Source: Cornus controversa (Eukaryota; Streptophyta; Magnoliopsida; Cornales; Cornaceae). Taken from it: a DNA stretch of 64,000 nt. Position numbers and translations under genes: made by a program. The stretch is taken from the NCBI GenBank assembly GCA_026545225.1, contig CM048854.1, positions 27,838,730 through 27,902,729 of the forward strand. Reading direction: 5' to 3'. How positions within the stretch are numbered: the first letter of the stretch is position 1; every line of letters begins with the position of its first letter. This document shows positions 1-64,000 of the stretch, piece after piece. The notes beneath the pieces were generated by a model, which saw nothing but the letters and a program-made list of their open reading frames with translations, did not search any database and was not told where the DNA came from.

Positions 1-132
1 TGGGTTGAGCTCGGGTTCACGTGATCGGGTTCAAAGTCGGGTTCGGTCCGGGTTCGGGTTCATCAGTTTATATTTAGGGTTGAACCCGAATTTAGTCTCC
101 AGCCCGCCCAACCCGCCCGAGTTGCAGCCCTA
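1..132. mobile_element. Tail of a hAT-like non-autonomous element
   Basis: The stretch is rich in short GGGTT/CGGGTTC motifs and ends at 132 with GTTGCAGCCCTA. Read on the other strand this is TAGGGCTGCAACTCGGGCGG, a terminus typical of plant hAT-like elements with GGGTT-rich subterminal arrays. A related end lies at about 25375. The other end is outside the window, so length and target duplication cannot be checked. It interrupts the LTR fragment that follows. Confidence 0.5.
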
Positions 133-2540
133 CAAAACATCCCTTGATCTTTAATAAAATAGATCGTGAGAAATTTGAGTTGAAAATTTTAAATTTTGCG
201 AAGAACCCTAGAACTTGTGAATTAGGGGTTTTTGATTCGGACAATTTTTTATGGGGCTTTTTGTACCAATGGGTAGAGGGGATCAAGAGGAGAAGAATGG
301 TACAAAAATTAGGCTGAACGGAGGTCAGACGAAGTCGGAATCAGCGCCGGAAAATCACCCAGCTCGTTGCCTGCGCGCTGGGGAAGACAGCCCAGCCAGC
401 GCGTGTTCCCTACTCGCGCCGCCGGCGCGTGGGGGCGCGTGCCGTCGGCGCCGGCACCGGCACCGGCCGGTGACCGGAAAACTATTTTTGGGCCCCACTC
501 GTGGGTGCCTACCTCTGGGTCCAATATGGGCCCATTCTGAATAGTTTTGATATTTCTTTTGTATTTTTGAAATTTTTGGAAAATTTTAAAAATTGGGAAA
601 ATCATTTTTTAAAAATACTTTTATAATTCTAAAAATTTCAAAACTTTTATGTCAACTTCCTGGGAGCTGAAGGAGCTTGGGGTTTAAATTTCATATCCAA
701 ATGATTTACCATTATCTTTAAATTAATTTTTAAAGTGTCTAAAAACTGTTTTTTTTAGCTTCTTTAATTTTAGAAAATACTTAAAAATTTCCAAAAATTC
801 CAAACTTTTTACTGTAACTTTTTGGAGGTTAGATAAACTTGGGTTTAAATTTTCATCTCAAAATGAGCTTCCCTTGGTGTTCAATTAATTTTTAAAGTGT
901 CTAAAAGTTGGATTTTCACCTTCTTTTATTTGTTGAAAATATTTCAAAAATTCTAGAAAATTCCAGAATGATTTAATAGGGTTCTGAGAAGTGGAATAGG
1001 CCCAGAAACCTAGATAAAAGTTAGGTTTAGACTCCCTCATAGAATTGAGTGCATTGGAGGTTGAGTTAGAAAATTGCTTCTATAATAGATGTTTGGGTTA
1101 TTTGGTTTATTTGAATATATTTTCCTTTAAGGATATAAATGCCCATCAAATACGTGATTATAGTTTACTTGTAAACGATTTGTCTTATGGTAATAATTTC
1201 ATGTTGGATAAATTGAAATAATGGTTTGTGCATATTTAAATCATAATGCACCTTGTTTATTTTATGTTTCATATTGGAATGCATCTATACGTTTTTAATT
1301 GGCATGTAAGGATTGCCCGGTGTGTCAGGATCGCCCATACCTAATAAGGTATCTATGCATTTTATTTTGGCATGTAAGGATTGCCCGGCGTGTTAGGATC
1401 GCCCATACCTAATAAGGTATCTATGCATTTTATTTTGGCATGTAAGGATTGCCCGGTGTGTCAGGATCGCCCATACCTAATAAGGTATCTATGCATTTTA
1501 TTTTGGCATGTAAGGATTGCCCGACGTGTTAGGATCGCCCATACCTAATAAGGTATCTATGCATTTTATTTTGGCATATAAGGATTGCCCGGCGTGTCAG
1601 GATCGCCCGGCGTGTCAGGATCACCCATACCTAATCAGGTATCTATACATTATATTTGCTTTGTCATGATTATCGAGATTTAATAAAATGCATGCATATG
1701 TTTCTTTACTTTGAAGTTAAAGAAGGTGTTCATTGTTGAATGATAAGGGTTCGTTGGGATAATGTATAAGATGATTTTGATTTCTGAAAACATGAACTAA
1801 GTAGGGAATGACCAGTATGTATATACCTATACCTATTAAGGTATCAAAGGATAAAATGGTGACATGTTAGGATTGCTTAAACTTGATAGCATTGTATGTT
1901 ATGTTTATTTCTGCTGAACGTAAGGAATGTGTTCACATTTGCATAATAAGGGTTTGGGTGGACTATTATAAATGTTGATTGTTGTTTTGGAAACATGAAA
2001 CTGAATAAAAGAATAACTTGTATGTTAAATCTATGAACTTATTTTGTGTCCCTTATATTGAGGGTATGTATATTGGTTCTCTGATTGGGATGTAGTAGAT
2101 AGAACTTGCTCATGGGTTTAACCCACTTTGTTGATATTTCAGGTTTCAGACAGGTTCCATCGCGAGGATAGAGTTTTAGGGTTTGGTTGTAGCAGACATC
2201 TCATCTCATCAGTTACAGGATAGGAACTTGTCTTCTTCAAGAGTCATACTATGAACTTTTGAGACTTTGATTTTTGGTATTAATTTTAGAATTAAAAACT
2301 TTTGTTCATTCTGGTTAAGGGGTCCTTGGGTTACAGGACTTCCAAATTATATTACCGGACATATACTTATTTAGTTAGCGGTTATTTTAATTCAGAGGAA
2401 CTTTCTTTTCTGCTTTTAGAAAATTGTTCATTATATCTTTTGTATTCTATGCTTGTTGCTACCAGTTGTATGTATCTTCCAGGTTTTGTGTATGAGACTG
2501 GCCACCTCATGTGCGAAATTTTCTGGGGGGTATTTCAAGA
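133..2540 (-). mobile_element. Gypsy-type LTR fragment, minus orientation
   Basis: On the minus strand this begins at 2540 with TGAAATACCCCCCAG, an LTR start of the palindromic type (TG, then CCCC) found in plant chromovirus-like gypsy elements, and runs to 133, where a hAT-like end interrupts it. Positions 133 to about 1830 are an imperfect reverse complement of 2541 to about 4150. No gag or pol coding is visible. A continuous reading frame at 2302-2751 has no ATG start and is not believed to be a gene. The clade assignment is inference from end structure only. Confidence 0.5.
1301..1655. repeat. 68-bp tandem repeat inside the LTR
   Basis: About five tandem units of 68 bp, each starting GGCATGTAAGGATTGCCCGG and containing GGATCGCCCATACC. 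The first three begin at 1301, 1369 and 1437; the last is partly rearranged, with a doubled CCCGGCGTGTCAGGATC. Only about two units, reverse complemented, survive in the facing LTR at 2745-2870, so the array length differs between family members. Confidence 0.8.
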
Positions 2541-4987
2541 GATAGATATACGTGCAACCATTAAGATTATTCCTTATTCAGTTCATGCTTTTAAAGATAT
2601 AAATCATCTCATATATTTCCTCAACAACCCTTACTATGTAAAAACGATCACCTTCTTTACGTTCACAAATAAAGATACATATGCATGCATTTTATTAAAT
2701 CTATGCAATCATGATATGTCAAATAAAATGCATGAATACCTTAATAGGTAGGGGCGATACTGACACGCCGGGCAATCCTTACATGCCAAATAAAAAGTAT
2801 AGATACCTTATTAGGTATAGGCGATCCTGACACGCCGGGCAATCCTTACATGCCAAATAAAAAGTACAAATACATTCCCAATATGAAATAATAAATAAAC
2901 AAGATGCATTATGATTTTTAATTTGCACAAACTACTAATTTAAATTATCTGCTATGCAATTATTACCATATGAAAAATCATCCACAAGTGAACCATAATC
3001 AAGTATCCCATGGACATTTATATCTTTAAAAATAAATACAATCAATTAAATCAAATAACCCAAACATCCATTAGATTAGCAATTTCTCAACCCAACCTCC
3101 AATGCACTCAAATCTACGAGGGAGTCTAAACCTACTCTTATCTAGGTTTTTGGGCCTATTCTACTTCTAAGAACCCTATTAAAATATTCTGAAATTTTAA
3201 AAATATTTTTAATAAATAAAAGAAGTTGAAAATTCAACTTTCAGACACTTTAAAAATTAATTGAACACCAAGGGAAGCTCATTTCGAGATGAAAATTTAA
3301 ACCCAAGTTTATTTAATCTCCAAACAGTTACAAAAAATTTTTGGGAATTTTTGAAATTACAAAAGTATTTTCTAAAATTACAGAAAGTAAAAAAAAAATA
3401 ACTTTTGGACACTTTAAAAATCAATTGAACAACAAAGAAAGATCATTTTGAGTTGAAACTTTAAACCCAAGTGTATTTAACCTCCAGAGAGTTACAGTAA
3501 AAATTTGGGAATTTTTGGAGTTGTAAAAGTATTTTCTAAAATTACAAAAAGTGAAAAAGATAGCTTTTGGGCACTTTAAAAATTAATTGGACAACAAGGG
3601 AAAATTATTTTGAGTTAAAAATTTAAAACCTAGTGTATTTAACATCCAGTATCATACAGTAAAATTTTCAGAATTTTTTGAATCATGAAAGTATTTTTAA
3701 AAAATGATTTTTCAAAATTTCAAGTTTTTCCAAAAATTTCAAAAATAAAAAAAAATATCAAAACATTTCGGAATGGGCCCATAGTGGACCCAGTGGTGGG
3801 CCCCCGCGAGTGGGGCCCAAAACAATTTTTCCCTGCTCCGGCCCCACGCGCCGGACAGGCGCGTGGGGAAGCACCCAGCGTTGGGCTTCTTCCCCAACGC
3901 GTCTAGCAGCGCGCACAGTGCGCTACCGGCAACTTCCCGACAACAGTTCGGCCTCCTCCGGCCATCGTTCGCCTCCATTTTTGCGTCGTTCTTCTCCTCT
4001 CGACGCCGTCTACCTATTGGTATAAAAAGCGCCATCCGAAACGGCCCGAATCAAAAACCCCCAATTCACATGTTCTAGGGTTCTTCGCAAAATTTAAAAT
4101 TAAATTACTCACGATCTGTTTCCCTAAGGATCCAGGGTTGTTTACAAGACAATCACAACACAGTAGGTTCACGATTTAACATCTATTTACATCCAAATAT
4201 CATGCATGACCAATTTTTCTTAATACAATATACATATACATGAATATATGTGCATATATATCCTTACATAAACAAAATCAATCTATTCTATATACAATCA
4301 TCATAGTTAAATCTTACGAAATTTATCAACAACAGAAAAATATAAACATACAATTAAATTACAAATTTTCAATATAAATAAAATCTTCAACCTTAGACTA
4401 TGCATACGGATTCAAAGGGGAAGAGAAGAATCAAATTTGCCTTTTTCTGACAAATCAACTTGTTCACCCGATCGTCACTCCCTTCCATCTTTCGTTTACT
4501 CTCTCTTAGTTTTGTGCGTAAAGCAACGGCAAAAACCCTAATTTCTTCTTTTTCCTTTTTGTCTTAATTATTATTCTATTATTGATTTTTCTAAAACTAA
4601 ATAAAATCAAAATAATAATAATAATAGCAATAATAATATAATTATAACCCTGGCCCAACATTTTAAACATAACCTTAGCCCACTCATTCTAGCCCAAATT
4701 CCTTCCTAGCCCAAACCAAAACATTTAAATAAAATAACACACAATTAATAACAATTCACATAAAATGAAAAAAATAAACAGAGAAATTTAAATGAAATGA
4801 ATTGAATCTATAAAACCTAAGCAATCCACATAAAATGATAAGATGCATATATAAAAGAAACGCAACTCACCTAAAATGATAATTTATAGAAAAAAATATT
4901 TCACATGAATTAATAAAATAAAGTAATAATATAAAAAAATTCAATTTCTTTAAAATAATAGACATTTAAATTTTTCGGGGTACTACA
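2541..4987 (+). mobile_element. Gypsy-type LTR fragment, plus orientation
   Basis: Reverse-complement relative of the fragment before it. It ends at 4987 with TTTTTCGGGGTACTACA, the mirror of an LTR start TGTAGTACCCCG. A TATAAAA box at 4021-4027 sits upstream of a leader-like stretch, as expected of an LTR promoter. No primer-binding site or gag follows, so this is a solo or truncated LTR. Its 5' part is missing relative to the facing copy, with homology starting near 2541. Confidence 0.5.
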
Positions 4988-5650
4988 AAAAATAAGTGAA
5001 CTATCCCAAATAATTTTGAATTCATTTTTTTCCAAGTTCAATTTTGATTCCTAAAAATTCAGACACAAGCCCTACATAAATTTTGAATTAATCTCGATAA
5101 ATGCATGTGTAACATTTACAGAGGCTATTATTATGAGATATTAAATTTTGTCGATGAATACAACAAAGAAATGACATATATGGCTAATCATTGCAATGGC
5201 AATATATTAGAAGCATAAAGTAACATTTCTACTTATATTAAGATGATTAATTCTCTGAAATTTTACTTATCATGTTTACCAATAAGGGAAGATCAAAAGA
5301 TGTTACTAGATGAGCTAGAAGGTAATACAAAACCTTCCCCCAAATACAACAAATCCAATAACAGGAAGATGAGCCATGATTTTAGTGTATGAATACATGC
5401 ATAACAAAAGCTTGGTCTTCTTCCTCTTTAGTATGAATTCCTTAGTACATCTTCTAACCTTTTGTTTGATTAGTGCATGATACTTTCTTTTGCTCATTCA
5501 ATTAGCAATTTCTCTTACTTTTACCCCATCTTTGTCCCCATTTAACAAACATCAAAAAATTGTTGTGCCTTTACTCCTAGCCATAGTAAAGGCTCTAGCA
5601 ACTCATAATAAAATATAAAACTTAATAATAATAATAATAATAATGAGTAT
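4988..5650. other. Intergenic DNA, nothing recognised
   Basis: AT-rich sequence with one short minus-strand frame (5315-5497, 60 residues, basic) that I cannot assign to a family and that has no recognisable splice or promoter context. It ends in an AAT microsatellite at 5624-5644. Confidence 0.4.
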
Positions 5651-6360
5651 ATGAGATGTCTCTGCTACTAGAGATGGCAATCTGCCTCGCCCCAGCAGGG
5701 ACCGTCCCACTCCGTACCATTTTCTCAGAAGACAACTGTTGAAGTCTAATAGCATAAGACAACACCTTGTTGTACCAATGACCAAATCTACTTGTGATCT
5801 TTTCAATAAGATTTAACAATTTGAAGCCTTCAATCTTGTGGAAATTAGGTGACCTCTTAGTGTTTGATAGGGAGAATGCCCCTAGCGAATCCAAGCATGT
5901 TGGGGATAGAAGATTCGGTAAGTGGATCTGTGCCTGAGAGGAAACATAACACTTAATTAGAGTTGTTAAGAGTGAGGCCTGAGAGAGAAGTAAATTGGTC
6001 AAGACGATTTTTGAGGATTTGAACATAATTAAAATTGCCTTTTGAAATTAAGATGAGATTATCAACAAACATGATGTGAGAGATGCTCATTTTCTTAATT
6101 ACATTGGGAGTGGAAGTGGAAGTTAGCTAGGGTTATTGACAGTAGAAAGCTTGATGAAGAAGAGAGAACTTTCATGACAAGAACAAATAAGAATGGGCAA
6201 AGGGGGTCACCCTGCCTAACGCCTTTAGCCCCCTTGAAGAAGCCTTGAAATTCACCATTTAAAGATATGGTGAATGAAGGCGAAGGTAAACAAGCTTTGA
6301 TCCAATGAACAAAAATGGGAAGGGAATTTGAGCAAACAACAACCAAGCCTTTTTTCAAAT
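5650..6360 (-). pseudogene. LINE reverse transcriptase remnant
   Basis: On the minus strand, 6360-6150 encodes the reverse-transcriptase palm entry of plant L1-type LINEs: FVHWIKACLPSPSFTISLNG followed by GFFKGAKGVRQGDPLCPFLF. The next block (about 6090-6040) holds the catalytic box as FVDN where FADD is expected. Then 5890-5700 matches the conserved LIEKITSRFGHWYNKVLSYA segment. Frame changes and stops separate the blocks, and the altered catalytic box shows it is dead. No endonuclease domain or poly(A) tail is visible. Confidence 0.8.
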
Positions 6361-6369
6361 ACTTGGGGT

Positions 6370-6700
6370 CGATTACATGAATTCGATATTTTCATTATAC
6401 TCTATTTAAGGTCATCTCCTCAGTTAATCCATATGTTATCATATCTTTCTTTACTAACTCTACCCATGTTAGTTTTGGTTTTCCTTTTCCCCTAGCATTG
6501 CCCTCAACTTGGACTATGCCACTTTTCCTGACCGGTGCAGTTAAAGTTCTTCTTGCACATGTCCAAACTATCTTAACCGATTCTCTCTCATTTTATCTCC
6601 AATTGGTACTACTCTAACCATCTTCCGAATGTGTTCATTTCTAATTCTATCATTTCTAGTTTTTCGTACATTCATCTCAACATTCGTATTTTTGTAATAC
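6370..6700 (-). pseudogene. 3' fragment of a second LINE (RTE-like)
   Basis: The minus strand from about 6690 encodes RKTRNDRIRNEHIRKMV followed by VPIGDKMRENRLR. This matches the widespread plant LINE C-terminal motif that normally reads close to KDKIRNEHIREKVGVAPIE and continues to RWFGHVQ. It is a different lineage from the LINE at 5650-6360 and is truncated on both sides. Short, no functional expectation. Confidence 0.6.
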
Positions 6701-7006
6701 TTTATGCAAATGTTATTACCTAGTTGCCCAACATTCGGTACCAAATGAAAAAAGAGTTGTTTGAACATGATAAGTAAATTATTATCTAGAACAAGCAATA
6801 TTAATTCACTTGTGTTTTACCGGAAAAAATATATTAAATCATTTATGTGTGCCCACAAGATATAAAACACTAAAAACTTCTCAATTATTACTTCTTTGGC
6901 TATATGTCTCTGCGGTATGCCATAAAAGGCATTGTTTCAATGAAGAGCAATATAAGCAATATATAATCACTTATTCTCCAAAATATATGTTCAGTCTTTC
7001 CTATCT

Positions 7007-7010
<4 letters not shown>

Positions 7011-7073
<63 letters not shown>
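7011..7073. repeat. (TA)n microsatellite
   Basis: About 31 uninterrupted TA units, directly beside the inverted repeat that follows the aldo-keto reductase stop codon. Other TA tracts of 20 or more bases occur at 7467-7509, 7795-7818 and 9127-9169 inside or at the edge of introns of the same gene. Confidence 0.95.
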
Positions 7074-7078
<5 letters not shown>

Positions 7079-7189
7079 CCACAAAGTGTGTACTAAACAA
7101 GTTACTGTGTTGATTTGTTTCGATAACCAAATACTAAATTTCATTTAGCTTATGCAGTAACTTGTTTAGTACACACTTTGTGGTATTTA
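7073..7189 (-). repeat. Perfect 35-bp inverted repeat in the AKR 3' region
   Basis: Arms 7073-7107 and 7155-7189 are exact reverse complements with a 47-base loop. The right arm reads CAGTAACTTGTTTAGTACAC, then ACTTTGTGGTATTTA. The structure ends 10 bases beyond the aldo-keto reductase stop codon, so it would lie in the 3' untranslated region of that transcript. A MITE remnant, a processing signal or a small-RNA source are all possible; none is shown. Confidence 0.85.
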
Positions 7190-7199
7190 ACACGATGAA

Positions 7200-7461
7200 T
7201 TAGATCTTCTCATCCCAAAACTCTTGAAGAGATTTATATGGGCCTTCATCCCATATGTATTCGTTTGCAGGAAACCCTTTCTGTTGTGGAATTTGAGTGA
7301 TCTTGTGGCAGTCCTCAGGGCTCAGTGTCCAATCGAATATTTCAAGGTTCTCTTTCATTCTCTCCTTATTGAAGCTCTTCACAAGAACACTCACTCCCTG
7401 CTCATAAACCCATCTCAAACAAACCTTTGCATGCAAAAAAGATGAAGAAAGTTATAGATTT

Positions 7462-7513
<52 letters not shown>

Positions 7514-7794
7514 TAAGTGCAAAAAACACCCTCGTTATATACAAAAATGTGCAAAAAATACCCTCCAATTTAGTATGTGCATATCACCCCCACTAGTTAT
7601 CTCTGATGTGCAAATACCCCCCTCCGGCTAGTTGACCTACATGTTTGACTTAAATTTTTTTAAAAATTTCAAAATTACCCCTTCACCAGTTAAGACCTTG
7701 TTTGGCTCTCTCTTATCTACCATAACCATATATTTATCTACAGGGATGAGAGAGAGGATCAAAAAGAGATAACCCAATTTATATAAACAATTTC

Positions 7795-7825
<31 letters not shown>

Positions 7826-7956
7826 CACACTTTGTTACACACACATACATGTTATATCATCATATATACACACACTCTGTTATACGCACACACTGTTAAC
7901 ACACATACACGTTATATCATCATATATACACACACACTGTTAACACACACTTTGTT

Positions 7957-7987
<31 letters not shown>

Positions 7988-9122
7988 CACACACACTTTG
8001 CTACACACACACACGTTATATCATCATATATACACACACTCTGTTATACGCACACACTGTTAACACACACTTTGTTACACACACATACACGTTATATCAT
8101 CATATATACACACACTCTGTTATACGCACACACTGTTAAATAAAAAATGGATGAGAGAGAATTGAAGAGAAAGAATCCAAATAATACAAACAATTTCATT
8201 CATATATATATATATAGACACACACACTGTTATATATCATCACACACACACTCTGTTACACAACAGATGTAGACAGTGAGAGATAAAAGAAGAGAGCTTT
8301 TGGTATAGATTTTTAGAGAGAGAGAGAGAGAGAGAGATAAAGAAGAGAGCATTTTGTATAAATTTTTAGAGAGGGAAAGAAGGAAGAGATGGCCTTCTGT
8401 TTAGATTTTTAGAGAGAGATGATTGTGTATTGGGAGTGTTCTTCAGAGAGAGAGAGAATCCATCTGAGGGAGAGGGGATAGGTGGGACCCACCGATGTCA
8501 TCTTTTTCTTTTTTAAAAAATGGGTTACATGTGTCTCTTTATAAAGCCACCACGTGTGTGAGTGTGTTTCGGGTATGGGTATTTTTGTCATTTCTAATTT
8601 TCGGTACCGAAAAATTAATCATTTGTCCTTATTTGAACAATTTTGAAATTGCAAGGAGTTAATTGAACATCAAGGGGTGTTTTTGCACATTTTGTATATA
8701 ACAAGAGTGATATACGGAAAATTTACCTGAGCAACTGTCTTTCCCCTGGCCTCGGCAATCTCTTTGAGAACCTCACAGTCCAAGACGTTGTTGGTTCCCC
8801 AAAATGTTCCTCTTGCCCCTAAAGGTGAATAAGCAGTGACATGGATTCCCTTTTTCTCACAAAACTCTCTCAGCTTATTTTGCTGCCAAAGTGGGTTCAT
8901 CTCCACCTTCAATATAATGGTTTGCATATCAGTCATCTTATCAAGAGGTTAATAACATTAATTAGTTGAAAATTGAACTAAGAAATAAATAACTTAAAAG
9001 ATACCATACCAGAATGACAGTTAATTTAGAATGATTCAAATGATGTATGTAAATTAATAAGGCAATTCATCAAATTTGATATATTTGCAAATAAATTATG
9101 ATGCTAGCTACCTTGCTGGAAA

Positions 9123-9173
<51 letters not shown>

Positions 9174-9883
9174 CACTTGATTGACCATGGGTGGTATCTT
9201 TGAAGTTACAAGTAACTGGTCTAGCTTCCTACAAGAGAAGTTGCTGACTCCTATGTTTTTGGAGAGGCCAAGTTTATGACACTCCTCCATGCCTTCCCAA
9301 ACACACTTAAAATCCATGGCAACAATGTTCTCCTTATTGAAAGGCATCTCATACGCCGTTTCTGGCTTCAAGCTCACCGGAAAGTGGATGAGATAAAGAT
9401 CAACATACTCCAATCCAAGCTTCCTAATTAAATACAACGTACAAATTATAGAATTAATTGAAAAGGGTAAGCAAATGTTATATATTCTATATATATATAT
9501 GTGTGTGTGTGTGTGACTAATTAATTAATTGGGTACAAGTGCATGAATATATATATATACTGCAAAGTGGTTTGTAGTGCAGGGAGGACACGGTGAGGGT
9601 GTCCATCGCTGCACCAGAGCTTTGAGGTGATGAATAGTTCATCACGAGACGTAATGAGGCCGAGGCGGAGAGCTTCTTCTATGGCTTCACCAAGAGACGG
9701 TTCAGAGTTGTAAATAGCCGCCGTGTCGAAGTGTCTGTAGCCAAGTTTGATTGCATGGAGAATGGATTCTTTCGTGGTTTCTGATGGAGCAAAAGGGAAT
9801 ACAGCTGTTCCAAATCCCAGTATCGGCATGGTTGTACCACTCGAACCTAGTCTAACATTTGGAATAATAATATTGCTTCCCAT
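7200..9883 (-). CDS. NADPH-dependent aldo-keto reductase (AKR4, codeinone reductase-like)
   Basis: Four exons read on the minus strand: 9883-9561, 9423-9177, 8906-8727 and 7424-7200, together 975 nt and 324 residues, the usual length of plant AKR4 enzymes. All introns are GT-AG and the frame is open throughout. The aldo-keto reductase tetrad is complete: Asp53 and Tyr58 in [15 protein letters not shown], Lys88 in ITSKLW and His121 in [21 protein letters not shown] and VTAYSPLG are further family blocks. The nearest characterised relatives are codeinone reductase-like proteins and 6'-deoxychalcone synthase (chalcone reductase); these are cytosolic enzymes reducing carbonyls with NADPH. The substrate cannot be read from sequence. 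Intron 3 (1.3 kb) is filled by a TIR-like element and microsatellites. The start is the ATG at 9883, just before the conserved N-terminal strand. Confidence 0.9.
7523..8711. mobile_element. Inverted-repeat element in AKR intron 3
   Basis: The ends are imperfect inverted repeats: CGTTATATACAAAAATGTGC near 7533 against its counterpart TTGCACATTTTGTATATAAC near 8680-8700. This nearly fills intron 3 of the aldo-keto reductase. Inside are a CA/TA microsatellite field (7796-8250) and GA-rich tracts (8305-8460). No clean target duplication was found, so the exact ends are uncertain. It has no coding capacity. Confidence 0.5.
7819..8255. repeat. Compound CA/TA microsatellite with higher-order repeats
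   Basis: CACACA tracts mixed with repeated blocks such as ACGTTATATCATCATATATA and CTCTGTTATACGCACACACTG, each present three or more times. This is a minisatellite grown from a dinucleotide repeat. Long reading frames here are artefacts of low complexity. Confidence 0.85.
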
Positions 9884-10486
9884 TTTTCAATTTTCTTACT
9901 TATTTGTCACAAAACAATTTTATTCCTTGTGGTCATGTGTGTGTGTGTATATATATATGACAGGATAGTATGGTTTGGGTAGGACCAATGACATTAAATA
10001 CTATTGTCAGTTTCTGTTCCTCTGATACCAATGAAATAATTAAACCTAACTCAACATGGATCCACGTTAGAGCAAGCAACCCAACCCACACAAGACATAC
10101 TAAGCAACTTTAAAGGCAAATAGTATATGAATTATTAAATAGCTGGGTGGTATGCACGAGAAAGTATATAATATTCAGGGTTATAGATGATGTGATATTC
10201 TCGATAGGTATAAAATTTTTATTTTTTTTAAAAATTATTAATTTTACTACAATTGAAAAAAAAAAAAAACTTATACTTTTCTAAAATATCACATTATCAA
10301 TATTTTTGTAATATTTTTTACTTTCTCGATATGAATACGCACATGCATCCGCGCACGTACACGCATGTGAACTGCTTTTTAGAATTAGTGTTTTGGCAAC
10401 ATCCTCACTGTAAAGGTAGTTTCTTTCTTTCTAGTTATGTGTCGTCCTTCACGCCTCTTTTTTTTTTATTTCGGTAAAAGGTCAAT
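9884..10486. other. Upstream flank of the AKR gene
   Basis: Holds the 5' leader and probable promoter of the minus-strand aldo-keto reductase. A TATATATATA stretch at about 9948-9958 sits some 65 bases upstream of the ATG beside a (GT)n tract; whether it acts as a TATA box cannot be decided. No gene is seen in the rest. Confidence 0.4.
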
Positions 10487-10495
10487 TTATAAAGA

Positions 10496-11042
10496 AGGGA
10501 TTATTATATTTACCATTTTACATAGTCAAAGTCGTAACGTTTTAAAAAAATTAATTTGACTAAAATGTTGATGAACCTGATGTGGACATGAATAACCATG
10601 TTTTGGAATTTCTCAGACCCTAACCCTTTTTTTTAGTGAAATGATTGACAAAAAGTAGTACATAAATACACAACATTTTACCTTTGTACAAAAAAGTGAT
10701 TTCTGAACATAAGCAACTTGTAAGCTTTTTTTCTCGAAAGTTTGATAACATTTGTGTACGATAATTATTGCATATGGTCATACAAATGTATACTATTGGA
10801 GCTTTGAAAATAAAAAATACATTTAGGAATCACTTTTGTGCATATATGTATTATAATGTTTCGTGCATTTATGTATTATTTTTTGTACACGTCATTTCAC
10901 TAAAAATGACAAGTTAAACATGAGAAATTACAAAACATGATTTTTTTCAAGTCCACATCATCATTTTAGTCAAATTTAATTTTCAAAACTTCATAACTTT
11001 TAACTCCATGAAATGGGAAAGTCCATGTATGTGTAATAATCC
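10496..11042. mobile_element. Mutator-type MITE with long inverted repeats
   Basis: Both ends carry related inverted sequence: GGATTATTATATTTACC on the left, mirrored by GTATGTGTAATAATCC on the right, extending inward through TTTGACTAAAATG for well over 100 bp. Candidate 9-bp target duplications are TTATAAAGA (10487-10495) and TTATAACGA (11043-11051), 8 of 9 matching. There is no transposase. Its right end was later included in a local tandem duplication. Confidence 0.6.
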
Positions 11043-11275
11043 TTATAACGAAAAATACAAATAACAAGTTACAGAACAGAGTTAAGCCAATGGGGCAGGC
11101 CAGCAAACAACCAAAGAAGATTAACACAGCAAGGTCACTGACATGACATGCATGTGTAATAATCCTTATAAAGAAAAATACAAATAACAAGTTACAGAAC
11201 AGAGTTAAGCCAATGGACCAGGCCAGCAAACAACCAAAGAAGATTAACACAGCAAGGTCACTGACATACATGACA
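11028..11275. repeat. Direct tandem duplication of about 125 bp
   Basis: The block beginning ATGTGTAATAATCCTTATAA occurs at about 11028 and again at about 11151, each continuing through GAACAGAGTTAAGCCAATGG and CAGCAAGGTCACTGACAT. The unit includes the right end of the adjoining MITE plus flanking DNA, so it arose after the MITE insertion. The copies differ at a few bases only. Confidence 0.85.
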
Positions 11276-11765
11276 AATGCCAAAGCAGATGGTATGGAGC
11301 CCACGAAGAAAGACAACAGCTGCACAGCCTCAGAGAGGTCTAGTGTGAGAAAATTAGTCATGGCAACGATACTGTCAAATTGGATGAAGACATTACTTAG
11401 AACAAATATATGTGCGAGAAAGAAGAGTGGCCCAATATGGAATTGAAGCTGCTAACTACAATTAATCTGCTAAGTATCAGAAATAGATTGATTATATATG
11501 ACCTTTCAATTCAGAAAGGAATGCCCCATTTTCAACTAGATTATTTTAAAGCATATGGTCAACAAGAAGCATAGTAAACAACAAGATAACAATAATACAA
11601 GAACACTACGCAGTAGGAAGGAAGAATACAAAGAAGAAGAACCCACTCTACCGTTGTCGTCGTACACGCTAGGGTCCCCGACCACCAGCTGTTCGGTAAA
11701 CTGTCGTGAAAACTCAATGTGTATCGCGATGAGAGTGGCTACAACCGAATTGTGATATAGATTTA
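11045..11765 (-). pseudogene. Unrecognised membrane-protein gene fragment
   Basis: On the minus strand about 11460-11170 reads as a continuous, strongly hydrophobic stretch including GPLFFLAHIFVLSNVFIQF and two or three more membrane-like segments. Upstream (11755-11560) is another open frame with the hydrophilic segment FTEQLVVGDPSVYDD. The texture is that of real exons, but there is no ATG and the second block runs into the tandem duplication, which repeats a membrane segment. I do not recognise the family. It could be a relic, a captured fragment or exons of a gene whose other parts are lost. Confidence 0.3.
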
Positions 11766-11772
11766 GAGTCAA

Positions 11773-12496
11773 TACCTAACATTCAGTTTTGGTGTGCTAG
11801 GTACGTGTAGAAGCGCAAGTGTTTGCTCTTTTGATATGTTTGACTTTCATCTTATCTCACTAAACCAGATTAGTGGATTCAAAGATCGATTTGGTTATGC
11901 ATGAAGAAGATGTTAGGCTCTGTTAATCATAAACCGTGGAGTTCCACCAAGGAGGCTAAAGCCAGACAGCTCTGTACTATGGTCCCGTAGCCCAAGAGTG
12001 CTATTTTTTTCTCCTTCAATCAATATCCGGCCTTATTTAACCGGTTGTAATGTTTTGAATTAATTATATAAGAAGTTAGATTTTGTTCAAACTATTTATA
12101 GTTTTGATTTACATTTAAATTCAAAAAGTAAAGAACATAAATCAAAATGATAAAATTTAAGTTATAAATTAAGAAATGAATGAAACTAAACTATCTTAGG
12201 AGACCGTCAAGGCCGATTGGACACTTAGACGACTTAGGCATTTTGCCTGAGACGCTAGATAATAGAAGGCCTCTAAATTATTTTATTTCCTTAAGAAGAG
12301 TTATTAAAATTTTTATTTTCTTATATTGTTAGCCATCCTAAAAAAAAAATTCCTTGTAGTGATAGGCCTCTACCAATGATAGAAATTTAGTAATAGGCCC
12401 AAATAATTTAATTCATTCTAAAACTTCTAATTTATGTTCTTGTCTCAAAACCTTCCTCTTTTTTCTTTGTCACACCTCATTTCACATTTTTCATGA
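11773..12496. other. AT-rich intergenic DNA
   Basis: No gene, RNA or repeat is recognised. Confidence 0.4.
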
Positions 12497-12505
12497 ATTG
12501 TTGAA

Positions 12506-13722
12506 GGAAAAATTACATTTTGGTGATCAATTCTAAACAAAATTACTCTAAAGTGACCATAAAGTTTGAAAAAGAAGAATAGTTACCAAAATTGAAACTT
12601 AATTGTTGATGAATGACCATTTGAGGTTAATATGGTAAAAAAATATTTCATATTTATTAAACATTCTAAAAATAATTTTTATATAACGAAATTACCGTTC
12701 AACATAAAGATAACTTCTTGAATTCGTCCTCCTCTCTTTCTTCATTGTCCATCACTCTGTTTTTTTTCCTTTTCAATTTGCCAGTAAGGAGATGATAAGA
12801 AGTTACATAATAAATTTGAGACATATTAAGAGTTGCTTAAATTTGCTTACAAAATTTTTGAGAGAATAAAAAATGAGAATTCTTTTTTTTTTCTTGCAAA
12901 GAGATCTAAATTTTTATTAGATCAAAAACAAATATCATAAACATCATTTGTATTCAATTCATACTAACTCTGTGTAGAAATTGAGAAGCAATATAAACTG
13001 GGAGTGTATTGCCTCTCAATTTTTATGCTAACAAGGAGAAAAAGAAAAGTCATTCTACTTGAACTTGAGAAAAAAATATAAAAACTCAAACCAAATGCTC
13101 CTGCAATGCTATTTATATTGCTCCAATTTGAAAAATATTAAACTACCTCAACACCATTCAGGCCACGCGAGACGTGCAACAAATTGATATTTCGATTTGT
13201 TTTATCAAATAATTTATTTTTTAACATATGCTATCAATTATCCAAAACCAATAAAAAGAAATTTATTTTCAATAGTTAAAGAAGACCAACAAGAAAAAGA
13301 AACAAAATCACTACAACTTCTAGCATCACCTGCAAGTAAACAATAAAAACTAGGAATTATATAAGAATATAAATAATACAATATATGAAAATAAAAATAA
13401 ATAATTATTAGTTAAAAGTTATTTCTAACAATTAGTTAAAATAAATAATTATTAGTTGCTAATAATTATTCATTAGGGAACTTGAAAGAGCTGTTGTTTA
13501 CTAGGCAACTTAAAGAAAAATGTTTAATTGAGATTAATGTAAAGGGTAAATTTGTTCAATTATAAATAATTTATTTGAGGAAGGATATTTGTGTAATAAG
13601 TGATCAAATGGTCACTCATCAGCAATTAAGTTTTAATTTTGGTGACTATTAATCTTTTCTAGACTTTATGGTCACTTTAGAGTAATTTTGTTTAGGAATT
13701 GTCACCAAAATCTAATTTTTCC
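12506..13722. mobile_element. Mutator-type MITE, 1217 bp, perfect 9-bp TSD
   Basis: Bounded by perfect 9-bp duplications ATTGTTGAA at 12497-12505 and 13723-13731. The termini (GGAAAAATTACATTTTGGTG on the left, mirrored on the right by CACCAAAATCTAATTTTTCC) belong to inverted repeats of about 130 bp at roughly 85-90 percent by eye. The interior is AT-rich and non-coding. Long terminal repeats and a 9-bp duplication are the Mutator-like signature. Confidence 0.88.
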
Positions 13723-13731
13723 ATTGTTGAA

Positions 13732-14306
13732 TATATACTTAACGGATAATCGTACAAAATTAGGAATTATAAAACTTTTCATCTTCTCCTATTAACATTT
13801 ATTTTTTTCTCCTATTCCTCACGTTTTCTCTTCTCTCGTTACAACAATATTTTTGTTATAATTAATAATAAAATAATAAAAAATTTAGCTAAAAATTTAA
13901 TAAATGAATAACCAAGTCATCTAAAAGAATTACTAGAAGATAATGTAACAATGAAAGATAAATATATTAGTGACTTAGATTCATAATGATAATCAAATGT
14001 GTGATAAGAAAATTCTTTGCGAATAACATGAAAAAAGAATGAAAGAAAGTGAACTAAGTAAAAAAACAACAAAGATCTTATTCAAAAATCATATTTTATT
14101 CCCACAAATATCTATGCACTGTAAAAATATCGTTAAAAATTAAGAGATTTATTAATTAGTAGAATATGGTCCAATTAAATATAATAATTTTTATATAAAC
14201 ATTATTAACTAATATTTGATATTAAAATATTACATGTTAATTGATCACTCTTATTTTTTTCACCTAAGACCTCAAATTATGTTGAGTCGCCCCTAGAGAC
14301 TGAAGT
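13732..14306. other. AT-rich intergenic DNA
   Basis: Mostly A/T with no recognisable coding, RNA or repeat structure. Confidence 0.4.
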
Positions 14307-14314
14307 ATCACAAC

Positions 14315-14803
14315 TAGGGGTGCACACGGTCCGGTTCTGTCCGATTTTGGTATTTTTGGAACCAAATTGTATGGTCTAGTTTCACTAAAAATAGAACCGA
14401 ATCGAACCAAACCATTATAATCAATGGAACAGAACCAAACCGTACGAAAAGAACTGGTTTGATTCGGTTCAGTTCCACAGTTCACCTTTAATATATATTA
14501 TAAATTATATAATATATATTATATATATATATTATAATATAAGAGTGTAAGACTAGAATATTACTATACTATTTACACTTACAACTTATTTATGTTAATT
14601 TATAATATTATAAATTATATAATATATTCTATATATAAACGGTTCGATTCGGTCATCAGGGACATGAAATCGAAACTAAGCCATTAATTCACGGTCCTAA
14701 TATTTTGGAATCGTGCCAAAATTGGATCGTAAAAAACTAGACCGAATTGTCTGATCTGATTCGGTTTGATTTTCCGGTTTGGACCAATTTTTGTGCACCC
14801 CTG
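14315..14803. mobile_element. hAT-type MITE (GGTTCGG family)
   Basis: The left end TAGGGGTGCACACGGTCCGG and right end TTTTTGTGCACCCCTG are inverted repeats of the same family as the 12-kb hAT element at 38919-50914, with subterminal CGGTTC/GAACCG motifs and an AT-rich centre. The flanking 8-mers (ATCACAAC and AGCACTGT) match poorly, so the target duplication has decayed or the end is off by a few bases. A deletion derivative likely once mobilised by that hAT group. Confidence 0.75.
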
Positions 14804-15138
14804 AGCACTGTTTGAGTGCTAACCAAAACTCTCTTGTCAGCTTCACTGGAAATCCAACAAGCTAACAAAGAGATAGGCAAACAAATATTTTTCCTGAAGG
14901 TACGTGTAACTCTCTTAGGAATTCCAAGAGTTGGAAGTGCGTAACTATTCGATATTTTTTATTATCCAACTTCTTGTAAAAGCTTTAAATGTTATTTGAT
15001 GAAAAAATATATATAAAAAATGTGTTCACAAAATCAATAGTCTATAGAATTTATATAGTTCTAATATCTCAATATCTACATTTATATATGTATATATAAA
15101 CATAATACTCCCAATGGTAAGGAACAAATTAATACAAA

Positions 15139-15910
15139 GGGTTAATTACAATGACACCCCATAAGATATGTCATAATATCGTACAGATGTACTTTTTCAC
15201 TTTAGTTATCACTCAAACCCTAGACGTTTGCTCCATCTTACACTAACACCCCAAGTCGTCACTTCAAAAGTTTGACACCATGTAGAATGACTTGTAAACC
15301 CTTCTTTAATATATTGCGATCATGGTGACAATATAATACACATTTCTTTAATAAAATTTCATAAATAACGTATACTATATATTAATATAATATAATTTGT
15401 CTATTGTATTAAAATAAAATTAATAATAATCCTAAACTATATAAATACAATATTTTATATAATAGATTATTTTTTATATGAGAATAACGCATATTTTATA
15501 TTTACATATTTTTATAAATATATAATTTAATTAAATACTATTGAAAACATACACAATATATTATATATCATAGATAAATAAAATAAATTATATAATAATA
15601 AATAATTTTATCATTTTACCGTATGTAATTAATATATAGTATAATTTATATGATTATCTTACATAATGTATATTCCTTATCTCTATATTGGGAAGTATAG
15701 TTGTTTGATGAGGGGTAAATCTGTCCATTTCTATAACTGATATTTGGATTAAAATACACTAAAAACATAAGGGTATATAAGACCTTTTTCACATCTATTA
15801 ACGGAGTTAGGGACAAAAAGTTGTCTTGGATTCTGAGTGATAGCTAAAGTGAAAGAGTGCATCTGAGTGATATTATAGCAAACCTTAGGGGGTGTCAATG
15901 AAATTAACTC
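15139..15910. mobile_element. Mutator-type MITE, 772 bp
   Basis: The left end GGGTTAATTACAATGACACC and right end GGTGTCAATGAAATTAACTC are inverted repeats that stay similar for about 90 bp, sharing TTTCACTTTAG and ATCACTC blocks. The flanks TAATACAAA (15130-15138) and TAATATAAA (15911-15919) match at 8 of 9. No coding sequence. Confidence 0.85.
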
Positions 15911-16512
15911 TAATATAAAATATATGAAGAATTTGAAGAATCAATTCAAAATATGTGAAGAATACGAATAATCAATCACTCCTCGACCACACTCGATTGC
16001 GAGTTCAAAACACCGAAGGCCACAATTTCAAACTTGTAATCAAAGTTTGCAATCGTGGTGTAACATAATGAGGCCCGTATCAGCGTTACGTTACAGAATT
16101 AGTTATTCCAGTCATGAATTTTTTTTAACCTCGCATGGGAGGTAAAAAAATGTACATTTTTTTATAATATAATTCAATGCAAATGAATTTATAGTGAATT
16201 TTAGTGATTTTATTTGAATTTTTAAGATCATTTAACACAAGTGGTTACTTGTTCATGAATTAAAGAGCTAGTAACTTTTAATTTTTTAAAAAATTAGCAA
16301 TCATAATATTATTATCAAAATTAGAAAAGTAATATTTCTTAATTATATAAAATTATCTATTATTATATTATGTAATATAGAAAATATAAACAAGATCTCA
16401 CGCATTTTGTCATAAAGATTACAAGAATCAATGATGGATCTGTCACTTATCTGTAGAAGGAAACAAAAGTGACATTTTATAATATTTAACTAAGTTGAAG
16501 TTCAAAAAGAAA

Positions 16513-17534
16513 GACAAAAGTGCAAAAAACCACCATTAAATATTCTCAATGTGCAAAAACACTCCCTAAACTATTTTTTAGAGCAAATCAGTCCATCATC
16601 TTATAAAAGTGGACAACTTGATCCCTTAACAAAACTATAATGACATATATATATATATATCCTATACTTTGACCATTATGTCATTCTCTCCATAAATATA
16701 GTGTTTTGTAAATTTTTTATAAAAAAAATAGATAAAATTTTCAAATAATAAGTTTAGAAACTTAAAAAAAAATAAAAGACTATTAGAACTTTATTTAATT
16801 TTTTTAAAATAAAAGTTCTCTCATGTAAAGCGATGTGTCACGGGTTCAAGATTTGAGAGTAACCTCTCTAAAAAGGGGGTAAGACTTGTTGACATCCACC
16901 TCTCTCAGACTCCGCTCAAGCGAGAGTTTTGTGCACTGAATACGTCATTTTTTCTATTACTACAGGGCTTTCTAAAAAAAAAATTTTAAATATGTAGTTT
17001 GATAAAATTTTAAAATGAAATTATATTGGCCTTTGACATTTTTATGTGTCTAATTATTTTTTATTATTACAGTAATGATTCCTACTATAGTTAGCAAATC
17101 AAAGAAAAAAACTTTTTCAATAATAATTTTATCAAACTTTTTTTTTTTTTTTTTAAATTTTTATTTAGAAAACACTATTGACTATATTAGTAGAGACAAG
17201 AGTATATATGTTAGTTATATTATTATTTTAAATAAATCTTAAATAAAGTTTTATTAGCCTTTTATTTTTTTATATTTCTAAACTTATTATTTGAAAATTT
17301 TATCTAACTACTTTTTATTTTTTGAATTTTTAAAAACGCTATATTTATAGAGAAAAGGGTATAATGATCATAGTAAATGATATATATGTCATTATAATTT
17401 TGTCAGAAATCAATTTGTCCATTTTTGTAAGATGAGGGACGGATTTACTTCAAAAATATATATATATATATATAGTTTATGATGTTTTTTTTTAAACATG
17501 GAGGAAAGTTTATGAGCTTTTTTACACTTTTGCC
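16513..17534. mobile_element. Mutator-type MITE, 1022 bp, perfect 9-bp TSD
   Basis: Flanked by perfect AAAAAGAAA duplications (16504-16512 and 17535-17543; the A-rich sequence lowers their weight). The termini GACAAAAGTGCAAAAAACC and CACTTTTGCC are inverted, and similarity continues about 130 bp inward through CTATAATGACATATATATAT. The interior hosts a tRNA-derived SINE. Confidence 0.78.
16811..16962 (+). mobile_element. tRNA-derived SINE (Au-like)
   Basis: Contains a pol III B-box-like GGGTTCAAGAT at about 16842, followed by the ordered blocks of plant Au SINEs in decayed form: GGGGGTAAGACTTGTTGACA, then CTCAGACTCCGCTCAAGCGA and GAGAGTTTTGTGCACTGAAT, ending before a T-rich stretch. The A-box region is degraded. 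It lies wholly inside the MITE 16513-17534. Confidence 0.65.
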
Positions 17535-17543
17535 AAAAAGAAA

Positions 17544-19318
17544 AAAAAATTTCGACAAATACAATTGTATATCATGATTAAAGCAAATCGTCCTCTTTGA
17601 CCGATATGAAGCGGAAAGATAAAATGAAAAGATAAAAAAGTACAGAAAATGGATTCAAAAGTTCTCTAGACTGTTTACACCTCACGTCTCTCTCTCAAGT
17701 CTGAACGAAACAATTTGTCATGGTGTTGCGAAGATGCAAACCATAACAGATTGAGAGACATGATTTCTTTCCTTATATTCTATCTTTTTCTTCTTCTTCA
17801 ATGAGTACAACCTGGTTTACTAGGGTTTCTAGCTTTTCCATTTTCTAGTAATTGGATCGTTCAATCTGATTTGATGTGTGTGTCTCTCTCTATACACATA
17901 ATATTATATATCATATCAAAAAAAGGACGCAAGTGTTTGCATTGGTTAATGATTTTTTAGTCTTTTGCAACTACAAATCTCTTATATATCAATATATAAT
18001 ACATAGATATAATGGTAAAATTGTACGCTACAGTTAATCAATTGAATGACTGTCACTAACAAGAAAGTGGGTAAAATTATGAAACTTAGGACAGAGGTAA
18101 GCAAGCGACTGATTGCACCGGTGCAAGTTAAGCAAGCAACAAGGGGATGGCACATGCACTCATTAACTGAAGCGCACACACTGTTTGAGATGTGATTGCA
18201 TACAAAACAGTCAAACTGGCAAAAGAGGGGGAAAAAATGGATTCGATGGAGTGACTCATACCACTACTACAATGGATTAGACAGATAAAACCATCACCTG
18301 TAGAACTATTCTGATCATCAAGAGATCGAAGACCATAAAAGACACACAATTTTATATATATATATATATATATATAGTTTGTGGAAAATAAGAGAAATTA
18401 AGTTTGTTTCTAGGGGTGTTTAGGTAAACACCTGGGCTGAACAAACATTGAAGAATGATGTTCTTTTAGAAGAAATAATCAAATTTTTAGGAGTTATTAT
18501 TTTGTCAATTAGTGGTAAAAACTTAAATTAACAAGCATGAAATAAAGTCAAAGATTTTTCTTTTATTTTTTTAGAAGTGAAATCTAATATATATATATAT
18601 ATATAGACACACACACACAAGTATATTGCACGTGCATACGACACTATATAAAAATTAATTGTTGGACTAAATTGGAGTGTGAGAGTAGGTGGATGTTTAT
18701 GTGAATTTAAGTATGAATGTAGTGAGTGAATCATGACTGTTATATCGACGATAGAGAGTTATTTTAGATCATAAATAGATATAGATATTTTGAATCATAA
18801 TATTAATTTTTTAAGCATTTTTGACCGTTATATTGTAATTTTTTTTAAGAGAGATTCAAACACAACACTTAAATGTAATATAAATGTTAAGGTATACCGG
18901 AGGCCCGAAAGCATTACTGAAGAAAAAGCATAGCCAAAACGAAATGGCCCAGAAGAGAGAAACAAGCATGAAAGGGAAAGTCCCTTTTACAAGCAAAGCC
19001 ATATTAGACCCACTTCTTTAATTAAGCCAAGGTCGTCTTCGATTCTTTTTCATACTTTAAGAATATGATACCCTTTACACATTTAACGTATGAAATTTTT
19101 TTATTTTTCTTAATTATAGAAAATATCAATTCATCATTAATTGGATATGTAAAAAAGTATGATACCCAGGGATATTCAATACTTTCTTCTTTAATAAATA
19201 TATAAATTGATAATAAATTTTTTTTAGTTGGACTATTAGTTCATAATCTCTTTCATTTTCTTTTTATGTGCATTTGTATATTATTGAATGCATATATATG
19301 TTGCTTCAAATTTATGTA
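17544..19318. other. Intergenic DNA before duplicated segment A
   Basis: Low-complexity AT-rich sequence with TA tracts at about 18355-18375 and 18588-18605. Short minus-strand frames at 17982-18349 are unsupported by splice sites or known motifs. I see no gene. Confidence 0.4.
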
Positions 19319-19925
19319 CAACTGTAGTTATAGATGGTCAAATCTTTCTATTATACTCATGCTATGTGAATAAATGATAAATTAATTTAGGGGTTGGAAA
19401 AAGAATATTGAAAATAGAGAACTGGGTTACAAGAGCCAAGAGGTGAGAGTTCAAAAACTGTCTGTGCGTTAAAGAGTTCTTGAGAGAGAGAGATAGAGAG
19501 TATTTGACTTGGGTTCCTATATCATGTTAGAGTGTTGAGGTTATTTTTGTAATTTCTTATATAGGGTATTTTGGTCATCAAATGAGTGTTTGTGTTTTGG
19601 GTGGATGGGGGTATTTTGGTAAATTATGTGATGGAGATGATCCATGGATATATAAAAAGTGCATAGGCCCAACATCACACTTAACCATTAGTCTTCCAAA
19701 AAGAACCTTTCAATTAAAAAAAAAAACACAAGAGAAATAGTGAAAGAAATCAATGTGTACATATATAGAGAGGGGGTAATTTAACTTCCCTTTTTGCGTT
19801 ATCCACACAAATTCCATCAAACCAATTAAAAATAAATAAATAAATAAAACACTAGAAAAATAATGAAACAAATGAATGTGTGTAGAAATAGAGAGTAATT
19901 GAACTCCCCTTTCTGCATTCTCCAA

Positions 19926-20435
19926 CTAGAAAACGACACTTCTTATGGTAACAGCATGGCTTCTGCTTCTTGGGTATAAGTATAACAAATCAGCCTTCTT
20001 CACACCAATACTATAATCTTCATCACCAAAATCACAAGGCCTGTCCTCATCAATCCTACCCATCCCAACACTGCAGCTCCTCGGCACCACCGTCGACATG
20101 GACATCGACGACGGCCTCATCTGTCTGTGCTGCATATACATATTATTCATATCAACCTTATTCCCTCTATTACTCCTTGTAGATGTAGTTCTGATGAGCT
20201 GCTCTCTAAGATCATGATCGCCATCGTCGTTCGACCTCGACGAATTGACACTGAAGCTCTTGGGCAAGGAGGAAACTTGCGCGGCTGGACCGCCCACCAT
20301 GTTGCCATAGCTCACCTTTTCGGCACAATCTGTCATGCTTCGGACGTAGAAATCCCTTGCTTTGCTCAAAACCCTAATGGGTATTGTAATGAAGCGCATG
20401 AACCTGTTTTGGTTGTTTGCTTTGCTTCTTCTCAT
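19926..20435 (-). CDS. Small serine-rich plant protein, copy A
   Basis: An intronless frame of 169 residues. The start is the ATG at 20435 (MRRSKANNQNRFMRFITIPI); the frame extends upstream only through non-ATG codons. The N-terminal third is basic and conserved-looking (RVLSKARDFYVRSMTDCAEK), the middle is Ser/Asn/Asp-rich with SLPKSFSVNSSRS, and the end is RSHAVTIRSVVF. There is no membrane segment or enzyme motif. This resembles plant-specific uncharacterised serine-rich proteins; I know no function. It differs from copy B by three substitutions and one two-residue (Ser-Thr) indel, so both appear constrained. The TATA-box position reads TGTAAAA here. Confidence 0.8.
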   Translation of the reverse strand: MRRSKANNQNRFMRFITIPIRVLSKARDFYVRSMTDCAEKVSYGNMVGGPAAQVSSLPKSFSVNSSRSNDDGDHDLREQLIRTTSTRSNRGNKVDMNNMYMQHRQMRPSSMSMSTVVPRSCSVGMGRIDEDRPCDFGDEDYSIGVKKADLLYLYPRSRSHAVTIRSVVF

Positions 20436-20626
20436 TTTTTCCACTTGTATTAATTTGCTGTCTATATATAACAGTGTTGCAATCACAGTACGTACTTCCA
20501 AAGGCCTAGAACTGTTTTAGATCAATGGGTTAGTGAGAGAAAATAATCTTCAGACAGTTTTAGAGAGAGAAAGAGAGGAGAGAGAGTTTTGGTTTGGAAT
20601 GGAGATATATGTTGTGAGGGGGGTGG

Positions 20627-20633
20627 TTTTTAC
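20627..20633 (-). promoter_or_regulatory. Altered TATA box of serine-rich gene copy A
   Basis: On the minus strand the heptamer reads TGTAAAA in the context CTCTGTAAAAACC, where copy B has TATAAAA. It lies about 190 bases upstream of the ATG and is followed by a CT-rich leader (20550-20590), as in copy B. A G at the second position of a TATA box usually weakens TBP binding, so copy A may be expressed less. Expression has not been tested. Confidence 0.55.
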
Positions 20634-21082
20634 AGAGTTGACAAAGAAGCAAAATATTTTGGTTTGATGATTGAGTAGAGGTTTGAACGAAAGGTACGTG
20701 TGGACTCTTTCAAAGCACAACATAAAAGAAAAGCCATGAGATAAGACCAAGTTGTGCGGTAGAGTGTAGCAGTGTGCAACGTTTGACTTTTTTTTTGTTT
20801 TGTTAATTGCTATAAATGAACGGTAGTTGTTAATAATTAATATGTTTGGTTGGTCAAACTACTCATGCGACTTGAATTTGAAGGTAGTTGTTAATAATTT
20901 ATATGTTTGGTTGGTCAAACTACGTATGCGACTTGTTTTATTAAAATATATAGATATATATAAAAATAGACTCACCCTAGAGATCAAGTGATTGTTGAAA
21001 AAATATTACTAAGCTAATGATGGAATAGCTAATTGAATAACTAATAGAGTAAAAATTGTAAAGAAAAAAATGATTAGAAATA

Positions 21083-21254
21083 GGGTAATGCTACTCAGGT
21101 AGAATTGTTAGGCAGAATTTATAGACAGAAATTTTTGCATCCATTGGATATATGTGGTGAGTGTATGTGGTGGGACCTATCACATGCATCCAATGGATGT
21201 AAAAGTTTCTGCCTATGAATTCTGCCTAACAATTCTACCTGAGTAGCATTACCC
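21083..21254. mobile_element. 172-bp near-palindromic MITE
   Basis: Starts GGGTAATGCTACTCAGGTAG and ends with the mirror CTACCTGAGTAGCATTACCC; the arms pair almost along their whole length with a short central loop. The flanks TTAGAAATA (21074-21082) and TTAAAAATA (21255-21263) are a 9-bp duplication with one change. Copy B retains the empty site (TTCGAAATAATT near 52772), so it inserted after the duplication. The transcript would fold into a long hairpin. Confidence 0.92.
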
Positions 21255-21904
21255 TTAAAAATAATTAAAATAAATACAGTAAATCGGGTAAGTTGTAGTT
21301 AACCCCTTGAACTGTACATTTATTGCACAAAACATTTTATGTTGCAAAAAGTTCTCTAAACTATGACAAAACCTTTAACTTAAGATAGTAGAACAGTGGT
21401 CAAATTATGCAAACTTAAAATGTACTTAAATAAATTTCAAATTCCATGAAATTCATTTTCTTTGAAATTTTAAGAACTATATTTTGAATTTTGAATAAAC
21501 AAGAATTCTCATTTCAAATTCAGCTACTTCAAGCACAACTTTAGTTAGTTTGACTTAGTCTCAAAGAGCCGACGCTTTCTCCTAAGTCCAATCCAAAATT
21601 AAAGCTAGCTCACTCAAGTTGCACCATTATTCAGAATTTCTATACTATTCCTAGTACTACTTTGATATTTATTTGGATGATCCGTGTTTTCGTACATTGG
21701 GCCACATATAAATACAGTCGCAATTGTGCAAGGTCAGTTATTGTATCATACGAGTCTCATTTTTTATACTTTGATTCGTATTTTTTATAGAAAAATCTTT
21801 GATCAAGAAAATTTCCTTAATTTGGACCGAAAAATCACGATCATTATCTGATTGCAATCTTTTTCCACTCGTGAGGATCCACCCAAGCGGCTTATACTAC
21901 CGTC

Positions 21905-22446
21905 CTAGAAAGTACGGACACTTCATCGAGGGTGCCGTATCCGTGTCGGACACTCGGACACTCCGCGGACACGTGTCGGACACTTCGTACCCGTGTCTTG
22001 ATATATTTTTTTTTAGGACACTTCTCGGACACTCCTTGGACACTTCTCGGACACTTCTTGGACACTCCTCAAAGACGTATCAGACACTTCATAGCAGTGA
22101 TATATATTATAATATTTCGAATGAAAATTATATGATACTAAGTTATGATTAAAATCTAAGCTAAATATATATAAAAGGCTAAATAAGTCTGGTTCTTTAA
22201 TTTATTTTAATCTATTTGTCTATTTTTGTTTATAATTTTGTTTGGTTTTTAATTGTTGATGATGAATTGAAGTATCTATGTAATGTAGTATTTTTTTATT
22301 GAATAATTAATAGATATTAATATATTATATTATTATTTTATAGCCGTATCCTCACCGTGTCCGTGTCCTATTTTTTTAAAATTTCCCGTATTGCCGTGTC
22401 CGTGTCGTGTCGTACCCGTGTCCCGTGTCCGTGTCCATGCTTCGTA
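21905..22446. mobile_element. 540-bp element, GGACAC family, member 1
   Basis: Bounded by ACTACCGTC (21896-21904) and GCTACCGTC (22447-22455). The left end carries repeated GGACAC hexamers (GTGTCGGACACTCGGACAC), the right end CCGTGTCCGTGTCCATGC, and the middle is AT-rich and non-coding. Its length of 542 bp equals that of member 2 at 23174-23713. It lies about 300 bp upstream of the LCAT1-like pseudogene in a stretch without counterpart in copy B. Confidence 0.75.
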
Positions 22447-23173
22447 GCTACCGTCATATAAACTATCCCAAATAATTGGTTAAAAAAAAAAAAACTATCC
22501 CAAATAATGTGTTTGGGACTTTGGAGTCGTACATGTATCTTCGTATAACGGGCTGGGCCTAAAGCCCAACAGTTGAACAATAGCCCAAGTCCAAAATCTC
22601 CTATTCCTTACCAATATTCCCACGCAAACGTAAGAGACTCTCTCAACCACACATTTTGCTAAAGATGTCCAATTGGGATTTGGCCAAAGTTGCCAAACCT
22701 CTCACTCTCACTCTCACTCTCTCTCTAGAAATTAAGTATGGACAATGGGGGGTTTTGGAATGAAGGGAGTGAGCTTCTTTCAAGTGGTGGTGGTGGTTGT
22801 GGTTATGGCCTCAATAACGGCTGTGATGTTGGACGCGTGTCAGGCGAGCATCAACCTCCACCCTCTGATCTTGGTTCCCGGAAGTGGCGGGAACCAACTA
22901 GAGGCTCGCCTAACTGATACAAGCCACCGAGCGGGGTGTGCAACCGGTGGTATCCGGTTCGGAAGGACAAGAACGGTTGGTTCAGTTTGTGGTTTGACCC
23001 GACCGTCCTCTTAGGACCCTTCACGGAGTGTTTTGCTCAACGTATGATGCTGTACTACGACCCAAATGTGGATGATTACCGACATGCCCCTGGGGTTCAT
23101 ACTAGAGTCCCTTACTTTGGTTCCATCCAAGCCCTCTCCGCCTTGATCCTCATCTCAAGTGAGCAGCTCTTTA

Positions 23174-23713
23174 CCAAGGATGCAGATACGGCGATACGAA
23201 AAATCTCAAAAAAATAAAATACGAGCACGACAAGAATACGTCAAATAAATAAAAATATAATATTATATATAAAATATTAAATTTTATTATTCAACCATAG
23301 AATTAATATAATTAAAGTAATTATACAAAATATAAGAAATTAAAATCTAGAAATCTATCGTCTTTTCTAATATTCTTTACAATAACTCACTTACTCGAGT
23401 GTTTTAAAAATATTTTTGTTTTATTATAAACTAATCCTTATTTTCTAACCTATAAAATTTTTAATATTACAATTTCAACCCCATTTTATAGAACAAAAAA
23501 TTACAAAATTGTCCCGAAAAGTATCATAAACGTATTCCAGACGTATTCTAAACGTATCCTGGCATATCACTGCGTATCCCAGCCGTATTCTCTACATATC
23601 CTAGCCGTATCCGATATTCAAAAAATAATTTAAAAAAATTGAATACTTCTTAGCCGTATCGGATACATGTTCGATATGGCCACGACGCCTCTTTTGAAGT
23701 ATTCGTGCTTCAT
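23174..23713. mobile_element. 540-bp element, GGACAC family, member 2
   Basis: Flanked by perfect 9-bp duplications AGCTCTTTA (23165-23173 and 23714-23722); copy B shows the single empty site AGCTCTTTACTC near 53630. It has no coding capacity. Its interior (ATACGGCGATACG, then an AT-rich centre with TATTCAACCATA and AATTATACAAAATATAAG) aligns with member 3 at 63651. The 9-bp duplication suggests mobilisation by a Mutator-like transposase. It inserted 6 bp into the intron after exon 1 of the LCAT1-like pseudogene. Confidence 0.88.
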
Positions 23714-23725
23714 AGCTCTTTATTG

Positions 23726-24219
23726 TAGGGGTATACAAAAAATTCGTCAATTCGTGAATCTGATCCAATCCGATCTGATTCATACTGATTGGATTGGATT
23801 AGATTGGATGACTAATGGATCGATTGTGGATTTAGAAAATAAGAATTCGTAGGCCACGGATCAGATTACGGATTGGGGGGTCAAAAATTCGATCTAATTC
23901 GTGGCAATTCATTAGAATTTATAATATTTATTTTTTTTATATTATGTATATAATAATATCTTATAACGCTTAATAATAATATTATAATATCTTATATCTT
24001 TTAGGCTAAAAAATTGTTATTGGGTCCTAATTAAAAAATAATTATATTGGGTTATTTAAATTAAGCTCAATTCGTCAATTCGATCCGATTCAATCCATTA
24101 TTTCATGGATTGGATCGGATTGAGCCTTTTTCACGGATCGAATCGGATTGTATATTCATCAATCCGTAGACCGCGGATCGGATTATGATTATGCCTAATT
24201 CGATCTGTGGTCACCCTTA
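23726..24219. mobile_element. hAT-type MITE, 494 bp
   Basis: The ends TAGGGGTATACAAAAAATTC and CGATCTGTGGTCACCCTTA are imperfect inverted repeats of the TAGGGGTG hAT type, with many GGATTGGAT/CGGATCGGAT motifs inside. The 8-bp duplications are CTTTATTG (23718-23725) and CTTTACTG (24220-24227). The left duplication overlaps the target duplication of the 540-bp element, so this MITE landed second, at that element's edge. Confidence 0.88.
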
Positions 24220-24759
24220 CTTTACTGTCATCTGTTGTTGGGTTTGTACTTTTTTGTTAAGGGTTTTCTTGTCCACTTGATTAAAGTTTGGAAAATGGCA
24301 TGTTTGGGTCATTTGATCTTGGTCACACACGTCACTCACACTATTGAGGGTCAAATGACTTCTTATACAATGTCTCAAAATATACCATGATGCAAGTTGG
24401 TTTAGGTATAAATCAGTTATTTTGAATTGGGAGAATGACCAAACTACTCAATAAAAAATTCACCTAGTGAATCCCATTGTTATGACTAGTCCTCTTCCGT
24501 CCTCTTTGGCTTAGGAGTAGGCCTATATGATTAATTCTTAGGTCAGGAGTTCGAGGATTGGTATGGAAAGAAAAAATATCCCATTGTTATGTTGTAGTTT
24601 GAATTTTATCTCATTGATTCGGGTTTGACTCAAAAAATGGGTTTAAAACTCACCTGCAGGATTTAGAACTTATGTAAGATTCACTTGTAGTCCGGATCTA
24701 GAGTTTAGAATGAGATGAGAGAAAAAATTGAAAATCGCATAAAAGAGAGAGAGAGAGAG

Positions 24760-25375
24760 AGAGAGAGAGTTAAGGTTTGGGAGTTGAAAGTAAGGGTATA
24801 ACTTAGGCGAACTAACCCGAGTCTAGCTGGATTTTTCATGAGCTTGGACAACTATTTTTACAATTAAAGTTAGGCTTCAGTTGAAAAATTACAACTCGAA
24901 CTTAAGGGTTGGATTTGGGTTGAGGTGCCAACAACCTGAGCTAACCCGAACCCGAACCTAAATTCTAATTTTATTTTAAATATATTATTATATATAATAT
25001 TCAAACTAGGATCACCTTTTTCTTTTCATCTTCTTTTGTTTATTAATTTATTGTATGAAAAATTATTTTCTTAACAATATGTTTGTAATTTTTTTAAAAT
25101 TTGCATTAAGTTCTAAAAAATTTATATGCTTACGAGTAATCTAACCTAAAATTAACTCGAGATCACATTAAGTGTGAAGATTGGTCCTATGAGCAACCCG
25201 ACTTAAGCCGACTTTCTAACCCAAAATATCAACTCGAGTTTAAAAATTTAAGGTTGGGTTGGGTTCGGGTTAAGTAGTTAGGGTTGGAGGTAGAGCCAGG
25301 GTTCGGTTAGGGTTGAACATTTCATATATCGGATTGAGCTCGAGTTGTACCTCCAACCCGCCCAAATTGCAACCC
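24760..25375. mobile_element. Remnant of hAT-like GGGTT-rich element
   Basis: Ends at 25375 with CCAACCCGCCCAAATTGCAACCCTA, read outward as TAGGGTTGCAATTTGGGCGG, the same family as the tail at 1-132. The sequence is rich in GGGTTGGGTTCGGGTT motifs. The left terminus is not clear. It lies in the intron of the LCAT1-like pseudogene. Confidence 0.45.
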
Positions 25376-26498
25376 TAGCTGAAAGCAACAAGAGTGAGAG
25401 CGAGAACTAGGGTTTGGGGGTTAAAACTTGTAATTTATTTATTTTTGCATAATAAAAACTTTCGTCAGATCTTCACCGTGAACTTAGGCACACTGTCAAA
25501 CCACGTAAATTTTTGTGTTCAGTGCATGGTGTTTGTTTAGTTTTTTGTCTTGTTTTGTGATTGTTGTCTAGTTCGCAGTTGTTTGTCGTAGCACTTTCAT
25601 TCATATGTGATATAAGTAAAGATGATGATGATCTCAATGTATTCCTATGTTAATCAAAGGTGCTGGGAAGGGTGCGCTTATGGAGTCAAGATTATTATTA
25701 TTGAGGGCAGTAGTTTAGCGGTATCTATCTCAAAGTGGAAGGTGAGAGTTAAGTTTCTATAGGAGCAAATAGGTGTGTGAGTTTCTTGCTAAGAAAAAAA
25801 AATTATATTATTTACACTCAAAATGTTAACACTAACCAAAGGGGGTGTGAGTTTTTTTTTTAATTTTATTTACTGAAAAAAAAAATGGCCCAACTACTTA
25901 ATGTGGGATATAATTACTTAAAAAATGTTTGAGATTGATAGACAATGTACTTGCTTGAAATGGAGACATCACAAATTTTGAAAATAAAATTGTTGAGCAT
26001 ATAATTACTTGTTTATTAAATTGTTGAGCATAATTTTGAAAATATATGTATACATTTTGTTCCTTTTGTAGAAGTTCCAAATGTTTCTGAGTAATCATAA
26101 TCAAAGAAAATTAAATTCTTAAATTTTTCATTAATAACTTTAATGTCTTAAAGATTGGACTATACCCAAAGTGAATTTTCAATTTGGTATGCTAAATTGC
26201 ATGTATATTTTCTGCCTGGCTAGAGTTAAACATAAGAAATGTCGATCCTATACTCCACGATACCATCCGAGCAAGGCCAAGATCTGGTTGCTTTGGAATT
26301 AAACATTGTCTTATTGGCTACTGTAATTCAATACAATATTATGTAATGTGATGGTCAAGTATGTTTTGTGTATGGCTTTAGTATTTGGCAATAACCAAAA
26401 GAATTTAGGGGAAAATTTTACTTTTGTCTAACAAATGTTCCATTGACTAACACATTACAGAATACATGGCACCTCTAGTGAAGTCTTTAGAACAAATT

Positions 26499-27987
26499 AA
26501 AAGTATTTACTTGTATGTAAAATGATACTCCTATGTTCAAATTTCATTACAGAAAAAAGAAAGAAAAGAAAAAAAGAACAAAAAAAAAAAACAAGAAACT
26601 GCCTTTTTAACTTAATTTTATGCATTATTCTTGTTGGTTATTAGACCTATAATATGGTTTGTTCCTTTGGGGAAAGTGAATCACTAGATGCAACAATGCT
26701 AACAAATTGTTATTGATGTTTTTAGCGTAGAACACAGATCCTCTTCTGTGCTATTTATGTCAGATCACTTATGCAACAACTATGTTAAATTGTTTATGCA
26801 ACAACTTTACATCGTTGATTTGTAAGTGGGTTGCATAAGACGCAAACACAAAATCTCCATCCTGATTCTTTAGGGTGAGGTATCATGTAATAAGCAGCTT
26901 ATTTTCAAGATACCTGTCCTCTTCTATACACTTTTAGTACCATTTAATATATTTTAAATTGATAAAGTGATACATGCAAAATTCATGACAATGATATAAT
27001 ATTCGCTCAACACATTTACATTGAGAATGTGGCATTCTTGTAACATATTACATCGAGTTGCAACATTGCAATATCATTATCTGGTGTCTTTATTTTCAAA
27101 TAGTGTTTGATAAGTTTAAAAGAGCAATAGCGAACCAATGTTAAAATTGTTTAAATTTGATAAATTATTGAAGGTAGAAATAGATGCCTAGCTTTGATCA
27201 GTTTATTGAAAGTGTGTAAGTTCAAGAAGATCAAAAATATAAATTGTTACTGCATTCTCAAATTTATATTATTGCGTGAGTGTTGTATTATCTAGAAGAA
27301 AAGTGATATATCCTCCGAATTCTAAAGTTTTCAAACTACTCACATATCCTCCTTAAAAAAATTCAAATTTAGACTCAGTATCACAACTTTATCAAGAAAT
27401 CATTCTATTAGATTGTGCAAGGAAGGACCTATATATATGCACCCTATAGATATTAAAAAATTGTAGGGTGGATCCAAATTACACTTTGGGATTACTCTCA
27501 ATTTAGCCCACTTTGAAATATGGTCCAATGAGTTAGATAGTTTAAGGTCCAGACCCACCACAAATAAATGAGTCATGAGTCAACTCAAATTATTTAAAAA
27601 AAAAAAGTTCAAGCCCACTTGAAAACGTGTCAGAGAATATATATATATATTATCAAAGATAATTATATGTATATATTGTATAATTATCACAAAAGATAAT
27701 TTTCATCAAAGATAATTATCAAGAGTAAAAAAATGACTAGTTTGCCCCTCCAAGAATTCTATAAATAGAGATAGTAGGTTGAAGGAGAAAAGAACAAGAA
27801 GAATATCAAAGAACGAGTGTCGTTCTTCATCAATGTTTCAATCTAGTTCAAGAACCCTTGAATTTTGGGCCATCAAGGAAATCAAATCAAATCAATTTGT
27901 CTTTCTTTTGTAAAGATCTATAAAGAATTGTAACCCATATTTATTGAAATCAATAAAGTTGATTTATTTGTCTACATAACCCATATT
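26499..27987. other. 3' flank of the LCAT1-like pseudogene
   Basis: Aligns with 55960-57600 of copy B. It includes a core-promoter-like CTATAAATAGAG near 27770, also present in copy B (TATAAATAGAGGTAG near 57199), followed by an A/G-rich leader-like stretch. This could be an old solo LTR, but no convincing ends were found. Confidence 0.4.
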
Positions 27988-28689
27988 CACTACAACAAAT
28001 TTCACTTTCTACGACGGGCAAAAATGCATTCTACGACGGTCTCAGCCCATCGTAGAATCCCCTGTCGTGGAAGATAATTGTTTTTCCACGACGGTCTATT
28101 GCCTGTCGTGGAAAATCAACTTTCTACGACAGGCTAATGCCCATCGTAGAAAGTTGTCTTTCCACGACGGTCATTTTTCCGTCGTAGAAAGTTAATTTTC
28201 CACGACGGGTTTTGCCCCTTGTAGGAAGTCATATTTCTACGACGGTCATCGCCCGTCGTAAAAAGTTGATTTTCCACGACGGGCTTTGTCCCTCGTGGAA
28301 AGTCAGATTTCTACAACAGACTTTGCCCCTCGTAAAAAGTAATTTTTTTCAATAAATAAATAAAATAGGTTTTCTTTACATTGTTTCCAACACAAAAACC
28401 TATACAACTAATGCCTCCAATTCAACCAAAATTTCATCCAAAGCCAAGCCTTGTACAAACAACACAATGCTAAACAAAAAAATGAAGCATTAGAGAAAAT
28501 AAGGAGACAATTAACAAATAAGAAACATCCACAAAGGAACACATTCTCGCAAGAAATTCATTTATGCTACTATAAAACAAATAAGTTTAAAAAGTAAATA
28601 TACATTGATTAATGAAATAAATATGATCTATGAAATGTGTCATGAAGTAGCAATCGAAATTCTAATTTTAAATCAAGTACATAAAAGAA

Positions 28690-31600
28690 AATTGTCTTCC
28701 CAAACACCACCTAAATCCTGGATCGGCCTGATTCAACTACGACTTGATCCACTTCCTTCAACGGCCCTCCAATTAGGCCATCTTTTCTCAACTTCTCTTC
28801 CTTTGCTTTTCTGCATAAAATCACCCAAACATTCACTTCCAATGCTTTAAACAAATAGTATGTTACAATGACATACAATGATATATTGATGTGTAAAGAT
28901 AAATTATAATGCCATGCAAAATGGATGAAGTTATTTTTTTATTCATTTTGCTGCACATAAACCCATTAACCTTAACTTTAAAGTTAAAATTCAAGTCTCT
29001 TTGGTTTAATTGTTTTTTCTTAGATCTCTTTCTTTCTCTTTTTCTTGAATTTTTTTTCCAAAGATGTTGATCACTAAGCTAGTCTTAATTAATTCATCAT
29101 GTTGTAAGAACATTGTCTTGACCTCAATCTCATAGTAATTCAAATTCATTTCTAACAATTGTTTCCAACAATGGGACCCTATATAGAGCAAGCTTTGTTT
29201 ATTTATTTATTTCCGCTCACACAATCATATAATTGTAAAGGAGTTTGAGCAAGAGTCCAACAATCAAATGCACTTGCAATAAAGATCAATGGCTGAATGA
29301 GCAAGAAGAATTGTTAAAAGCAATGCAGATTCTACTAGAACAATGCAAATACCAAACAACATTCTGACCTTATCTACCACCCAAATCCTACTAGTAATTA
29401 GATCAAGTTTAACACAACAATTCATTTCATGGAAGCCATCTCTTTCCGTATTTCAAAAAACTTAATCCAAGACAAAGTGTCTTTTCAAGAATCAAAATAG
29501 GAGAAAATATATTACTAGCAATCCTCCATAAGGCAAAAAGTTATAGTACCTGTGAAAAGATCAAGAGTGGATTAAACTATGGGCATAGAACAGAAGGAAA
29601 GGAGCATTGAACTATCTATTGTTATATTAAACTCTCTGTTTACCACTGTCTATATACAAATGTTAAAAATTCTCTATTAATCTCTTCCTCTACACAATCC
29701 AAAGCTTCAATCTTTGAAGGTTAATCAATACAGTTAGTTATTGAGAAGAAATAGAGGGAAAGAAAATAAAAAAGAAGATTTGCAATTTTACTGCAGGTGA
29801 GCTTCCTCTAATTAACTTTTGCACAATTAATATCATGATAAGGATAGTTGCCTTGTATATACTTTATGAGAAGACTTCAATTGAGATAATGTGGTAGTTA
29901 AAACTTTGCTTCTCTTTATTCTTTTTTGCCACCAATAATGATCTGAAAGTTTGAAACAAAACATTTGATTTGTTTATTAGTCCCTATATAGGAATCTGCA
30001 GATCCAATGCCCATATCTCAAAAATATGTATTCGTAGAATTAGGTACATGTTTTGAAACCTATGGAGAAGAGACAACAAAATTTAAAGATCAAAACTTCC
30101 CATTCAGACATACATTAGCTATATGAATTTCCAAATGAAAATAATGACAAATTAATAATTATGATACCTCATACTGCCGTTAATTATACTTTATGGGACC
30201 AAAACTAATTCAATTTACTAAAAGAATTCCAAAATAGTACTTAAACAAGTTGGGAGTAATTCCTATGTTAATCAATATCTTGTTTTGGTCTACCATGTTT
30301 ACAATCACTGGCTTTGTGGTAGCTGATAGTTCAACTAAATATTAACAGAAATTCTAATCCAAGCAACATTCAACCCAAAAGAAATGATAATCTATTCTAT
30401 TGGCAATCCAGCTTTCCTTTACCCAAAGGTTTCGTTGAAATTTAAAATAGTTCCATTACATAAACTTTCATATCTCCTGCTGAATTCATCTAGGCTAAAT
30501 CAATCAAGAAACAACCTAAAAAATAGAGTTAAAATAAGTTCCCAACAAGAAGAATCAACAATAGATTATTTGGTGCAAATAAATGGTTGACAACATGTCT
30601 TCAAATCATAGAGAAGAATGAAAGTAGTATATCCCATATATATGGCATACAAACCAGTGCAAACACCCATGAAAAATTAGAAATATATTTTATACACAGG
30701 ATAGTGTGATATAAATTATACTAGATACAATGAGGAATTAGAATCATCACTAGTCGAGGGCACATGAGAAAGCCAAAAGGAATCATGTGCATTGATGACA
30801 AATATTGCATCTTACAGAAAGTTATCCATAGAAGCTGAAGATACTCAAGGGACAAGGAAAGTCCAATAATGCATGTTAGGCTACTAAGAAGAGAATATAT
30901 ATCATGTATTATAACTTTATAGAAAGCATCAGCTCAGCATAAAAAAATTTAAGCAGACAACACCAAAAAGTTGGGCATGTCTATTGTCAAGCCGGACACC
31001 AAAAATGGCAGTTTGAACAATTTTAGACAACCAAGAGTTCCTTGGTGCTAAAAAAATATTAACCATATAGAAAGAACTCCGTCTAAAGAGCCATAGATGA
31101 AATAATTACTCTTAAAAATATATAAGGGGATTTTTTTTAATAATTTAAACTTTATTCCCTAGCCACAGGGAATTATAACCAACTTTGGAGAAATCTAAAC
31201 ATATATAAATAAAAAAACTCCTCAATCTATAAAAGATGGCAATGTAACTAACATAATAGAAACTTCATAAAATTTTGTAAATTAAAATTGTACCCGCTAC
31301 CAATTAAGAAATTTGTCGTAGAAGATAAAACACATGTTGTACTTCTTTTATAACTTAAACTATCTAAATGGATGTAGAAACTGAATCAACACTCGCACAA
31401 TAATGTGAAATTGCAGCCCAGTAGATTCTACCGAGTCCAAATACAATATATTCTTTTCCCACATGAAATGTAAAAAAGAAGACAAATACTCCTAAAATAA
31501 TTTAAACCACACATGTAATTGCAAGCTCTAACAAACTTTAATGTTTTTTCATGGAAATTTACATAAAAAGGAAACCATATTTTCCCAAATTAGTACCACT

Positions 31601-31980
31601 AAATAATAGAAACAAACATTCATAATAAAATTTATGCAACTGAACATAAAGGAAAATTGGTGAAACAACCGACCAGGCGTGGACTACGAATAACCTTAGC
31701 CAGACTACCTTTTGAACGTCTTAATTAACAAAGTTTCTCTTGTGAATACTCCAAAGTCTTATATGGTAGAAATCTGGAACGAACTCCCATACTTCTCCAA
31801 CAGACATGCACTTGGAATAATTACTTTGACTATTTATTAAACAAAGATAATTTAATGCTATAAATACACAAGAATTAAATCATATAAACAGGTGTAAGAA
31901 ACTAATAATCAAACAACATTCCTTTCCCTTCTGCTATCCAAAAGACATTCTAGTATTCCCAGCAAAAGACAATTCAACCA
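28690..31980. other. Interior of CACTA element, unassigned
   Basis: About 3.3 kb without long frames. A minus-strand stretch near 28800-28700 (KEEKLRKDGLIGGPLKEVDQ) looks exon-like and may be another captured fragment, but I cannot name it. The rest is AT-rich and shows no transposase motifs. Confidence 0.3.
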
Positions 31981-32038
31981 TCAAATGTAACTGCAGGATA
32001 GTCAAAAGAGAAAAATCTTAATTGGTAAAGTAATTTAC

Positions 32039-32890
32039 CTCACAATCAGGTTGCCCAACTCTTTCTGGGAGTTCACCTCTGCAAAGAGCATCCAGACACA
32101 TGTAATGGATGTATTAGAACACTTAAAAGAATTATCGATATAAAGCACAATGGATTACTGAGAACAAGCAAAGAAATGATAGACACTCGCATATCTTCAA
32201 ATAAAAGTGTCTCTAAAGTGGTCAAAACTTGAATTGAAACAAAAACACTAATTGGGTTCATAAGGTCATATACCTATCCAGTATAAGCTGAATGATTGAA
32301 TCTACAATTGCTTCCATAGCCACACGACCCAGTCCTCAAATAGTAGATGTAGTCTGGTCCGAGGATGATCCGGGTAGGGGCTTAAATAGGCCCCTACAGC
32401 ACTGTGATGATTATCATTGGTCTGAATTTTTAACCGCCTTATAGCTTCTACAACACATCAAAATCAACACAAGTTAAGGATTTAGATCACCAATATTCAT
32501 CACATTGTACTTGATTGTATATACATACATGTACGTGTGTATGTGTGTGTTCGTAGATGCAGACACATGTACACAATATCGATATATAAATAGATGGTAC
32601 CAAAAGCACAACTTAAGACAACAGAACTAACAAAAGAAAAAAATATAGAGTGAATTCTACACTTGTAAATTGCTATGTACAACAATAGATACATTGCAAT
32701 ATAATCTAGAAAAAAAATCAAACTACGATCATATTCCAAAGATCATCGCTTGAAAATCAAGCATCTTTCAGACAAAAACACAAATAGAAAAATGCTTTGA
32801 AGATCGAAATTTACCTTCAATGTTGTTGACGGATGGATTAGACGAACTGGGCAAACCACCATTGTTCCGAACTTGCCGATCATCTGGCAT
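32039..32890 (-). pseudogene. Captured 5' part of a CCCH zinc-finger gene
   Basis: Minus strand: exon 1 32890-32815 (MPDDRQVRNNGGLPSSSNPS), exon 2 32447-32274 (EEAIRRLKIQTNDNHHSAVG, then [18 protein letters not shown]), exon 3 32078-32039 (GELPERVGQPDCE). Order and motifs match plant ZFN/AtC3H-type nucleic-acid-binding proteins with C-X8-C-X5-C-X3-H fingers. Splice sites at the three exons are largely preserved, so capture was at DNA level. Breaks: a 1-nt frameshift before the first finger, its first Cys changed to Tyr, and a stop at the end of exon 2. Remaining fingers are absent. The upstream stretch (32900-33300) probably contains the donor leader and promoter. Confidence 0.85.
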
Positions 32891-33935
32891 CGATGTCCTA
32901 TATCTATTATCCCACACACACACACAACAATCTATAGAAATAAAATGATTATCTGCAAAATTGAAGTTAAAATCTCAAAAAGCCCTAATAGAATTGGTAT
33001 CGTAGAGTCCAAAATTGAAAGAAAATGCATAATGTAAACCCTAATTGGAGACGAACCTAGTTCAGTGTGAAGATGAGACCCACGGCACAAGAAGGTGCAG
33101 TCAAGAAAGAGGCAGAAATGCTAATTGCTCAAGAATAGAGTTCAATTTTGGAGAGAGAAATAGAAGAAAGTTTTAGAGAGAGCATCAGAGGAAGCGGGGT
33201 ACGAAGGTTATTTGAGATGGAGATAGACGCTGTACGAGCGATGGTGACGCAGAAACGAAGGTGACGAAGGTGACATAGAGAAGATGGAGAGATGGTTAGG
33301 GCTGCCATTGGGTATAAGAAAGTAAAGAGACTACCGTATCTCAGCAGAATATAGTAGCGCTAATTTTTTTATTTCTACATCGGGCCAATGGACCGTCGTA
33401 GAAAGAAACATTCTACAACAAACCATACTGGCCCCTCGTTAAACTCTTCTTTCTACGACTGGCCCAAGAGGCCCGTCGTAGAAAGATATCTTCTACAACG
33501 GGCTATACGGGCCAGTCGTAGAAAGAACCTTTCCACAAGGGGTTATGCGAGCCCGTCGTTAAAAGCCTATTTTGTTGTAGTGATTTAATCTTATTTTCAG
33601 ATTCAAAATTTGTGTGTACACACCGACTGCCCAGCTAGCATGATTAATTTAATTCTATATTAAATGTATTTCTCTTCTTTACAGATTAAAAAATAAGGTC
33701 ACGTTTGGCAAAAGACAAACCAACAAAGTAAAATAATCCTTATGTCTTCCAACCAATGGGGGGTGTTGGCACCCAAATATGGCGCCACTTAGCAGCCACC
33801 TTAGGGGTTGTTTGAGTGAATGGGTAAGGCTGAGAAGGAATCCATCAAAAAGGAAACTCTAAGGGCTGAGGACTTTTAGAAAGTTGTCCTAAAATGTAGC
33901 TAGCGCGCGCACACACACACACATATATATATTAT

Positions 33936-36401
33936 TGACCTCAAGGTTTCAACCCTAGGTTACTTAGGTGATTTTGATGATGACAACCTATTATAATGTA
34001 GATTTAATAAGTTTACTTGAGTGTGCAGTTTATAAAATATCATATTATCTCAAGTATCTTAAAGGCATTGGACTTCAAAAGGAATTAGAAGAAGATATAT
34101 GATGTCACATGATCATGAAACTCAAAGATCAATAATCAAGATCAATGACGAAGTTGAAGTGAATCCAAGCCACATGATGAAGGAACCCGAAAGCTTAAAG
34201 ATTTGAAGACCAAAGACTTGGATAGGCTAGTCTTGGGTGAGTGCTAGATTTAATGTAAATTTATTTTTGAAGTAACTTCATTTAAAAACTCATCTCTTGA
34301 CTTAGTGGACTATAGAAATATGCATATCATTCATATCATCCATAAGTCCTTAAACCATAAGCGATAGGCCATGAACTTCACTTATAACATCATGAGGTTG
34401 TTACTATGATTGAGTTAGTTCAAATCATCATAAGCTTTAGAAAAACTTAACGAGTAAGTCATAACTAGAACCATGTCTTTCAATCATATCATTTATGGTT
34501 CTTAGATACATTGACTTAGGCTTTAAACTCAATTGAATCACTCTATAAAGATGTGTCATGCACAGTTACTATTTTGGGTACTTAGCGCAAAAATTTGGCT
34601 AATTTTTGGATTCTAGGGACAAAAATGTAAATATAAATTTTTTAATGAATCTTAACATAAAAAGTTCCAGTAATTGTACCCTATGATTTATCAGGATCAT
34701 ATATATTTTTTCAGCCCCAAATGACTTAATTTAGTCATTCATATTGTATGACGAATTTTTATGTCAAAGTTGTGAAAATCTGTTTTGTACTAAAACTGAA
34801 AAATCAGATTTTGATTCACTTATAATTTAATTTTGAAACTATTTTTATTAAATCCAAATGGGGGGTACTTTGCTTAATTACATTGAATAACTTAAAGTAA
34901 ATAGAAATATAAAGGTTTATGAGAAATTTAATTAAATATTTTCATTGTGTAATGTACTAATGCACTGTGCAGGAGAAACTGGCTGAGTCAGAAAACACAT
35001 TTTGACATGGGGACTTTCAATCGACTGATAGAGGCCTTTCGGTAGCCTAATGGAATCCATCAATCGACTGATAGAAGTTGGTATTCATTCCAGTAGAGTG
35101 TGCAAAATAGGGGAGGTTTCAGTCGACCGATGAATTCATCAGTCGACCGAAACCTGGAGATTTAAATTTCAATGGTTAGTTTCTGCACTAAATGTTTTTC
35201 AACCACTTCCAAACGACCATAATTCATTCTTGTACTATAAATACACCTTGTATATGCATTATACATGTGAGAGAGACTACTATAACCTTCTATAATCATA
35301 TATTGTTGGTAGATGCTACCTTAGAGCTTAAATCTTCATATCATTCATTCATTGGTAGCCACCACTATTAAACCAAACACTTGCATATCATTCATAGTGG
35401 CAACATCTTAGTGAAGAGCTTTCAATTGAGTATTTCATTACTAACTCTAGGTGTGTGAGCTTTAATTTGTGTATCTATCGATTGAGGGATATTCTTCATT
35501 GTAATCAAATCTCTTATCTACCTTTGAGAGGAAGACTAAGTGATACACTTGGCAATGAAGCGCAAGTCATGAGCTTGGCAAAGATTTCTCGGTAAGGTGT
35601 TCATTGAGTAAGGAAGCCCAAGCTATGAGCTTGGCAAAGAAATTTTGGTGAGGTTTTCATTGAGCAAGGAAGCCTAAGTAATTCACTTGGCAATTATAAA
35701 GTTTTTTTCCACCATTAAGGAGGCTCTATAGTGGAAACCTCAAGAGGTGCTCTTAAGGCATAGACGTAGGCAAGTTGGGCCGAACCATGTAAAAGTCATG
35801 GCGTCATTTGGTGTGCGTTTCTTTTTCCTTAAACTCCTTTATTTGATAGCATTTTATTTATTTCAATTTCATATATTTTATATATGAATGTTATAAGTTT
35901 AAATACTTTAATTCACATGAGGATGATGGGATGAATGCTTGAAGTATGTTAATTGATTAAAGATTTATTTGGTTATCCATTTGTTAATTAAGTTGCATAC
36001 CATGTATTTAATAAAATGTGCAATCAACATGTCCACACACTATATATAAGCAATTCTATGAATGTTATGAGAATTTTTGATGATATAATTATATTCATTC
36101 AAAGGAGGATAAAATAAGTGGATTGATTGGTTGAATTGAATATGTTTTGATTACACAATAAATAAACATTGAACGTATGAATTTACCTTAATCATAAATG
36201 CATGCTTAAATGTTTAAACACGTCTATGTGACTTATTTTTGTGCAATAAGCTAGATGATCACTCGTTGAATCAATCTACGCACCAAGTGTTTAACAAAAG
36301 TTTAATCAAGTTTAATTTTGTCAAAACAAGCTAAACCAAAAAAGTTTCATTATTTGCTTAAAGTCCTTATTCACCCCCCTCTAGGGACAATTCTTGGGTC
36401 A
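33936..36401 (+). mobile_element. Probable solo LTR of a retrotransposon
   Basis: Bounded by TGACCTCAAGG and TTCTTGGGTCA (a TG..CA with short inverted ends). It contains TATAAATACACC near 35239, typical of an LTR promoter, plus repeated ATCAGTCGACCGA / CAATCGACTGATAG motifs, and near its end the stretch TTATTCACCCCCCTCTAGGG that is common at plant copia LTR and leader junctions. CA/TA microsatellite lies on both sides. No 5-bp duplication was confirmed and no coding region is seen. Confidence 0.45.
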
Positions 36402-36470
36402 CACACACACACACACACAAACAAACACACACACATATATATATATATATGGTTACTTAAATACATATAT
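36402..36470. repeat. (CA)n(TA)n microsatellite
   Basis: A CA tract followed by TA repeats. A similar compound tract, CACACACACACATATATATA, sits at 33911-33930 on the other side of the solo LTR, as if the element had split one microsatellite. Confidence 0.85.
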
Positions 36471-36479
36471 ATGCGTGTC

Positions 36480-38490
36480 TATATTTGTGTAACTATTTTA
36501 CAGATTAGAAGCAAGGAGTTCAGGATGATTTGGACTCCAATTAATTTGGTGCACAGTGAAAAATTGAGTTTACTTGGACTTTATAGAATGGGAATAAAGT
36601 TATTCATACTTTGGACTCTAGATTAAGTCTAAGTACTAAGGAATCTTCATGGATAAGGACTCTTGTAATCAAGTTACCACTATTGTGAATTTGGTTATAC
36701 AGAATATACGTATAAATACAGTCTGTGCGTATGCATGGATTAGTTTGTATTGTACAAGAACTCCTACGATTTTGGGCTGCATTAGAAGACTTTGATGCAC
36801 TATGGACTCTTGCAAAGAGAGGCTTATAGACTGCTGAAGATATATGACATCAGAATATAGATAATGTATTTCATTTTATTATTTTATTTTCTGCATTATC
36901 TTTTAACTTAGATTTAGAAACAATACTGATGTATTTCTCTTTACTATAAATGGATACAAAGGGGCTCTGTATTAAGGCTTTAAAATAACCACAACTAAAC
37001 AATTGTATCACGTGCAATCTGTATTTCTCTTCTAATATTCTCCAGAATATTGTTCTATTTCTCACTCGATTTACATCTCCCTCAACTTTCTTTCTCTTGG
37101 CCTTCTTTAATCAATTTGTCCATCTATTTCTCCTAAAATTTCTACCTTCCTTATTGTTATTTCCCTCATTACTACGATTCAGTCTCACAATTTTTTGCGC
37201 ACATTTAACAGTTCTCTTGATTGAGGTAAGAAAAGAACTCAATAGGGAGTTTCATATTCTCTCTCTCTAATTAATCATCTGATCCAACACGACCTCCAAA
37301 GGAGATACTTGTGTTTGATTAACTATTTATATTGAGCCGACTCCAGGGCTCTGGCATGCCCACAAGTAATCAGCCTACTTAGCTGATTCATTTATAACCG
37401 AACATATTTTAGCATGCCCGGTGGGACTTGAAAAGTGCTAAAGAATTGAGAATATGCCGCCTAAGCTAAGAACCGAATGTAACTCAACTTGTCCAACAGG
37501 TCTATTAGCAGTAATAAATGTTGTACATGCAATACGCATCCAAATCAATGAGGTTCAAACCAGCCTTGGTCAACTGGACGAGAGGATAGTCCAGTGGAAC
37601 GCTACTCAAGATCATGTTACAGAGATTTATACTTCGATAAAGCAATCAACCATTCAGAACAGGCTGATCAATCAAAGCTCTAGTGCGCAAGATTCGACTT
37701 ATCAGCTAAATACTCAACAGGTTGACAAGAAACAGAATGGTCTAATACTACCTTCGCCTCAGCCTTCTGCACATGTCAGTTTTCCATGGAGCAACTCTCA
37801 GCCAGTTGGAGTGGAAAATCAGCCACTGATTGAGGCTGGGAATAAACCGCTAGATGATTATTTGAATCCATGATAGTAGGTACTTCCTTTTAATGACCCC
37901 TTATGTTCAATCGACCTGGGGGGCAGTGGTAATATAGGAAGAAGGCTAGATCTACCGATTGCATCAGCCGTCGAAGGACATACTGAAAATCAGTCAACAA
38001 GCCTTCCAGAAAACTTGCCAATGATTTGGTCAAAAGTTCAATCACAATTGAATACTTTTATATACCAACAACTATCCCCGGTGGTACATCAGCCGTCAAT
38101 GGTAAATCGGTCACATCCAATCATATCAAAAAACCATCAGTCACATATAGTGAGCCAGTCACCAAAGCAACCACTATATTAGTCATATAGTTCACCTGCT
38201 TATAGTCAGCCACCAGCAGTTAATCAGCTGCCAGTGACAGATCAGCCTCAAGGTTGGTTTGATTATAGTTCACAACCTCCGACGCTCGGGGGCAGTCGGT
38301 GGCCAATCAGCCAGAAGATTGATCTCAGAATTATCAGCCACCAGTGGCTAATCAATCGCTAGTGGTAAATAAACAAAGAGGAATTAATCAGCCAGCCTAA
38401 GGCAGAGGCCAGTTGGCTAATTCAGAAAATCAGCCAAGTTATTTTCTTCCAATTCTGTAAGAAAACCCAAGTAAGGGTTTTGATGGAGAA
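36480..38490 (+). mobile_element. LTR retrotransposon leader and gag-like remnant
   Basis: A TATAAATACAGTC promoter-like site at about 36711 is followed by a leader with GCATGCCCGGTGGGACTTG (about 37412), reminiscent of gypsy leaders. An open frame at 37454-37873 (139 residues from MPPKLRTEC) is Gln/Asn-rich with a coiled-coil-like middle (QINEVQTSLGQLDERI). After its stop, Gln/Pro-rich out-of-frame coding (HQP, SQPP, NQPP-like) runs to about 38480. This fits a decayed gag region. No protease or polymerase is seen; clade uncertain. Confidence 0.4.
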
Positions 38491-41400
38491 AGCATGTCGA
38501 TTAGCTATGTATTTGCTTGGAAAGTGAAGAATTTCGTCCTTCACTTAAACCTCCAGACCTTGGAGGGGCAACGAGACTCATTAGAGACGAAGGTGGCCTC
38601 ATGGAAGAAAATGAATCGGCCAGTTAATACACAGTTTTATGTGGCCGATTCCATTTTTTCTTGTGACAATTGTATGATAGATGGTCAAATCTTTTTGTTA
38701 TATTCATACTATATGAATATATAATAAAATAATTTAGGGGTTGAGAAAAGAATATTGAAAATAGAGAAGTGGGTACAAGAGCCAAGAGGTAGGAGTTCAA
38801 AAACTGTCTGTGAGTTGAAGAGTTCTTGAGAGAGAGAGAGAGTGTATTTGACTTGGGTTCCTATATCTTCTTATAGATGTTGAGGTTATTTTTATAATTT
38901 CTTATATAGGGTATTTTGTAGGGGTGTACAAAAATCCGTCCAAACCGGGAATCCAAACCGAACCGGACCGGACTGGACAATTCGGTCTGATTTTTTTGCA
39001 GTCCAGTTCGGTCACGGTTCCAATTTTATGGAACCATGTAATAACGGTCCGGTTACGGTTCCAGGTCCCTCAGGACCGGATCGAACCAAACCGAACCATT
39101 TACATAAATATAAATATATTATATATAATATTTAACTATTATACTTATATCATATTTATAGTATTATAATTATATTAAAGTCAAAATAACAAATATCAAT
39201 CATCCACTCTGATCTGTATCTAACGATTTCTTTTTGCAAAAACGCGTTGCTAGTCGCTAGGGTTCTGGACCTCTTCTGTTCCAAACTCTCTCCCCTGTTT
39301 TCAATTTTCTCTGGTTCTGATCTGTATCTAACGATTTGTTACTCTCTGTATCTTATGATTTCAGCTTCTCACTTCTCTCTTTGTATCTCACATCTCTCTG
39401 TATCTCACGATTTGGCTCTCTCTCTGTCGATCTCAAGAAGGCTCTCTCTATGTCGACTCAAGAAGGCACTTCCCCACTCATGCATAACTAACCACGGAGT
39501 CATCATCATCTTTCTCCGTTGAGGTAAGAACTAAATTAATTTATGGTCATCTGTTGTGAATATAGGATTTGTGAATTTTGAGTTCATTTGTTTTCATTTA
39601 TTCCTTAGATCTGTTAAATTTTTGGTCATTTTTTTAGAATTAGTTATTTTTATTGGTGGGCATTGTGTAAATTTGGGAATTTGGCTGATTAATTAGAGAT
39701 CTAGGGTTAGGATCTTGATATAAATTGGGAGTTTCGTTTGTTTTCTTCAATTGAGCTGGGTAAACATCAAATTTCATTGGGATCTGTTGTTTCATTCGGC
39801 GAAAAGTTTATTTTGAGGTATAAATCTGCCCTATCAGATAATTTTGGAAAACATTGATTTTTTATTTTTTTATTTTTAGTAATACAAATGCTAATTTCCT
39901 TATTAGATAATTAATGAAGCAATTTCTAGTTATACATGTATATGTACATTGTCTAAATGTGTATCAGATCAAGCATTGCATCCAGAATGATGGATTATTG
40001 TGTGTATTGTGAAAGTTATTAACAAAATTATTGGAAAGATTTGAATTATAGCTGTGTCGGAGATGGGAAAGAGTGAGAGATTGAGAGGCTTTATAGAAAG
40101 AGTGGGAGTTAGAACAGTGTTAGGTGAAGTGCATCCATTTTAATGGATTGATAGTGAAATATAAATTCACAAATTATATAGGGATTAGAAAGAAATATAT
40201 TGTTTGATAAAATTAAAAATTAAATATTAAAAATCTTAATGGCCGGAGTTTTAAATATTAATTATAAATTGAGATTTTTTTTAAATAATTTTTTGAACTT
40301 TAATGATAAGTGATCAGAATAAAGTGTTTGAATTGGTTATCAAACATCACCTTTGTCAATTTATCTCCTTTTTACTTTCTTCTTTTGTTTTTTATTTTTA
40401 TTTTTATTTTTTTCCCTACCAAATAGCCCATCAGAACGTGCAGGCAGGTCATGTGTTGGAGATTAGAGTGAGAGATTGAGAGGCTTTATAGAGAGAGTGG
40501 GAGTTAGAACAGTGTTAGGTGAAATGCATCCATTTTAATAGAAAACCAGTTAGCATCCTAATTTTAGTGGCAATAAAAATTGATAGTAGTCTGTTTCACA
40601 ATATAGATGTACATAACATTAAATTGAGATGCATTTCATAGTAGTCTGTTTCCTTAGGCCTCTAATGGATCCAATTTCATTATATTACTATTTGATTGTA
40701 TAAAAAATACAGAGCCAGAAAATTTTCAAGGTTTGGCACTCAACTCCTTCATGTTTTTTGAACAGATAACTTAAGTATCTCTCACCATGTAAATCTTTAT
40801 AAATTATTATCTTAATATAATCGAAAAATCATTTAAAATTTGTTGAATTTAATTTGATTGTCGTCAAATGCTTCAATTTCACATAATTCAAATCCTGAAC
40901 TTGTGAATTTTTTAGCATTTTTTTCTAATTTAGATTTCTTAGATAATTGATTATTTTATTGAACTGGCTTGAAATGGGTCCAAATTTAAAAAAACATCTC
41001 TGACTCTCACTATGAAAGGTGGCATTCACATTTTTCAATCTATGCAAAACATTTATTTTCATTTGTTTTTCTCTTTTTTATATATAAATAGAGTGAACAA
41101 AGAAAGTAGCAAGTTAGCAACTGACTATTTCTTTTTCTTTTTTTCTTTTTTTCCTGATGCTAGATGTCAAGTACTGGAGATGGAGATGCTAGTAATCTTA
41201 TTTATCTTCCGGAAAAATCCACTGAGGTAAAGGTACGTCAAGTTAATAAGAGAAAGCGATTTGATGTTTGGGATCATTTTATAGAAATTGAATCAAAAGA
41301 AGGAGGAGGTGCTAGATGTAAGTATTGTAATGCAACTTATGAATGGAAAGGTGGAAATGAGACTAGTACATTGAGAAAACATTCTATGAAGTGTCGAAAG

Positions 41401-43019
41401 AGTCCAAATCAAGATAATAAACAAACACTTTTATCCTTTCAATCTATAGTATAAGAAGCTGATGATAGTATTAGTTTGGGTGTTTGAAAATTTGACCATG
41501 ATCTTTGTAGGGAAGTATTTGAAAAAATGATTATCATGGATGAGTTGCTCTTCAATTTTGTAGAGTGTGAAGGTTTTCGTTATATTCTTAGTGTGTTGCA
41601 ACCTAGGTTCAAAATCATGTCACATAATACAATAGCGAGGGATTGCATGGTGTTATATGCTAGTGAGAAGAATAAGTTAAAGGACTCATTTCTTAAATCA
41701 AATCAAAGACTTTCCCTCACTACGGATTGTTGGACCTCACTCCAAAACCTTTCTTATATGTGCCTTACTGCCCACTTTATTGATAGTGATTGGAAATTGC
41801 ATAAAAGAATTCTAAATTTTTGTGTGATTTCTAGTCACAAAGGTGAGGCAATTGGTAAAGCAGTGGAGCAATGTTTGAATGATTGGAGTATAGATAAACT
41901 TTGCACACTTACTGTTGACAATGCAAGCTCAAATGATCTTGCTATTCATTATTTGAGGACAAAGACTATTCAAAAGAGTGACACTTTCATTTTAGGTGGT
42001 GAATTCTTTAACATGAGATGTTGTGCACATATTCTTAATTTAATTGTGAGAGATGGGTTAAGTGAATTGAAAGATTCAATAACTCAAATTCGTGGAGCTG
42101 TGAGGTACGTTAGGAGTTCTCTACAAAGAGAACAAATTTTCAAGCAATGTGCGGAGATGACAAAGACAACATCTAAAAGTTCTTTGTGTTTAGATGTCCA
42201 AACTAGGTGAAACTCTACATATCTCATGCTAAAAGCCGCATTAAAGTTTGAAAATGCATTTGGAAAAATGGAAGATGAAGACCCACATTCTGTCATAGAA
42301 CTTAAGTATGAGCCTCCTACCAATAGTGATTGGAATGATGCTCGGGTTTTCACAAATTTTTTGGAAAAATTTTATGATGCCACCACTCGCATGTCCGGTT
42401 CTTTATATGTTATTTCTAATATTTATTTTCATGAAGTGTGTAGCATTGAAAGGAACTTGTCCTTATGGTCAAAGAATTTGGATCCTCGTTTAAGTGCCAT
42501 GACTATCAAAATGAAGACCAAATTTAACAAGTATTGGGGTAACATTGAGAAAGTGAATATGATGTTAGTACTTGCCGTTGTGTTAGATCCTCGCTACAAG
42601 TTGAATTATGTAAGTTTTTGTTACTTTAAAGTTTATCCTCCTACCATGGTGAGTGATCTCATTAAAAAAGTAAGGGAAACATTGGATCGTATTTATAGTG
42701 AGTATCAAAATTTTGAGTCGGCACTACAAGAATTTTGGGTTTTAGCGACAACCAGAACCGTCGCTAAAATTCACAAAACCGTCGCTAAAAGTTGAATCCG
42801 TCTGTCACTAATACCTCCGTCGCAAAAGGTATTTAGCGACAATCAAAAGGTTACTGTCGCAAAATCTAGGGCACTTTGGCGACAATGAGTACCGTCTCCA
42901 ATATTGTCGTCGCTAAAAGGGATTAGCGACGATTTTTCCTGTCGCTAATAGTTCATAAAATTGCCACAGTTTTCTTCTGTCGCTAATGTGCAAGTCCGTC
43001 GCTAATACATTAAATTTTT

Positions 43020-44286
43020 TTATTTTTAATACTATAATTAATTTTTTATTATTTTTAGTTATGAAATTGGTTTTGCTCTGATTTATATATTTATTTATTT
43101 TCTATTTTTAGAAGTACATTTTTCTTAAAATAAAAAAATATTAATATCAATATCAAAAGTAATTTATATACATGACAAAATAGTATATCAAAATCACATA
43201 AATGAATGCACCATCATAAAATTTGGTACACCTAATATAGCAATTGATCGGTATCATATACATCCTATAACCATAATCATAAATGACAATACTAACCCAA
43301 TTTCTTTACATTTTTTGAGCCCTACAAAAGGAACTGGATTGAGAAATCTTGCCAATTTTTATGTTTACCATATACAAAATTCTAAAGAAAAAATTCAAAA
43401 AAAAATTTAAATGACAGACATTATATTTATCATGGTGGTGATGGTCCTGCGCTACTCTTGATACCGAGTTGGTTATGCACTATCTCCGCATCATTATGAT
43501 TAGACTTGTGATAGGCTTCTCCTTCACTTCATCCTGCAATTGAATTAAAACTCGAGTCTTAGAATTGAGATAGAAGTAAAATAGTCCATAAAAAAAGTTG
43601 AAAAATTAGTCCACTGAAAATCAAATCAATGCAGTTACAAAATTAGATGTCCAATTTTTGTTTTCATGTTATATCTAATCAAGAACAATGACAACACTAG
43701 TAAAGAGCCATAAGGCTCTGATTAAAGGCAACGTAAGTTAAAGGAGAGGTCAAATAGGGCATGGGTAATGATGAAACATATAGAACACAAGTTGTTAGGA
43801 ATCATGGCCCTTTTGGTGTGACAAAATCCAAGTAAATTCAAATACATGAGCTAACACTGAGTTGTTAGAATGACAATGTATTTAAGTTTCATACATGCAC
43901 TTCAACTGGAAACTCGTCTTTAAGCAACATTTAATATATTTGGTACTCTTAGTATATAAATATTTTCCAGATTCATCTCCCTCACCCAATCATTAAGGGA
44001 AAATGATAAAAATAATGCCCAAATATTACAAATTTTCTAAAACGCAAAAATCTATCATGCTCAAGCCAAATGTTCTTAAAAACAAGAAAGAAAGAATAAA
44101 GAGAATGAAGAGGGTCTGTTGGTGAGTGAAAAGAAATAAAAGAATAATGAAGTGATGAGTGGGAAATGAGAGATGTCCCGGGGAAGGAAGAAAAGAAAGA
44201 AAAAGAGAGAGTGGGTGAAGAGAGAGTGTGTGTGCGTGTCTATATATATAAAGGAAAAGAGAGTGGGTGAAGACAGAGTGTGTGTG

Positions 44287-44319
<33 letters not shown>

Positions 44320-46930
44320 TGGAACAGCGTTCACCACCACCTTCAAAATTAGCCGCATGCACCCACACTCACCTCCACCAGTAACCACCAAAACCCACTT
44401 CGACAGCAAACTATCACCTACCAAAGCCGAACCAGCTACCTCACCATGGCTCAACACTATCCCACTTCCTTCACTCACGGCCAGTCATCACCACAACCCA
44501 CTTTCACACCTCAACCAAAACCAACAACCTCTCACCTACCTCACTTGCCCAACATCAGCTAATCACTCATCAAACACCAAAAAAAATTACTACTAACAAT
44601 CTGTACTTACGAAAAAAAAAATACTATTAACAATCTGTAAATTTGCAAGTCCAAGCCACTCAAAATTGGCATGTTCCATACGAAATGGGTAATCATGTTA
44701 TTCTTTTGCTTTTTTACTTTTCAGTTCCTTTGATGCTTTTACAAAGCTTCTTCACCTTCAGATTCAAGATTTAATATTCTTTTATCTACACAACTCTCAC
44801 CTTTTTCTTTTTCAGAAAGTTACTTAAAAATATGTATTAGAACCATAGGAAACATCTTTTCTTTTTCAGTAATAGCATCTAACAAAATTACTGTCTGTAC
44901 TTCCAGCTCTTTTAGCCTTCTCCTTTCATGTAGAAATTCAATTCTCACCTAACAAAACAACAAAGATAGTCCAAGCAATGCCATTTATGAAAACAGAAGG
45001 TACAAAGAACAGTTTATATGGGCAAGGATTCCAGCACCCAAACAGATAATGCCATTTAACAAAATGGGACAAAACATAATCTAGTGTAGATACACCCAGC
45101 TTCTAAACTCTCCACTAAAAATGTAAAGGAACCTCAGAATATAACAACAAAAGAATTGAACAAAACAGAGGGCAACTGGTAGGCCTAAGCAGCTAACTTA
45201 TTTTTTTTCCTAAGCAAGAATTTATTAACAAACAAACAAAAATATGAACAACAGAGGAGCAAACCTCTCTAAAAAATAAAGACTAGGCTTACTAAAAAGG
45301 CCCATTTCCATAAATTGGCTAACAAAAACAGAGGCCAAATCAGCTAACTTAATCAGCATACTCTCTCATCGGTATGACACTAACAAGTGTTCTTTGGAGC
45401 CTTCTCTAGATGCAAATTTAGAGGAGATCAATTCTTTGTCTGTTAAAGATGTTTTCTTAATAAAAGCCAATGATGTGGATATGTTTGGAAATATAAATCA
45501 GTAGAATTTAGAAGGAAGGATATCAGATATCTTCTAATGAGGAAGTTATTATGAAGGAAAATAGATAACAATCTAGAATTGACTATTGAGGGTATTCCAT
45601 TATCGGTCTCTCTGGGAAGAGCAACAAAACAGAGGAAATGATTGACCAAATATCCTTATAAACGGTCCTCCAGATTGGGAGTTTGTAAGTCTGAGTTTAC
45701 CTTTGATGATTGCTAGCATGATATTTCAGTAGTTAACCTGAATTAATCAAACGATGCTTATTTATATTTTATGTTTTTGGTGCAACCACATAACCGGCAT
45801 GTAACATCAAAGATTGGGCTCACAAAGTCCATTGCTAGCTCTCAATAGCCTAATTAATTAAGCACATACAATTACAAGACTTTAGTAAATGGGAGAATAA
45901 ATTAATACTGGAAAGCAAAGAAAAGATGCAATCTAGCCAGAGAAGCAAATATAATTTACAAGCATATGAGCTACTTAATTGTTATGTAAAAAATTCTCAA
46001 GGCTATGAACAATCTTTACTAATTGGAAGACCAGACTACTACATTTACTAGGAGGATCCATCCTGTCTCGTAATATATCCACAAGGATACATTCTATTCT
46101 ATTCTATCTGGCTTGCTACACTGAAAAAATTATTTGACATCCCCTACCCCTCACTCCCTCCCTCCCTATTTTAATTATGTATAGAGGAACACATTAGGTG
46201 GTAATGAATCAAGGATTGTAACTAGACCAGAAATGAAAACAACAACAAATACAAACAAAAGTTACTCACTGATGTAAAGAGGAACAAATTAAGCATTGAA
46301 TCAATCATGTAAAAAACAAAAAATCAACACATTAAGATGCAATCAAATATAAGTTTTCAAAAGAAAATTAATGAAAGCAACAGATTAACTTAAAAAAGAA
46401 TAAGAAAGAACATATTAATTACTAGTAGTAGCACCAACAGTGAATAATAAGTTAAACAAACATATATATTTTTTAGTTTGGTCCCCCAATGTGGAGTGCT
46501 GGAAGGAGTAGACAGGCTAACCTTTTGCCATTATTTGCACAATGTCGCAGAGAAACAAACCTGCTTTGTCAAACTTGGTAGCCCCAGCAATTTACTATTG
46601 CAAAGCAATGGTTCCCAACTCAAATCAATGAACTGAAGATAGAAATTGGAAAGTAGAATAATGTCTAGGAAGTAATAAGTTTATTTTTATTTTTTAACTC
46701 AACACACACACCCACTGTGCCCTATAGGGAACGTGAACCTCAACCTCCCATACAAAAAGATAAAGACATAACATTTGAGCTAAAGGCTCAATGGTTAATA
46801 AATATTCTTACTCAAGCGAAATGTAAAAGCAAAAAGTCATTTTAGATGCTCAGACAATGTAATGATCTCATTTTCAAATTTTATGAAGAACAATTTCCAG
46901 CAGTATCAGAAGGCCTCAGCAATGAAAAGA
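43020..46930. other. Interior of CACTA element, unassigned
   Basis: About 3.9 kb without supported genes. A (TG)n(TA)n microsatellite lies at 44279-44320, followed by a Pro/Thr/His-rich plus-strand frame (44320-44590) of low complexity. Further parts of the captured MED7 gene may be hidden here, since the exon after 46938 has a usable donor, but I could not recognise them. Confidence 0.35.
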
Positions 46931-46937
46931 ACTATAC

Positions 46938-47270
46938 CTCTTAATATCCTCCACGGCTTGTTTACGGCACTGTATCTGAAGTTCTAGTATGTGGATCAGT
47001 GTTGCTCGGGCCTGGGAAAAGGAAGCAGAGAAAAAGGAAGGAAGAAAGAAGAGAAAATAAACTACATAAATAAGGATGTTAATATTACTCAAGAAATTCA
47101 CACCTGATGAGGCCGCAATGAATTTAGAAGGTGATGTATGTTCTTGAAAATAAGGGATATGTCTTCCACTCTTCTTGCATATTATGATGGTTGCTCTACA
47201 AGAACATCAGCAAGCTCCAAAAAATGAAGCTGCAATTCTCTGTTAAGTGACCTCAGTTCATTCTTGAAAT
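46938..47270 (-). pseudogene. Captured MED7 (Mediator subunit 7) exons
   Basis: Minus strand: exon 47270-47104 encodes FKNELRSLNRELQLHFLELA, then DVLVEQPS, a stop, and YARRVEDISLIFKNIHHLLN, SLRPHQ. Exon 47011-46938 continues ARATLIHILELQIQCRKQAV, EDIKR. This is the central and C-terminal part of plant MED7, a subunit of the Mediator middle module. The intron between has GT and AG ends, and both outer boundaries also look like splice sites (CTCCCAG before, GTATAG after), so capture was from genomic DNA. The TAA at 47184-47182 replaces a Gln codon. The N-terminal MED7 exons are not recognised. It cannot give a full MED7; antisense or small RNA is possible. Confidence 0.9.
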
Positions 47271-49154
47271 CTGGGAGAAATTATAATGTTATTAGACATC
47301 ATTATGATTTATAATATATATCAATTCATTTTATAAGGATCGGGATTGCAAAGAGAACACATAAAATTTGACTAGCTAGAACTTTATTGACCTTTTAGAC
47401 CACTTAAAATGACCTAGAACATGATTGGACCTATAATAAGACCATGGGCCACTACTAGAAACCATGATTCAAAGATTAAGAAACTAACAAAATACTGACA
47501 CAAGAAAAATTGATGGGAGGATAAGTTAATTAATATAAAGTGTTCAACAGACCAAATAAATATTACTAGTCAATATGAAACATTCAAAACATGATATCAA
47601 ACTGCAATGAGGTAGAATCAAATTAGCTAGAAGTCATTGTTTTTGAAGCAGGTGAATCATACCCTGATGTTCTTGATATTGCAATAAAAGCACAAAATCT
47701 GTCCATTTTTTTGGTAAACAATCTGTCTAATTGATACACAATCATTCCAAAAATGTAATATAATAACCACAATGAGTGATTAGAATCATCTGTTGAACCC
47801 TTTGTCTCATTGGATTGATCTAACCAACATTACAATTCTTCACTTGATCAATAAATTCATTTCATAATGACAAACAAGTATTGAATTTCAGACAACTAGT
47901 AATTAAAATAACCAATTCAAGTAAGAGAAGGGTCAGAAGAACGTATGGAAACAATTTGAGGAGCTATGCTGTATTAAGAACTACATTGTTACAAGAAAAA
48001 CAACACCAAAGGCAACACTTCCTTCAACTAGTCAAGTAACTAAAAAGTTCCCTTTCTTCATTTTAATCACCTTATACTATTACTCTCATGGGTCGCTACA
48101 GATTCTTCAAGCTATATAATGTCAATCATTACTTAAGAAAATATATATACAAGTACCAAATTTTGCATCACTACTCAATTTTGCATCAAAGAGAAACTAA
48201 TAAAACCTTCCAATCTCCCCTAAATGCAATCAACTACATTACAAAAACAAACAGATAGATAATTTGATATCTAAAAAAAAGATAAAAGCAAAAAAGATTA
48301 AAGTCTACCTTCTCAGTGTGTCCCGGCTACAGTCCTACAACAAACCGCATCCGTCAGGCCAAAGCAAACAGGGGCCTTCCCTTGTGATCTCGCATACCCC
48401 GCCATATCAAATTGATTGCAAAATCAACAGATCTAAGAGAACATAACACGTGAAATCAACCACAAAAATAGCTAATGCGTCAAGAAAGGAAAAAAAAATT
48501 AAGAATCAAATATAAGAGAAAATCCATTCAGATAAAATATCAAGCAACATATCAGCAAGCAATTTTACATCCGCAACTAGCCTCAGTTTTGCAAAATTCT
48601 TTTTCCCCCTTCTTTGAAAAAAGGTAATCTATGATGCACATGGTCTGTTTTCAACTATACAATAATTGTTAGGAAACTACCAAATCATTAATCCATCAAT
48701 TGATCGAACTAATGGTTTCGAAAGCTAACTCATGTTATAAAAATATTTTTGTGCTTAGGTTGTTTTCAGAAATCAAGTGTCTTATGGAAAAAAGTTCAAA
48801 AATCAAGTGTCTTACCGGAGACAAATCTGTGTAGCTTTCACCGAGAAGAATCAAACAACCATGTATTGCTATCACCGGGGAGGTCGATTGTAACTACAGA
48901 TAGAAAGAGAATTGCTTTCATCAGAGAGGACTGGTTGATTGAGTGTATTTAGAGAGAGAGAGAGAGAGTGTTATAAACAAATATAGTCGTGCATATATAT
49001 ATATATAAATATAGAAACACACAAATATATATATATATATATTGTAGACTTGCCTGAAGATATTTTTGTCTCAGAGAAAGGGATATGATCAATCAACACG
49101 GAAACACCAAAAGGAAAAGGGCACGAGATCGAGAATAGATTTTGGACGATCGAT

Positions 49155-49320
49155 CTAGCAGATGAGAGAGAGAGAGGGAAGATTGTGTGTGTGTGAGAGA
49201 GAGAAATCGCTCATGAGAGTGAAATGGTGAGATGAGACATAGCAGATGAGAGAGAGAGGGAAGATCGTGTGCGTGTGCAAGAGAGAAATCGCTAGTGAGA
49301 GTGAAATGGTGAGATAAGAC
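49155..49320. repeat. Tandem duplication of about 80 bp in the CACTA right half
   Basis: Two units starting AGCAGATGAGAGAGAGAG and containing GAGAGAAATCGCT and GAGTGAAATGGTGAGAT. The GA-rich character suggests origin from a gene leader, perhaps that of the captured gene. Confidence 0.75.
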
Positions 49321-51271
49321 TGTGTATGTAACTTTCCCAATTTTACATAGGTATAGCTTTTTCTGTGTATTGGGTATAACACGTAGGAACCACCAACAAG
49401 TGAAAAAAAAATTTGGTGGCAATTTTCGCGCGTCAATTTTTTTTGGCGCATCAAATATTTTGGTGGAAAATATTGAACCTTTAGGGACAGTTGTTTTTAA
49501 CTGTCCCTAAAACTCACACTTTTAGGGACAGCCAAATATCACTGTCTCTAAAAATGGCACATTTCGGGACAGTTTTTAGACTGTCTCTAAAAGCCCGTCC
49601 CTAAAGCCCAGAATTCTTGTAGTGCGGACACTTCATCTTCAACTCAAACTTGTAATGTCATGGAGGTTGATCAACCAAGTAGTGAAAGTATTGATTTAAA
49701 AGATATCCAATTGGAGTATTTACAACATTTGGAACAAGTATGAAGTGGGGGAAATAAATCAGAAGTGGAGAGATATTTAGATGAAGCTTGTGCAAAGCAT
49801 GATAACTTTGACATCTTGAGTTGGTGGAAGGTAAATAGTTCAAGGTATGAGGTTCTTTCCAAAGTTGTACGTGACATTTTAACTATTCCTGTTTTCACAG
49901 TTGCTTCTGAGTCGGCTTTTAGTACAGGAGGTCATGTTCTTGGCCCATTTCGTAGTTCTCTTACTCCTAAGATTGTGGAGTGCTTGATTTGTGCACAAGA
50001 TTGGTATCATGCCTCACCACTCCCGATTCAAGTTGAAGCAAAAGCCGATAAAATTGAAGCAATTAAATCAGGTGATTTTCATTTTATCATATAATTTACT
50101 TGTAAGTATTTGTTAATTGTTAACTATTTTTTTTATAAGTATATTTGTTAATTGTTAACTTAAATAAAATTATTTACTTTTGCAGCCATGAGTTGCTTAA
50201 CTACTGCATGATGACGTTTGAGATTGAGTTCGGATAGAAACATGTCAGAGTTGATGGTAAATCATTTTATTGTTGATAGACGTTTAGTAATTTTTTATAT
50301 ACATTTAACTAGAATTTAGTAATTAACTAAATGCATTTCATTTTTCAGTGGACTTCTATTTTCTCATTGATGCTGATCAAAGAATTTTCGGAGGCTTGGA
50401 GCTTGGAAATTGTTGTCTTTGTTGTTTGAATCTAATTATGAATTTGTATTGTATTGAGATTTTAATTACTTTGAATTTGTGTAACTTTTGGAAGTTTAGT
50501 TTTTGCTTGGGATTTCAATTTGTATTATGTTTGAAGTTTGTTTGATGTTAGATATTATGCTTCTACTGGTTGGATTATTATGTTATTACTGTTTCTTGAA
50601 TTAGTTTTTATTAGTTCATTAAAGAAATTATATCATGATTTAATTAGGTTGACATTTGATGAATCTTAGTTTTAAAAGATTTAAAATTGATGCTTGAAAT
50701 TGATTTGCAGTAGGCTTGAAATTGAAGTTTAAAACAGGTTGTTACAAGTTGGTGAACCGTGGAACCAAACCGGACCAAACTGGTTCTTCACGGTTCGGTT
50801 CCGTCCGGTTCCATACGGTTAAACGGTTCGGTTCCATTTTTAATGAAACCGGACCAAACGGTTTGGCTCCAAAAATGGCCAGAACCGAACCGATCCGGAC
50901 CGTGTGCACCTCTAGTATTTTGGTCATCAAATGAGTGTTTGTGTTTTGGGTGGGTGGGGGCATTTTGGTAAATAATTTGATGGAAGATGATGGGGTAATT
51001 GGATAAATAAAAAGTGCATAGGCAACATCACACTTAACCATTACCTTCCAAAAAGAACCTCTCAATTAAAAAAGAAAACACTGGAGAAATAATGAAACAA
51101 ATCAATATGTGTACATATATAGAGAGGGAGTAATTTAACTCCCCTTTTTTCATTATCCACACAAATTCCATCAAACCAATTAAAAATAAATAAAACACTA
51201 GAAAAATAATGAAACAAATGAATGTGTGAAGAAATAGAGAGTAATTGAACTCCCCTTTCTGCATTCTCCAA

Positions 51272-51787
51272 CTAGAAAACAACACTTCTTATGGTAACAG
51301 CATGGCTTCTGCTTCTTGGGTATAAGTATAACAAATCAGCCTTCTTCACACCAATACTATAAACTTCATCACCAAAATCACAAGGCCTGTCCTCATCAAT
51401 CCTACCCATCCCAACACTGCAGCTCCTCGGCACCACCGTCGACGTCGACATCGACATCGACGACGGCCTCATCTGTCTGTGCTGCATATACATATTATTC
51501 ATATCAACCTTATTCCCTATATTACTCCTTGTAGATGTAGTTCTGATGAGCTGCTCTCTAAGATCATGATCGCCATCGTCGTTCGACCTCGACGAGTTGA
51601 CACTGAAGCTCTTGGGCAAGGAGGAAACTTGCGCGGCTGGACCGCCCACCATGTTGCCATAGCTCACCTTTTCGGCACAATCTGTCATGCTTCGGACGTA
51701 GAAATCCCTTGCTTTGCTCAAAACCCTAATGGGTATTGTAATGAAGCGCATGAACCTGTTTTGGTTGTTTGCTTTGCTTCTTCTCAT
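51272..51787 (-). CDS. Small serine-rich plant protein, copy B
   Basis: An intronless frame of 171 residues, ATG at 51787, the duplicate of 19926-20435. It differs from copy A by an extra Ser-Thr in the SMSMSTSTVVPRSC run (a GTCGAC repeat expansion), Arg to Ile in TRSNIGNK and Asp to Val in DEVYS. Everything else, including the basic N-terminus (IPIRVLSKARDFYVRSM), is the same, and no stop has arisen in either copy, which argues for retained function. Function unknown. About 357 bp downstream lies the right end of the 12-kb hAT element. The promoter has a canonical TATAAAA. Confidence 0.8.
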   Translation of the reverse strand: MRRSKANNQNRFMRFITIPIRVLSKARDFYVRSMTDCAEKVSYGNMVGGPAAQVSSLPKSFSVNSSRSNDDGDHDLREQLIRTTSTRSNIGNKVDMNNMYMQHRQMRPSSMSMSTSTVVPRSCSVGMGRIDEDRPCDFGDEVYSIGVKKADLLYLYPRSRSHAVTIRSVVF

Positions 51788-51986
51788 TTTTTCCACTTGT
51801 ATTAATTTGCTGTCTATATATAACAGTGTTGCAATCACAGTAAGTACTTCCAAAGGACTAGAACTGTTTTAGATCAATGGGTTAGTGAGAGAAAATAATC
51901 TTCAGACAGTTTTAGAGAGAGAGAGACAGACAGAGAGGAGAGAGAGTTTTGGTTTGGAATGGAGATATATGTTGTGAGGGGGTTGG

Positions 51987-51993
51987 TTTTTAT
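51987..51993 (-). promoter_or_regulatory. TATA box of serine-rich gene copy B
   Basis: TATAAAA in the context CTCTATAAAAACC on the minus strand, 200 bases upstream of the ATG, followed by a CT-rich leader (51912-51950). The spacing would place transcription start near 51960 and give a leader of roughly 170 bases. Copy A carries TGTAAAA at the same place. Confidence 0.6.
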
Positions 51994-53208
51994 AGAGTTG
52001 ACAAAGAAGCAATATATTTTGATTTGATGATTGAGGAGTAGAGGTTTGAACAAAAGGGACGTGTGGACTCTTTCAAAGCACACCATAATAGAAAAGCCAT
52101 GAGATAAGACAAGTTGTGCGGTAGAGTGTAGTAGTGTGGGGTTTTCAACGTTTGACTTTTTTTTGTTAATTGCTAATATGTCACAATAACATTCAAAACC
52201 ATGTGCGTGCGAGGAAATTAACACCACAACCTTAACTTTTTTGGATACCAAATTGCAATAACGAGCTATAAATGAATTCTAGTCGTTAATAATTTATTTT
52301 TTGGGTTGGTCAAAGTACACATGCCACTTGAATTTGAAGGTAGTTGTTAATAATTTATATGTTCGGTTGGTCAAAATATTCATGCGACTTGCGACTTGAA
52401 TTTGAAGGTATTTACTTTAAATTTGTTCATGGCAAGTAAAATTATAGTATTTAATTATAAAAGGGATCTGGTGTGGTAGCTCTCCATCAGAATGGTCACA
52501 TTTGAATTGTGAAAAATCATATCAACTTGTGACTCTCTATAATTAGCTGATATGGTGCTAACTGAACTGACCACTTTTATTAAAATATATAGACATATAT
52601 AGAAATAGACTCACCTTAGAATATTTATACTTAGATATCCTAATCCAAGTAGTTATATTCCATTCCCGCATAAGTTTCAGAATTTAAATCATCTTTGAAA
52701 AAATATTAAGTAAGCTAACGATGAAAAAACTAGTTGAATAACTAATAGAATAAAAATTGTAAAGAAAAAAATGATTCGAAATAATTAAAATTGATATAAG
52801 TAAATCGGGTAAGTTGCAGTGAACCCCTTGAACTATACATGTATTGCACAAAACCCTTTATGTTGCAAAAAAAAAAACTTCCCTAAACTATGAAAAAATA
52901 TAGTTAACTTATTACTTTGTCTTTCATGGGAAAGAAAAGGACAAATTCCAAGAACTTGGAAGAGACTGAAATATAGAAAGCTTATTTATTAAGACCACAG
53001 AGAGGTTTAGATAACGGGCTGGGCCTCAAGCCCAACGGTTGAACAATAGCCCAAGTCCAAAATATCCTATACCTCACCAATATTCCCACGCAAACGTAAC
53101 AGACTCTGTCAACCACACATTTTGCTAAAGACGTCCAATTGGGATTTGGCCGAAGTTGCCAAACCTCTCACTCTCACACTCTCTCTCTCTAGAAATCAAG
53201 TAGGGACA

Positions 53209-53226
53209 ATGGGGTTTTTGGAATGA
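53209..53226 (+). promoter_or_regulatory. Five-codon uORF overlapping the LCAT1-like start
   Basis: An upstream ATG opens a frame MGFLE whose TGA overlaps the main ATG as ATGA (main start 53223). Such an overlap permits termination followed by reinitiation at the main start and often damps translation. In copy A a one-base net difference in the G/T run puts the upstream ATG in frame with the main one. Effect on translation is inference. Confidence 0.55.
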
Positions 53227-55957
53227 AGGGAGTGAGCTTCTTCCAAGTGGTGGTGGTGGTGGTTATGGCCTCAATAACGGCTGTGCTGCTGCACACGTGT
53301 CAGGCGAGGATCAACCTCCACCCTCTGATCTTGGTTCCCGGAAGTGGCGGGAACCAACTAGAGGCTCGCCTAACTGATGGGTACAAGCCACCGAGCGGTT
53401 TGTGCAGCCGGTGGTATCCGGTTCGGAAGGACAAGAACGGTTGGTTCAGGTTGTGGTTCGACCCGACCGTCCTCTTGGGACCCTTCACGGAGTGTTTTGC
53501 TCAACGGATGACGCTGTACTACGACTCGGATGTGGATGATTACCGAAATGCCCCTGGGGTTGAGACTAGAGTCCCTCACTTTGGTTCCACCCAAGCCCTT
53601 CTCTACCTCGATCCTCATCTCAAGTGAGCAGCTCTTTACTCTCATCTATCGTTGGGTTTTTACTTTTTGTTATGAGTTTTCTAATCCACTTCATTTGGTT
53701 TTCGTCACTGTTGAGGGTCAAAGGACTTCTTATATAATGTCTCAAAATTAGCATGATGCAAGTTGGGTTTAGGCATAAATCTGTTATTTTGAATTCGGAA
53801 AATGACCCAGCTACTCAACAAGGGTCATCATGACATTTTTTTAGATGACCCGGGTGTCCTGGCTTTGCCCCGACTAATCTCCGGGATCCAGGAAGGGCAC
53901 CTCTCATTTCAAATTGGATAAGTAGCGGAGTATGACTGCGGAGGCTGGCCCCAAGGAATGGTTTGCATTCAAGGGGAGTAGAACCTCAGACTTGATGTTG
54001 TAATTGAAATGAAGGGAAAAAGAGAATTTATGTGGCCAATTCCATTCCTATGGTACTCAAGAAGTGTCATTACTTTTTTAAATCATAGGGAGTGATGACT
54101 TGGAAATGAAATGAATGGAAAAAGAGAATTTATGTGTCCAATTCCATTCATATGGAACTTAGACAAAGATGATAATGACAAGACTAATGTTATGTTTGAG
54201 AGCACTGAATTGGAGCATTGGAATTAGAATTGGAAAATTTTTTCCAATTCCAATCTCAAGGCACCGATTTAGTCCTCCTAAACGTGTATTCCCCAGAGGT
54301 GAGGTGCTGGGAAAGGAGGACTTATAAAGTCATGATTAATCTGGGATTAAGACAAGGATGATAGTGAGGACGACTCAGTGTATTCCCATGTTAATCAAAA
54401 GTGCTTGAAAGGGTGTACTCATAGAGTCAAAGATTAATCGAGTTGGTGTTATGAGGGTGGACTGGATACTCACTAAACAAAGATTTTCGCTTAGGCCTTA
54501 GTGGTATCTCTTCTTCCTTCCAAAGTGAAAGGTGAAGGTTCAAGTTTTCATAGGAGCAAATGAGTGTGTGAGTTTCTTGCTGAGGAGAAAAAAACATTTG
54601 ATATTATGTGCTTGCTTGAAATGGAGACACCACAAGTATTATATTGTTTACAAAATTGTTGAGCATATCTTTAAAAATATATGTATACATTTTGTTCCTT
54701 TTCTAGAAGTTCCAAATGTTTGTGAGTAATCATAATCAAAGAAAATTAAATCCTTAATTTTTTTCATTTATAACTTTAATGTCTTAAAGATTGGACTATA
54801 CCCAGAGTGAATTTTCAATATGGCATGCTAAATTGCATGTATATTTTCTGCTTGGCTAGCGTTAAACATAAGAAATGTCGATCCTACTCCATGATACCAT
54901 CCGAACCAAGTCCGAGAGCTGGTTGCTTTGGAATTAAACATTGTCTTACTGGCTACTGTTTTGTGTATGGCTTTAGTATTTGGCAATAACCAAAAGAATT
55001 TAGGGGAAAAATTTACTTTTGTCTGACAGAAGTTCCATTCACAGGCACATTACAGAATACATGGCACCTCTAGTGAAGTCTCTGGAACAAATTGGCTATG
55101 TGGATGGTAAAACCCTCTTTGGAGCTCCATACGATTTTCGGTATGGTTTAGCAGCAGAAGGTCACCCATCACATGTTGGTTCCAAGTTCCTCCAAGACCT
55201 AAAAGAACTAATAGAAGAGGCAAGCACTTCAAATGGAGGCAAGCCAGTAATCCTTGTGTCCCACAGCTTAGGAGGCCTATTTGTCCTCCACCTCCTTAAT
55301 CGAAGCCCGGCTTCTTGGCGCCAAAAATTCATCAAACACTTCATTGCACTTTCGGCACCATGGGGTGGCACAGTGCAGGAAATGCTGACTTTTGCTTCCG
55401 GATACTCGCTGGGAGTGCCACTGGTTGATCCATTGCTAGTAAGAGAAGAGCAGAGGAGCTCAGAAAGCAACTTGTGGCTCATGCCTTCACCTAAACATTT
55501 TAGTCGTACCAAACCGCTTGTAATTACACCAAATGCTACCTATTCTGGATATGATATCGCGCAGTTTCTCAATGACATAGGATTTGAACAAGGGATCCAG
55601 CCTTACAAGACTCGGATTTTGCCTTTGGTTGAACGTTTGACAGCGCCAGAAGTGCCTATTACATGTATAATTGGGACTGGTGTGAGAACACCGGAGACAT
55701 TGTTCTATGGGGAACGTGGTTTTGATCAGCAGCCGGAGATTGTCTATGGAAATGGTGATGGCACTGTGAACATGGTGAGCTTGTTGGCACTTGAATCGCA
55801 ATGGGCTAGCGAGGAAAATCAAACACTCAAGGTCATTAAAATTGATGGGGTGTCTCATACATCCATACTCACAAATGATGCTGCACTAAAAGAGATAGTT
55901 GGAGAAATTTGCTATATTAGTTCTGACTATACCAGTTCATTGGTATCAATAGCCTAA
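53223..55957 (+). CDS. LCAT1: Lecithin-cholesterol acyltransferase-like 1 protein
   Basis: Two exons, 53223-53623 and 55045-55957 (GT-AG intron of 1421 bp, phase 2), give 437 residues, near the 432 of Arabidopsis LCAT1 (At1g27480). The N-terminus is a hydrophobic signal-like segment (FFQVVVVVVMASITAVLL). LHPLILVPGSGGNQLEARL is the family's N-terminal block. The alpha/beta-hydrolase triad is complete: Ser208 in SHSLGG, Asp372 in NGDGTVN, His405 in GVSHTS. LGAPYDFRYG-like (FGAPYDFRYG) and SAPWGGT blocks are also present. The family transfers or hydrolyses acyl chains of phospholipids and lipids; the plant LCAT1 substrate is not settled. It is preceded by a five-codon uORF. Copy A of the gene is dead, so this is the only functional one here. 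Confidence 0.93.
53845..53965 (+). mobile_element. Possible SINE-like fragment in the LCAT1 intron
   Basis: The stretch GATGACCCGGGTGTCCTGGC followed by CCCCGACTAATCTCCGGGAT and GGGCACCTCTCATTTC resembles CCGGGT-rich, SINE-like repeats common in eudicot introns. It is absent from the corresponding place in copy A. No pol III boxes or target duplication were established. Confidence 0.35.
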
Positions 55958-57790
55958 CAAAAGTAGAAGTATATTATTGTATGTAAAATGATATTCCTAT
56001 GTTCAAGTTTCTTTACAGAAAAAAAGAATAAGAAAAAAAAAACAAAAAAAATAAGAAGCTTCCTTTTCAACTTAATTTTATGCATTATTCTAGTTGGTTA
56101 TTAGACCTACAATATGATTTGTTCCTTTGGGGAAAGTGAATCACCAGATGCAAGAATGCTAACAAATTGTTATTGCTGCTTTTAGGGCAGAACTTAGATC
56201 CTCTTCTGTGCTATTTATTTTACATTACTTACGCAACAACTATGTTAATTGCTTACGCAATAATTTTACATCGTTGATTTGTAAGTGATGTATTATGTTG
56301 CATAAGTACTAGAAAACGCAAACACAAGATCTTTATCCTAATTCTTTAGGGTGAGGTAACATATAATAAGCAACTTTATTTTCAAGATACGGATCCTCTT
56401 CTATACACTTTTAGTACCATTAATATCTTTTAAATTAATAAATTGACATATGCAAAATTCATGACAACGATATACGTTCAACACATTTACATTGAGGATC
56501 TAACATTCTTGCAACGTATTACATCGAGTTGTAATATCGGGTCTCTTTATTGTCAAATAGTGTTTGATAAGCTTAAAAGAGCAATAGCAAACCAATGTTA
56601 AAATTGTCTAAATGTGATAAATTATTCAAGGTAGAAATAGATGCCTTTGATCAGATTATTGAAGTGTGCGAGTACAAGAAGATCGAAAATATAAATTGTT
56701 ACTGCATTATCAAATTTATATTATTGTAGTTGTGTTGTATTATCTAGAAGAAAAATGATATATCCTCTAAATTTGAAAGTTTTCAATCCACTCACATGTC
56801 ATTGTTCAAAAATTTTCGAATTTGGACTCAGTATAATGACTCTATCAAGAAATTAGTCTATTAGGTTGTGCAAGGAAGTACCTAAATATATGCACCCTAT
56901 ATACATTAAAAAATTGTGGGGAAGATCCAAATTACACTTTGGAATTATTCTTAATTTGGCTCACTTTGAAATATAGCCCAATAAGTCGGATAGTTTAAGG
57001 TCCAGACCCATCACAAATAAATGGGTCATGGGCCAACTCAAATTATCCAAAAAAAATAATCCAAATCCACTTAAAAATAGGTTAGAAGATAATTAAATAT
57101 ATATTTATAGTTATCATCAAAGATAATTATCATTAAAGATAACTATTGAAGAATTATCAAAAGTAAAAAAATGAGTAGTTTGCCCATCCAAGTAGTGTAT
57201 AAATAGAGGTAGTTGGTTGAAGGAGAAAAACAAGAAAAAGAATACAGAGAACATAGGAGAAGAACAACAAGCACATCATCGAAGTAGAATATAGAGAACA
57301 TAGGAGAAGAACAACAAGCACATCATCGAAGTGTTGTTCTTCATCAAAGTTTGAAGTGTTGTTCTTCATCAAAGTTTCAATTCAGTTCAAGAGCACTTAA
57401 CTTTAGGTAATCAATGGGAAATCGAATCAACTAAATTTGTCTTTCTTTTGTAAAGATCTACAAAGAATCGTAACTCATATTTATTGATTCTATGTATTTT
57501 AATCTTATTTTCATATTCAAAATTTACAAAGAATCGTAACCCATATTTATTAAAATTAATAAAATTGATTTATTTGATTACATAACCCATATTTGATCTT
57601 ATTTTCATATTCAAAATTTGTGTATACACAACCCATGCCTAGCTAGACATGATTAATTTAATTATATTTTAAATGTATTTCACCTCTTTACAGATTAAAA
57701 AATAATGTCACGTTTGGCAAAAGACAAACCAACAAAACAAAATAATCCTCAGGTCTGCCAATCAATAGGGGGCTTTTGCCATATAATATG
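55958..57790. other. 3' flank of LCAT1-like gene and end of copy B
   Basis: Aligns with 26500-27987 plus 33583-33770 of copy A. It contains the gene's 3' untranslated region (AT-rich, no clear polyadenylation signal chosen), a TATAAATAGAGG site near 57199 shared with copy A, and small tandem duplications: a unit with GAGAACATAGGAGAAGAAC twice (57245-57330) and GAAGTGTTGTTCTTCATC twice (57330-57375). Copy A has single versions. Confidence 0.55.
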
Positions 57791-57799
57791 ATAATAATC

Positions 57800-58706
57800 A
57801 CCTCCTCTTTCTGCTAGACCTCGAATGTTGATCCGTCAATCACCTTTCTAAGACACTCCCACACAAATTCAAACTCAATTTACCATGTCATGGTTCGCTT
57901 GCACTCTAGTCAATTTCTTCTCCGTTGAGTCTAGGCATGCACATGATTCGGTTTAATTCATTTTGTTCCAAAATACTTTAAACCATATAGATCAATTTTA
58001 TTAAATCATAAAATCAAATCAAATCATTTCAAGTATAAAATCAAACCAAACTAAACCGTGATAAAACAGTTATAATATCAATTTTATTTTTTTTTATTTT
58101 TTATTTGTATAAAAAGACAAAAAAATATAATAATTTAGATCTTTTAAAAAAATTGTTACTAGCCTACTATCATAAAATTTCCAATAGTCTACTATCAAAA
58201 GGCAAAAAATATATATTTTACTTAATAAGGTTATTTAGATTACTTTGAAATTTAATATATTATATTATATATAATATATATTATAAATTTATATATATAT
58301 ATATAAAACTAAACGGTTTGATTCAGTCCGATCCGATTCCAATGAACATGATTCCGATGAACATAAAACCGTAACCGAATTAAATAATTACGAATTGGAG
58401 TTTTTAAAACCGTGACCAAATCGAACCGTAAAAAACCAAACCATTTTGTCCAATTCGATCCGATCAGGTTCAATTTTTCAGTTTGAACGGATTTTTGTAC
58501 ACTCATAATTAAGTCACACCTTGAACTTGACCGGAGCATAGTGCAAACCAAATGCATCAACCCTGAACTTAATTATATAGAATATTGCATATGTTGTTTT
58601 TTTCTTTTTTCTTTTTCTTTTTGTGACCTCAACCCAGTTCACTTGTAAAAGCGCTACAGCTTCGTCAAACCCGATCAACCTGTATGTATATCTATCCCAT
58701 GCATGC
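57800..58706 (-). pseudogene. PP2-like lectin fragment broken by a hAT MITE
   Basis: Minus strand from about 58700: an acceptor-like TACAG, then IGFDEAVALLQVNWVEVT, a low-complexity AAAAAG stretch, and FRVDAFGLHYAPVKFKV followed by a TGA. These two blocks align with EVAELLEVCWLEVGG and LKDSANGWEDPVIFTL in the intact neighbour. A hAT-type MITE (57932-58507) interrupts the sequence, and beyond it LNGEEID-like coding continues before stops. This looks like the last exon of a second PP2 gene in tandem, degraded. Short matches make it moderately certain. Confidence 0.55.
57932..58507. mobile_element. hAT-type MITE, 576 bp
   Basis: The ends TAGGCATGCACATGATTCGG and CGGATTTTTGTACACTCATA are diverged inverted repeats of the TAGGGGTGTACA family, with CGATCC/GGTTC motifs inside. 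The flanking 8-mers GTTGAGTC (57924-57931) and ATTAAGTC (58508-58515) match at 6 of 8. It lies in the PP2-like fragment. The divergence suggests an older insertion than the other hAT MITEs. Confidence 0.7.
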
Positions 58707-58904
58707 ATAATACACAAACTAATGATATATATTACACACAAATATTACACACAATCGTTGCCCCAAATGAAGTCTAGTGCTGTGTGTGAGAGTGAGAGAG
58801 AGAGAGAGAGAGATTGAGATCATCACTGCACTCTTGTACATGTGGTGTATATATATATATATATATATTCTGGTATATATAGTATGTTGTAATAAGTATT
58901 TATT

Positions 58905-61646
58905 TCAGCTTTTGGGCCGAATGATAACACCTTTAATTGCTAGCCCTTTCTTCCACTTCTTACCTTCAGATCCACACAGAGAGAAACCAATTTCTCCAAC
59001 CTTATCTGCTGACGTCTGAAACTGCCCTACTGGGATCTCTATCCATTGTCTTCTTGGCATTTCCATGAAGTTTTTTGCGTGTTCTTGTTTGTTTCCATTG
59101 TCATCAAGTGTAAAGATCACAGGATCTTCCCACCCATTAGCAGAATCTTTCAACATTATAACAAATACAACCTCATAGACAACTCCTGGTGACAGCTTTA
59201 CTGTCTCAATTTTTCCACCAACTTCCAGCCAGCAAACTTCTAGCAGCTCCGCAACTTCAACAAATACATAACTGCCAAATTAAGCACAATTAATTAATTC
59301 TGCCAACACATTAATCTTGTTTTTCAATACATTAAATCTGACTAAAAGTATGTAGATTTTTTATTGTGTTCTGAAAACTGATTTAATTGCATTGAAAAAA
59401 TCTACAGCATGGGTGCAGTGCTGTTATTCTGAAACACTGTAATCATTAAGAATCAAACTAGTACTGTGTATATTAGATGAAACACTTGTGAATTCAATAT
59501 ATCCTAAATTTCATTCCTATGGATTAAATTTTGAAATTTTGTCTATTGTTCCATTCTGTTCTATATATATATATTGATCCGAGAAATTTAGACGCATAGG
59601 AAATCCAAAGGGCAAAGAAGTCAAAGGGTGAGATAAACTACAATGGGAAGATAAGATCACTACTTTACCTCCTACCATTTTACCTCATAATATCTCTCAT
59701 AGGTAGTGTTGGAGAAGGTAACCGAAGAGGTCGATCTACTACTTGAATGCAACTAATAAACACTCACCCATAAAAAGAGGGTCGGGCACATCAAAATATA
59801 TGTAAGCATTCCTACTTGAATACAACTAGTAATCACTCACCTATAGAAAGAGAGTCGGGCACATCAAAAAGTACGCAAACATTAAATACATAATTACTTT
59901 TCTGTTTCATAGATACCAAGCATTGACTTGATCGTCGAAGTGTACCCGGCTGACACCTCGCCAGTGCGGTCACATCTCCTATATCTTGCAAGAAGCTCCC
60001 GTCAAACCGGATCGTGCAGATTCACGCATCAATAGCTAGTGCCATATGTGGGAAACAATTAATTTTTTGAAGAAATTATCGTTCCGATGCGATACGGTTT
60101 GAACCCAGCCGGGAATCGATTGCTGCAAGTTTTCAGTCAAGAGGCATAATTGAATAAAGCTTCAAAAGTGAAATTCACCACATTTTTTCCAGCAGGACAT
60201 ATCTCCTTCATCTGATATTGGATTGAGTCACCATTTTTGCCAAAACAAAGCTAACAAATAGAGCTATGTTGTGGAAAATTTTCTGAATTTTTGGAGTTCA
60301 GGAAAGCTATCCAATCAGTCTGTAAAGTCACAATTTGTATGTTGTCAAAACTTCTCTAAACATGCTTTGGAATTTTGGACATAACTTTTGAACTACACAT
60401 CGAATTAAATTGGGTCATATATAAAAAGAAAGATAATTGGATAAGCTACATGCTAAAAAAAATTTAGCCCAAAAGGAGTTTGTTAAGATAAGGAAAAAGT
60501 TCATTTAAAGTTGTTTTTCCATATTCGGTTTTTCTCATAATAGCAATTAGTAAAACAAGCATAACTTTTTCTTTTCTTATCGAAGATTTTTTTGGAAATC
60601 CACAATGTTGCTAGTAGCTATTCAAAGTTAATAGTCCTATTCTGCAATTCAGTGGGAAGAGCCAAAATTTATCAAACTTGGAATTCAAGGATGCGGACAA
60701 TATATTGATTTTCCAGAGGGAGCATTACGGAGTCATCCACAATCAAAAAGTTAGGGCATATTGACTCGAGATTATTCAAGTCCGGTAATGCATGATTAAA
60801 ACTCCGCTATTAAAGGGTCGAACCTACTCCCCCCCTATTAAAGGGTGAGCTACCATAAGGGTGATCAATAACGTTGAACTACGAACCCCCTGATTAAAGG
60901 GGCGAGCTCATGAAGCTCAAAACTACGAACCCCCTTATTAAAGGGGTGAGACTAAGAGCATCCTTAAAGGACTGAGTGAAGTCTGGCACTACGACGACTC
61001 CCCTTACTAAAGAGATGATAAGCCCCTTGTTAAAGGGGCAAGCTGAATAAGTTTGAGACAATGACTTCTCTTGTTGAAGGGTTGAGACAACAACGATCAG
61101 AAATGTCTAGCCCGGGTTAAAAGCTATACAATTCGACAAAAAATAAGCTCAGTTGAGCTCAGTTTCCGAGTGAAAATATACTCTCCAAAAGAAGTTATAT
61201 CAGATTGAAATTGAAAATGAAGAAAGAGTGGAATCGACTCGATATTCCCTACGTTTGACACGCAAACTCGGGAATGGGGGCAACTAATACGGAAAATTTA
61301 GATTGATAGGAAGTCCAAAGGACAAAGGGGTGAGATAAGCTATAGTTAGAAGATAAGATAACTAATTTACTAATTTACCTCCTAATATCTCTCCTAGGCA
61401 GTGTCGGAGAAGACAACTGAAGGGGTCTCCGACTTGAATGCAACTACTAAACACTTACCTATAAAAAGGAGAGACAGGGCACAAGACGCAAACATTATAT
61501 ACATAATTACTTTTCTGTTTTATAAATATCAAGCAGTTACTTAATCGTTAGAGTGTACGTGGCTAACACCCCGTTGATGCGGTCACATCTCCTCTTTGTT
61601 GCAAGAAGCTCGTGTCAAACCAGATTGTGCAGATTTACGCATCATC

Positions 61647-61694
<48 letters not shown>

Positions 61695-63533
61695 ATGGCA
61701 GTCTATGCTGGATTCCCCAAAAGGTTGTCATCAACATTCTAGCAAAATCAAGTAACATTAAAAGATACTAAGACAGTAAGACATGTGACAAACACTTAAA
61801 CAAATCTCATGATTTCTTTTATGCAAGAATATCAACATAATAGTCAAGCAAAATTTTACAGAAGCAATTAAGGCAAAGCCTAAACAAAGAGAAAAAAGAA
61901 ATAAAGAAATAGAGAGAGAAGAACAATTTTAGTTACCTAATTATCTTAACAATTAAGGCAAAGCCTAAACAAAGAGAAATGGGGAATAGAGAAATTGAGA
62001 GAAAAGAACAATATATAGTTGCCTAAATATTTGAGTAATTTTGTTGGAAAGACTATTTTTTGGTTAAGAAGAACAAAACAAAGAGAGAGAGAATAGAGGA
62101 AAAAAACAAAGGCTCTCTTTTTTGTTTAGAATAGGCAAATAATTGGCAGAGAAACTGAGCTCCCTTTGTTTTTTTTGTTTTGAAAATGATAAAAAAATAA
62201 AAATCAAGAAGAATAGAACAAAATAGAGGAAATTTTTTAAGTTTTGAGTCATACCTTTGAAGTTCAGATTTAGATTATGTTATATTTGAAGTTGGGTTTT
62301 CTTTTTCAATTTTTTTTAAATGCAATTAAGTTAAAGTGTTGGACTTATACTTAAAAACTTTAAATTTATTTGCCAAGAATGTGTTGTACACCCAAATAAA
62401 TTGAGAAAGGATTATTAGATATTTCCTCTACTTACTTGGTTTCTGTTATGGTTTCTTTTAGGTAGGGCCAGTACCAATAACGTTTGTCGGGAGACCAAGT
62501 GATCGAGAGTTCCCTTGCAAACAACATGAAGCAGTTCCTGTTAAACTTCTCTTCAACCCAATACTTCTGCATATATATATATATATATATATAAGAAAAT
62601 TTTGTAACAATAACAGTAGCAAGCAAAACTTACCAGTAACAATGGAAAAGAGGGTAATAATAATAATAATAATGATGATTATTGTTCAAAAATCCTTGAA
62701 AATAATTAATTTTAAAATTCTGCAACTAGTGGCTTTTATTATTTTTGTTTTTTATCAAAAGAAAGTATTTCCACTCTTCGGATGAAGATGAGACTAGTCC
62801 CCTAACTAGTAGCATCAATCATCACATGTGCATAAGCTGAATTTTTTTATTTTATTACTATTTTTTTTTTTTAATTGGCAGAAAGTATTCTCACCCTTTA
62901 GGCAAGACTAGTCCCATCAACACACGCACATCTCACGAGGCAGGTCCGTTGGACAAGTCCGAGTATAATACCCGTATAATTAACTCCAATTATAATACTT
63001 GTGAGTTTAATTAACTCTGCAACGAGCAGACTGAACCCTCTCCCTTTCAATTTGAAAGGAGAGGAAGGCCATTAGGCCTTTGGTGTGCATAAGTTGAATT
63101 GAAGATGGGTCAATTGGGATAAAGTTGATCTATATATGGTAATTAATGTTTGGACCCCAAAACAATAAAAATAAAAATAAAAATAAAAAAATTTTGTTTT
63201 AGAATTCTACAGCTAGCTAGATAGCAATATTGTGGAAAACAATATTGAAGCCTCAAAATTAAAACTGATAACCAAAAAATGACTGCTTGTTATGGAGATG
63301 GGACTTGCCTTGGTCTTCTGGTTCAAGAATACTCCAGCATGGAGCTGATGATAGATCGTCTCTGACTTGTCATCAACCGGTGAATCTGCATCTTTTATAA
63401 TGTTTTCAAAGGCATGAGGGAGAGATCGATTCAATTCTTCATCTTGCCTTTGTGATATTATTGTTGTCTTCTTCCTGGGTTCTTCACTAGTCTGTGAAGC
63501 CTCTTCATGATCTTGTGACCGCCATAACCCCAT
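58905..63533 (-). CDS. PHLOEM PROTEIN 2-like A (PP2-A) lectin
   Basis: Three exons on the minus strand, 63533-63309, 62566-62436 and 59271-58905: 723 nt, 240 residues. Exon 1 is hydrophilic and charged (MGLWRSQDHEEASQTSEE) and ends GVFLNQKTK. Exon 2 starts KYWVEEKFNRNCFMLFAREL and holds SITWSPDKRYWYWPYL, the family's Trp-rich block. Exon 3 carries VEVAELLEVCWLEVGGKIE, LSPGVVYEVVFVI and the C-terminal GLAIKGVIIRPKS. PP2 proteins are N-acetylglucosamine-binding lectins of sieve elements and companion cells. Intron 1 appears to use a GC donor (AAG then GCAAGT); intron 2 is GT-AG and 3.2 kb because of an LTR element. No signal peptide is visible, as usual for PP2-A. A 540-bp family element begins about 118 bp upstream. 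Confidence 0.88.
59575..61647 (+). mobile_element. Non-autonomous gypsy-like LTR retrotransposon (TRIM/LARD)
   Basis: Left LTR 59575-60031 (TGATCCGAGAAATTTAG to ACGCATCA) and right LTR 61285-61644 (TAATACGGAAAATTTAG to ACGCATCA) are related, the right one about 100 bp shorter. After the left LTR comes GTGCCATATGTGGGAAAC, like the gypsy leader normally read as GGCGCCGTCTGTGGGAAAC. Before the right LTR is a purine-rich GGGAATGGGGGCA, a plausible polypurine tract. TATAT on both sides may be the 5-bp duplication but lies in TA-rich DNA. The 1.25-kb interior is non-coding. It sits in intron 2 of the PP2-A gene in antisense orientation. Confidence 0.78.
60800..61095 (+). repeat. Degenerate ATTAAAGGGG repeat array in the retroelement
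   Basis: At least seven irregular repeats of a unit like CCCCTTATTAAAGGGGTGAG, each able to pair as a small hairpin (CCCCTT with AAGGGG), spaced 20 to 60 bases. This is the interior of the non-autonomous LTR element. Confidence 0.75.
61645..61693. repeat. (TA)n(GA)n microsatellite
   Basis: A TA tract of about 20 bases followed by a GA tract of about 28 bases directly after the right LTR. Confidence 0.9.
61694..62435. other. Intron 2 of the PP2-A gene, 5' portion
   Basis: Intronic AT-rich DNA with a local direct repeat (CAATTAAGGCAAAGCCTAAACAAAGAGAAA at about 61866 and 61951, shown here as two copies 85 bp apart). No coding. Confidence 0.5.
62567..63308. other. Intron 1 of the PP2-A gene
   Basis: 742 bp, starting GCAAGT on the minus strand and ending in a TA-rich tract before GCAG. 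It includes an AAT microsatellite at about 62659-62676. No other feature is seen. Confidence 0.6.
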
Positions 63534-63650
63534 CTTTACTCAATTTGGTCTCCCCCCTCCCTCAATCAACACCTAATCTCATCCACCCAAATCCTGCTGC
63601 TTCGTTTTTTTAAAAAAAAAACTCCCTTTCATCTTTAAATGACTTTAGTA

Positions 63651-64000
63651 CTTAGGAAACACGGACACGGACACGGACACGGACGCGGACACGGACACGG
63701 ACACGGACGCGGACACGACACGATATGAATACGGCGATACGGCAAATCTCAAAAAAATAGAATACGAACACGGCAATGATACGTTAAATAAATAAATAAA
63801 TAAAAATATAATATTTTACATAAAATATTAATTTTTATTCTTCAACCATACAATAAATATAGTTAAAGTAATTATACAAAATATAAGAAGTTAAAATCTA
63901 AAAATTCACTATCTTTTTTAATATTTTTTACAATGACTCACTTATTTGAGGGTTTTAAAAATATTTTTGTTTTATTATTAAATGAGCCTTATTTTCTTAT
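63651..64000. mobile_element. 540-bp element, GGACAC family, member 3 (cut by window end)
   Basis: Starts near CTTAGGAAACACGGACACGG, followed by about ten (A)CGGAC hexamers, then ATACGGCGATACGG and the AT-rich interior. It aligns with member 2 at 23185-23460 through TTCAACCATA, AATTATACAAAATATAAG and CTCACTTA. The expected left duplication is ACTTTAGTA (63642-63650). The right end is outside the window. It sits just upstream of the PP2-A gene. Confidence 0.85.

Follow-up and report, generated by a model that had tools for sequence, protein, structure and literature searches.

The window, a 64,000-nucleotide stretch of Cornus controversa DNA (C10:27838730-27902729 of a genome totalling 771.7 Mb), holds a hAT element whose transposase gene is interrupted by a CACTA element, and that CACTA element carries pieces of several host genes, among them a fragment of MED7 (Table 1).

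Table 1. Features of the host hAT element and of the CACTA element nested in it, in window coordinates.
Feature	Position	Strand	Basis or match
Host hAT element	38919..50914	+	8-bp target duplication GTATTTTG at 38911-38918 and 50915-50922; domains
hAT transposase reading frame, 5' part, three in-frame stops	41164..42721	+	Reading frame, domains
Target duplication CGG, left copy	42719..42721		Ends read
Non-autonomous CACTA (Pack-CACTA) element, 6,903 bp	42722..49624	- (strand of the family transposase)	Ends, target duplication, copies
Left (transposase 3') end region with TAGCGAC subterminal repeats	42722..44895		Repeats, copy comparison
Captured 3' end of SWEET sugar-transporter gene	44899..45423	-	C3:56.745 Mb, 94.5%
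Stretch common to related CACTA L052	45413..46009		Sequence match, 93%
Captured DUF952-like gene-region piece	46008..46462	-	C6:66.488 Mb, 92%; C4:9.419 Mb, 94%
Captured MED7 piece, 838 bp	46475..47312	-	PF05983, alignment to C4 gene
Gln-to-stop, CAA to TAA	47182..47184	-	Common to C10, C1 and C2 copies; absent in C5
Segment common to another CACTA-like type (L030-L032)	47310..48528	-	Sequence match, about 92%
Right (transposase 5') end region with TAGGGAC subterminal repeats	48519..49624		Repeats, copy comparison
Target duplication CGG, right copy	49625..49627		Ends read
hAT transposase frame resumed, with Dimer_Tnp_hAT, one more in-frame stop	49628..50094	+	Reading frame, domains

The CACTA element, its hAT host and its relatives

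The outer element is identified as a hAT element by its transposase domains and its 8-bp target duplication. Its domains are split by the insertion, with zf-BED and hAT-like_RNase-H to the left and Dimer_Tnp_hAT to the right; Pfam assigned no family to the stretch 41488-42207. Four stops interrupt the frame, three to the left of the inserted element and one to its right, and the gene had therefore probably decayed into a pseudogene before the CACTA element arrived. We joined the two flanks into a 400-base query, which gave 41 match rows with 40 of 88 candidates scored. Thirty-eight of these rows cross the join uninterrupted elsewhere in the genome, at 69-98% identity, and are empty sites; of the remaining rows, two are the window's own halves and one spans just 39 bases. 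The nesting that had been proposed in the preliminary description, with the frame resuming just past CGG, is thus borne out by split domains and empty sites alike. Two further traces of hAT elements were seen. A hAT-type terminus, TAGGGGTGCACACGGTCCGG, lies at window position 14315 and resembles the ends of the host element. At C4:29.71-29.99 Mb there are seven hAT matches among which a spacing of about 137.7 kb recurs, which suggests a tandem segmental duplication carrying hAT copies.

The inner element starts with CACTACAAGAA at 42722 and finishes with TTCTTGTAGTG at 49624, limits that had been placed correctly to the base together with the CGG duplication. Inverted CACTA...TAGTG ends, a 3-bp target duplication and subterminal repeats near both termini make it a CACTA (En/Spm) element. 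Note that the subterminal repeats differ by end, TAGCGAC at 42722-43010 and TAGGGAC at 49470-49624, and that transposase-bearing relatives have a similar left/right difference in the ends read so far.

Copies with the same two end positions lie on C1 (7,302 bp, duplication TAT/TAT), on C2 (8,088 bp, ATC/ATC) and twice on C7 (6,238 bp, GAT/GAT). MED7 sequence is present in the C1 and C2 copies, in C1 as a part only, and absent from both C7 copies. Querying the genome with the left end yielded 46 matches (40 of 132 candidates scored), and the family is therefore larger than these. The two C7 stretches (7,863 bases each) differ by 1 base and thus appear to be duplicates of a single insertion, 52 kb from each other; the same insertion in the same flanks at C7:13.226-13.234 and 13.278-13.286 Mb marks a very recent segmental duplication.

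Every copy has deletions of its own. The window element lacks 1.85 kb that C1 has at 44895/44899, and the C7 copies lack 45371-47612. A deletion of 43630-43901 is common to the C7 copies and C1. We considered whether the C7 copies preserve the state before MED7 was captured, and rejected this because C1, which shares that deletion, has MED7 sequence. For the same reason the simplest reading is that the C7 copies lost MED7 after having had it.

Transposase-encoding relatives have the same ends. In a Transposase_21 profile search with 150 of 492 candidates scored, six places fall inside family members. Five lie between left- and right-end matches (C5:40.45, C7:18.84, C7:12.47, C8:15.77 and C3:17.30 Mb). 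The sixth, C2:31.33 Mb, has a left-end match on one side and on the other a match to the inner part of the right side; in the sequence read there, only the left end was found. In three elements both termini were read, with equal duplications (C5, AGA/AGA; C7:18.84 Mb, ACC; C8, TTC). The frame scanned with Pfam, from the 21.9-kb C5 element (C5:40440292-40462236), is a stop-free tnp2-type transposase of 783 aa with Transposase_21, DUF4218 and Transpos_assoc. Tblastn with this 783-aa transposase (L053; E up to 1) gave no match in the window, C1 and C2 elements and one chance-level match of 14 residues in the C7 copies. Counting against the picture of transposase-bearing partners, five other pairs of family ends (C1:3.69, C7:23.95, C10:13.82, C2:88.59 and C2:65.2 Mb) enclose none of the transposase places in the scored set (150 of 492 candidates). 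All six transposases read inwards from the window-type right end, which is therefore the 5' end of the family.

The captured MED7 fragment

The MED7 profile PF05983 (all 13 candidates scored) found six places over its cut-off. Two are genes, on C4 and C9; the fragments lie in the window (C10) and on C1, C2 and C5. This is a warning for annotation, as four of these six loci are transposon-borne fragments. Both genes have open exons from start codon to stop. In the window, the match at 47101-47271 scores 66 bits and covers profile positions 99-156 of 189 only, as befits a fragment. Chance likeness to MED7 was rejected on this score and on the alignment of the intron. A PDB search with the 25 residues of exon 4 gave no useful result.

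On the minus strand, the piece comprises 42 bp of intron 2, exon 3 (47270-47104), intron 3 (47103-47012), exon 4 (47011-46938) and part of intron 4. The two adjacent exons described earlier are hence present with their intron and intact splice sites, in a piece that proved larger than first described, reaching 838 bp with its parts of introns 2 and 4. Against the C4 gene it matches over its full length, introns included, with 34 differences in 838 aligned bases (4.1%); against C9 there are 67 in 799 (8.4%). Because of that full-length match and these identities, the alignment points to the C4 gene, or a recent ancestor of it, as the parent. Intron 3, on whose match to a parental intron the preliminary description had staked the assignment and whose limits it had placed correctly, aligns with that of C4 apart from one 30-bp deletion. 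The deletion is common to the window, C1 and C2 and is the main difference among intron lengths of 92 bp in the window, 96 bp in C1 and C2, 122 bp in C4 and 126 bp in C5; GT..AG is kept in the window. The MED7 part of C1 begins at 46792, the rest being gone.

Both genes (L019/L020 on C4, L023/L024 on C9) carry partial duplicates of exon 3 within intron 2, with frameshifts or stops, once in C4 and twice in C9; these probably predate the split of the two genes. A possible match between the edge of the C4 duplication and the capture boundary at 47312 was considered and dropped, as the gene's duplication extends a few bases beyond that point.

The exons are decaying. The Gln-to-stop change noted from the outset is indeed the single stop in the window's MED7 exons, and the C5 fragment, which lacks it, has another stop. 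Exon 3 has lost its acceptor in C2. Over the two exons, silent and replacing codon changes relative to C4 number 2 and 4 in the window, 1 and 5 in C1, 2 and 4 in C2, and 3 and 5 in C5 (plus one gapped codon), against 9 and 2 in the paralogue C9. These counts, though small, show fragment exons that appear to be under no constraint. With two of five exons, a stop and replacement-heavy changes, the window piece is not a complete, constrained MED7 gene, and its exons look like neutral passengers.

Could the captured exons nevertheless influence the MED7 genes, as a source of small RNA or antisense RNA or as spliced-in cassette exons? Long stretches remain identical to the C4 gene (433 of 818 21-mers, and 126 of 203 exonic ones), an identity that would allow small-RNA effects. 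The window's splice sites are intact, and soybean Tgm-Express1 is reported to give spliced chimaeric transcripts. We nonetheless regard such action as highly improbable, given the stop in three copies, the replacement-heavy changes, the lost acceptor in C2, the loss of MED7 from the C7 copies and the orientation of the exons. Relative to the family transposase, which reads inwards from the window-type right end, the MED7 exons lie in sense. Transcripts started by the element itself would therefore carry MED7 in sense, and the suggestion that the element could feed antisense RNA against MED7 finds no support in this direction. Read-through from the hAT side would be antisense.

A mosaic interior and the MED7 joint

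The element holds several pieces of host origin, MED7 among them, and belongs to a family with other copies; the capture itself was described correctly, its singleness was not. The SWEET piece consists of the last codons (SREGSKEHLLVSYR before the stop, against SREGSREPLLVSYR in the parent, which has PF03083), the stop and downstream sequence, of which 1.7 kb is kept in C1. Within the next stretch, 45756-46009 also occurs in a transposase-bearing relative (L053), at 94%, between its right end and its transposase. The name DUF952-like is tentative, with a Pfam score of 22.8, just below the cut-off of 23.7. The C4 copy of the C6 DUF952-like region is partial, and either could be the source of 46008-46462. 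The elements that share 47310-48528 (L030-L032) each show one end, or a near form of one, and are CACTA-like by these ends. Inside this segment, 47976-48466 resembles, at 82%, the presumed intron 1 that follows exon 1 of gene L036. That gene is called G-beta-like for its N-terminus, which matches a wheat chain annotated as G protein beta subunit/RACK1 (E 0.0004), and a G-beta-like intron is probably among the cargo. The C1, C2 and C7 copies carry a further coding piece, which we take to be SEC16-like, with a host-like locus at C2:91680761-91680919 (91%); Pfam assigned it no family.

Host gene pieces inside and no transposase make this a Pack-CACTA element, with an interior that reads as a mosaic of such pieces. 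All five pieces with an assigned gene direction (MED7, SWEET, DUF952-like, G-beta-like and, outside the window copy, SEC16-like) run along the transposase direction (two-sided chance 0.06), which is a hint only.

A fragmentary relative at C5:30.05 Mb bears on how MED7 entered. Its left end has two changed bases (TGCTACAAGAA), its left part is about 83% like the family, and no right end was recognised there, so that the locus is an incomplete element. MED7 sequence spans 965 bp there and extends further into intron 2 than in the window. On both sides of it lies DUF952-like sequence, collinear, with 37 bp missing between. At the left joint, AGTTT is common to the MED7 and DUF952 sources and is preceded by an AT-rich stretch absent from the DUF952 source; a few extra bases stand at the right joint. 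The left joint and its AT-rich filler are shared by C5, the window and C2, and in the window and C2 the right side stops at 47312. Independent captures in C5 and the window were rejected on this shared joint. To judge from its sequence, the C5 joint looks like what a break would leave if it had been mended with a copy of part of another gene.

The C5 locus is an older relative of the MED7-carrying copies. Over 798 ungapped columns of the MED7 block, polarised changes number 11 for C4, 46 for C9, 33 for C5 and 8 for window plus C2, with 2 common to the window, C2 and C5, 14 columns in which the window and C2 differ, and 9 of other patterns. As only two changes are common to all three, their kinship is argued chiefly from the joint they share. 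In C5 the SEC16-like piece is found to the right of MED7, in C1 to the left, and this differing order counts against a simple line of descent.

We consider it very probable that the window element is a decaying Pack-CACTA capture mobilised in trans. Full-length relatives with the same ends and a tnp2-type transposase would move it, and copies with distinct target duplications point to transposition in trans. The mosaic would have been gained stepwise. MED7 was most likely copied in as a patch, during repair of a break inside an already captured DUF952-like fragment, by ectopic copying with microhomology; it may then have been trimmed and spread by transposition, until one copy inserted into a member of a many-copy hAT type. 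The nearest named route for such a patch would be the abortive gap repair of Rubin and Levy, as cited in PMC8978399. As to where the repair took place, we lean slightly towards the element itself over a host locus.

The alternative in which MED7 first entered a DUF952-like host gene or pseudogene, and a CACTA element later took the ready-made chimaera whole, is compatible with the C5 structure, and L049 is a second, partial copy of the DUF952 region. We find it rather doubtful, as the six loci with MED7 DNA are the two genes, three complete CACTA elements and the eroded C5 copy, and no DUF952/MED7 chimaera was found outside the family with all first-look candidates scored. A different route has been proposed for Arabidopsis and other plants (PMC13317346 and PMC8903248): two close insertions, with aberrant excision joining the outer ends and taking the DNA between them. 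Exchange between elements does seem to occur, as 47310-48528 is also found in another CACTA-like type. For MED7 this route is unlikely, because the C5 piece is bounded by sequence of the DUF952 region with 37 bp missing, not by element ends.

The patch reading can be widened, tentatively, to a possible general one: CACTA elements might gain host genes by patch repair, with pieces in the transposase direction favoured, giving a sense exon chain that one promoter could transcribe and splice. If true, capture would have two routes, patch repair and that of the tandem-insertion model.

Comparison with known capture systems

The way in which host genes come to lie in DNA transposons remains under debate. 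In this case a single assembly holds the parental genes, an older C5 relative, three later copies with MED7 sequence, two copies that lost it and transposase-bearing relatives; because all of these are in one assembly, the order of events can be read from the joints. To our knowledge, any gene can be cargo of a CACTA element. Capture of MED7 by one was not found in the literature searched.

The kind of element is already known. As described in the published accounts, the Pack-CACTA (Pack-TYPE) elements of Arabidopsis, rice and maize likewise have no transposase, CACTACAA ends, target duplications and pieces from multiple loci; in contrast to a neighbour join, the C5 MED7 joint looks like a repair patch within a captured fragment. 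The soybean CACTA element Tgm-Express1 also carries several unrelated host gene fragments that keep their introns and is also inserted in a gene. It lies in an intron of an expressed gene and is spliced, whereas the window element lies in a hAT pseudogene. The Jozin elements of Chenopodium share the capture of host gene fragments, placed there upstream of the transposase frame; they keep their transposase, whereas the window element has none. Beside these systems, the MED7 cargo and the DUF952/MED7 joint are the new details.
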